NCBI GenBank assembly: GCA_902587545.1
Contig: CACILL010000005.1
Location: 1-40,260, forward strand
DNA: 40,260 nucleotides
From: an uncultured SAR86 cluster bacterium
Lineage (GTDB): Bacteria; Pseudomonadota; Gammaproteobacteria; Magnimaribacterales; AG-339-G14
Reading direction: 5' to 3'
Part shown: positions 1 through 40,260 of the stretch, piece by piece
Layout: every line of letters starts with the position of its first letter
How positions within the stretch are numbered: position 1 is the first letter of the stretch
Position numbers and translations under genes: made by a program
The notes under the pieces: model-generated
Databases searched by the model: none
What the model saw: only the letters and a program-made list of their open reading frames with translations
What the model was told of the DNA's origin: nothing

Positions 1-1124
1 TTTTACTTGGAGATCTTGAAGCTGCTATTGGTGTATTTGAGCAAATGCTTTTTTATCAACCAGATCTACCTCGAATACGATTGGAACTCGGAGTTCTTTA
101 TTTTAGACTAAACGCATATAGCTCTGCGCAGAACTATCTTGAAAGCGTGTTTGATTTCAATCCTCCCAAAGAAGTTATTGAGAAAGTAAACCTTTTTTTA
201 AATGAAATAAACAAAAATACAATTAAATTTAAAACTAGACATGTTCTAGGTTTTGGAGCTAAGCATGCTAGTAATGCTAATTCGGGAATTGCTACAGATT
301 TCATCGACGTATTGGGTTTAAGATTAATTGTTAATCCAGATGTTAAGCCCTCCAGTGACAGAATCTTTGTGTATAGATACTCTTTACAATCTGTAGAAGA
401 TCTAAAACATCCTAGAGGAAATAAAAGAAATATCTTTTTTGCTGTTACAGACGAACGTCCAGTAAATTTTGATGACTTTGATTTGTCTTCAGTCGTTTTG
501 TCCGTTGGACAGGATTTTTTTCTGGAAAGAACCAATAAATACTTTTCAAACCCAATTGCTAATCTCTCCTATACAGGATCCCAGATTTTCCTTGCTGACA
601 AAGGTCTTTTAAATACACATCAAATGTCATTTCAAATAGGCTCAAAAAGAAATAATAATCTTTATATGGGTTTAAAACTCAATCACGATCATAGAAATTT
701 TGAGAGAAATAAAAATAAATCAGGATATATGAATGGCATAAGCTCGGTCTTTACATATGAGTTTTCAAATAATTTATTTACCAGTGTTGAATACTCATTT
801 AATAAATTCGTTGCCCAAGTTGAATCTGAAGATTTTACGCAAAGGCTTTTTAATTTAAGTCTAATTAAAAATTTTCCGAACGATTACTCTTTAAGTCTAA
901 ATTTTAATCAATTAAAAAAAAATTTCTATAAAGCTTCTTTTCCATGGCCTTTAAGAAGAGATAAAGGAAATACTATTACATTTAATGTCTCTAAACTATT
1001 TTCTCAATGTCACAATATTTCTTTAGGCATAAGTAAATCGAATTTCAATAGCTCCGTAGGTTTGTATGAGAAAAAAAATACTTCAACAAGTGCTGATTAT
1101 GCTTATATTTGTCTTGGAGACTGA
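1..1124 (+). CDS. Slam-like TPR/outer-membrane barrel protein, 5' end outside window
   Basis: The reading frame is open from base 3 to the stop at 1122-1124 and continues upstream of the window, so the first in-window ATG (45) is internal. The N-terminal part is helical TPR sequence (GDLEAAIGVFEQM, then DLPRIRLELGVLYFRL, then PPKEV and a helix). From about residue 75 it becomes alternating beta sequence with the SNAN motif typical of barrel openings. This TPR-plus-barrel plan is that of Slam (surface lipoprotein assembly modulator, DUF560) proteins, which move lipoproteins or secreted proteins across the outer membrane. It is clearly paralogous to the gene at 34037-35371. Each has only two Cys in the available sequence, 33 residues apart near the C-terminus. 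The next gene starts 6 bp downstream on the same strand, so it is a likely cargo. The family call is by pattern, not alignment. Confidence 0.7.
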   Translation, partial: LLGDLEAAIGVFEQMLFYQPDLPRIRLELGVLYFRLNAYSSAQNYLESVFDFNPPKEVIEKVNLFLNEINKNTIKFKTRHVLGFGAKHASNANSGIATDFIDVLGLRLIVNPDVKPSSDRIFVYRYSLQSVEDLKHPRGNKRNIFFAVTDERPVNFDDFDLSSVVLSVGQDFFLERTNKYFSNPIANLSYTGSQIFLADKGLLNTHQMSFQIGSKRNNNLYMGLKLNHDHRNFERNKNKSGYMNGISSVFTYEFSNNLFTSVEYSFNKFVAQVESEDFTQRLFNLSLIKNFPNDYSLSLNFNQLKKNFYKASFPWPLRRDKGNTITFNVSKLFSQCHNISLGISKSNFNSSVGLYEKKNTSTSADYAYICLGD

Positions 1125-1130
1125 TTTTTT

Positions 1131-4100
1131 ATGAAGGTTACGACAATACAAAAAATACTATCAGCGATTCTTTTCTTATTAAGTTGTAATGTTGCTTTAT
1201 CACAAGAGCAAATTGGAGTTGCAGCAGCAGTTAATAAAAATACTGTTGATCTTACTCCAGATGAAAGACTCCTCGTCGAAGCCGGCTATAAAATTATTCA
1301 AAACAGGACCATTGAAACCGATGAAATCGGGAAAGCTCAAATGCTTCTTTTAGATGGAACTTCTTTTGCTATCGGACCCAATTCCTCTGTAACTCTTGAT
1401 AAATTTATTTATAACCCGGAAACATCGGAAGGCTCTTTAGAAGTAAGTGCTAAAGGATTATTAAGGTTGGTTGGAGGTAAAGTTACAAAAAAAACTCCTG
1501 CGTTAATTAAAACCTCATCAGCGGTCGTTGGAATAAGGGGAGGCATCACGATTGTTCAGACAGAAGATGAACGAGTCGATGCTGCATTTATTTTTGGTGA
1601 GGAGATGACTGTAACTCCAAATTTGAATCCCGACGCAAGAACTTCTATTACCCAAGAAGGATTTGTTGTTTCTGTTGAAAATTCTACACAAGATATTCAG
1701 CCAGCAGTTCCTTTAACTCCTGAAAATTTAGAAGACTTTCAAGGAAGTTTCAATTCAAACTCGGAAAGTAATGAATTGAACATGGAAACGGATTCAGAAA
1801 GCCAAGAAACTGATATTGAGGAAGGTAATACTGAAGAAAATAATCAGCCAGAAGTTGATGAAGATTCAATAGAAGAATCTGGTGTACAAGAAAATTCATC
1901 AGATGTTGAACCAGAAGAAATTCTTACTGCAGATGACATTGATACAGAATCTTCGGAAACTCTCACTGAAGAAGACGAAGAACAAGTTTTAGAAGAAATT
2001 CAAGATGTAGTAGATTCTACAGTCGCTGATGAAATAGCCGTTGAACAATCCTCTAGTATAAGGTCTGCTGCTGCTGCAGCTAGAGGAGGAGTTGCTACAA
2101 ATACGCCTGAAGTAGTTGATATTGGACCAACATTTACCATTTACATTGATACCAATCTTGCTGCTACCAATTTTTCTGAAACTCACTCGATAGGAAGTAC
2201 GATCGCATTCAGCACCGTTTGGAGTGATGATCCAGTTACCTATTCGCTTACAGGAAGTGGGAGTGATAGGTTCAGTGTCGATGCTAGCGGTAATATAATT
2301 TTAGAAAATGCCTTTGATTATGAAACGGTAAATACTTTCAATTTAGTTTTCTCAGCAGCTGACGGTACAACGACAGTTACTAAAAATCTTAGTTTTACTT
2401 TGAATAACGTCCAAGAAGAATATGAATCTTTAATTTTGAGATATTCTGGATACTTTAATTCAGTAACCCGAAACGGATTTTCGGCTTCAGCAGTTAGAGG
2501 TGTTTCTGGTTCTGCCCTACCCATCTTATATGAAGAACAAATTGGTACAACTTCAACGACAAATGTCTCGAGCGTATTGTCTTGTTCTGGAGTGAATTGT
2601 TTTATTCCAGTTGAAATCAATGATGGTACTACTTTGAACTGGAAATATTATTTCCCTGTCGAAACAGCAGGAAATCTAGGAAATTCATTTCAGCCAAATA
2701 GCTCATCTGGTAATTGCTGTAACGGAGATGACAACACAAAAAATAGAGGTAAATACGAAAGTGTTCTTGGAACTACAATTTCTACTGTAATCAATGATTC
2801 AGAAATTATTAATTCAGCTTTGAGTAATGACTTTGCTTTCTTAACTTCTAAAAAAGATGAGCAACAAATAAGTTTCAATTCATCAAGTTCAAAAACTTCT
2901 TCTTACAACTTATTTAAGGATCAAATTATTGTGGGAGGCGAGGCTTATAAGTCAGCTGATTTGAATACCTTTACCAATTCCGGGAAAAAGGTGATTGCAA
3001 TGGCAATCATCCCAGATGAAAATCATGCAGAGTCGGCCGGATCTTTAAGCGATTATTTTTATCCAAATTTCATACCAAAAAATATATGGTCTTATGGAGA
3101 TCCTGGCGTTTCATATTGTTCGATAGAGCAGACTACAGGTTGTAATGACGTTGAAAATAATTATTACTTTCATAATTTAGCTCTAATCAATGACAATACT
3201 AGTAATATTTCCTCATCTAGATTTCTTAATAACAATCAATCAGGAGACTTGCCCGAAGGAACTTCTCTATGGTGGCAAGTCATTAATCAAAGTGGAACAA
3301 ATGTCGGACTTTGGGCACAAGCATCTATTAAACATTCCTTCAATTACAGTACTGATCCACATGGTGCTCGGGATGATCAAAGAAGTCTCTTAAATGTAGT
3401 CATTTCTAACTTAAAATTAAAATCTACTGATACCAGCAAATATTCTGCTTCTGATACAGGACTCAGCCTAGATGGTTATCATTATTGGTCCTATCAAGCG
3501 CCAACAAACGTAAACAATAATGGAGCTGGGATAGTATATGGGGTTTCCAATATTGAGTGTGCTACTTCTGCAAACTCAGGATGTTTTTGGGGAAGCGATA
3601 ATTCATTTTCACCATCTGGCATGATGCTAACTTCCTCAGATCCTTACAAATCAGGAAACATGTCATTAAGTGTGAGTTATGATTCTAATTCTGATACCTT
3701 TTCTACAGGAACTTTTAATACTGCAGCAGTTGTGCAGCCCATCGAAATATCCTCGAATAACTTTAGTTCCTCTCAATCCATCAATCAATTCAGATCGACA
3801 AACTTTTATCAAGCTACTTCTGCTTATACTGGTTTTTTAGCAGGCATTTTAGAATTTGATGTTGATGGAGCAGGAAATTCTCAGATTGCTTCAATAGCAT
3901 CACAAAGTAATGCATCAATCACTTTTGATGAAATTAACGATGATGTTCAGATAGTAGCACCTCTTTCAATATCTAGTTTTGCTTCAAATAATTTCACCTC
4001 TAATTGGTCCACAATAGATTCCGGTGTTGTTACCCTAAGTTTTGGAGATACTACAAATGCTGAGGCAAAATCAGCCTACATTTCAAAAGAGGTATTTGCT

Positions 4101-4799
4101 GCAGAGATAATTGATAATGGGATGCAAATCGATGCATCATCAGGCGGTAATAATAACTTAGCTGGGGTAATAGTTTCCTACAACACTTTAGATCAAGCAG
4201 AAACAGATTTTTTAGCTATGCCAAATACAGACTACTCAACATGGGGATTTTGGGCCATGAGTTCTGTAGATTTTTCTCCAAATGCTGGTACTCAGAATGT
4301 ATCGGTACATCTTGCTCCATGGGTAGCTGGACAACTATTAAACGTCACTGATATTCCAACTAATGGAACAGCAACTATGTCTGGATCTGCAATTATGAGC
4401 ACAGCCTTTCGTTTTAACCAATCAGGATCTATTTATGATGTCCATAAATATATCTCTAATGGAAACGTTCAGGTCCAATTCAATTGGGATGCTGGAGGAA
4501 ACTATACGGGTACTTTTTCTTTATCTGATTACGATGAAACAAATCCTATCGCAATAAGTGCGGGTATCACAGATTTCAATTTTAATATCTCTGGTTCTGG
4601 GGTTAGTTATTCTGGTAATAAAACTAATTTTAGTAACGGCTGGGGAGGTAGCGTTTCTGCTCAAGGGCTTCTTTATGGTGGTAATAGTCCTGACGAAAGT
4701 GGTGGCAGGATAAACGTTTCTTTATCTAAAAATGGAGATATAAATACTTTAGGAGCAAATGATTTTTATTTTGCTGAGGGAATATTTTTAGTCGACTAA
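1131..4799 (+). CDS. Large exported FecR-cadherin protein with C-terminal TbpB-like barrel region
   Basis: 1222 aa with a signal peptide (about residues 1-25, cleavage near ALSQ). Residues ~50-160 look like a FecR domain (SFAIGPNSSVTLDKF, SAVVGIRGG). Residues ~215-300 are a very acidic Glu/Asp/Ser linker, and ~330-430 a cadherin-like beta domain (DRFSVDASGNIILENAFDYE). A long Ser/Asn/Gly-rich region follows. The last ~150 residues resemble the TbpB-like lipoprotein barrel: IPTNGTATMSGSA early, then GLLYGGNSPDESGGRINV, compare the known pattern FYGPNAEEVGG. It lies 6 bp after the Slam-like gene, so the two are probably co-transcribed. There is no lipobox, so it would be secreted or held otherwise. 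Its stop overlaps the convergent gene by 4 bp. The FecR call is firm; the barrel homology is by motif resemblance; the exact role is unknown. Confidence 0.75.
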   Translation: MKVTTIQKILSAILFLLSCNVALSQEQIGVAAAVNKNTVDLTPDERLLVEAGYKIIQNRTIETDEIGKAQMLLLDGTSFAIGPNSSVTLDKFIYNPETSEGSLEVSAKGLLRLVGGKVTKKTPALIKTSSAVVGIRGGITIVQTEDERVDAAFIFGEEMTVTPNLNPDARTSITQEGFVVSVENSTQDIQPAVPLTPENLEDFQGSFNSNSESNELNMETDSESQETDIEEGNTEENNQPEVDEDSIEESGVQENSSDVEPEEILTADDIDTESSETLTEEDEEQVLEEIQDVVDSTVADEIAVEQSSSIRSAAAAARGGVATNTPEVVDIGPTFTIYIDTNLAATNFSETHSIGSTIAFSTVWSDDPVTYSLTGSGSDRFSVDASGNIILENAFDYETVNTFNLVFSAADGTTTVTKNLSFTLNNVQEEYESLILRYSGYFNSVTRNGFSASAVRGVSGSALPILYEEQIGTTSTTNVSSVLSCSGVNCFIPVEINDGTTLNWKYYFPVETAGNLGNSFQPNSSSGNCCNGDDNTKNRGKYESVLGTTISTVINDSEIINSALSNDFAFLTSKKDEQQISFNSSSSKTSSYNLFKDQIIVGGEAYKSADLNTFTNSGKKVIAMAIIPDENHAESAGSLSDYFYPNFIPKNIWSYGDPGVSYCSIEQTTGCNDVENNYYFHNLALINDNTSNISSSRFLNNNQSGDLPEGTSLWWQVINQSGTNVGLWAQASIKHSFNYSTDPHGARDDQRSLLNVVISNLKLKSTDTSKYSASDTGLSLDGYHYWSYQAPTNVNNNGAGIVYGVSNIECATSANSGCFWGSDNSFSPSGMMLTSSDPYKSGNMSLSVSYDSNSDTFSTGTFNTAAVVQPIEISSNNFSSSQSINQFRSTNFYQATSAYTGFLAGILEFDVDGAGNSQIASIASQSNASITFDEINDDVQIVAPLSISSFASNNFTSNWSTIDSGVVTLSFGDTTNAEAKSAYISKEVFAAEIIDNGMQIDASSGGNNNLAGVIVSYNTLDQAETDFLAMPNTDYSTWGFWAMSSVDFSPNAGTQNVSVHLAPWVAGQLLNVTDIPTNGTATMSGSAIMSTAFRFNQSGSIYDVHKYISNGNVQVQFNWDAGGNYTGTFSLSDYDETNPIAISAGITDFNFNISGSGVSYSGNKTNFSNGWGGSVSAQGLLYGGNSPDESGGRINVSLSKNGDINTLGANDFYFAEGIFLVD

Positions 4800-7700
4800 G
4801 GCTCGCTGCTTGAAGATTCTTCTTCATTAGAAGAAGATTCATTAGAAGAAGATTCATTAGAAGAAGATTCATTAGAAGAAGATATGTTAGATTCTGTTGA
4901 AGAAGCTTGTGGAGGTTCAAAAACCACTGTGCCGTGAATTACTGAGGGATCGCCATTATTTAAAATTCCCTCTGTCGGCATATTTCCAATAAAATCACTA
5001 GAATCTGAAGAGCCTGTATCTTTAATTAATGCTGTACTCGGTAGATCAGATAAGTTTAAAGCATAGTTTCTTGTGTGAGCCCCTACTTCTTCCTGGGATA
5101 ACTGTTTTAAAAAATCATCTCCTCGAAGTCCGATAACTTTAACTTTTTCTGTTTTTGAGGGATCTATATTTTCTAAAATAGCTCCATCGGGAAGCATAAA
5201 TTCAGAAATACTTCTATAACAAGATCCATTCCAGTCAGAATCGCTTACATATTTCCCAACTTGTTGATCGGTGCACTTATCATAAACACGTCTAGGAAAA
5301 TTCCACAGCTCACCAAAACCTTCAAAATCTAGTTTTATTTTTTTTCCGGCATGAGAAATTCCCGAAAAATTATATTTAATACCTGAGTCAGGAACGGTAT
5401 AAGTAAATCTTTCTGGTGGAGAAAAGTCTATTTTCGCTAAATTAGTTTGATTGTATAAATCGTATCTAACTCTAGTTCTTAATCCAATCCTATAGTGAGT
5501 CAAATCGTTATCGTAAATTTTATTTGGACATAGGTAAATTGCATTTCGATCGTAGACGCGTTCTGCAGGAGAAGCTATTTTTTTAAATCTATGATGATAT
5601 CCATTATATTCATTATTTCCAGTATCGCTATTAACATCTGAATTTCTATCACATTCAATTAAGCTTTTCGCCTCAGCTGTATTTGGTAAAACCCTCATAC
5701 TGAAATCACCGTGGTTTCTTCTGGTATAGTTATCTGTTGTTATTGAGGGATCTTTCTCATAATATTCATAATCTTCTATTTCTTCTTGAATTTCATAGGT
5801 CATACGATCAATTGTCCTTTTTAGCTCTATTCCTCCTGAAGATGGAACATTGACATATATGCTATTTGGCCAGGTTAAAGGAACATTCGATGCTCCAGCA
5901 TCAATTTTATTGTCCGTTATACGTGAATCAGAAATGGTATAAATGGCAATGTCTGACTCTTTTATTCCACCAATGTTATTGTAGTATCCCGCCGGATAAT
6001 CTGGTTCACCAGCATCCTTGATATTATTTTGATTATCATCTCGGTAAACTTGCTCTTTAAAAAATGGTCCTATATTTTTATTAGGTGTGATACTTAAAGC
6101 TCCTTTTTCATAACTAGTATTGCTTGCTCGAATTATTGAACCCATGGTTTGACTCACTTTCAGCGCATCTATACAACGTTCTAAGCAAAAAACACTAGTT
6201 GGTAATTGACTCACAGAAATATTTTTTTCATTTCTTGAAGAAACTCGATCGTTTCCAATTGCATTACTGGGATTTTGAAAAGCTGTAGGCGGAACATGAT
6301 AATTAATTCTATTATCTTCATCCCAAATCCACATTGAAGCTAAATAATTATGTTGAGGGTGCGTCATAGTATTAATCCAATCTGTATTGGTAAATACTAT
6401 TGGGACATTAAAATCAATTTCTCCATTTTGGTTAGAAAAATCCATCCCGCCTGAAATAGTAAAGGTTACAACTCCATCCGATACAGATATCGTTCCAAAA
6501 TATTCAGGACAGTTCCGATCTATAGCATCACAATTTCCAGTGAAATCATTCCCACCATTTAGTAATATTTTTGTTTTTGATGCCCATTGATCAGATTTAA
6601 GCCACCCAGCATAAAATTGAAAAGACATTTTATCGAATTCAACTAATTGATGCCTGGAAGTAGAGATTTCTGTGACTCGATAATAATTGGTTATTAATCT
6701 ATAAAGATTTTCATCGTTTGAGTCATTACTGTTACGCCATAATGTGTCATTACTTACGAAAGCTCTGTCGGAACTGTCTACATTTCCACCCCAATAAGAG
6801 GCATGACCATAAACTGTTTTATCAAGGCCTAAATTTTCAGCTGCGCTTGCTCTAAGTGACATGGAGGCCAAAGGAATGTCATATTTTGTCCCATCGGATT
6901 CTTTGTAAGTACCATATTCCCAGACATGCCTTTTAGCTTTTGTGCTATCGGTACTCCAGCAATGTTCGCCAGTTAATCGGTCTTTCGAGCCTCCCCATAA
7001 ACTAGTTCTTGTCCCACTCGTGTTTATCAAAGTATCAATATCAGACGCATTAAGTTTTGGTCCTTTTTCTATGAAACCATTATTTTGTGACCATTCCATT
7101 TCCTGTGCTTCGATAAATTTTTGACAAAAAATCTTTGCAACTTTATCAAAGTGTCCTTGAACACTAACCGTATAGTAAGAGAGATTATTTAAATTTTCTC
7201 CAGAGTAGTAAAACATTGGAACCGTTAAAACTAATTGAACTTCATTATCATTAAAAGTCATGTAAACCGTTGAGCCGGGATCTTCTTCTCCTCTGTACAA
7301 ATAGCTGACTGTATTTCCAGTTACATCAACAATTCCTTTTTCCATTGTGAGGTTGGCAGGAATGAAATACCCACTAGGCATTGTTATATCGTTTTTATTT
7401 TTTATTTCCCAAGATAAAGTGAACACACCGTTTGGGTTTGCCTCACTGACATCTTCTTTTTGTTCTGTGAGGGCATAAACCAAAAATGGATATAGTCTTC
7501 CACTGTCGTCCGCTAATTCTTGATTAACTTCTACCCAAGATTTTCCTTGTAAGATGTTAGTATCAACAATACCTTCAATCATAGATGTTGCCTTGGTGTA
7601 ACTTGTTGTATCTGTGGTAATTTCGGCATCTGCTGTGGATCCATCTGCGCTAGAAGCTTCTGAAAGAGATGACTCCAAAGCACTATTAGCACCATCAGCA

Positions 7701-7939
7701 GATTCGCAAGAGTCTGCATCAACTAGGGACACATATGCCCCAGCATCAATAAAACTTGACGGATTCATGTTTTTAACAAAACAAATGAGAAAATTTATAT
7801 CCTGTAAGGAATCGTTTGCTAAAAGGCCATTGACATAAAAATCTTTTTTTAAAAGATCAGCATCATAAGTTTGATTAAAAGCTGAGCTACCAAAAATAAG
7901 AGAGCCTAAAAAAAATATTAGATGTTTTTTTGAAAACAT
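4796..7939 (-). CDS. Large exported protein of unknown function with Ser/Asn/Glu repeat tail
   Basis: 1047 aa from the ATG at 7939; a TTG at 7948 is in frame but overlaps the stop of the upstream lipoprotein gene, so the ATG is preferred. The N-terminus is a signal peptide (MFSKKHLIFFLGSLIFGSSA). It has an early Ser/Ala/Asp-rich stretch, then long beta-rich sequence with many Asn, Asp and Tyr and several scattered Cys, consistent with an exported protein with disulfides. The C-terminus ends in a five-residue repeat (SSSNE) of about four copies and then poly-Ser/Glu. No domain is recognised. It follows the 48-aa lipoprotein gene by 5 bp, suggesting coupled translation and possibly a shared envelope role. 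It is convergent with the FecR gene, stops overlapping, with no terminator between. Confidence 0.8.
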   Translation of the reverse strand: MFSKKHLIFFLGSLIFGSSAFNQTYDADLLKKDFYVNGLLANDSLQDINFLICFVKNMNPSSFIDAGAYVSLVDADSCESADGANSALESSLSEASSADGSTADAEITTDTTSYTKATSMIEGIVDTNILQGKSWVEVNQELADDSGRLYPFLVYALTEQKEDVSEANPNGVFTLSWEIKNKNDITMPSGYFIPANLTMEKGIVDVTGNTVSYLYRGEEDPGSTVYMTFNDNEVQLVLTVPMFYYSGENLNNLSYYTVSVQGHFDKVAKIFCQKFIEAQEMEWSQNNGFIEKGPKLNASDIDTLINTSGTRTSLWGGSKDRLTGEHCWSTDSTKAKRHVWEYGTYKESDGTKYDIPLASMSLRASAAENLGLDKTVYGHASYWGGNVDSSDRAFVSNDTLWRNSNDSNDENLYRLITNYYRVTEISTSRHQLVEFDKMSFQFYAGWLKSDQWASKTKILLNGGNDFTGNCDAIDRNCPEYFGTISVSDGVVTFTISGGMDFSNQNGEIDFNVPIVFTNTDWINTMTHPQHNYLASMWIWDEDNRINYHVPPTAFQNPSNAIGNDRVSSRNEKNISVSQLPTSVFCLERCIDALKVSQTMGSIIRASNTSYEKGALSITPNKNIGPFFKEQVYRDDNQNNIKDAGEPDYPAGYYNNIGGIKESDIAIYTISDSRITDNKIDAGASNVPLTWPNSIYVNVPSSGGIELKRTIDRMTYEIQEEIEDYEYYEKDPSITTDNYTRRNHGDFSMRVLPNTAEAKSLIECDRNSDVNSDTGNNEYNGYHHRFKKIASPAERVYDRNAIYLCPNKIYDNDLTHYRIGLRTRVRYDLYNQTNLAKIDFSPPERFTYTVPDSGIKYNFSGISHAGKKIKLDFEGFGELWNFPRRVYDKCTDQQVGKYVSDSDWNGSCYRSISEFMLPDGAILENIDPSKTEKVKVIGLRGDDFLKQLSQEEVGAHTRNYALNLSDLPSTALIKDTGSSDSSDFIGNMPTEGILNNGDPSVIHGTVVFEPPQASSTESNISSSNESSSNESSSNESSSNEEESSSSEP
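4826..4885. repeat. 15-bp tandem repeat, four copies, in coding sequence
   Basis: The unit attagaagaagattc occurs at 4826-4840, 4841-4855 and 4856-4870, with a fourth, diverged at its end, at 4871-4885. Being a multiple of three it keeps frame and encodes the repeated SSSNE pentapeptide at the C-terminus of the exported protein. Copy number can vary by slippage without breaking the frame. Confidence 0.95.
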
Positions 7940-7944
7940 TGATA

Positions 7945-8091
7945 TCAATTAGAGTCTACAGCATCTATTTGATTCGGGAGAGTTCCACTTGGACCTAAGA
8001 AAATAGAAGTTTGTCCTGAAGAGGATTGTTTTGAAGGATCCTTACCGCAAGACAAAAGGAAAAAAATCATAAAAATTAATAATAATTTCAT
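7945..8091 (-). CDS. Small lipoprotein, 48 aa
   Basis: A short reading frame from the ATG at 8091 to a TGA at 7945-7947 gives 48 aa. It starts with a Lys and a hydrophobic run (MKLLLIFMIFFLLSCG) that ends in a lipobox, LLSC, with the acylated Cys at residue 15. The mature part is Ser/Gln/Gly-rich and only about 33 aa. Position +2 is Gly, not Asp, so outer-membrane sorting by the Lol system would be expected. It lies 24 bp after the CMD-family gene and 5 bp before the 1047-aa exported protein, so it sits inside a leftward operon and probably couples translation to the large gene. A clear signal sequence in the right frame and tight spacing support it as real. No function is recognised. Confidence 0.8.
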   Translation of the reverse strand: MKLLLIFMIFFLLSCGKDPSKQSSSGQTSIFLGPSGTLPNQIDAVDSN

Positions 8092-8115
8092 ATTTTTATT
8101 TTACATCAAGAAGAA

Positions 8116-8697
8116 TTATTTCTGCCAGCCAACCGGAATAAGCTTTTCCTCTAAGAAATTGCTTGGTACTTCTTCAATAATTGTTCCAAAAGTATCATTC
8201 CAACGATTTAAAAAACCAAACAAAGAAATTACAGAAACAATTTCTATAATTTGTTCATTGGTAAAATACTCTTTTAATTTGTCAAAATGTTTTTTTTTAC
8301 TCTGGTTTGGAGTAGTTCCAGATGCAAACGCTAGATCAAGCAAAGCTCTTTCACTATCGTCATAAAAATTAGATTTTGAGTAATTCAGGATTTCTAAAAT
8401 TTTTTTTAATGGTATTCCTGATCTTTCAGCTCCATGAGCTGTGTGTGACTGACAATATTTGCAACCTGAACTAAGACTTGAAGCAAGTGCAATCAGCTGT
8501 TTTGTTCCTGCATTGATATTCTTGGATTGAAATATGGTATTGGTTAAATCAGAAAAAGTTTTTATTAATGCGCTGTTTTCAGCCATTAAAAGATATGCAT
8601 TTGGAAGATAGCCCATGTAACTTTCAATGAAGCTGAACATTTCTTTAAATTCAGGAAAGTCTTCTCTTTTTTTAGTATTGATAAATGCAATTTCCAT
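8116..8697 (-). CDS. Carboxymuconolactone decarboxylase / AhpD-like peroxidase family protein
   Basis: 193 aa. The core motif is SGCKYCQSHTAHGAERSG, with C79, C82 and H85, the CxxC-xxH signature of AhpD-like and peroxidase-related CMD proteins that use the cysteine pair in thiol peroxide reduction. Flanking helices (TKQLIALASSL) fit the family fold. It is probably cytosolic. The gene starts 3 bp after the acyl-CoA synthetase stop, so the two are co-transcribed; a link to peroxide handling or a lipid/aromatic substrate is inferred only. The physiological substrate cannot be read from sequence. Confidence 0.85.
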   Translation of the reverse strand: MEIAFINTKKREDFPEFKEMFSFIESYMGYLPNAYLLMAENSALIKTFSDLTNTIFQSKNINAGTKQLIALASSLSSGCKYCQSHTAHGAERSGIPLKKILEILNYSKSNFYDDSERALLDLAFASGTTPNQSKKKHFDKLKEYFTNEQIIEIVSVISLFGFLNRWNDTFGTIIEEVPSNFLEEKLIPVGWQK

Positions 8698-8700
8698 TAT

Positions 8701-10263
8701 TTAATTACCAGATACTTTTCTATCTATTCCTTCCCAATAAGGATCTCTCAATTCTCTTCTTAAAATTTTTCCTGAAGGATTGCGAGGTAATTCAGAAATG
8801 AAGTTAATTGATCTTGGACATTTGTAGCCTGCTATTTTTGTTCTAGTATAAGAAATAATTTGATCTTCATCTAAAGAGGAATCCGAAAGAACAACAAAAG
8901 CTTTAACAGCTTCTCCCCATTTTTCATCTGGAACTCCTACAACAGCAGCATCGAGAATCTCGTCATGACTCATCAATGCATTTTCCACTTCAGCAGGATA
9001 TATATTTTCCCCACCGGAAACGATCATATCTTTCACTCTGTCATGAATGAATAAATACCCTTCGTCATCAAAAAAACCGGCATCTCCAGAATAAAACCAT
9101 CCATCTACAATTGACTCTTTAGTAGCATCTGGTTTGTTCCAATATCCTTTCATATTTAGATCAGATTTAGAAATGACTTCCCCAATTTCTCCTGTTTTTA
9201 GGTCATTACCATTTTCATCCACGACTTTAAGTTCAACTCCTTTAAGAGCTTTACCGCATGATCTCAATTTTCCTTTTTTTGGATCATGATCTTCGGGCAT
9301 CATAATCGTTATTGCTCCAGTAGTTTCTGTCAAACCATAAACTTGATACAAATCACACTGCATGATTTCTTTAGCTTTTATAATTGTGTCATCTGCGATA
9401 GGTGAAGCTCCATAAAGAACGAAATTCAAAGATGAAAAATCTGTAGTCAAAGCATTTGGATGACTTATGAGAAAAAGAATGACTGCAGGAACAAAAAGCG
9501 TTGATCTTATTTTTTCCTTTTCGATGAGTTCCAAGATTAATCCAGGATCTATATCTGCAATGATTATGTTTCTACAACCGAATATATATCCCCAAATTCC
9601 CCAGTTTGTTCCAGCAACATGATAGCCAGGCATGCAGACCAAATTTGTTGTCCCTTCTTCAAAGGGAACAATTCCATCAATAGATTCATTAGCAGCAGCA
9701 AAATTTCGATTAGTTAACTGAACTCCTTTAGGATGGCCTGTAGTTCCGGATGTGTATAATTGAAGGATATCATCCTGGGCAGATGACTTTAATCCGGTAC
9801 TTGAAGAATCTTGAGAATTTCTCCAGGATATAAAATCTTCATAATCAGAGTGACTTCCATCAACTGCAATTACTTTTTTTACACTAGGCAATTCTTCTAA
9901 AATTTGATCAATTATCGGATAAAACTCTTCGCCTACAAACAAAACTTCGCTTTTTGAATCATTAAGAACATAACTTACTTCTGGAGGAGCTAATCTCCAA
10001 TTTACACCTACCGCAACAGTATTGGATTTTAAAGTTCCAATTAGGAACTCAAAGAAATAATCAGAATTTTTACCATAGTAAGCAATCCTTGAATCAGGTT
10101 TACATCCCAAATTAATCAGACCATTCGCTATTTGATTTGAATAAACATTAAGCTCTTCATAAGAGGTTTCACGATCAAGAAACTTATGAGCTACTGCCTT
10201 CGGAGTCCTCTCGAAACGCCATTCAAATAATTCTTGTATTGTTTTATTTTCAGGAATTTGCAT
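8701..10263 (-). CDS. Long-chain-type acyl-CoA synthetase (AMP-forming)
   Basis: 520 aa, usual length for the ANL (acyl/aryl-CoA synthetase) superfamily. It activates a carboxylic acid with ATP to an acyl-adenylate and then the CoA thioester. Visible motifs in order: P-loop YTSGTTGHPKG (about 170-180), YGLTETTG (A5 region), GWFYSGDAGFFDDEGY (A7), the hinge DRVKDMIVSGGENIYP (A8), and PSGKILRREL with catalytic Lys499 (A10). No signal peptide or TM segment, so cytosolic. It heads a leftward operon that continues to the CMD protein 3 bp downstream. Fatty, short-branched and aromatic acids are all possible; similarity to FadD/caiC-type ligases is general. Confidence 0.9.
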   Translation of the reverse strand: MQIPENKTIQELFEWRFERTPKAVAHKFLDRETSYEELNVYSNQIANGLINLGCKPDSRIAYYGKNSDYFFEFLIGTLKSNTVAVGVNWRLAPPEVSYVLNDSKSEVLFVGEEFYPIIDQILEELPSVKKVIAVDGSHSDYEDFISWRNSQDSSSTGLKSSAQDDILQLYTSGTTGHPKGVQLTNRNFAAANESIDGIVPFEEGTTNLVCMPGYHVAGTNWGIWGYIFGCRNIIIADIDPGLILELIEKEKIRSTLFVPAVILFLISHPNALTTDFSSLNFVLYGASPIADDTIIKAKEIMQCDLYQVYGLTETTGAITIMMPEDHDPKKGKLRSCGKALKGVELKVVDENGNDLKTGEIGEVISKSDLNMKGYWNKPDATKESIVDGWFYSGDAGFFDDEGYLFIHDRVKDMIVSGGENIYPAEVENALMSHDEILDAAVVGVPDEKWGEAVKAFVVLSDSSLDEDQIISYTRTKIAGYKCPRSINFISELPRNPSGKILRRELRDPYWEGIDRKVSGN

Positions 10264-10311
10264 TTTTTACTTGTATTATTTTTTATTTTAAAAAATCCAT
10301 CAAAGATGTAT

Positions 10312-10317
10312 TTGACA
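10312..10317 (+). promoter_or_regulatory. Possible -35 box for the small membrane protein pair
   Basis: A perfect TTGACA lies about 100 bp upstream of the first small membrane gene in the divergent gap. The hexamer 17 bp downstream (TAGCTA, 10335-10340) is a poor -10 match, so the promoter call is weak. Confidence 0.3.
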
Positions 10318-10407
10318 GAAATTGGCTTAAATAGTAGCTAAAAAATTTTAAAAATTGAAGGGCTAATTACCCTATGGTTTTATTAGTAAGCTAAATCACA
10401 TATATAT

Positions 10408-10414
10408 GGGGAGG
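10408..10414 (+). promoter_or_regulatory. Strong Shine-Dalgarno that fixes the start of the 73-aa protein
   Basis: GGGGAGG lies 6 bp before the ATG at 10421. The earlier in-frame ATG at 10406 overlaps this site and has none of its own, so 10421 is the start. Many genes in this window lack a clear SD, so this one stands out and suggests high translation. Confidence 0.8.
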
Positions 10415-10420
10415 TACCTT

Positions 10421-10642
10421 ATGGATAAAGCGTTCGATATGATTAGAGACTTAGTTACTGGGTTAACCGGGATCTTAGTTGGTGTAATCGGTCTAGGTGT
10501 TGTTGCCGGTATTGTTTTTGATAACAATGCTTGGTTTTTCGGCGGAGTTCTTGGCAATCTTTTGGGAGTCATCCAACAATTGGGTGATGCAGGGATTGTC
10601 GGCCTTTTAGCTGCAGCACTGCTTTATAAATTACTTAAGTAA
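10421..10642 (+). CDS. Small membrane protein, 73 aa
   Basis: 73 aa from the ATG at 10421. A short amphipathic N-terminus (MDKAFDMIRDLVTG) is followed by a Gly-rich hydrophobic helix (about 13-35), an aromatic loop (FDNNAWFFGG) and a second hydrophobic helix ending LLYKLLK. Two TM segments with a hairpin shape are likely. It shares the plan and the C-terminal pattern (VLGNLLGVIQQLGDAGIVGL against VLSNFSEVMNLFGENGLLAL) with the next gene, so the two are tandem duplicates. A very strong SD suggests abundant protein. It is divergent from the acyl-CoA synthetase gene. No named family is recognised; holin-like topology is only a shape resemblance. Confidence 0.75.
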   Translation: MDKAFDMIRDLVTGLTGILVGVIGLGVVAGIVFDNNAWFFGGVLGNLLGVIQQLGDAGIVGLLAAALLYKLLK

Positions 10643-10650
10643 TTTTAGCT

Positions 10651-10677
10651 TTGAGCCGGAGTTTTACTTCGGCTCAA
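10651..10677 (+). other. Intercistronic hairpin without a U-run
   Basis: TTGAGCCG at 10651-10658 pairs with CGGCTCAA at 10670-10677; inner bases extend the stem by four more pairs (one G-T) to a 3-base loop. No T-run follows on the + strand, so it is not a standard intrinsic terminator. It ends 14 bp before the second small gene and may stabilise the upstream mRNA or limit expression of the second gene. Confidence 0.7.
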
Positions 10678-10691
10678 CAAAAGAAGTAAAA

Positions 10692-10919
10692 ATGGAAATA
10701 TTTAAATTTAAAAAGATTAGAAAATTCCTTTATAAATCTACAGAGGTCTTAGGTTTATTTATTGCTATCTCTTTATTGATAGGACTTATCTTTGGTCCTG
10801 AAACCCCTGTCTTCGGAAATGTTTTATCAAACTTTTCTGAGGTGATGAATCTTTTTGGAGAAAATGGACTTTTAGCTCTTGTTTCTCTGATAATAATATT
10901 TGCAATCTTAAGGAAATAA
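10692..10919 (+). CDS. Small membrane protein, 75 aa, paralogue of the preceding gene
   Basis: 75 aa with a basic N-terminus (MEIFKFKKIRKFLYK), then two hydrophobic segments (about 19-38 and 56-73) and a C-terminal RK. The loop and second helix align with the 73-aa protein just upstream (shared VL-N, GE/D-xG, L-Rich helix). Compared with that copy it has lost the Gly-rich first helix and has a weak SD, suggesting divergence in role and lower expression. It lies 49 bp after its paralogue and across a long hairpin. It is convergent with sohB 27 bp away. Function unknown. Confidence 0.7.
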   Translation: MEIFKFKKIRKFLYKSTEVLGLFIAISLLIGLIFGPETPVFGNVLSNFSEVMNLFGENGLLALVSLIIIFAILRK

Positions 10920-10946
10920 TTTAAAGAAAAGAATTTCAGATTTTGA

Positions 10947-11963
10947 TTATTTAAATTTGTTTTTATTAAAGAAGGTTTCTAAAGAAGAAATTAATCTAGT
11001 TATTGTATTAGAAATAAAAAAACTTAATTTATCCTGAAAATTTTGTTTTGTGATAAAAGAAATTTCAAAAATTTCATGTTTCTTAGATAGATTTAAAAGA
11101 TACTCGTCACTTGTTGAGATTTCATCAACTAAACCAACTTCAAGGGCTTTAATACCCTCCCAAGTTTCACCAGTAGCAATTTTTTTCATATCCAAAGAAG
11201 GTCTAAATTTTTTTATGTGATCTTTAAAGAGAACGTGTATATCTTCTAAATGCTCTTTAAACTTTTTCCTGCCTGCTGGAGTAGTTTCTCCAAACATTGT
11301 AATGGTTCTTTTATATTCGCCTGCCGTATGTAGTTCATAATCTACATCATTCTTTTTTAGTACTTTATGAAAATTCGGAATAGCTGCTACTACTCCGATA
11401 GAACCAATAATTGCAAAAGGTGAAGATACGATTTTATTGCAAACACAAGCCATCATATATCCACCTGATGCGGCAACTTTATCAACACAGGCAGTTACTT
11501 TAATACCTGCATCTCTTAATCTTTGGAGTTGAGCAGCGCATAAACCATAACCTATAACTGTTCCACCAGGACTTTCTAATCTCAAAACTAGTTCTTGACA
11601 TTTTGTTTCGCTTTTTAAAATAGCTGTTATTTCTTCTTTAAGATTTTCAACACTTGAGGCTTCAATATCGCCATTAAAATTCAAAACAAAGACGGGTTTT
11701 GGAATTGATTTATTTTTTTTAGCCTTTAAATTCCTTTTCTTTTCTTTTTGAAGTTTTTTTCTTTCGTTTTTATTCAAAGTTAAAGACTTTACCATCCCAG
11801 CCATATTGTCTAATTTATCGGATAAATTTGTAATCTTTAATGTACCAGATGAAGATGTTTCTTTTCCTTTTGACGAAAACAAAATGAGGAAAGGAATAGA
11901 GATTATAACTATAAGAGAGATGGTCTTGAGTAGAAAAGACCCATAATCAACTAAAAATTCCAT
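10947..11963 (-). CDS. sohB: SohB-like inner-membrane S49 peptidase
   Basis: 338 aa, close to the ~350 aa of SohB. An N-terminal TM helix (about 11-30) is followed by a basic, charged linker (about 60-90) and the SppA/SohB protease domain. SohB-type enzymes cut membrane and periplasmic peptides with a Ser/Lys dyad. Visible here: ESPGGTVIGYG (about 130-140), KVAASGGYMMA with Ser166 as the nucleophile, FAIIGSIGVV, and GEYKRTITMFGE with Lys218 as the general base. The gene follows serS by 31 bp on the same strand and is the last of the ftsK-lolA-serS-sohB series. Single-domain length argues against SppA, which is twice as long. Confidence 0.9.
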   Translation of the reverse strand: MEFLVDYGSFLLKTISLIVIISIPFLILFSSKGKETSSSGTLKITNLSDKLDNMAGMVKSLTLNKNERKKLQKEKKRNLKAKKNKSIPKPVFVLNFNGDIEASSVENLKEEITAILKSETKCQELVLRLESPGGTVIGYGLCAAQLQRLRDAGIKVTACVDKVAASGGYMMACVCNKIVSSPFAIIGSIGVVAAIPNFHKVLKKNDVDYELHTAGEYKRTITMFGETTPAGRKKFKEHLEDIHVLFKDHIKKFRPSLDMKKIATGETWEGIKALEVGLVDEISTSDEYLLNLSKKHEIFEISFITKQNFQDKLSFFISNTITRLISSLETFFNKNKFK

Positions 11964-11994
11964 AAGGCGGATGAGTTTATCAGGAAAAATATAA

Positions 11995-13263
11995 TTATCT
12001 AGACAGATTCAATTCTTTTGTTCCACCCATATAATTAACTAACACTTCAGGAATAATGACTGACCCCTGCTCTGTCTGATTATTTTCCAGAATAGCTGCC
12101 AATGTCCTGCCAATTGCAAGTCCAGAACCATTGATGGTATGACAAAAAATATTTTCCTTGGATTGTTTGATTCTAATTTTCATCCTTCTGCTTTGAAAGT
12201 CTCTAAAATTTGAGCAGGAGGATATCTCTCTATATGTTTTTTGACTGGGAAACCAGACTTCTAAATCAAATGTTTTAGATGATGCAAAACCTGTATCACC
12301 ACTACACAAAATCACTTTTCGGTAAGGTAAATTTAGGTTATTCAAGATACTTTCTGCATCCTTAGTTAGTTTATCAAGTTCATTTTCAGAATCTTCAGGA
12401 TGAACAAATTTAACTAGTTCAACTTTATCAAATTGATGCTGACGAATTATTCCTTTTGTGTCTTTTCCATAACTACCGGCTTCACTTCTAAAACATGGAG
12501 TATGAGCAACAAAATTAATAGGTAATTCCTCTGAGTTTAGGATTTTATTTCTATAAACATTTGAAACAGGCACTTCAGCAGTTGGAATTAAATACATTTC
12601 CTCATTAGAAATTTTAAATAGATCTTCTTCGAATTTTGGTAATTGTCCAGTTCCAACTAATGAATTTTTATTAACAAGATACGGGACATAAATTTCTTCA
12701 TAGCCATTTTCTATATGAACATCCAACATATATTGAACTAATGCCCTATGCAGCTTAGCAATTTGTTTTCTTAAAACAACAAATCTAGATTTTGCAATAG
12801 TTACCGATTCTTCAAAATTTATTCCATTAGAAAGCTCTCCTAATTCCTGATGATCTTTTATTTTGAAAGAGAATTCTGGAATGCTTCCTTTTTCATAAAT
12901 AATTTGGTTGTTTTCTTCAGATTTACCATCGGGCACGTCTTCTGATAGAACGTTGGGTATTTCCAATAAGAAATTATTTAGTTCCTCAAGAGCACTATCA
13001 AGTTTTGCCTTAACTTCTTTCAAATCAGTTGATATTTTTTTTGCATCTTTAAGTTTTTGATCCTTTAAATCCTGATCTTTTTCTTGAGCAACTTCCTTAG
13101 CGAGAATATTAGATTTTTCTTGAAGTGATTCGGTGTCTATTTGTAGTCTTTTTCTCTCTGAATCGAGACTTTCAAAAGTCTTTTCATCAAATTCAAAACC
13201 TTTTTTTTGAAGATTTTTTTTTATTTCTTTGAAATTATTTCTTAAAAGATTAATATCTAGCAT
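11995..13263 (-). CDS. serS: Seryl-tRNA synthetase
   Basis: 422 aa from the ATG at 13263, which gives the typical MLDINLLRNNF start and lies 1 bp after the lolA stop (TGACATG); a longer in-frame start would lie inside lolA. It attaches Ser to tRNA-Ser. The N-terminal ~100 residues form the long coiled-coil tRNA-binding arm (Lys/Glu-rich). The class II core has motif 2 (FRSEAGSYGKDTKG, about 258-271) and motif 3 (NGSGLAIGRTLAAILENNQ). TAEVPVSN contacts Ser. Order ftsK-lolA-serS matches gammaproteobacteria except that rarA, which sits between lolA and serS in E. coli, is absent. Confidence 0.97.
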   Translation of the reverse strand: MLDINLLRNNFKEIKKNLQKKGFEFDEKTFESLDSERKRLQIDTESLQEKSNILAKEVAQEKDQDLKDQKLKDAKKISTDLKEVKAKLDSALEELNNFLLEIPNVLSEDVPDGKSEENNQIIYEKGSIPEFSFKIKDHQELGELSNGINFEESVTIAKSRFVVLRKQIAKLHRALVQYMLDVHIENGYEEIYVPYLVNKNSLVGTGQLPKFEEDLFKISNEEMYLIPTAEVPVSNVYRNKILNSEELPINFVAHTPCFRSEAGSYGKDTKGIIRQHQFDKVELVKFVHPEDSENELDKLTKDAESILNNLNLPYRKVILCSGDTGFASSKTFDLEVWFPSQKTYREISSCSNFRDFQSRRMKIRIKQSKENIFCHTINGSGLAIGRTLAAILENNQTEQGSVIIPEVLVNYMGGTKELNLSR

Positions 13264-13264
13264 G

Positions 13265-13808
13265 TCAGTTGAGGATAACGAGAATTGTCTCTTTATTATA
13301 GTCAAATATCTTCCTATCTAGTTCATCATTTAATTTAATATTAATGAAGTCTATTTGGGTATCAGCTCCAAACTGATCTTTGTATGAAATAATTTTTAAG
13401 CTCCCATTGTCACTGATGATATTTAAATCAGATATAAATTCTGATGACTCAGAATTGTTCAAAAAACTACAAACTTTTAACTTAGATTTTAACAACAATA
13501 AAGCAGGAATCTGTGACTCAATATTTGCCAGTTTATATTTGATTGTTTCATTGAGATCGTAATCTGTCCTGTAAACATCTTGGTTATTTACAATTAATTC
13601 AGTTTTAGAAGGCTTTATGGTCTCTATTTTAAATAAATTTGGTTTTTCAAAATAAACTTGTCCTTCGACGCTGGATTTGTTTATTCCTTCATAAGATTGA
13701 ATATATTTTAAAGATATTGTCCTCGTATCTTTGCTATAAATATTTAAATTATCTAATTCTGCGCAGGTAAAAACATTAAATGAAGTGAACAAGAAAAATA
13801 AGAAAAGC

Positions 13809-13819
<11 letters not shown>
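13265..13819 (-). CDS. lolA: LolA-like periplasmic lipoprotein carrier
   Basis: 184 aa. A signal peptide (MLNKLFLFFLFTSFNVFTCA) leads a mature domain of beta strands with YFEKPNLFKIETIKPS, close to the LolA pattern in which an aromatic-rich open barrel carries lipoproteins from LolCDE to LolB. LolA is usually about 200 aa, so this is slightly short. Sequence identity to characterised LolA is low by eye; the call rests on fold pattern plus its position between ftsK and serS, which is conserved. It overlaps ftsK by 11 bp and its stop is 1 bp from serS. It would serve lipoproteins such as the 48-aa one in this window. Confidence 0.85.
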
Positions 13820-17136
<3,317 letters not shown>

Positions 17137-17163
17137 TTCTTAATTTTATTACTAATATAATTC

Positions 17164-17883
17164 ATGAAATTTCTTAAACTAGAAAAAAGAAATAAAATTT
17201 CTTATGTCTCTTTTACGAGAACTGAATCATTAAATGCTCTAAATGGCCAAACACTTAAAGAGTTAATTGATTTAAACAAAGAACTTGAAAGAGATTCAAA
17301 TACAAAAGTTGTTGTGTACCGTTCCGAAGGAAAAAATTTCTCTGCTGGAGCAGACATTAAAGAAAAACAAAAAAAATTATCAAAGTTAGAACTTTGGAAA
17401 TCAAATTTAGGTAAAGAAGCCATAGAATCAATCTTAAAAATCAATCAAATTACAATTGCTTCGTTAAGGGGGTATTGTTTGGGAGGAGCAGCATGTATCG
17501 CCTCAGCTTGTGATTTTAGAGTTGCCTCTGAAACTACTTTAGTTGCTTATCCTGAAATCGATCTAGGAATGAATCTTAATTGGTTTGGTCTGCCCTTACT
17601 TTTAAGACTTATAGGTCTATCTAAAACAAAAAAAATGGTTATCAGTGGAGAGATAGAAAATGCGAATGATCTTTTTAACTGGGGTTTTATTGATGAGTTA
17701 TGCAAAGACGAAGATTTAGATAAAGAGACAATCGCTTTGGCAAAAAAATATACTTCAAAACCTGCATTGCCCTCGCAAATGATAAAAAGAAGTGTCAACG
17801 CTTTAGCTTATCAAGCTGATCAAGCGATAATGCATATGGATTATGATCAGTTTCTCTTATCTAGAGAATTTTATAAAGAATGA
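17164..17883 (+). CDS. Enoyl-CoA hydratase/isomerase family protein
   Basis: 239 aa, crotonase fold, slightly shorter than the usual ~260. Oxyanion-hole segments are present: FSAGADIKE (about 59-67) and GYCLGGAACIA (103-113). Of the two catalytic glutamates of enoyl-CoA hydratase, the one matching rat Glu164 is present (Glu131 in YPEIDLG), but the position of Glu144 holds Cys111. It is thus more likely an isomerase or a crotonase with other chemistry than a standard hydratase. It lies 27 bp after trxB and may be transcribed with it. Convergent with the nitronate monooxygenase gene. Substrate unknown. Confidence 0.85.
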   Translation: MKFLKLEKRNKISYVSFTRTESLNALNGQTLKELIDLNKELERDSNTKVVVYRSEGKNFSAGADIKEKQKKLSKLELWKSNLGKEAIESILKINQITIASLRGYCLGGAACIASACDFRVASETTLVAYPEIDLGMNLNWFGLPLLLRLIGLSKTKKMVISGEIENANDLFNWGFIDELCKDEDLDKETIALAKKYTSKPALPSQMIKRSVNALAYQADQAIMHMDYDQFLLSREFYKE

Positions 17884-17884
17884 A

Positions 17885-18859
17885 TTAACTGATTTTATCT
17901 AATCTTTGTTTTGATGAGAGATATTCAGAAACCAATTTATCAACGGTATCCTTTACGGAAGTGATTTCCTTAATTGATCCAATTCCTTGACCTGATCCCC
18001 AAATATCTTTCCAAGCCTTTTTTGAATTATCGCCAGAAAGACCAGAACTTCCAAAATTCATATCGTTTTTGTCTGCATGAGGAAGATTATCAGGATCCAG
18101 TCCTGCATTAACTACACTAGGTTTTAAGTAATTTCCATGAACGCCAGTGAAAGTTGGGCTGTACATGATATCGTTAGCAGCACTGTCAACTATCATCTGT
18201 TTATAGCCAGGTGAAGCGTTGGCTTCTTTGGTAGCAATAAACCTTGTTCCAATATAAGCATAGTCTGCACCCAAAGCCTGTGCGGACAATACTGAAGAAC
18301 CTTCTGAAATACTTCCAGATAAAGCAATTGGCCCATCGAAAAATTCTCTTACTTCTCTAACCAAAGCAAACGGACTTAATGTCCCTGCATGACCTCCAGC
18401 GCCAGCACAAACTAAAATCAGACCATCTGCACCTTCGTCTACAGCTTTCTTTGCATGTCTGACGTTTATGACGTCATGCATTACAACACCTCCATAACTG
18501 TGAATAGAATCAACGACAAATTTAGGAGCTCTCAGACTAGTAATAACCATTGGAACTTTATGTTTTACACAAACATCCACATCATGTTCAAGTCTGTCAT
18601 TAGAACTATGACAAATTTGGTTGACAGCGAACGGAGAAACAATTTCATTTGGATTATCCTTTTTGTACTGTTCTAATTCTGAAGATATTTGAACAATCCA
18701 TTTTTCCAGCTCTTCAGCTGGCCTTGCATTTAAAGCTGGAAATGAACCAATGACTCCTGCTTTGCATTGAGCTATTACAAGCTCAGGATATGAAATAATA
18801 AAAAGTGGGGCAGCTAAGACTGGCAATCTTGTTTCTTTAAAAAGCTCTGAAACTGACAT
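17885..18859 (-). CDS. Nitronate monooxygenase (2-nitropropane dioxygenase family)
   Basis: 324 aa from the ATG at 18859; an in-frame TTG lies six codons upstream but inside the microprotein gene, and TAATG at the junction favours the ATG. FMN-dependent TIM-barrel enzyme that oxidises alkyl nitronates. Visible: LPVLAAPLFIIS near the N-terminus, VVMHDVINVRHAKKAVDEG, DGLILVCAGAGGHAGTL (FMN phosphate and active-site His), ALGADYAYIGTRF. Order and length fit the NMO family, though substrates in marine bacteria are often unclear and other flavin roles are possible. Cytosolic. Last gene of an overlapping chain with the 40-aa protein and the AcuI-like reductase. Confidence 0.9.
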   Translation of the reverse strand: MSVSELFKETRLPVLAAPLFIISYPELVIAQCKAGVIGSFPALNARPAEELEKWIVQISSELEQYKKDNPNEIVSPFAVNQICHSSNDRLEHDVDVCVKHKVPMVITSLRAPKFVVDSIHSYGGVVMHDVINVRHAKKAVDEGADGLILVCAGAGGHAGTLSPFALVREVREFFDGPIALSGSISEGSSVLSAQALGADYAYIGTRFIATKEANASPGYKQMIVDSAANDIMYSPTFTGVHGNYLKPSVVNAGLDPDNLPHADKNDMNFGSSGLSGDNSKKAWKDIWGSGQGIGSIKEITSVKDTVDKLVSEYLSSKQRLDKIS

Positions 18860-18981
18860 TATTGTGAAGCTACCCAAAAGACTATAATTCCTGTTACTGC
18901 AAGAATTATCAAAACAGACATAATTGAATCTAACTTACTGTCTTCATTAGCTATTTTTTCGTTAAAATTATTATCAGTCAT
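18859..18981 (-). CDS. Single-pass membrane microprotein, 40 aa
   Basis: A 40-aa frame from ATG 18981 to TAA 18861-18859. A charged N-terminus (MTDNNFNEKIANEDSKLD) is followed by one hydrophobic helix (about residues 20-37). Its start overlaps the stop of the AcuI-like gene by 8 bp (TATGACTGA) and its stop shares one base with the ATG of the nitronate monooxygenase gene (TAATG). Both junctions are classic for translational coupling, which is the main evidence that it is made. No family is recognised; a membrane anchor or regulator for a neighbouring enzyme is conceivable. Confidence 0.75.
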   Translation of the reverse strand: MTDNNFNEKIANEDSKLDSIMSVLIILAVTGIIVFWVASQ

Positions 18982-19963
18982 ATACAACTCTCACTCTACC
19001 TATTTGATTTCCTTCTAAAATTTTATCTATTTCGTCAGGAAGCTCGTCTAAAGAAATATCTTTAATGTTTTCATCTATATTCTCTAATTTCCAATCAGAT
19101 GAAAAGTTATTCCACACCTCTTCTTTAACATCTATCAAAGACTCTGCAGAGTCTATACCGAATAGAGACAAACCTCTAAGAATAAAAGGAAATATGCTTG
19201 TATCAAGAGATAAACCTCCTACCATTCCACAACATGCAATAGCAGCTCTTTGTGATGTAGAACAAATTAAGTTTGATAATATCTTCCCTCCTACAGCATC
19301 AATACCTCCTGAATAAATTGGTTTCTGTAGTGGGGAAATTAAATCAAGATCTAAATCGTTTCTGTCAACAATTTCTTTTGCTCCAAGATTTTTTAAAAGT
19401 TTCGATTCGTTCAATTTTCCTGTAATGGCAGAAACTTCAAATCCTAATTTATTGAACAACATTAAACTTATCATTCCTACACCTCCCGTAACACCTGAGA
19501 CAAAAACTTTACCGTCTTCAGGTTTTAAGCCATGTTGTAAAAGTTTTCTCATACATAACCCAGCAGTTAAGCCTGCAGTTCCAAAAGCCATTGATTCAGA
19601 TAGAGTTAGATTTTTAGGCTTTTTAATTATCCATTCATCTGGAACCCTTATGTATTCACCAAATCCTCCAAAAGTATTCATTCCCAAGTCGTAACCTGTA
19701 ACAATAACTTCTTCACCTTTTTTAAATTTAGTTCCTGAAGAATGTTCTATTATTCCTGCAGCATCTATTCCAGGTGTATGAGGATAATTTTTTGTTACAC
19801 CCTTATTTCCAGAAGCAGAAAGCGCATCTTTGTAATTAAGAGAAGAGTACTTTACTTTGATTAGAGTATTGTTGTCAGGCAAGAAATCTAAATTTTTTTC
19901 TTCTATGGAATTATTATATTTTTTGTTACTTTCGGTTGTTACCAGAGCTTTATATTTCAACAT
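18974..19963 (-). CDS. acuI: AcuI/YhdH-type NADPH-dependent acrylyl-CoA reductase
   Basis: 329 aa, zinc-independent medium-chain reductase. It closely follows E. coli YhdH/AcuI (324 aa): YSSLNYKDALSASG, HTPGIDAAG, GTAGLTAGLCM, VSGVTGGVGMISL (nucleotide loop), AITGKLNESKLLKNLGA, IDAVGGKIL, and FILRGLSLFGIDS. The enzyme reduces acryloyl-CoA to propionyl-CoA, which in marine bacteria disposes of toxic acrylate from DMSP breakdown; that link is known for the family but not shown here, since no DMSP lyase is in the window. Heads an overlapping leftward operon with the microprotein and nitronate monooxygenase genes. A general quinone-reductase role is the alternative. Confidence 0.88.
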   Translation of the reverse strand: MLKYKALVTTESNKKYNNSIEEKNLDFLPDNNTLIKVKYSSLNYKDALSASGNKGVTKNYPHTPGIDAAGIIEHSSGTKFKKGEEVIVTGYDLGMNTFGGFGEYIRVPDEWIIKKPKNLTLSESMAFGTAGLTAGLCMRKLLQHGLKPEDGKVFVSGVTGGVGMISLMLFNKLGFEVSAITGKLNESKLLKNLGAKEIVDRNDLDLDLISPLQKPIYSGGIDAVGGKILSNLICSTSQRAAIACCGMVGGLSLDTSIFPFILRGLSLFGIDSAESLIDVKEEVWNNFSSDWKLENIDENIKDISLDELPDEIDKILEGNQIGRVRVVYD

Positions 19964-20199
19964 AATTTTTTTGATTGTATTTAACCATACAGAAATACTC
20001 TAAAAAAGCCTGTAGCGGAGTTGAATTCAAAATAAATTATGAACGCACTAAAAAATTACATTTTTTTTTCATTTTTTTTAAAAAAAGGTCACATATGGAA
20101 CATTTCTCTAATTTTTTAAAAAAAACAATGAGAAAAAGCTTAATTTACTGACTTGTATAATTTGACTTTATTTTAATTAAATATTTTTAAGGAGAATTC
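19964..20199. promoter_or_regulatory. Divergent intergenic region, AT-rich, with -10 box for the porin cluster
   Basis: 236 bp between the AcuI-like gene and the first porin gene. A perfect TATAAT at 20156-20161 lies 38 bp upstream of ATG 20200 with no good -35. The SD AAGGAG is at 20189-20194, 5 bp before the ATG. Long A and T runs (about 20055-20125) suggest bent DNA. A 26-codon frame from 20040 was seen but not called. Confidence 0.5.
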
Positions 20200-20838
20200 A
20201 TGAATATTTTTAAAAAATTTATTTTTGGTCTAATCTTTTCTTTAAGCAGTTTGTCTTTCGCAGATGTTTCCTTATCTGGAAATATTGCGCTCACTTCAGA
20301 CTATGTTTGGAGAGGAATGACTCAAAATGCCGGAGACCCATCTGTAAGTGGTGGTTTCGATCTTGAAGATGACAGCGGGTTTTATTTAGGTGTTTGGGCA
20401 GCAAACGTTTCGGCTGATGATGATGACACTGTAGCTGGATCAGGTTCTATGGAACTTGATGGTTATCTTGGCTACTCTGGCTCATTTAATGATGATGCTG
20501 GCTATGATATAGGTTATATAGCTTACACTTACCCAAACTATGATTCTTGGGATTTTGAAGAGCTATACCTAACTTTTGATTTTTATGGCGTTTACGTTAG
20601 CTATGCAGCAGGTATGGATTCTGCAGCGGACTATTACGAAGTTGGTTATGGAATAGATGCTGGCCCGGGTGCTTTCTCTATATCTTATGGAGATTATGAT
20701 GGTATGGGATCTAACTACCTAATTGGTTACGATTGGAGTGTTGGTGACTTTACTCTAGGATTCTATTTTGCTGATTTTGATGCTGATGCAGGACCATCAA
20801 GTGATCAAGACGGTGGATATTTCACAATAAGTTACTAA
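20200..20838 (+). CDS. TorF family putative porin, copy 1
   Basis: 212 aa with a signal peptide (cleavage near LSFA). The mature start carries the family signature SDYVWRGMTQN, followed by alternating beta strands rich in Asp, Gly and Tyr, with an acidic loop (SADDDD) and a final aromatic strand (GGYFTISY). This fits the TorF/Gcw_chp family of small outer-membrane barrels, whose solute is unknown. Strong SD and a -10 box upstream. First of three tandem paralogues (20200-22402); this and copy 2 are closest to each other. Its end is followed by three hairpins, the last a strong terminator. Confidence 0.88.
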   Translation: MNIFKKFIFGLIFSLSSLSFADVSLSGNIALTSDYVWRGMTQNAGDPSVSGGFDLEDDSGFYLGVWAANVSADDDDTVAGSGSMELDGYLGYSGSFNDDAGYDIGYIAYTYPNYDSWDFEELYLTFDFYGVYVSYAAGMDSAADYYEVGYGIDAGPGAFSISYGDYDGMGSNYLIGYDWSVGDFTLGFYFADFDADAGPSSDQDGGYFTISY

Positions 20839-20847
20839 AAATTAATT

Positions 20848-20870
20848 CCTCCCAGTTGCTTACTGGGAGG
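20848..20870 (+). other. Hairpin after porin copy 1 (no U-run)
   Basis: CCTCCCAGT (20848-20856) pairs perfectly with ACTGGGAGG (20862-20870) around a 5-base loop, 9 bp after the stop. No T-run follows on the + strand; probably protects the 3' end of the porin mRNA. Confidence 0.75.
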
Positions 20871-20878
20871 TACCAAAA

Positions 20879-20922
20879 AAACTATATAAGTTTTATTCCC
20901 CTTTCTTAAAACCATATAGTTT
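20879..20922. repeat. Inverted repeat between the two hairpins
   Basis: AAACTATAT (20879-20887) is matched by ATATAGTTT (20914-20922), 26 bases apart. It could form a looser stem or be a protein-binding dyad. Confidence 0.5.
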
Positions 20923-20970
20923 ACAAACCCCCTTCTAATCTATACAGATTATGGGGGTTTGTTTGTCTTT
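20923..20970 (+). terminator. Rho-independent terminator after porin copy 1
   Basis: ACAAACCCCC (20923-20932) pairs with GGGGGTTTGT (20953-20962); inside, TAATCT (20936-20941) pairs with AGATTA (20946-20951). T-rich sequence TTTGTCTTTT follows. It separates copies 1 and 2, so copy 2 needs its own promoter or read-through. Confidence 0.85.
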
Positions 20971-21080
20971 TAAGTTATTTTATGCAGGCCCAGATGGAGT
21001 TTTTTATAAAAAATTCTTTATAGAAATCATCTTTTAATGTTAAATGCGCATAACTTTTATAAATTTATAATGGAGATGAT

Positions 21081-21704
21081 ATGAAAAGTATAAAAATTGC
21101 TTTAACAAGTATGTTTTTAATTTTAAGTTCTTATGCATCTGCTGTAGAAATTTCAAGTAATGTAGGCTTAAGTAGTGACTACATCTGGCGTGGAATGACT
21201 CAGACTAGTGGAGACATAGCTGTAAATGGAGGATTTGATCTTTCAACAGATATGGGTTTCTACTTTGGAACTTGGGCATCTAATGCCAGTGCTGGTACTG
21301 CCTCTATGGAATTAGATATCTACCTAGGTTTTTCTGGAGAAATGGCTGAAAACATGACTTACGATGTAGGTTATATTTCTGTAATTTATCCCGGAAACGA
21401 TGCTTTAGATTTTGAAGAAGCATATGTTGGATTTAATATTTATGGCTTAAGTATTCTGTACTCAGATGGTCAAAATGATGGTCCTTCATACAGTGAAATT
21501 GGATATTCAGTTGATGCTGGTCCTGGATCTTTTGGTATTTCATATGGTGAATATGAAGATACCGGAGACAACACTCTAGTTGGTTATGACTGGGGAATAG
21601 GCGACTTTAGTCTTGGTTTTTATTACTACGACTTTGAAGCTGATTCTGCTGGATCAATGACTGACGATGATGGTGCTTACGTTTCTTTAAGCAGATCTTT
21701 CTAA
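21081..21704 (+). CDS. TorF family putative porin, copy 2
   Basis: 207 aa, signal peptide cleaved near YASA, then the family signature LSSDYIWRGMTQTSGD and the same strand order as copy 1, with paired motifs near the end (DAGPGSFGISYGEYE; VGYDWGIGDFSLGFYYYDF). It ends in a terminal Phe (SLSRSF), as expected for Bam-assembled barrels; copy 1 ends in Tyr. An SD-like GGAGATG lies just before the ATG at 21081. A TATAAT at 21066-21071 is too close to serve as its -10 unless the mRNA is leaderless. Followed by a strong terminator that runs into copy 3. Confidence 0.88.
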   Translation: MKSIKIALTSMFLILSSYASAVEISSNVGLSSDYIWRGMTQTSGDIAVNGGFDLSTDMGFYFGTWASNASAGTASMELDIYLGFSGEMAENMTYDVGYISVIYPGNDALDFEEAYVGFNIYGLSILYSDGQNDGPSYSEIGYSVDAGPGSFGISYGEYEDTGDNTLVGYDWGIGDFSLGFYYYDFEADSAGSMTDDDGAYVSLSRSF

Positions 21705-21725
21705 GAACTTGAATCAAGTTAAATT

Positions 21726-21754
21726 AAGCCTCTCAGTAATGAGAGGCTTTTTTT
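21726..21754 (+). terminator. Rho-independent terminator abutting the start codon of porin copy 3
   Basis: AAGCCTCTCA (21726-21735) pairs perfectly with TGAGAGGCTT (21740-21749) around a GTAA loop, followed by a T-run to 21754. ATG of the next gene begins at 21755. The 3' arm contains AGAGG, 8 bp before that ATG, the only SD-like sequence for copy 3. A 7-bp dyad (21706-21720) precedes it. Confidence 0.9.
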
Positions 21755-22402
21755 ATGAATTTCCTAAATAAAATTCTTATATTCCTTCTCTTTCATTCGG
21801 CTACTTTTAGTGAAGCTGAAATCAATTTATCACTTAATAGTGATTCTATCTGGAGAGGAATAACACAAAACAATGGCGAATCAACAATAGGTGCTAACGT
21901 TATTTTTTCTCTTGATAATGGCTTTTTTTCTGGAGCCTGGATAGAAAATTGTTGTTCAGAAACTTCTTCATACCCAACAAAGGAAATTGGTTTTTTTGCA
22001 GGATACGAAAAAAATTTTTCCGATAATTTAGCTCTTTCTTTTAATTATATTGGAACAAACTATCCAAATTCCAAAATAGACAATTTTGATGAAATAGAGC
22101 TTAATTTCTCATTTTATGACTTTGAAATATCTTATTTTAAAGGTCTAGATGATTTTCCAGATTATTATGAAATTTTTTATAAATATGATTTTCTAAACAA
22201 TTCTTTGTTTTTGATTTATGGAGATTTTGAATCTTTCAAAAATGATAACAAATCAAATGGCTCAAATTATTCTTTTGGAATTGATACTATGATGAAAGGT
22301 TTCACTTTAAGTTTTTATTACTATTATTTTAATGCAAATGATTCAAGAGATTTAGACGATGACGGAATAGTATTTTCGTTGTCTAAGATGACAACTTTTT
22401 AA
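21755..22402 (+). CDS. TorF family putative porin, copy 3 (diverged)
   Basis: 215 aa, signal peptide (MNFLNKILIFLLFHSATFSEA), then SDSIWRGITQNNGE, the family signature in a diverged form. The strand pattern continues (DEIELNFSFYDFEISY; GFTLSFYYYYFNAND). It is richer in Asn, Phe and Ser than copies 1 and 2 and has an extra CC pair (ENCCSE), so it has drifted or been retuned. Its ATG touches the T-run of the copy-2 terminator and its SD lies in the stem, so expression should need read-through. It overlaps the convergent carboxyltransferase gene by 20 bp. Confidence 0.8.
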   Translation: MNFLNKILIFLLFHSATFSEAEINLSLNSDSIWRGITQNNGESTIGANVIFSLDNGFFSGAWIENCCSETSSYPTKEIGFFAGYEKNFSDNLALSFNYIGTNYPNSKIDNFDEIELNFSFYDFEISYFKGLDDFPDYYEIFYKYDFLNNSLFLIYGDFESFKNDNKSNGSNYSFGIDTMMKGFTLSFYYYYFNANDSRDLDDDGIVFSLSKMTTF

Positions 22403-23741
22403 AAATTTTTTCACTACCGTAAGGTATCAGAATAAAAGTAAGGATATTTTCTTCAATATTACTTAAGTCTTTAATTTTTAATTTATTGCAGTATTGTTTC
22501 AGATTTTGTTTAAAATCTTCAAACTTTTCAATAAGCAAATCTGCAGGACGATCAGTGATATTACTCTTTTGTTCTAAAGCCTTTTTAAATAGATTTTTAT
22601 TTATTTCTCCAGGAAGTCTTCCATAGTAACCTAGGATTAGATCAATTATTTCTATTGATAATGTTTCGTATCTATCGTTGAGAATATTTGAAAGAGCTTG
22701 TGCTCCAATGATTTGAGATGCTGGTGTCACAAGTGGGACAAAGCCAACATCTTTTCTTACTTCATAAATCTCGGAAACAACGTCTTCTAGAAGCTCTTCC
22801 TTACCTAGATTTTTTAATTGAGTTTCTAAATTAGATAGCATTCCTCCTGGCACTTGGTTAATAAGCATTTGAAGGTCAACTCCCCTCATGCTCCCTTCAA
22901 ATTCTTTGTATTTATCTCTAACAATTTTGAAATAATCAGAGATTTTTAATAGGTCATTTAAATTTATATCAACGTCAACATTTTTTTCATTAAGCAAATA
23001 AATCATAGTCTCTGTAGCTGAATGTCCATAACCCATACTCATTGTTGAAATCGAGGTATCGATATTATCTACCCCTGCTTCAACTGCTCTCATATTAGTT
23101 AAATTAGACATTCCGGTTGTAGCATGAGTATGAAGATGGATTGGAATTGTTATTTCTTTTTTTAAATTGGAAATTAAATCGTAAGCAAATTCAGGACTTA
23201 AAATTCCCGACATATCCTTTATACATAAAGAATCACAATCTAGATCTTCTATTTCTTTAGCTAAATCAATCCAAGTTTCCAGTGTATGAACAGGACTGAT
23301 TGTATAAGCTATTGTTCCTTGAGCATGCTTGCCGTTTTTTTTAACAATTTCCACACTATGTTTTATGTTTCTCAAATCATTAAGGGCATCAAAAATCCTA
23401 AAAATATCAATTCCATTAAAGACAGACTTTTCAATAAATTTAGAGACTATCTCATCGCTATAATGTTTATAACCAACTAAATTTTGCCCCCTTAAGAGCA
23501 TTTGTTGTTTTGTTTTTGGCATAGCTTTTTTTAATTCTCTCAATCTTTCCCAAGGATCTTCATCTAAGTAACGTACACAAGAATCAAAAATAGCTCCTCC
23601 CCAGCTCTCAATAGAGGAGTAACCTATATCATCCAATTTAGAAGCAATGGGAATTATGTCTTCTAATTTTAAACGCGTTGAAAGAAGAGATTGATTTCCA
23701 TCTCTAAGAACAACTTCCGTAATACCTATTTTTTTATTCAC
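22383..23741 (-). CDS. Carboxyltransferase subunit (OadA / pyruvate carboxylase subunit B type)
   Basis: 452 aa. It carries the DRE-TIM carboxyltransferase domain: TEVVLRDGNQSLLSTR at the N-terminus, FRIFDALNDLRN, LCIKDMSGILSPEFA with the catalytic Lys, HLHTHATTG with the metal-binding His pair, and the PYC/OadA C-terminal region (GGMLSNLETQLK, TPASQIIGAQA, YYGRLPGEIN). It lacks the biotin carrier domain with the MKM motif that OadA usually bears at its end, so biotin must come from another protein, as in two-part pyruvate carboxylases. No such partner is in the window. Overlaps the upstream alpha/beta hydrolase by 8 bp. Either oxaloacetate decarboxylation or pyruvate carboxylation is possible. 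Confidence 0.85.
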   Translation of the reverse strand: MNKKIGITEVVLRDGNQSLLSTRLKLEDIIPIASKLDDIGYSSIESWGGAIFDSCVRYLDEDPWERLRELKKAMPKTKQQMLLRGQNLVGYKHYSDEIVSKFIEKSVFNGIDIFRIFDALNDLRNIKHSVEIVKKNGKHAQGTIAYTISPVHTLETWIDLAKEIEDLDCDSLCIKDMSGILSPEFAYDLISNLKKEITIPIHLHTHATTGMSNLTNMRAVEAGVDNIDTSISTMSMGYGHSATETMIYLLNEKNVDVDINLNDLLKISDYFKIVRDKYKEFEGSMRGVDLQMLINQVPGGMLSNLETQLKNLGKEELLEDVVSEIYEVRKDVGFVPLVTPASQIIGAQALSNILNDRYETLSIEIIDLILGYYGRLPGEINKNLFKKALEQKSNITDRPADLLIEKFEDFKQNLKQYCNKLKIKDLSNIEENILTFILIPYGSEKIFKKLSS

Positions 23742-24705
23742 TATTTGAAAAGCTTATTAATTGTTCAGATAAAAACTTACCAACAATACTTGGTAATGCA
23801 TAAGTTAAATCATGATGGCCATTTTCAACCACCTTAAAATTGATATTTGGATAATCCGATTTCAGATAACTTAAACCATCGATTGGAACAACTTCATCTG
23901 CATCGCCCCAAATGACCGAGGAATTTATATTTTTCTTTCCCAATTCTTGAAACATCTTTTGAGTATTAAATAAATTAAAATTTTTTGCTGTAGAGACTAA
24001 CGATCTAGTAAATCCTTCATATTTCATTTGCTCTTTATAAATAGTATTTAATTCATTTTGAGATAATCTATTCTCATCCTCATCAGTCGATAGTTTTAAA
24101 GAGGAACTGCCACCATACATTAGAGATGGAAACACAACAGAAATATATTTAGTGATGAATGGAATACTAAGGATCTTAAGATAAATATTTGGTTGGGATT
24201 TTCTCTTAAACATGTACCCTGCAGGAGCTATAAAATTAACCGATTCTACTTTGTTTGGATTTTCATTAGCAAAATGTCCCACAATCGGCCCTCCCATGGA
24301 ATATCCTATGAGATGTACTTTTTGATCTATTTTTAAGTGATCAATTAATTCTTTAAGTGTTGAAATATAAAAATCCTTTGTGTAGTCAACTTTTGGTCTT
24401 GACGAAAAGCCCCTTCCATAATGATCGTAAGCAATTACGTTATATCCAGCTCTGGTCAAAAAAGGAACAATTCCCTTCCAAACAATACTTGGGGTGGAAA
24501 AACCATGTACCAAAAAAACAATCTGTCCTATGGGATTATTCGAAGTAAATTCTTGATAAAAAATGTTTCCATTTTTTAATTCTGCAAATTTTCCATACTC
24601 AGGTTTGATAATTCTGGATGGATTTATTAACTTTATTGAAAAATAAATATATGGAAGAAAGACGATAGCCAGAATTAAAAAAATAGAAAATAAAAAAAAA
24701 TTCAC
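23734..24705 (-). CDS. Alpha/beta hydrolase, membrane-anchored
   Basis: 323 aa. An N-terminal TM helix (about 4-25) anchors the domain, which then shows the full alpha/beta hydrolase pattern: LVHGFS (oxyanion region, 65-70), GYSMGG with nucleophile Ser136, WGDADEVVP with Asp269, and ENGHHDL with the catalytic His near 296. Typical for esterases, lipases and dehalogenase-like hydrolases; the substrate is not readable. It overlaps the carboxyltransferase gene by 8 bp and is divergent from the GDPD gene 36 bp away. Confidence 0.88.
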   Translation of the reverse strand: MNFFLFSIFLILAIVFLPYIYFSIKLINPSRIIKPEYGKFAELKNGNIFYQEFTSNNPIGQIVFLVHGFSTPSIVWKGIVPFLTRAGYNVIAYDHYGRGFSSRPKVDYTKDFYISTLKELIDHLKIDQKVHLIGYSMGGPIVGHFANENPNKVESVNFIAPAGYMFKRKSQPNIYLKILSIPFITKYISVVFPSLMYGGSSSLKLSTDEDENRLSQNELNTIYKEQMKYEGFTRSLVSTAKNFNLFNTQKMFQELGKKNINSSVIWGDADEVVPIDGLSYLKSDYPNINFKVVENGHHDLTYALPSIVGKFLSEQLISFSNSE

Positions 24706-24741
24706 CTATTCATCATAAATCCTAATATCATTTTTTTCTAT

Positions 24742-25479
24742 ATGAAAAATAGTTATCAAAAAGATCCATTTATTGGTTTATCTCATAGGGGTAATTCTAA
24801 AAACTTTATTGAGAATAGCTTTGAAGCTTTCAATTCTGTCATTCAAATGGGCTATAAATATATAGAAACAGATCTAAGAATGACTCTAGATGGAAAAGTT
24901 ATAGCTTTTCACGATCCCGATTTAAAGAGATTATTTAATCTTGATTTATGGGTAAAAGATCTTACATTCAATGAAATAGCCGATTTATTTAAAGAAAAAA
25001 ATTGTCGCTTACTAACTCTTGAGGATGCTTTGAAAGAATTTCCTAATGTAAATTTCAATATCGATTTAAAAGTTAAAGAGGTAATACAACAAAGTATTAA
25101 AGTTGTTGCAGATTTGAATTCTTTCGATAGAGTTTGCTTTGCTTCTTTCCATTCAAGTCATACAAAAAAAATATTACAACATAATCAAAATGCAATAGTT
25201 TCAATGAGTATGAAAGATGTAGCTCTCTTTAAGTTTTTTAAAATCTATAACAAAAACATTAAAGTTATACAAATCCCCATTAAATGGAAAGGAATTAAAC
25301 TATTGACAAGAAATTTAGTGCGAAAAGCAGATAAAAATAACTTGTTGGTTCATGTTTGGACAATAAATGATAGAAATACAATTAATAACTTAATTGATAT
25401 TGGGGTAAACGGAATTATAACTGATCAGCCAGAATTACTAATGAAAATTATGAAAGAAAGAGATTTAATCTCTGACTAA
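24742..25479 (+). CDS. Glycerophosphodiester phosphodiesterase (UgpQ/GlpQ type)
   Basis: 245 aa, usual length for cytosolic GDPD (UgpQ 247). It hydrolyses glycerophosphodiesters to glycerol-3-phosphate and an alcohol. The catalytic set is visible: SHRGNS (His15, Arg16), EN (Glu24), YIETDLRMT (Glu42, Asp44), AFHDPDLKRL (His57), and VHVWTINDRN late in the barrel. No signal peptide, so cytosolic. It may recycle phospholipid headgroups as phosphate source. It overlaps the convergent MFS gene by 15 bp. Confidence 0.92.
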   Translation: MKNSYQKDPFIGLSHRGNSKNFIENSFEAFNSVIQMGYKYIETDLRMTLDGKVIAFHDPDLKRLFNLDLWVKDLTFNEIADLFKEKNCRLLTLEDALKEFPNVNFNIDLKVKEVIQQSIKVVADLNSFDRVCFASFHSSHTKKILQHNQNAIVSMSMKDVALFKFFKIYNKNIKVIQIPIKWKGIKLLTRNLVRKADKNNLLVHVWTINDRNTINNLIDIGVNGIITDQPELLMKIMKERDLISD

Positions 25480-26733
25480 ACTTGTTCTTGGTACAAAGAA
25501 CAAAATTAAAATTCCAGGAATGAACAGAATTAACAAACTTATAATTCCAGCTTTAGGATTATTGAATATATAAGCCATCCAGCCTACTAGAGCAGGACCA
25601 ACCACAACAGCAGATTTTCCAATTAAATTATAAAAACCAAAAAACTCAGTTGCCTTTTCTTGAGGTATTAATCTACTGAATATTGTCCTGCTTACAGATT
25701 GAACACCTCCTTGAACCAATCCAACAAGCCCTGCCAGAATAAAAAAGTCTACAGCGCTCGTAATAAATAGGCTGTAAATACAAATAAAAATGTATATTAA
25801 AATTCCAATCACCAGCATATTAAACAGTCCAAACTTTTCAGCTAAATACCCGTATGCGAAAGTTGCAGGAAACCCAATGAATTGGGTAAAAATCAAAGCA
25901 ATTATTAATTTAGAAGAATCAAATCCTAAGTCTGTTCCATATGCAACAGCCATTCTCACAATGGTATCTATAGCATCAATATAAAACCAATATGCTATTA
26001 AAAAAATCAATACAGGTTTGTATTTCTTAATTTCTTTGAATGTACTAAAAACTCTTAAAAAAGATTTTTTCAAAGGATTTTTAAAATCTGTAATTTCTTC
26101 GAATTTTTTTTGTTTAACAAATAAAAACAGAGGTATAGAGAATATAAACCACCAAGTAGCAACGGATAGAAAAGAATACAAAATACCTTCGGTTTGAGAA
26201 TTCAAATTAAAGAACGAAGGATATAAGTACATTAAAACATTTATCAAAAATAAGATTCCTCCTCCTAAGTATCCCAAAGCAAATCCCATTGAAGAAACAT
26301 AGTTTCTATCTTCATTAGATGAAACATCTATCAAAAGAGAATCATAAAAAATATTTGCTCCTGAGAAACCAATAACCGATAATCCAAAAATTATTAAACT
26401 CCATTGCCAGAATCCAAAGGGAATAAAGAAAAGAATACTTGTTGAAATTATTCCCAACAAAGCAAAGATCAATAAGAAAAGCTTTTTCTTTCTGGATATA
26501 TCAGCCATTGCTCCCAGTAAGGGAGCAATTAAAACAATAACTAGTCCTGCTAGAGAACTAGCAGTCCCCAACAAAGCGGTTGATGTTGCATCGTCAAGAT
26601 CGCCAGCCCAATAAGATTTAAAAAAAAGAGGAAAAAAACCTGCTAAAACGGTTGTAGCAAAAACAGAATTTGCCCAATCATAAAGAGCCCAAGAAAATTT
26701 TTCTCTAAAGGTATATCTTTTTGTGACGATCAT
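25465..26733 (-). CDS. MFS transporter, UMF1/Atg22-like family
   Basis: 422 aa with about 12 hydrophobic segments. The N-terminal WALYDWANSVFATTVLAGFFP is the signature of the UMF1 (Atg22-like) branch, and GAMADISRKKKLFL is the MFS loop 2-3 motif. The C-terminal half has KSAVVVGPALVGWM. Atg22 exports amino acids from yeast vacuoles, but bacterial members are uncharacterised, so no substrate is given. Inner membrane. Convergent with GDPD (15-bp overlap) and divergent from the 52-aa membrane gene 35 bp away. Confidence 0.88.
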   Translation of the reverse strand: MIVTKRYTFREKFSWALYDWANSVFATTVLAGFFPLFFKSYWAGDLDDATSTALLGTASSLAGLVIVLIAPLLGAMADISRKKKLFLLIFALLGIISTSILFFIPFGFWQWSLIIFGLSVIGFSGANIFYDSLLIDVSSNEDRNYVSSMGFALGYLGGGILFLINVLMYLYPSFFNLNSQTEGILYSFLSVATWWFIFSIPLFLFVKQKKFEEITDFKNPLKKSFLRVFSTFKEIKKYKPVLIFLIAYWFYIDAIDTIVRMAVAYGTDLGFDSSKLIIALIFTQFIGFPATFAYGYLAEKFGLFNMLVIGILIYIFICIYSLFITSAVDFFILAGLVGLVQGGVQSVSRTIFSRLIPQEKATEFFGFYNLIGKSAVVVGPALVGWMAYIFNNPKAGIISLLILFIPGILILFFVPRTSLVRD

Positions 26734-26768
26734 TCTTTCGAAAAGGGATTTTTCTGTATTATAACAGT

Positions 26769-26927
26769 ATGAAAGATTCTGAAATTACTAAAAATTTAGT
26801 CGTTTTTTTTCTTCTTATCGCAGGATTGACGTTCATTCTTGGTCTGCTTGGATACTTTATTCAAGAGTCAGATTTCAGGCAGGAAATAGAAGAAGAAAGC
26901 AGAGCTAGTTATTTAGAATCTAAATAG
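26769..26927 (+). CDS. Single-pass membrane microprotein, 52 aa
   Basis: A 52-aa frame from ATG 26769 to TAG 26925-26927. Residues ~10-31 form a strong hydrophobic helix, preceded by a short N-terminus (MKDSEITKN) and followed by an acidic tail (QEIEEESRASYLESK). It sits in the gap between the divergent MFS gene (35 bp) and the convergent amidase, overlapping the amidase end by 8 bp. TATTAT just upstream could be a -10 (about 10 bp before the ATG), too close for a normal leader. No SD is seen and no family recognised. The clean TM pattern and fit to an otherwise empty gap support it; it lacks the coupling seen for the other microproteins. Confidence 0.6.
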   Translation: MKDSEITKNLVVFFLLIAGLTFILGLLGYFIQESDFRQEIEEESRASYLESK

Positions 26928-28362
26928 TCTCCAACAGTAATTCCCTCATATTATTAAGAGATTCGGCCCAAGGTTGAGCCTGCTCTAATTGACCCGCTAA
27001 AGAAAATAATAAATTTTCGTTTCCAAAGGCAGCAGAAAACATAGACCCTACAGGAAGATTGTCTTTTGTTCTAAATAGAGGAACAGACATAGAAGGTTGT
27101 CCAGACTGATTAAATATTCCTGTAAATGGAGAGTAATTAGTGAGTCTCTCTACATAAGTCTTCATATCATTAGTATTCATATCTATGGTTCCGATTTTTA
27201 TTGGAGGTGATGCTAAAACTGGTGACAAAAGTACATCATATTGATCAAACATTTTCTCTAATTCTTGCCCTAATCTATGATTAATTTTAATTGCATTAAC
27301 ATAATCACTAGCTGAAAAATTATTACCATTTTCTGCCATTTGAAGAGTAACTTTTTCAAAAAATTCATTGGAAACTTCTCTTCCAGTTTGATCGGACTGT
27401 AGTTTAACCGCGTACGCTACATTAGAAGAGATAATTGTAATAATAGCCAAAGAAATTTCTTCGGAAGAAAAATTTATTTTTGTGCTTTCAACTGAATGTC
27501 CTAATTTCTGGCATAAATCTATTGTTGAGTTCATTACTTCTTTAACGTCTTCTTCAACTGAAATGTTTGAATCTTCTAAATAACCAATTCTAAGATTTCC
27601 AGGTTCAATATTAATCTGCTCTAAAAAACTTTTTTCTTGATAGGAAGATCTATATGGGGCTCCCTTTTCAGGCCCTGAAGTCACATCCAAAAGAGCAGCT
27701 GAATCTCTAACGGAAACAGAAACGCAATGAAAAATCGATTGCCCTCCCCATCCTTCAAGAGATGCTGGACCTAAGGGCGTTCTCGCTCTTGTTGGCTTGA
27801 GCCCGAATAGTCCACAACAAGAAGCAGGAATTCTTATAGAGCCTCCTCCATCACTAGCTTGAGCCATTGGTATTATCCCCGCAGCAACTGCAGATGAAGC
27901 TCCTCCGCTGGACCCTCCAGAAGACCTATCCAAATCCCAAGGATTTCTAGTTGGTCCATACAAAACTGGTTCTGTTGTAACAGTTAATCCAAGTTCAGGA
28001 GAATTAGTTTTACCGAATATGTTTAATCCTGAATCTAATGTCCTTTTAACCAACTCGCTTGTATGGTCTGCAGAAATATTTTCTAAAACTCTAGATCCTC
28101 CAGAGGTTACTGTTCCTTTTAAGTAATTATTAAGATCTTTCAATAAAAATGGAACACCATTAAATATTCCTGTGTCGATTTGGTTTTTTATATTTTCTCT
28201 TGCTAACTCAAAATGTTTAATTGGAACAGCATTTAATTTAGGATCTAATTTTTCGGTCAGCGTAATAGCAATATCTAGAAGCTCTGTTGAAGATATTTGC
28301 TTTGTCCTAACCAACTCAGCTAATCCAAGAGCATCATGAGAAAAATATTCTGAATTATTCAT
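26920..28362 (-). CDS. Amidase signature family enzyme
   Basis: 480 aa, full length for the amidase signature family (GatA, fatty-acid amide hydrolase, 6-aminohexanoate hydrolase types). The Ser-cisSer-Lys triad is visible with GatA-like spacing: Lys75 (FLLKDLNNY), Ser151 in RSSGGSSGGASSAVAAG, and nucleophile Ser175 in SDGGGSIRIPAS. It hydrolyses an amide to acid plus ammonia or amine; the true substrate is unclear. GatA is less likely because no gatB or gatC is adjacent. Its ATG shares a base with the dihydroorotase stop (TAATG), so translation is coupled and it ends a four-gene leftward chain. Confidence 0.92.
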   Translation of the reverse strand: MNNSEYFSHDALGLAELVRTKQISSTELLDIAITLTEKLDPKLNAVPIKHFELARENIKNQIDTGIFNGVPFLLKDLNNYLKGTVTSGGSRVLENISADHTSELVKRTLDSGLNIFGKTNSPELGLTVTTEPVLYGPTRNPWDLDRSSGGSSGGASSAVAAGIIPMAQASDGGGSIRIPASCCGLFGLKPTRARTPLGPASLEGWGGQSIFHCVSVSVRDSAALLDVTSGPEKGAPYRSSYQEKSFLEQINIEPGNLRIGYLEDSNISVEEDVKEVMNSTIDLCQKLGHSVESTKINFSSEEISLAIITIISSNVAYAVKLQSDQTGREVSNEFFEKVTLQMAENGNNFSASDYVNAIKINHRLGQELEKMFDQYDVLLSPVLASPPIKIGTIDMNTNDMKTYVERLTNYSPFTGIFNQSGQPSMSVPLFRTKDNLPVGSMFSAAFGNENLLFSLAGQLEQAQPWAESLNNMRELLLETI

Positions 28363-29699
28363 TACCTGTTAAATAATATCTGTTCAGCAGAAGAATTATC
28401 TCCAGTAAGCTTTCTATCTACCACAATAGGCTTCCCATTTATGATTGTTCCTAGAACAGCCGAAGAAAATGTATGCCCATCAAAAGGAGTCCATCCGCAT
28501 TTTGTTTTTTCGGTATCGTTTGTAACAGATGTTGTCTTTTCAAGGTCAAACATCATTAAGTCTGCCTTGTAACCTTCTCTTACATATCCTCTGTCTTGAA
28601 TAGAAAATCTATCAGCTACCTTATGGCTCATGTAAGAAATTACTTCTTCAAGAGAATAATATCCTTGTTTGTGAAGCTCTATCATCATATGGAATGAATG
28701 CTCAATTAAAGGTATGCCTGCTGGAGCTTTTCCATATGGAAGTTTTTTATCTTCATATGAATGTGGAGCATGATCAGTAGCTACGTAATCTATAAAACCA
28801 TCTTTAAGAGCTTTTCTGAGAGCATTTTTATCAGATACTTTTTTTATGGCAGGATTACAAACTATAAAATTACCTAACTTTTCATAATCACTTTCATCGA
28901 ACCATAAATGATGGACACAGACTTCGCAGGTTATTTTTTTATTTTTTAAATCAATATTGTCAAAAAGCTCAATTTCTTTTTCAGTAGTCAAATGAAGAAC
29001 ATGTAAATCTGATGAATATTTTTTAGCTAAATCAATCACCTTGGATGATGATTTATAACAGCAGACATCGTCTCGAATAATAGGATGAAAACTTGCATCT
29101 AAAGTCTCATTTTGTGAATTAACTTTATCTGTATTATTTTTTATAGTTTCATTGTCTTCGCAATGAGTCACAATGGTTACGGGACAAAATTGAAAGATTT
29201 GCTCTAAAGCAAAATCATCTTCTACTAATAATGTTCCAGTAGAAGTTCCCATAAAAACTTTTAAGCCACAAGTTTCTTTAGGATTTAATTTTTTTATTTC
29301 TTCTAAATTGGTTTCTGTAGCTCCAAAATAATATGAGTAGTTTGTCCAAGATTTATTTGCTCCGAGTAAATTTCTGTCATTCAATAAATCAATAGTAGTT
29401 GTATTAGGATTGACATTTGGCATATCAAATGTAGAAGTAACTCCTGAAAAAACGGCCGCTAAAGATTCTGAATGTATATCTCCTTTTTCAGTTAATCCCG
29501 GATCTCTAAAATGGACTTGATCATCTATTATTCCTGGAGCTAAGTAATTTCCTTCAAGATCTATAACTTCAGTAGATTCAGAGGTTATTTGAGAATCTAT
29601 CTTTTCAATCCTATCGCCCTTAATGCCAATATCAACTGGGACTATGGAATCTTCATTTATCAAATTACAATTTTTTAAAACCAAAGAAAAGTTACTCAT
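28362..29699 (-). CDS. pyrC: Dihydroorotase, class I, with altered first metal ligand
   Basis: 445 aa. Catalyses the ring closure of carbamoyl-aspartate in pyrimidine synthesis. Usual motifs: PGIIDDQVHFRDPGLTEKG, GLKVFMGTSTG (the carbamylated Lys), VTHCED, HVLHLTTE, and DYVATDHAPHS with the catalytic Asp. The N-terminal HxH metal motif reads QVH, so the first His is Gln. I recall the same DDQVHF form in Bacteroidetes-type dihydroorotases, so it may still be active. An allantoinase or hydantoinase is the alternative. It sits 2 bp after the Smr gene and its stop overlaps the amidase start. Confidence 0.88.
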   Translation of the reverse strand: MSNFSLVLKNCNLINEDSIVPVDIGIKGDRIEKIDSQITSESTEVIDLEGNYLAPGIIDDQVHFRDPGLTEKGDIHSESLAAVFSGVTSTFDMPNVNPNTTTIDLLNDRNLLGANKSWTNYSYYFGATETNLEEIKKLNPKETCGLKVFMGTSTGTLLVEDDFALEQIFQFCPVTIVTHCEDNETIKNNTDKVNSQNETLDASFHPIIRDDVCCYKSSSKVIDLAKKYSSDLHVLHLTTEKEIELFDNIDLKNKKITCEVCVHHLWFDESDYEKLGNFIVCNPAIKKVSDKNALRKALKDGFIDYVATDHAPHSYEDKKLPYGKAPAGIPLIEHSFHMMIELHKQGYYSLEEVISYMSHKVADRFSIQDRGYVREGYKADLMMFDLEKTTSVTNDTEKTKCGWTPFDGHTFSSAVLGTIINGKPIVVDRKLTGDNSSAEQILFNR

Positions 29700-29701
29700 A
29701 T

Positions 29702-29926
29702 TTAAACTGACCTCACCATAATAGTCCCATAATTATTGCCAGAACCTATTTCAAAACTTGATTTGATTTTGACAAGAACTTCTTCAACTAAAGATATCAT
29801 TTTTTGACTATTTCCACAGATAATTAATATCGGACAATCTTCTTGATTTAAATAAAGATAATTTTCTACTTCGATTTTTACATCTGCATGTTTTATTCCA
29901 TGTAAATCAAGAGTATTAAACTTCAT
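29702..29926 (-). CDS. Smr-domain protein
   Basis: 74 aa from the ATG at 29926, which lies in the end of the methyltransferase gene (11-bp overlap); an earlier ATG at 29953 would add nine residues. The start TLDLHGIKHADVKIEVENYL has the DLHG motif that defines the small MutS-related domain, and a central ILIICGNSQKM lies where other Smr domains have the H-G-x-G loop. Smr proteins bind or nick DNA or cut RNA; here the loop is degenerate (CGNS), so nuclease activity is doubtful. Tight coupling to dihydroorotase (2 bp) is notable but unexplained. Confidence 0.75.
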   Translation of the reverse strand: MKFNTLDLHGIKHADVKIEVENYLYLNQEDCPILIICGNSQKMISLVEEVLVKIKSSFEIGSGNNYGTIMVRSV

Positions 29927-30680
29927 TTTTAAAAATAGAGATTTCCACTCCATCGGGATGCGATTTAGAGTATTCTCTTTTGGCAGGTATAAATTTACTT
30001 TTGTATTTTGGAGAAGATCTTACATAATCTAAGTAATCTTCTAGATTAAAAAGAATTACATTATCCGCAAAAATCCAAGCATTATTCTCGATCAAATCAT
30101 TTTCTTCTAAAGTTTTTAAATCTTTTAAATATAAATCCTTCCAATGATCTATAAAAATAAAATCATATTTTTCTTTTAGAGTTGAAATTACTTCATTTGA
30201 TTTACCTATAATTAAATTATGTTTTTCTGATAATCCAGCTATATTTATAATTTCAGATGCAATTTCAGCAAATCTCTTATTTGATTCTATTGAAGTGAGC
30301 TTAGAATTTTTATCTAAATTTTTAAGAATTCTAATTGTCGAATACCCTAAATAAACACCTAATTCAAGAATGTTATTTGCCTTTGATTCGTTAATGGCAT
30401 TTTCTAATAAGAGACCCTTCTCATCTCCAATATTCATAAGAAAAGTTTTTTTATATGCATAATTATCTATTATGCTCAAAACAGAATTTGGATTATTAGG
30501 CTCAGCTTTTAACCTTACATTAGATAGAACTTCTTCTTCTTTAGGTTTCTTTAATTTAAATTTTGTTGATATAGATTCAATCAATTCCTGAGCAATTAAG
30601 CTCACTACTCCTAGAAAACTTTTCCTGTTGATCCTTAAGGGCATAGAACTTTTTTTTCTTTCTGATTGATTGTTTTTCAT
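29916..30680 (-). CDS. Catechol O-methyltransferase-like SAM enzyme
   Basis: 254 aa from the ATG at 30680; a TTG at 30704 is in frame but very close to the divergent gene. The methyltransferase core is strikingly like animal COMT: ILELGVYLGYSTIRI (SAM loop), FIDHWKDLYLKD and IFADNVI. Metal and base residues fall at Asp178, Lys181, Asp206, Asn207 and Glu236, the same spacing as rat COMT D141, K144, D169, N170 and E199. The ~80-residue N-terminal stretch is basic with a hydrophobic run (FLGVVSLIAQELI) and may tether it to the membrane. It presumably methylates a catechol-like hydroxyl with Mg2+; substrate unknown. First gene of the Smr-pyrC-amidase chain. Confidence 0.85.
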   Translation of the reverse strand: MKNNQSERKKSSMPLRINRKSFLGVVSLIAQELIESISTKFKLKKPKEEEVLSNVRLKAEPNNPNSVLSIIDNYAYKKTFLMNIGDEKGLLLENAINESKANNILELGVYLGYSTIRILKNLDKNSKLTSIESNKRFAEIASEIINIAGLSEKHNLIIGKSNEVISTLKEKYDFIFIDHWKDLYLKDLKTLEENDLIENNAWIFADNVILFNLEDYLDYVRSSPKYKSKFIPAKREYSKSHPDGVEISIFKNEV

Positions 30681-30706
30681 TAACCTAAGATAATCTGTTT
30701 CCAATT

Positions 30707-33187
30707 ATGATTTTATATAATTTGTTATTTAGAATAGCCCTTATTGGATTTCTTTCAATATCTATTTTTACCGAAGAAGATAATAAAAAAGAAGAAAAAG
30801 ATGATGGTCTTGAGTCATTTCTAGAAGACTTAACACACTTTCCGGGACTCATTGATGTGTATAGAAATAATGATAATGGAAAGGTTTATTTATTAATAAA
30901 AAAAGAGCAATTAGAAAAAGAATTTATTTATTTTGCTCACATTTTAGATGGGATTGTAGAAGCTGGAACTTGGAGAGGAAATTATTTAGATAATGGGATT
31001 ATTAAATTCATAAAGTATTTTGATCAGATCAGAATTGATCGAGTAAATACTGCATATGTATTTGATGAAACAAATCCTTTATCAAAATCGAAAAATGCAA
31101 ATGTATCTAATTCCTTAATAGATTCACTAAAAATTGAAAAAAAATCTAAAACAGAAGATAAATTCTTGATTAATGTGACTTCATTGTTGCTAAGTGAAAG
31201 TTTGTCTAAAATAACTGTTGCTCCCTATAAAGAAACTCCTAAAGATAGTTTCAAAATTGGTTCAATATCCAAGAATAAATCTAGTATTAATGCAGTATTT
31301 AATTATCCTGAAAATACTGACTTTGAAATTAATTTTGTTTTTTCAAATCCCACTAATAAACCAATAGAGAATCAAGATTCAAGAAATAATTCAATATCCC
31401 TTAGATTTAGCTTTATTAATTATCCTGAAAATAATTTTGAACCCCGAATAGAAGATCAAAGAATTGGTTTCTTTTCTGAAAGAAAGACTAACTTATCTTC
31501 AACAGATATTACGCCTTATGAAGATTTAATAAATAAATGGCATCTTGAAAAAAAAGATGTAGATAAAGAAAAATCTATCCCAATTAAGCCTATTACTTTT
31601 TGGATAGAAAATACCACCCCTTATGAGCTTAGACCAATAATAAAAAAAGCAGTTTTAGCTTGGAATATTGCCTTTGAAGAAGCAGGCTTCATTGATGCAA
31701 TAGAAGTAAAAATTCAACCTGATGATGCAGATTGGTCCGCAGGTGATATCAGGTATAACGTTCTTAGATGGACTTCATCTCCTAACCCTCCCTTTGGCGG
31801 ATATGGTCCTAGTTTTACGAACCCTAGAACTGGAGAAATTCTAGGAGCAGATATTATGCTTGAATGGATTTATCTTACAAATAGAGTGAGATATTCTGAA
31901 ATTTTTGAAAATCAGGAAATTCGTGGAGATAATTTCTGTCATAACTCTTTAATAAAACAAGAAAATAGAATATTTGGAAAATTAGCCACAGAAGCTTTAG
32001 ATTTAAATGAAAATGAAATAAGTAGATTATATGAGGAGGACTTGTACCAGTTAATATTGCATGAAGTTGGTCATACCTTGGGTCTAAATCATAATTTTGC
32101 TGCTTCGACACTTCATAATAATTCTGATGTGCATAATCCTGAAATTACTTACAAGGAAGGTTTAAGCTCTTCTGTGATGGACTACCACGCTCTTAATATA
32201 GCTCCTCTTGGCACCCAACAAGGGCAGTATGCAGATATAAAGCCGGGTAAATACGATATTTTAGCTATTAAATATGGATATTCCCCAAACCTTTCAAAAA
32301 AAGATTTAGTTGGTATGTTGGAAAAATATTCTTCTAAAGAATATTTATTTGGAAACGATGGAGACGATATGAGGTCTCCTGGAAAAGGTATTGACCCTAG
32401 AATAAATACAGGAGATATGACAAACGATCCTGTTGGATATGCTAAAGATAGAATTATATTGTCGCAAAATTTAATTCCAAAACTTTACGATACCTTAAAA
32501 ACAAAATCGGATAGTTGGGAAAGTATTTATCAAGGATATAGAATTCTTTTAAGACAGATTCATACATCAGCAGAAATTATTTCCAGACAGATAGGTGGTG
32601 TTTATATAAATAGAGGTGTTATGTCAGATAAAAACCAAGATCCGTATGAAGTTGTTCCTTATGAAATTCAGAAAGAATCTATAAAAATACTTTCTGAACA
32701 TTACTTTGATAGTGAAAAATTCATCCTCCCTCCTAATATTGCAAACAAGATGCAAAGAGAAAGAAGGAGTTTTGATTTTTTTGGAAAAACTGAAGATCCA
32801 AAATTTCATAACATGATTCTCAAAGGACAGAAAAAAGTTTTAAAACACTTTACAAATTCCAAAGTCTTAAAAAGGCTTACTGATACTTCCTTTTACGGAA
32901 ATGAATATCTACCGAACGAACTATTTAGAGATCTAACTTCGTCTATTTTTGATGAAAGTAAATCTCGTAAATTGAATGGTGTAGATCAAAATCTACAAAC
33001 ATATTATTTAAAGAGGCTGATAATGATCTTTAAGAGTGGAAATTTTGATTCTCCTTCAATATCAGCAAGTTTATCTTCACTAGAACGAATAAAGGCTTAT
33101 ACTTTTTCACCTTCGTATGATGAAGCTACAGAAAATCATAAGAAGTTAATAAGATTAAGAATTGAAAATCTATTAAAAACTAGTTAA
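30707..33187 (+). CDS. Zinc-dependent metalloprotease, DUF5117/DUF4953 type
   Basis: 826 aa with an N-terminal signal or anchor helix (LFRIALIGFLSISIF) and an acidic linker. The zinc site is HEVGHTLGLNH at residues 452-462, the HExxHxxGxxH form of metzincin-like proteases, preceded by LEWIYLTNR and followed by SSVMDYHALN (the Met-turn pattern). N-terminal DUF5117-like and C-terminal DUF4953-like regions fit this group of large, exported bacterial metalloproteases, whose targets are mostly unknown. Divergent from the COMT-like gene by 26 bp; convergent with purU, overlapping by 8 bp. Confidence 0.88.
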   Translation: MILYNLLFRIALIGFLSISIFTEEDNKKEEKDDGLESFLEDLTHFPGLIDVYRNNDNGKVYLLIKKEQLEKEFIYFAHILDGIVEAGTWRGNYLDNGIIKFIKYFDQIRIDRVNTAYVFDETNPLSKSKNANVSNSLIDSLKIEKKSKTEDKFLINVTSLLLSESLSKITVAPYKETPKDSFKIGSISKNKSSINAVFNYPENTDFEINFVFSNPTNKPIENQDSRNNSISLRFSFINYPENNFEPRIEDQRIGFFSERKTNLSSTDITPYEDLINKWHLEKKDVDKEKSIPIKPITFWIENTTPYELRPIIKKAVLAWNIAFEEAGFIDAIEVKIQPDDADWSAGDIRYNVLRWTSSPNPPFGGYGPSFTNPRTGEILGADIMLEWIYLTNRVRYSEIFENQEIRGDNFCHNSLIKQENRIFGKLATEALDLNENEISRLYEEDLYQLILHEVGHTLGLNHNFAASTLHNNSDVHNPEITYKEGLSSSVMDYHALNIAPLGTQQGQYADIKPGKYDILAIKYGYSPNLSKKDLVGMLEKYSSKEYLFGNDGDDMRSPGKGIDPRINTGDMTNDPVGYAKDRIILSQNLIPKLYDTLKTKSDSWESIYQGYRILLRQIHTSAEIISRQIGGVYINRGVMSDKNQDPYEVVPYEIQKESIKILSEHYFDSEKFILPPNIANKMQRERRSFDFFGKTEDPKFHNMILKGQKKVLKHFTNSKVLKRLTDTSFYGNEYLPNELFRDLTSSIFDESKSRKLNGVDQNLQTYYLKRLIMIFKSGNFDSPSISASLSSLERIKAYTFSPSYDEATENHKKLIRLRIENLLKTS

Positions 33188-34034
33188 ATATTACGGTTTT
33201 TGAATTATTAATGAATATTCGTCTTTCTATATGATATTTAACTGCTTTTGCTAAAGTTATCGATTCTAAATCTCTTCCTATAAGTTCTAAATCTCTAGGT
33301 GATTTTGAGTGATCCACCCTTTCAACACTTTGTTCAATAATTGGACCTTCATCAAGCTCTGAAGAAACATAATGAGCAGTTGCACCTAAAATTTTTACTC
33401 CTTTTGAATAAGCCTGATGATAAGGCTTTGCTCCTTTAAAACTTGGTAAGAAAGAATGATGAATATTGATTATTTTCCCATAAAAATCTTTACACATTTT
33501 GTCTGATAAAATTTGCATATATCTGGCTAAAATTAAGAGGTCTATATCAAACTCCTTTAGAATTTTTCTAATTTCTTTCTCAGATTTAATCTTATTATTT
33601 TTTGTAACAGGAACATGAAAAAAGGGGATATCATGCCATTTTGCTATTTTTTCATGGTCTTTGTGATTAGAAATAATGCAAGATACATTCATGGGTAAAA
33701 TACCTGAATCAACTCTATACATTAAATCCTGTAAACAGTGACCTAACTTGGAAACAAATATTGCTGTGTTTGGCTGATAACTTGCTTCTTTAATAGACCA
33801 CTCCATTTTCAAAGATTTACATTCATTTTCAAAGAAGGTTGAAAATTCTTTTAAATCTAATCTTTTTTTTGAGTAGATAAGTTTTGCTCGCATAAAAAAT
33901 AATTTTTTTTCAGGATCTCCATAATGAGCAGAATCTAAAATAAACAGATTAGCTTTGTTTAATGTAGAAGATACTTGAGCGACGATCCCATATTTATCTG
34001 GACATTGAACTCTTAAAATAAATTCATTATTCAT
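33180..34034 (-). CDS. purU: Formyltetrahydrofolate deformylase
   Basis: 284 aa from the ATG at 34034 (E. coli 280); a TTG at 34049 would lie inside the upstream gene. PurU splits 10-formyl-THF into formate and THF, feeding formate to PurT and balancing the one-carbon pool. An ACT domain occupies ~1-85 (LRVQCPDKYGIVAQVSS). The formyltransferase-like domain has IINIHHSFLPSFKGAKPYHQ with Asn190 and His192, and SSELDEGPIIEQ with Asp228; the His-Asp gap equals that of GART. Start is 2 bp after the stop of the Slam-like gene, so the two are co-transcribed with no obvious functional link. Confidence 0.95.
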   Translation of the reverse strand: MNNEFILRVQCPDKYGIVAQVSSTLNKANLFILDSAHYGDPEKKLFFMRAKLIYSKKRLDLKEFSTFFENECKSLKMEWSIKEASYQPNTAIFVSKLGHCLQDLMYRVDSGILPMNVSCIISNHKDHEKIAKWHDIPFFHVPVTKNNKIKSEKEIRKILKEFDIDLLILARYMQILSDKMCKDFYGKIINIHHSFLPSFKGAKPYHQAYSKGVKILGATAHYVSSELDEGPIIEQSVERVDHSKSPRDLELIGRDLESITLAKAVKYHIERRIFINNSKTVIFN

Positions 34035-34036
34035 TT

Positions 34037-35371
34037 TTATTCTGTACAAAGATAATTAAATTTTACTGTCAAACCTTCATTAGAACGTGCATAAAGACCT
34101 ATAGTGCTGTTATTATTCGAGAAGGTTACTCCTATATCCGTATTCCAACATAAATCAATTATTTTGGTGAGTCCGAATCTTAAGCTGATAGATTTGTCCG
34201 ATCTTAATCCAAGAAATGGATCTCTTTCTTCATAATCTTTATTTGAATATCCTACATTTGTTGTGGCAAATGTTGTTGAATTCAACGCTTTTCTAGTACT
34301 AAGATCAAAAGTCCTTTTTATATAGGTTTCTATAGGAGATGTAGCATAGAAATGTTCAAAGTTTGTCTTATAGCTTAGAAAAATTCCACTTTCAGGAAAA
34401 ACTATGCTTCTTGATAGACCCACTCCAATAAAATCTCCTGTTTTATTTTGAGATCCAATGAAATCTCTTTCATCTATATAAACATTCAATCCGAAAGAAC
34501 CAGAATCCTTTAAAGTAGCTTTCCAATCAATATCAACTCGATGTGATCTAAGAAGTTCACTTCCTTGAAGAAAAACCTTGAATGCAGTTAAAGATGGTAC
34601 AAAAGATTGATTGGTAACTCCAAGCTTCTCATTATCGAGCATGTTGAATTTTCTATTTAATGAAAAAACTCCTGTAGAAGAATCAAAATTAGAGAAATCT
34701 CTATAAACCTGTCTAGATAATGAGATTACGTAATTAATAGTATCTCCTCTTGGATGTCTTAAGTCTTGAGTAATTTGAGATGAAAAAGCCGAAGTAATAT
34801 AAGTATCGGATTTAGGTTTATTTGAAATATTTAAATCAATGGCTCCTAAGTCTCCTACAACAGTTACCACATCAGTATCTAAACCAGCATTTGCATTTCC
34901 TGACAATCCCATTCCAAAAGATAATACGGACTGTGTTTTGAAAAGTTTTGTTTCATTTTCAATTTGTTCAAGAAAAACTTTAACTTTTTCTTTAACCTCT
35001 TTAGGAGGGTCATAATTTTTTATATCATCTAAATATCTCTTGGCTGAAGCGTAGGCCCCTAATCTAAAATATAAAACTCCTAGCTCCAGCTTAATTCTTG
35101 GGAGATCAGGTTTATAAATCAACATTTGCTCAAAAATTCCAATTGCTGCTTCCAAATCTCCAACCAATATAGATAAATTTGCATAATTAAAAAGATTTTC
35201 TAAATTTGTAGGATCATCTATTATTGAATCAAATACTCTTCGTCTTTCAGCCTGAGTTGCTTCTAACTCCTGAGGATCAGTTATTGACGGAGGGACGTTT
35301 TGACTAAAAATATTTAGACTTAAAAAAAAGAAAAAGAAGGAAATAGTTAAAAAAATTTGAAGAAATTTCAT
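34037..35371 (-). CDS. Slam-like TPR/outer-membrane barrel protein (second copy)
   Basis: 444 aa, full length. Signal peptide (MKFLQIFLTISFFFFFLSLN...S), then a short linker and TPR-type helices at ~55-150 (FNYANLSILVGDLEAAIG; DLPRIKLELGVLYFRLGAYA; PPKEVKEKVKVFLEQI). From ~155 it is a predicted barrel: SGNANAG opening strand, alternating strands, and NNSTIGLYARSNEGLTVKF at the end. Slam proteins have this plan and a similar length (~490 aa). Two Cys only, 33 residues apart near the C-terminus as in the copy at 1-1124. It has no cargo gene next door; purU follows it. It is divergent from the CHASE2 cyclase. Confidence 0.75.
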   Translation of the reverse strand: MKFLQIFLTISFFFFFLSLNIFSQNVPPSITDPQELEATQAERRRVFDSIIDDPTNLENLFNYANLSILVGDLEAAIGIFEQMLIYKPDLPRIKLELGVLYFRLGAYASAKRYLDDIKNYDPPKEVKEKVKVFLEQIENETKLFKTQSVLSFGMGLSGNANAGLDTDVVTVVGDLGAIDLNISNKPKSDTYITSAFSSQITQDLRHPRGDTINYVISLSRQVYRDFSNFDSSTGVFSLNRKFNMLDNEKLGVTNQSFVPSLTAFKVFLQGSELLRSHRVDIDWKATLKDSGSFGLNVYIDERDFIGSQNKTGDFIGVGLSRSIVFPESGIFLSYKTNFEHFYATSPIETYIKRTFDLSTRKALNSTTFATTNVGYSNKDYEERDPFLGLRSDKSISLRFGLTKIIDLCWNTDIGVTFSNNNSTIGLYARSNEGLTVKFNYLCTE

Positions 35372-35440
35372 ATTTAGGTTTGACAGAAAGAATTATATTA
35401 AAAATAAGACTATTATTGGTAAAAAATAAAATACATAAAC
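35372..35440. promoter_or_regulatory. Divergent promoter region of the Slam-like gene and the cyclase
   Basis: 69 bp. On the minus strand a TATAAT (35397-35392) lies about 20 bp before the Slam-like ATG. On the plus strand a TTGACA (35380-35385) is present but no good -10 follows at 16-18 bp. The two promoters overlap, so expression may be linked. Confidence 0.4.
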
Positions 35441-37624
35441 ATGAATTTTTCTAAAATAGGTAAATATTTATTAATACCATTCTCCATATTTGTAAGTTTT
35501 ATCCCCATTCTTGACCCTTTTAATACTTTTTCTAGCTTGAGGAATACCGCATTTGATTTCTTCCAAAATATTTCACCCAGAGAGTCGATTACTTCGGATA
35601 ATGTCATAGTAATTGATATAGATGAGAAGTCATTAAGAGAACTAGGCCAGTGGCCCTGGCCAAGAAGTGTTCTTGGAAAATTAGTAGATAAAACTTACCA
35701 ATCTGCTTCTCTAGGCTTTGATATTGTTTTTGCTGAATTTGACAGAACAGGTTCTAAAGAATTAAAAAAACAATATAGAGAAAATCTATCTCTTCTTAAT
35801 GTTCTAAATGAAGTACCTGATAATGATGATATATTTGCTAATTCAATAAAAAATCATGGAACTGTAGTTCTAGGAGCGATTCCAAGTAACTCATTAAACA
35901 ATTCTTTTAAAGCGAAATTTGGTCTCATAGAGCAAGGCGACAATCCCAGAAAATTTTTACAAAAATATTCGGGAATTCAAACAAACCTAGACAATTTAGA
36001 TAATTCTGCCAAAGGAATAGGCAGTATGAGTATTGGAAATAATGATTCAATAATTAGAAGACTTCCTCTTTTTGAAAATATCAATGGATCATTAATACCT
36101 TCCTTGGGATTAGAGATCTTAAGAGTAGCAATTGGTGCATCCACCTATCAAATTAAATCATCGAATGCTTCTGGAGAAACTGCCTTTGGAGAAGAAACTG
36201 GTATAAACCATGTCAAATTAGGAAATTTAATAATTCCAACAAATGAAGACGGGTCTGCATGGATTCATTATTCTAAAAAACCTGTAAAAACTATCCCTGT
36301 TTGGGAAGTTCTAAGTTCTGATTATTCTCCAGATTACTTTGAAGGAAAAATTCTAATCGTCGGAACCAGTGCACCAGGCCTATTTGATCTAAGATCTACA
36401 CCTCTTAAAAATAATGTTCCTGGAGTAAATATAATTGCAAATTTAACAGATCAAATCCTATCAGGACAATTCCTTAAAAGACCTGATTGGATGTTTGGCC
36501 TAGAACTAGTGACTGGAATGATTTTGGCACTAATGATTACTTTTTTTATCCAATCTTCTGGGCCTTTAGGAGGATTATCTGTCTTTATTTTTGGGAATGT
36601 TATTTCAGTTCTAGGCAGTTATTACATTTTCACTAATTATAGTTATCTAATAGATCCTATCTCTCCACTGGTAATTTGTCTCATATGTTATTTAGTTGTT
36701 ACTTTCTTTAATTTTCTTTTTACAGAACTAGAAAGAAGTAAAGTAAGAAATGCTTTTTCTCAATATATGTCTCCAGTGATGGTTGAAAAATTAGCAAAGT
36801 CAAGTGACTCACTCAAACTTGGAGGGGAAAGAAAAGAAATGACCTTTCTATTTTCTGATATAAGGGGTTTCACCTCAATTTCTGAAAAATATAAAGGAGA
36901 TCCAGAAGCTTTAACAGACTTAATAAACAATTTGTTGACTGTTTTATCCAATGAAATATTGAATTATCAGGGAACCATTGATAAGTATATGGGAGATTGT
37001 ATTATGGCTTTTTGGAATGCTCCATCAGATGATCCAGATCATAGAGAAAAATCCATTGATGCTGCATTTGCTATGAGCAAGGCTTTAGATAAATTAAACG
37101 CAGACACAAATAGATCTGATGAAGATAAATTATCTGTAGGGATTGGCATTAATACCGGTGAGTGTATTGTTGGGAACATGGGTTCAGATAAAAGATTTGA
37201 CTACACGGTTCTTGGAGACGCTGTAAACCTAGCTTCTCGCTTGGAAGGTCAATCAAATAACTATGGGATGCAAATTATTCTTGGGGAAGGATCAATAAAA
37301 GGTCTTTCAAAAGCTAAGTATTTAATTTTTGAACTTGATTCAATAGCAGTAAAGGGGAAAACAGAGCCCGTGACTATTTATACAGTATTTAATAGAAAAG
37401 AATTAAAAGACGAAAAAGAAGCTTTCTTAGATGACCATAAAAAGTTTTTAGACAATTATAGAAATCAAGATTGGGAAAAAGCTAGAGAACATATTGATAA
37501 ATATAGGTTTTCTAAACCTGAATTTACATTATACTACACGCTATTTTTAGAAAGGATTGATGCATTATCCAAACAAACCTTGCCAAAAGAATGGTCTGGA
37601 GTCTTTATCGCAGATACTAAATAA
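35441..37624 (+). CDS. CHASE2-domain class III adenylate cyclase
   Basis: 727 aa. An N-terminal TM helix leads a large extracytoplasmic CHASE2 sensor (about 35-335, with VIDIDEKSLRELGQWPWPR), then three TM helices (about 343-430), then a class III cyclase domain (about 455-645). Cyclase motifs: FLFSDIRGFTSISEKY with the first metal Asp, YMGDCIMAFWN with the second, and RFDYTVLGDAVNLASRLE with the Asn and Arg that stabilise the transition state. The DYTVLGD form is typical of adenylate over guanylate cyclases. It would sense an envelope signal and make cAMP. Its end overlaps the DUF481 gene by 65 bp. A CNBD channel lies 2 kb away. Confidence 0.9.
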   Translation: MNFSKIGKYLLIPFSIFVSFIPILDPFNTFSSLRNTAFDFFQNISPRESITSDNVIVIDIDEKSLRELGQWPWPRSVLGKLVDKTYQSASLGFDIVFAEFDRTGSKELKKQYRENLSLLNVLNEVPDNDDIFANSIKNHGTVVLGAIPSNSLNNSFKAKFGLIEQGDNPRKFLQKYSGIQTNLDNLDNSAKGIGSMSIGNNDSIIRRLPLFENINGSLIPSLGLEILRVAIGASTYQIKSSNASGETAFGEETGINHVKLGNLIIPTNEDGSAWIHYSKKPVKTIPVWEVLSSDYSPDYFEGKILIVGTSAPGLFDLRSTPLKNNVPGVNIIANLTDQILSGQFLKRPDWMFGLELVTGMILALMITFFIQSSGPLGGLSVFIFGNVISVLGSYYIFTNYSYLIDPISPLVICLICYLVVTFFNFLFTELERSKVRNAFSQYMSPVMVEKLAKSSDSLKLGGERKEMTFLFSDIRGFTSISEKYKGDPEALTDLINNLLTVLSNEILNYQGTIDKYMGDCIMAFWNAPSDDPDHREKSIDAAFAMSKALDKLNADTNRSDEDKLSVGIGINTGECIVGNMGSDKRFDYTVLGDAVNLASRLEGQSNNYGMQIILGEGSIKGLSKAKYLIFELDSIAVKGKTEPVTIYTVFNRKELKDEKEAFLDDHKKFLDNYRNQDWEKAREHIDKYRFSKPEFTLYYTLFLERIDALSKQTLPKEWSGVFIADTK

Positions 37625-38351
37625 GTTATTTCTGCTTATATTCCTTTTAATTTCAAGTTTTATATATTCAGAAGCTATAGTAAACGTTGAAGATCTCAGA
37701 AGAGATGGCGAAAAAGGTTTTTTTGCAAACATTTCAGGCTCTTTAAGTTTTTCCAGTGGAAATAGAAATAGAGACAGTTTTTCTATTCAGTCTTCACTGG
37801 ACTACAACATAAATAATTTAGAAACATTTTTTGTTGTAAAAAGATCACAAAAACAAATAAACAATAAAAATTATGACTCTGCAACATTAGCTCATCTTAG
37901 ACTTAATTTTTTATTTGATAAGGATCCTAGTTTAGAGATGTTTATTCAGTATTCTAAAAATCCTTTTAGAAAATTTAACAAAAGAGAGTTGATTGGTTTG
38001 GGTGCAAGATTTAATTTAGAAAATAACTTTAAAGCAGGAATAGGAATCATGAACGAAGACGAGGAAGACTTATCAGCAATTTCTGATAATACTATTAGGG
38101 TTTCCTCCTATTTCCACAGTGAATTTTTAATTGATGAAAATATAGTATTTGATTTATCTGCATTTTTACAACCTGCATTAAGTTCATTTGATGACTTTAA
38201 AGCAACATTGATAGGTCAGTTTGATTTTCACGTAAATGAGAGTTTTAAAATCTCTCTTCAATACAATACCTTTTATGATTCCAAACCTCCTTCAACCGCA
38301 TTAAAAAAAGAAGAAGGATTTGCAACATTATTTTCGTATAATTTCAATTAA
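37560..38351 (+). CDS. DUF481-like outer-membrane protein
   Basis: 263 aa from the ATG at 37560, which overlaps the cyclase gene by 65 bp. This start puts ~22 polar residues ahead of the signal-type hydrophobic run (KLFLLIFLLISSFIYSEA), longer than usual, so a rarer start within 37596-37630 is possible. The mature part alternates beta strands (FFANISGSLSFSSGNRNRD; GLGARFNLENNFKAGIG; FKISLQYNTFYDS) and ends FSYNFN, as in DUF481 / YdiY-like small barrels. Solute unknown. Coupled to the cyclase and 5 bp from the MscS gene, so the three form one operon. Confidence 0.75.
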   Translation: MHYPNKPCQKNGLESLSQILNKLFLLIFLLISSFIYSEAIVNVEDLRRDGEKGFFANISGSLSFSSGNRNRDSFSIQSSLDYNINNLETFFVVKRSQKQINNKNYDSATLAHLRLNFLFDKDPSLEMFIQYSKNPFRKFNKRELIGLGARFNLENNFKAGIGIMNEDEEDLSAISDNTIRVSSYFHSEFLIDENIVFDLSAFLQPALSSFDDFKATLIGQFDFHVNESFKISLQYNTFYDSKPPSTALKKEEGFATLFSYNFN

Positions 38352-38356
38352 TTTTT

Positions 38357-39454
38357 ATGAACGGCTTTTCTAATTTAGTTTTAGGAGTATGGAATCAAGA
38401 CTTTCTTGGAATTTCTATTGGAAATGTAGTTATTTCTATAGTGATCATTGTTTTCTCATTGATTTTGAGAGCTCTAATTATTTCTAGAGTTTTCAAATTT
38501 TTAGAAAATCTAGCGAAAGAGACAGAAACAGAAGCAGACGATATTCTGCTTGAAACTCTTGAAAAGCCTATAGGTAATGTTCCATTAGCTTTGGGACTAT
38601 ATCTAATAATTGAGTTATTGCCTTTATCTGGAATTGCAGATGTTTTTTTAACAAATACAGTTAAAGCCTTAATTGCTTACACGATTTTTAGTGTACTTAC
38701 AAAGGCAGTAGGACCAGTCTTTGAACTTCTTGCAGTAAGGTCTTGGGTAACTGCGGCTTTATCTATGTGGTTAGAAAGATTTACCAGAGTCCTAATTTGG
38801 ATTTTAGCAATTGCTATTATTTTAGATATATTTGGAGTAGAAATAGGTCCTATTATCGCTGGATTAGGACTTTTTTCAGTTGCGGTAGCACTGGGAGCCC
38901 AAGATTTATTTAAAAATCTAATATCTGGAATACTTATTATTGCTGAAAACAGATTTCAGCCAGGAGACAGAATAGAGGTTGATGGTAAATTACATGGAAT
39001 AGTAGAAACTATTGGATTTAGATCAACTATGATTAGATTATTTAACACCTCCCCCATGATAATTCCTAATAAAGATTTGTCAGATGTAAATGTGACTAAT
39101 CACGGAGAATTAAGATATAGAAGAATTAAATGGCAAATTAATCTTTTATACTCAACTTCGGTAGAACAATTGAAATTAATTTGTGATCAGATTCGCGATT
39201 ACGTTAATAACGAAAAAGAGGGTTTTGCAGTTAATCCGGGACAAGATTCTTTTGCAAAGGCAGTTGAATTTGGAGCAAGTTCAATTGATGTAGAAATTCT
39301 ATGTTACTCAGCAGAACGAGATTATTCTCACTACACAGACTTAAAACAAAAACTTGTACATAAAGTAATGGAAATTGTCAGAGAGAATGGTTCTGACTTT
39401 GCTTTCCCGTCTAGATCAGTTTATGTTGAATCAAGTCACGAAATAGAATCTTAA
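38357..39454 (+). CDS. MscS-family mechanosensitive channel
   Basis: 365 aa, larger than E. coli MscS (286). Several TM helices precede the pore helix and beta domain: GLGLFSVAVALGAQDLFKN is the Gly/Ala-rich pore-lining helix TM3, then AENRFQPGDRIEV, IGFRSTMIRLFNT and MIIPNKDLSDVNVTNH of the beta domain. The C-terminal part (about 260-355) is the alpha/beta cytosolic vestibule. It opens on membrane tension to relieve hypo-osmotic shock. Last gene of the cyclase-DUF481 operon; its stop abuts the convergent channel gene. Confidence 0.92.
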   Translation: MNGFSNLVLGVWNQDFLGISIGNVVISIVIIVFSLILRALIISRVFKFLENLAKETETEADDILLETLEKPIGNVPLALGLYLIIELLPLSGIADVFLTNTVKALIAYTIFSVLTKAVGPVFELLAVRSWVTAALSMWLERFTRVLIWILAIAIILDIFGVEIGPIIAGLGLFSVAVALGAQDLFKNLISGILIIAENRFQPGDRIEVDGKLHGIVETIGFRSTMIRLFNTSPMIIPNKDLSDVNVTNHGELRYRRIKWQINLLYSTSVEQLKLICDQIRDYVNNEKEGFAVNPGQDSFAKAVEFGASSIDVEILCYSAERDYSHYTDLKQKLVHKVMEIVRENGSDFAFPSRSVYVESSHEIES

Positions 39455-40260
39455 CTATCCAGTCCTATCTGCAGCGCTCTGCTTTAAATCTTCAAATAAA
39501 ATTGGATATTCTTTAGTTAAGTCATGTAATGAATCTTTGGATAGCTTTAATAGCTTAACTTCTTCTAGTACTGAAATAGTCGCATTTCTTTCAGCTTGGC
39601 TAATTAATCCAGTTTCTCCAAAATAATCGCCTGATCCCAGTACAACGGGAGATTCAATTTCTACTTGAACACTTCCGAATTCAATTATGTAAAGAGCATC
39701 TGCAATATCACCTTTTTCAAAAATAACTTGTTTTGCTGGTAAAACTAGAGGTTCAAGTTTTGAATTTATTTTAGTAATTGCTCCAATTGGAAGATTAGAA
39801 AATAAATTAATTTCTGTTATAGCTTCAAGTGAAACTAGAAAATTTCTTTTCTGGATATCTTCATAGTAAGCTGAAGCAAGAATTGCTGCAGGCAAGGCAA
39901 ACATTGCGATACCAAGAAACATTGCAAAACTAGAAATAAGCTTACCTAAGTCAGAGACAGGAGTAACATCACCATAACCAACAGTAGTGAGTGTAGCTAT
40001 TCCATACCACATTGAATCTAATATGTTTCCAAATGCCTCTGGTTGTAAATCTTTTTCTAGAAAATGAATGATTACTGAAAAAATTAAAAGAAGAGAAAAA
40101 ACAACAATTTGCGTCCCCAAAATTGAAAGTCTTTGTTTCCATATTGTTTTTAATAAAGTATTCGTTGGCAGTAGAACTCTCAATTGACTGAAAATTGAAT
40201 AAGCTCTGAAAATTCTAAAGATTCTTAAATCTATGATATTAATTAAAAGGTAATTAAAAA
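39455..40260 (-). CDS. Voltage-sensor potassium channel with cyclic-nucleotide-binding domain, 5' end outside window
   Basis: The frame is open from the window edge to the stop at 39455, so the gene is cut. Read from the edge: LINIIDLRIFRIFRAYSIF, an S4-type helix with Arg at every third place, then a linker, S5 (TQIVVFSLLLIFSVIIHFL), pore with filter TLTTVGYGDVTP, and S6 (MFLGIAMFALPAAILASAYY). The last ~120 residues are a CNBD with the phosphate-binding cassette YFGETGLISQAERNATI, which keeps the Glu and the Arg that contact the nucleotide. The plan matches MloK1/HCN-type channels. A close TTG (40183) is internal. It is convergent with the MscS gene, 0 bp apart. Nearby cyclase makes cAMP the likely ligand. 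Confidence 0.9.
   Translation of the reverse strand, partial: FNYLLINIIDLRIFRIFRAYSIFSQLRVLLPTNTLLKTIWKQRLSILGTQIVVFSLLLIFSVIIHFLEKDLQPEAFGNILDSMWYGIATLTTVGYGDVTPVSDLGKLISSFAMFLGIAMFALPAAILASAYYEDIQKRNFLVSLEAITEINLFSNLPIGAITKINSKLEPLVLPAKQVIFEKGDIADALYIIEFGSVQVEIESPVVLGSGDYFGETGLISQAERNATISVLEEVKLLKLSKDSLHDLTKEYPILFEDLKQSAADRTG

Follow-up and report, generated by a model that had tools for sequence, protein, structure and literature searches.

The contig CACILL010000005.1 of an uncultured SAR86 cluster bacterium, analysed here as a single window (40,260 nucleotides, the entire contig), opens with two genes on the same strand and raises the question of whether the first encodes an exporter of the protein encoded by the second. 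A preliminary description, made from the letters alone, had proposed a Slam-type TPR-plus-barrel gene followed 6 bp later by a FecR-cadherin protein with a TbpB-like end. The features of the window are collected below.

Features of the 40,260-nucleotide window (residue numbers refer to the 1222-aa protein)
Feature	Position	Strand	Details
SlamA, Slam-like (T11SS-type) outer-membrane protein	3..1124	+	373 aa; partial TPR region and SlipAM barrel
Predicted cargo, exported-type FecR-cadherin protein	1131..4799	+	1222 aa; FecR PF04773
FecR domain, residues 60-154	1308..1592	+	PF04773, 25.9 bits (cut-off 24)
One weak cadherin-like repeat, residues ~339-429	2145..2417	+	PF00028 and PDB matches
Conserved module, residues about 578-870	2862..3740	+	conservation among giants
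C-terminal export-type module (pedestal and TbpB-like barrel), residues 881-1222	3771..4796	+	AlphaFold2 model m57ecd0bc6fe8
8-stranded barrel, residues 1057-1221	4299..4793	+	DSSP on AlphaFold2 model
SlamB, second, complete Slam-like protein	34037..35371	-	444 aa; model m9783a3a292d5
CHASE2-domain adenylate/guanylate cyclase	35441..37624	+	PF05226, 172 bits; PF00211, 85 bits

The open reading frame of SlamA overruns the contig start, so its N-terminus is absent, and the missing 5′ end was not found in the remaining contigs of its own genome (G000) or of G034, which carries a 95% identical copy of the 1222-aa protein. In Pfam, SlamA matched SlipAM/DUF560 (PF04575) at 23.8-24.1 bits (cut-off 22); its incompleteness and this score barely above the cut-off are the weak points of the exporter call. 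TPR_19 was above the cut-off in both SlamA and SlamB (36% identity over 374 aa), and TPR_Slam (PF24575) was below it in both (16.7 bits for SlamA, cut-off 35.2). SlamB gave no direct Pfam match to SlipAM at E <= 1. A profile of the SlamB family was aligned by hhalign, in a single comparison, with 16 Pfam-defined Slams at E 4.7e-36 over 373 columns covering both the TPR region and the barrel, and SlipAM matches were obtained for 10 of the 23 members of a Slam-like set (A4; best E 6e-7). The SlamB model comprised TPR (helices 33-140) and a barrel, for which VIA ranked the CymA and OmpG barrels first. Both of these barrels have 14 strands. The DUF560/SlipAM barrel has likewise been reported as 14-stranded (PMC5449769). 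No Slam structure was among the PDB matches listed for the SlamB model, which is uninformative either way. Judged by its sequence, SlamA is a divergent Slam/T11SS-type protein. The match of the TPR protein to DUF560 was thus upheld, through SlipAM for SlamA and through the family profile for SlamB, as was the 6-bp spacing to the FecR gene, whose ATG at 1131 is preceded by GGAG. SlamB and the CHASE2 cyclase had not been mentioned in the preliminary description.

The N-terminus of the 1222-aa protein resembles a signal peptide, by eye only and without a predictor, and contains a Cys; the giant homologues whose starts were inspected lack this Cys. Cargos of T11SS carry a Sec signal peptide and in many cases, not in all, a lipobox. 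Of the two domains proposed for this part of the protein, FecR was found above the cut-off, but cadherin is weak here: PF00028 at residues 369-413 scored 21.6 bits (cut-off 28.8), and PDB cadherin matches within residues ~339-429 reached E 8e-4 to 8e-3. It is strong in the giant relative L147 (eight cadherin stretches, E 4e-83). The module of residues ~578-870 is kept alongside the C-terminus in most giants, with extra residues intervening in some. An ordinary FecR anti-sigma regulator was considered and set aside in view of the 1222-aa length, the signal-like N-terminus and the TbpB-like end; sigma-factor neighbours were not considered.

At the C-terminus, the motifs previously cited as TbpB-like lie at residues 1075-1087 and 1179-1192. 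TbpB_B_D (PF01298) aligned with residues 1075-1194 at E 0.016, scoring 16.2 bits where the cut-off is 26, and neither phmmer nor a profile search found TbpB for the cargo in the PDB; the sequence therefore gives a hint only, and the barrel claim is carried by a fold model. Template-free AlphaFold2 folded residues 881-1222 (pLDDT 83.6, pTM 0.87) into a pedestal and the 8-stranded barrel that had been predicted. Foldseek returned 35 rows at E <= 0.001, of which 34 were TbpB, LbpB, fHbp or NHBA and one was 2ich. By VIA, the model matched the TbpB C-lobe at Z 13.9 (198 residues, 4.1 A), NHBA at Z 12.4 (141 residues, 2.4 A) and HpuA at Z 11.1; among the best 50 rows, 49 were titled TbpB, LbpB, NHBA, fHbp or HpuA and one 'Surface Lipoprotein' (3hoe). 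The C-terminal pedestal and 8-stranded barrel fold is thus shared with the Slam cargos TbpB, LbpB, fHbp and HpuA, and also with NHBA, itself Slam-dependent. In the available part of PMC12282271, T11SS cargos are described as having a C-terminal 8-stranded barrel of TbpB/lipoprotein-C type after a pedestal. The SAR86 cargo differs in its N-terminal part, made of FecR and cadherin-like repeats, and in a sequence similarity below the Pfam cut-off. Between the cargos of the SAR86 families f2 and f3, the C-terminal module is 89% identical and the FecR part 63%; the module is the best conserved among the parts measured.

The linkage of the two genes was followed through SAR86. The exact pair is present in only 2 of the 40 genomes of the window's family, but in families f2 and f3 a Slam gene is followed by a FecR gene or cargo C-terminus in 27/27 loci with testable downstream sequence (three further loci are cut inside the Slam gene). 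Across 203 genomes of the order, Slam was found in 49, cargo in 51 and both in 44 (Fisher 2e-31, uncorrected for kinship), with Slam but no cargo in 5 and cargo but no Slam in 7; the CHASE2 cyclase was found in 49, and all three occupy the identical 6 of the 22 genera. SlamB does not neighbour the giants within the window's own family (in genus g1 the resident SlamB adjoins a purU-like gene, not giants), yet they are jointly present or absent by genus. In one genome that is 92% complete (G028), Slam and cyclase are present and the cargo was not detected. In another (G029), the genes for Slam, the FecR giants and the cyclase are each broken; as this assembly also splits a purU-like gene and a 523-aa gene, sequencing error is likely, and paired decay was not used as an argument.

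Beyond SAR86, the pair of Slam and FecR cargo recurs in five alphaproteobacterial loci, whose cargo C-termini are 19-24% identical to that of the window. The expected conservation of the pair in relatives therefore holds for other SAR86 families and Alphaproteobacteria, with the qualification that the exact pair is rare within its own family. The preliminary description had named three outcomes that would refute the pair (a C-terminal model other than an 8-stranded barrel, a TPR protein not matching DUF560, no conservation in relatives), and none of them occurred. In a phylum sample, FecR lay within 3.5 kb of 20 of 32 Slam loci (0.13 expected); these loci derive from 37 places outside the own genome, 5 of them second pieces that were merged with the rest of their gene, and the profile used as query came mainly from Slams next to FecR. 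Among Pfam SlipAM loci of at least 100 bits, FecR was nearby in 0/31 among the FecR matches listed, which confines the FecR link to divergent members. That count omits the own genome and 8 SlipAM places below the Pfam cut-off, split pieces being merged, and its FecR-neighbour counts are lower bounds (the weak end of the FecR matches is missing). Three of the 8 omitted places (G287, G375, G425) have a FecR place nearby. When the phylum partners were searched for the barrel by hhalign with a SAR86-based profile, it was clear in L220 and L224 and partial in the 1152-aa ORF of L225. The same test missed two controls matched by TbpB_B_D (L231, over the cut-off, and L239, just below it), and the other partners are consequently undecided. 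At L222, L226, L232 and L234, the FecR partner of the Slam-like gene has only 265-284 aa, with no space for a barrel.

On the domains, fold model, gene order and shared distribution, all shown by the analysis, we consider it likely that the locus encodes a FecR-adhesin cargo together with its exporter, a divergent member of the Slam type (type 11 secretion), with recognition, export and surface location inferred. The 1222-aa protein would enter the periplasm via a presumed Sec signal peptide, and the TPR/barrel protein encoded upstream would recognise its C-terminal pedestal and barrel, a fold common to TbpB, fHbp and HpuA, and carry it across the outer membrane, placing the cadherin-like part on the cell surface. 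Since there is no clear lipobox, the cargo might be released or, more likely, retained through its N-terminal part; retention, too, is inferred. Exporter barrels are ~30% identical between families and cargo C-termini about 89-93%, which is not what close matching of barrel and cargo would lead one to expect. The cyclase, whose gene diverges from that of SlamB across a 69-bp gap and adjoins SlamB rather than the FecR gene in the window, would be a third member that probably reads the FecR protein or the exporter state as cyclic nucleotide; no experiment supports a FecR-CHASE2 contact or any other of these inferred steps. We read the system as a T11SS variant for the display of FecR adhesins, with a probable coupling to cyclic-nucleotide signalling, its export being inferred. 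More tentatively, and rather against than for in our estimate, it could be a secretion-coupled surface sensor, in which Slam exports the barrel and cadherin rod, FecR stays in the periplasm, where it plugs or bridges the exporter and is read by the CHASE2 cyclase, so that export or binding of an outside ligand is reported as cAMP or cGMP. If so, one machine would both build a surface adhesin and sense with it, in marine Gammaproteobacteria and other Pseudomonadota.

The proposed pair agrees with known Slam/T11SS in an N-terminal TPR region, a C-terminal outer-membrane barrel and a neighbouring gene for an exported cargo with a TbpB-like barrel at its end, and differs in a very divergent barrel, the FecR link and a cargo of 1222 to about 2700 aa that is apparently unlipidated. 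The new export system for large adhesin-like proteins envisaged at the outset is accordingly supported in its exporter and cargo features, but as a divergent branch of T11SS, not as something wholly new. Together with the cyclase, the pair points to a so far unrecognised branch of this secretion system, which has been studied mainly in bacteria that live with animals. In the available part of PMC12282271, cargo secretion by T11SS is verified for members of the animal-associated cluster alone, and for the majority of T11SS outer-membrane proteins a cargo is neither known nor predicted; FecR proteins are a concrete candidate cargo class for the divergent members. Neither PMC12282271 nor PMC8406197 uses the words FecR or cadherin (main texts only), and our literature search found no paper joining FecR with the names DUF560, T11SS or Slam. 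The candidate cargo class reaches into open-ocean SAR86 with small genomes and is tied to a CHASE2 cyclase by gene order and shared distribution, and two questions become testable, namely what environmental Slams export and what FecR-TPR-CHASE2 clusters sense.

The alternative that survives best, though we regard it as unlikely, involves no export: the TPR/barrel protein would be the outer-membrane component of a sensor that spans the envelope, and the FecR protein would relay through the periplasm to the CHASE2 cyclase. Strong CHASE2-cyclase profile matches occur in 12/30 phylum Slam neighbourhoods, the genes for the cyclase, the FecR protein and the TPR protein are linked in relatives, and the genera coincide in SAR86; the short FecR partners without a barrel also leave a pure signalling role open. 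A Campylobacterota cluster of CHASE2 adenylate cyclase, FecR, TPR and phosphodiesterase has the same linkage and was interpreted as a signalling pathway, with no mention of Slam or a TbpB-like barrel in the available part of the source (PMC9239204). As far as the accessible portions of PMC7529298 and PMC13001267 go, NsrA of Sinorhizobium meliloti (NsrA-CyaK) is likewise a barrel protein of the outer membrane that works together with CHASE2 cyclases, differing in that its barrel lies at residues 600-1200 of a single protein. The 'BiofilmReg' operon, in what is available of PMC5192318, links LysM-FecR to CHASE2 with a histidine kinase instead of a cyclase, and neither TPR nor tetratricopeptide appears in its main text. 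A sensor without export, however, leaves unexplained that the SAR86 partner ends in the fold of known Slam cargos and that this end is its best conserved part measured. Moreover, plants' signals were reported to be perceived by S. meliloti without the FecR protein SMc02177 and the TPR protein SMb20495, both of one cAMP regulon (PMC5498481), two proteins whose relation to the present genes is untested.

We give little credence to the possibility that the FecR-cadherin protein surfaces by another route while the TPR/barrel protein exports, for example, polysaccharide, like the BcsC- or PelB-type TPR porins. BcsC and PelBC were among the Foldseek matches of the TPR/barrel model, and TPR plus barrel is common to those exporters, but the SlipAM matches, the profile match to Slams across both domains, the CymA and OmpG barrels placed first by VIA and the close pairing of its gene with that of a TbpB-like cargo point to the Slam-type exporter. 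Even less plausible is a TbpB-like barrel that serves as a mere structural end-cap in a pairing inherited by synteny without functional coupling: the adjacency of the f2/f3 genes does allow joint inheritance or single-step loss, but the pair recurs in Alphaproteobacteria despite their distant cargo C-termini, and SlamB and the giants of the window's family share their distribution while lying apart. A simple co-transfer of SlamA with a g3-type cargo was also rejected, as the SlamA barrel is about equidistant from the Slams of g1, g3, f2 and f3 (24-31%).

The exporter and its predicted exported partner, a FecR-cadherin protein (the cargo), were considered together with the neighbouring genes listed in the table below. 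The window is one entire contig of the draft genome G000 (1.13 Mb, 85% complete).

Genes of the window considered in this analysis
Gene	Position	Strand	Description
SlamA	3..1124		TPR-plus-barrel protein; gene cut by contig start; SlipAM 23.8 bits (cut-off 22)
Cargo gene	6 bp after SlamA	+	1222 aa; FecR domain plus a single weak cadherin repeat
1050-aa protein gene	4796-7948	-	Convergent with cargo gene, 4-bp overlap
purU-like gene	33180-34049	-	Formyltransferase domain; overlaps end of SlamB
SlamB	34037-35371	opposite to SlamA	Complete Slam-like gene; 36% identity to SlamA
CHASE2 cyclase	69 bp from SlamB	divergent from SlamB	

The preliminary description had assigned the TPR protein to the Slam type (DUF560), the exporters of the type 11 secretion system (T11SS), and this assignment was supported by the SlipAM score of SlamA and by alignment of the SlamB profile with 16 Pfam-defined Slams using hhalign (E 4.7e-36 in a single comparison, 373 columns across both domains). 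SlamB itself gave no SlipAM match at E <= 1, and matches were obtained for 10 of the 23 members of its alignment. A model of SlamB built from these 23 sequences (pLDDT 85.0, pTM 0.63) contained TPR helices followed by long strands, and among the structural matches listed its barrel was nearest to CymA (Z 22.4) and then to OmpG (Z 21.3), both of which are 14-stranded barrels. The two Slam-like proteins of the window are 67% identical in the TPR part and 29% in the barrel (window 3-212 and 34952-35371). The Slam barrel is described as 14-stranded in an excerpt of an earlier report (PMC5449769).

The C-terminal barrel predicted for the cargo was supported by structural modelling. Residues 881-1222 behave as a module, being split by extra residues from the preceding conserved part in several longer homologues. 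The AlphaFold2 model of the C-terminus, built template-free on 44 sequences taken from the window and the named loci (pLDDT 83.6, pTM 0.87), had eight strands within the last 165 residues (1057-1221). In a Foldseek search, 34 of 35 rows at E <= 0.001 were TbpB, LbpB, fHbp or NHBA, the remaining row being 2ich. A second structural aligner matched the model to the TbpB C-lobe (Z 13.9, 198 residues, 4.1 A), NHBA (Z 12.4, 141 residues, 2.4 A), HpuA (Z 11.1) and fHbp (Z 10.4-11.3), and 49 of the 50 rows listed were titled TbpB, NHBA, HpuA, fHbp or LbpB and one 'Surface Lipoprotein'. By sequence alone the likeness was weak: TbpB_B_D (best E 0.016) and FHBP_C were matched in 4 and 2 of the 44 members, respectively, and TbpB was missed by sequence searches of PDB.

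Conservation of the gene pair was supported by relatives outside the window's family. The exact SlamA-cargo pair occurred in 2 of 40 genomes of the family, G000 and G034, in both of which the contig breaks within the SlamA gene. Cargo matches were present in 24 of the 40 genomes, including one weak 81-residue match (G020), and SlamB relatives in 20; the complete cargo relatives in the family are very long (about 2000-2700 aa; hereafter giants) and often lie in tandem. In two other SAR86 families (f2 and f3), 30 Slam loci were listed, of which three were excluded as cut within the Slam gene, and a FecR gene or cargo C-terminus followed Slam in all 27 testable loci. At 17 of these the cargo C-terminus was encoded on the Slam strand 5.1-6.8 kb further downstream, in reading frames whose length would let them extend back to Slam, and at the other 10 the start of the FecR gene came immediately after Slam, ahead of the contig end. 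In 15 named loci, the Slam and FecR genes overlapped by at most 13 bp or were at most 88 bp apart. At five alphaproteobacterial loci, too, a Slam-like ORF lay immediately upstream of the gene for a FecR protein whose C-terminus is related.

Of the 203 genomes of the order, 49 carried Slam, 51 had a match to the cargo C-terminus and 49 a CHASE2 cyclase, and each of the three was confined to one and the same set of 6 genera out of 22. Slam and cargo occurred together in 44 genomes, Slam alone in 5, cargo alone in 7 and neither in 147 (Fisher 2e-31, without correction for relatedness). Eleven of the 12 exceptions were genomes less than 90% complete; the twelfth, G028 (92% complete), had Slam and cyclase with no cargo detected.

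Between SAR86 groups, identity was 64-75% in the Slam TPR domain and fell to 24-37% in the barrel. Between f2 and f3, the cargo C-terminal module is 89% identical and the module preceding it 78%; the corresponding values are 63% (FecR part), 51% (cadherin part) and 59% (cyclase). The conserved export module and TPRs would fit periplasmic recognition and the fast-changing barrel may reflect surface exposure, both by inference; the rapid change of the barrel also counts against tight barrel-cargo matching.

Searching 397 Pseudomonadota genomes with a Slam profile gave matches in 30, own genome counted. Outside the own genome, 32 Slam loci were counted, and 20 of them, spread over 19 of 29 genomes and 12 of 20 families, had a FecR match within 3.5 kb (0.13 expected). 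Strong CHASE2-cyclase profile matches were present in 12 of the 30 Slam neighbourhoods read. Because the query profile had been built from Slams mostly adjoining FecR, the FecR test was repeated with Pfam SlipAM. FecR was nearby for 0 of 31 strong, at least 7 of 22 middling and at least 13 of 29 weak matches, all three counts being lower bounds, and the FecR link is therefore a feature of divergent Slams. FecR partners of 265-284 aa, which leave no room for a barrel, were adjacent to Slam at L226, L232 and L234 and one gene off at L222, and these count against a simple cargo story.

The Slam-FecR-cadherin system is taken as a T11SS variant, with export inferred. The FecR-cadherin protein would be displayed by the Slam-like protein via the TbpB-like C-terminal module, and the CHASE2 cyclase would be a functional partner. 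Excerpts of earlier papers note that FecR, CHASE2 and TPR are associated in Campylobacterota, probably as a signalling pathway (PMC9239204), and describe an operon for LysM-FecR and a CHASE2 histidine kinase in Burkholderia (PMC5192318). In S. meliloti, the outer-membrane protein NsrA works with CHASE2 cyclases (PMC7529298, PMC13001267), and signal perception there was reported not to need two proteins of the same cAMP regulon, one FecR and one TPR (PMC5498481). No paper linking FecR with DUF560, T11SS or (as 'FecR domain') 'surface lipoprotein assembly modifier' was found in the literature searches. Neither the Slam-like nature of the TPR protein nor the Slam-cargo barrel of the FecR protein was encountered in the literature covered by these searches.

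Tandem pairs of FecR-cadherin giants were seen at L034, L038, L039, L046, L047, L049 and L050, and several other contigs end within giant genes, so assemblies may be breaking at the repeats. SAR86-type FecR giants also occurred on MAG contigs L135, L152, L156, L157, L172, L179 and L180, labelled Flammeovirgaceae, Euryarchaeota, Cryomorphaceae, Flavobacteriales or Opitutia, which are probably mis-binned. In the MAG G029 (L082, L085, L087-L089, L044, L168), Slam, giants, cyclase, a purU-like gene and a 523-aa gene were all interrupted, probably by sequencing error. An ion-channel protein gene follows the giant in g1, a genus of the window's family (PF00520 E 2.6e-44 in L051, 4098-4859(-)), and a similar-sized gene does so in many f2, f3 and g1 loci (e.g., L165:11098-11832(+)), with 71% identity between f2 and f3.

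The 1050-aa protein has a signal-peptide-like start and a Ser/Glu-rich tail, gave no Pfam match at E <= 1 and, among the loci compared, recurred only in G034 (87% identical). The purU-like gene occupies the same place in g1; co-occurrence of T11SS genes with one-carbon metabolism is reported in an excerpt of PMC12282271. A possible lipase-type Slam cargo is encoded at L231:4006-7421(+), where a Slam (SlipAM 62.8 bits) precedes a 687-aa protein that matches TbpB_B_D (40.9 bits) and, weakly, Lipase_3 (18.3 bits against a cut-off of 22).
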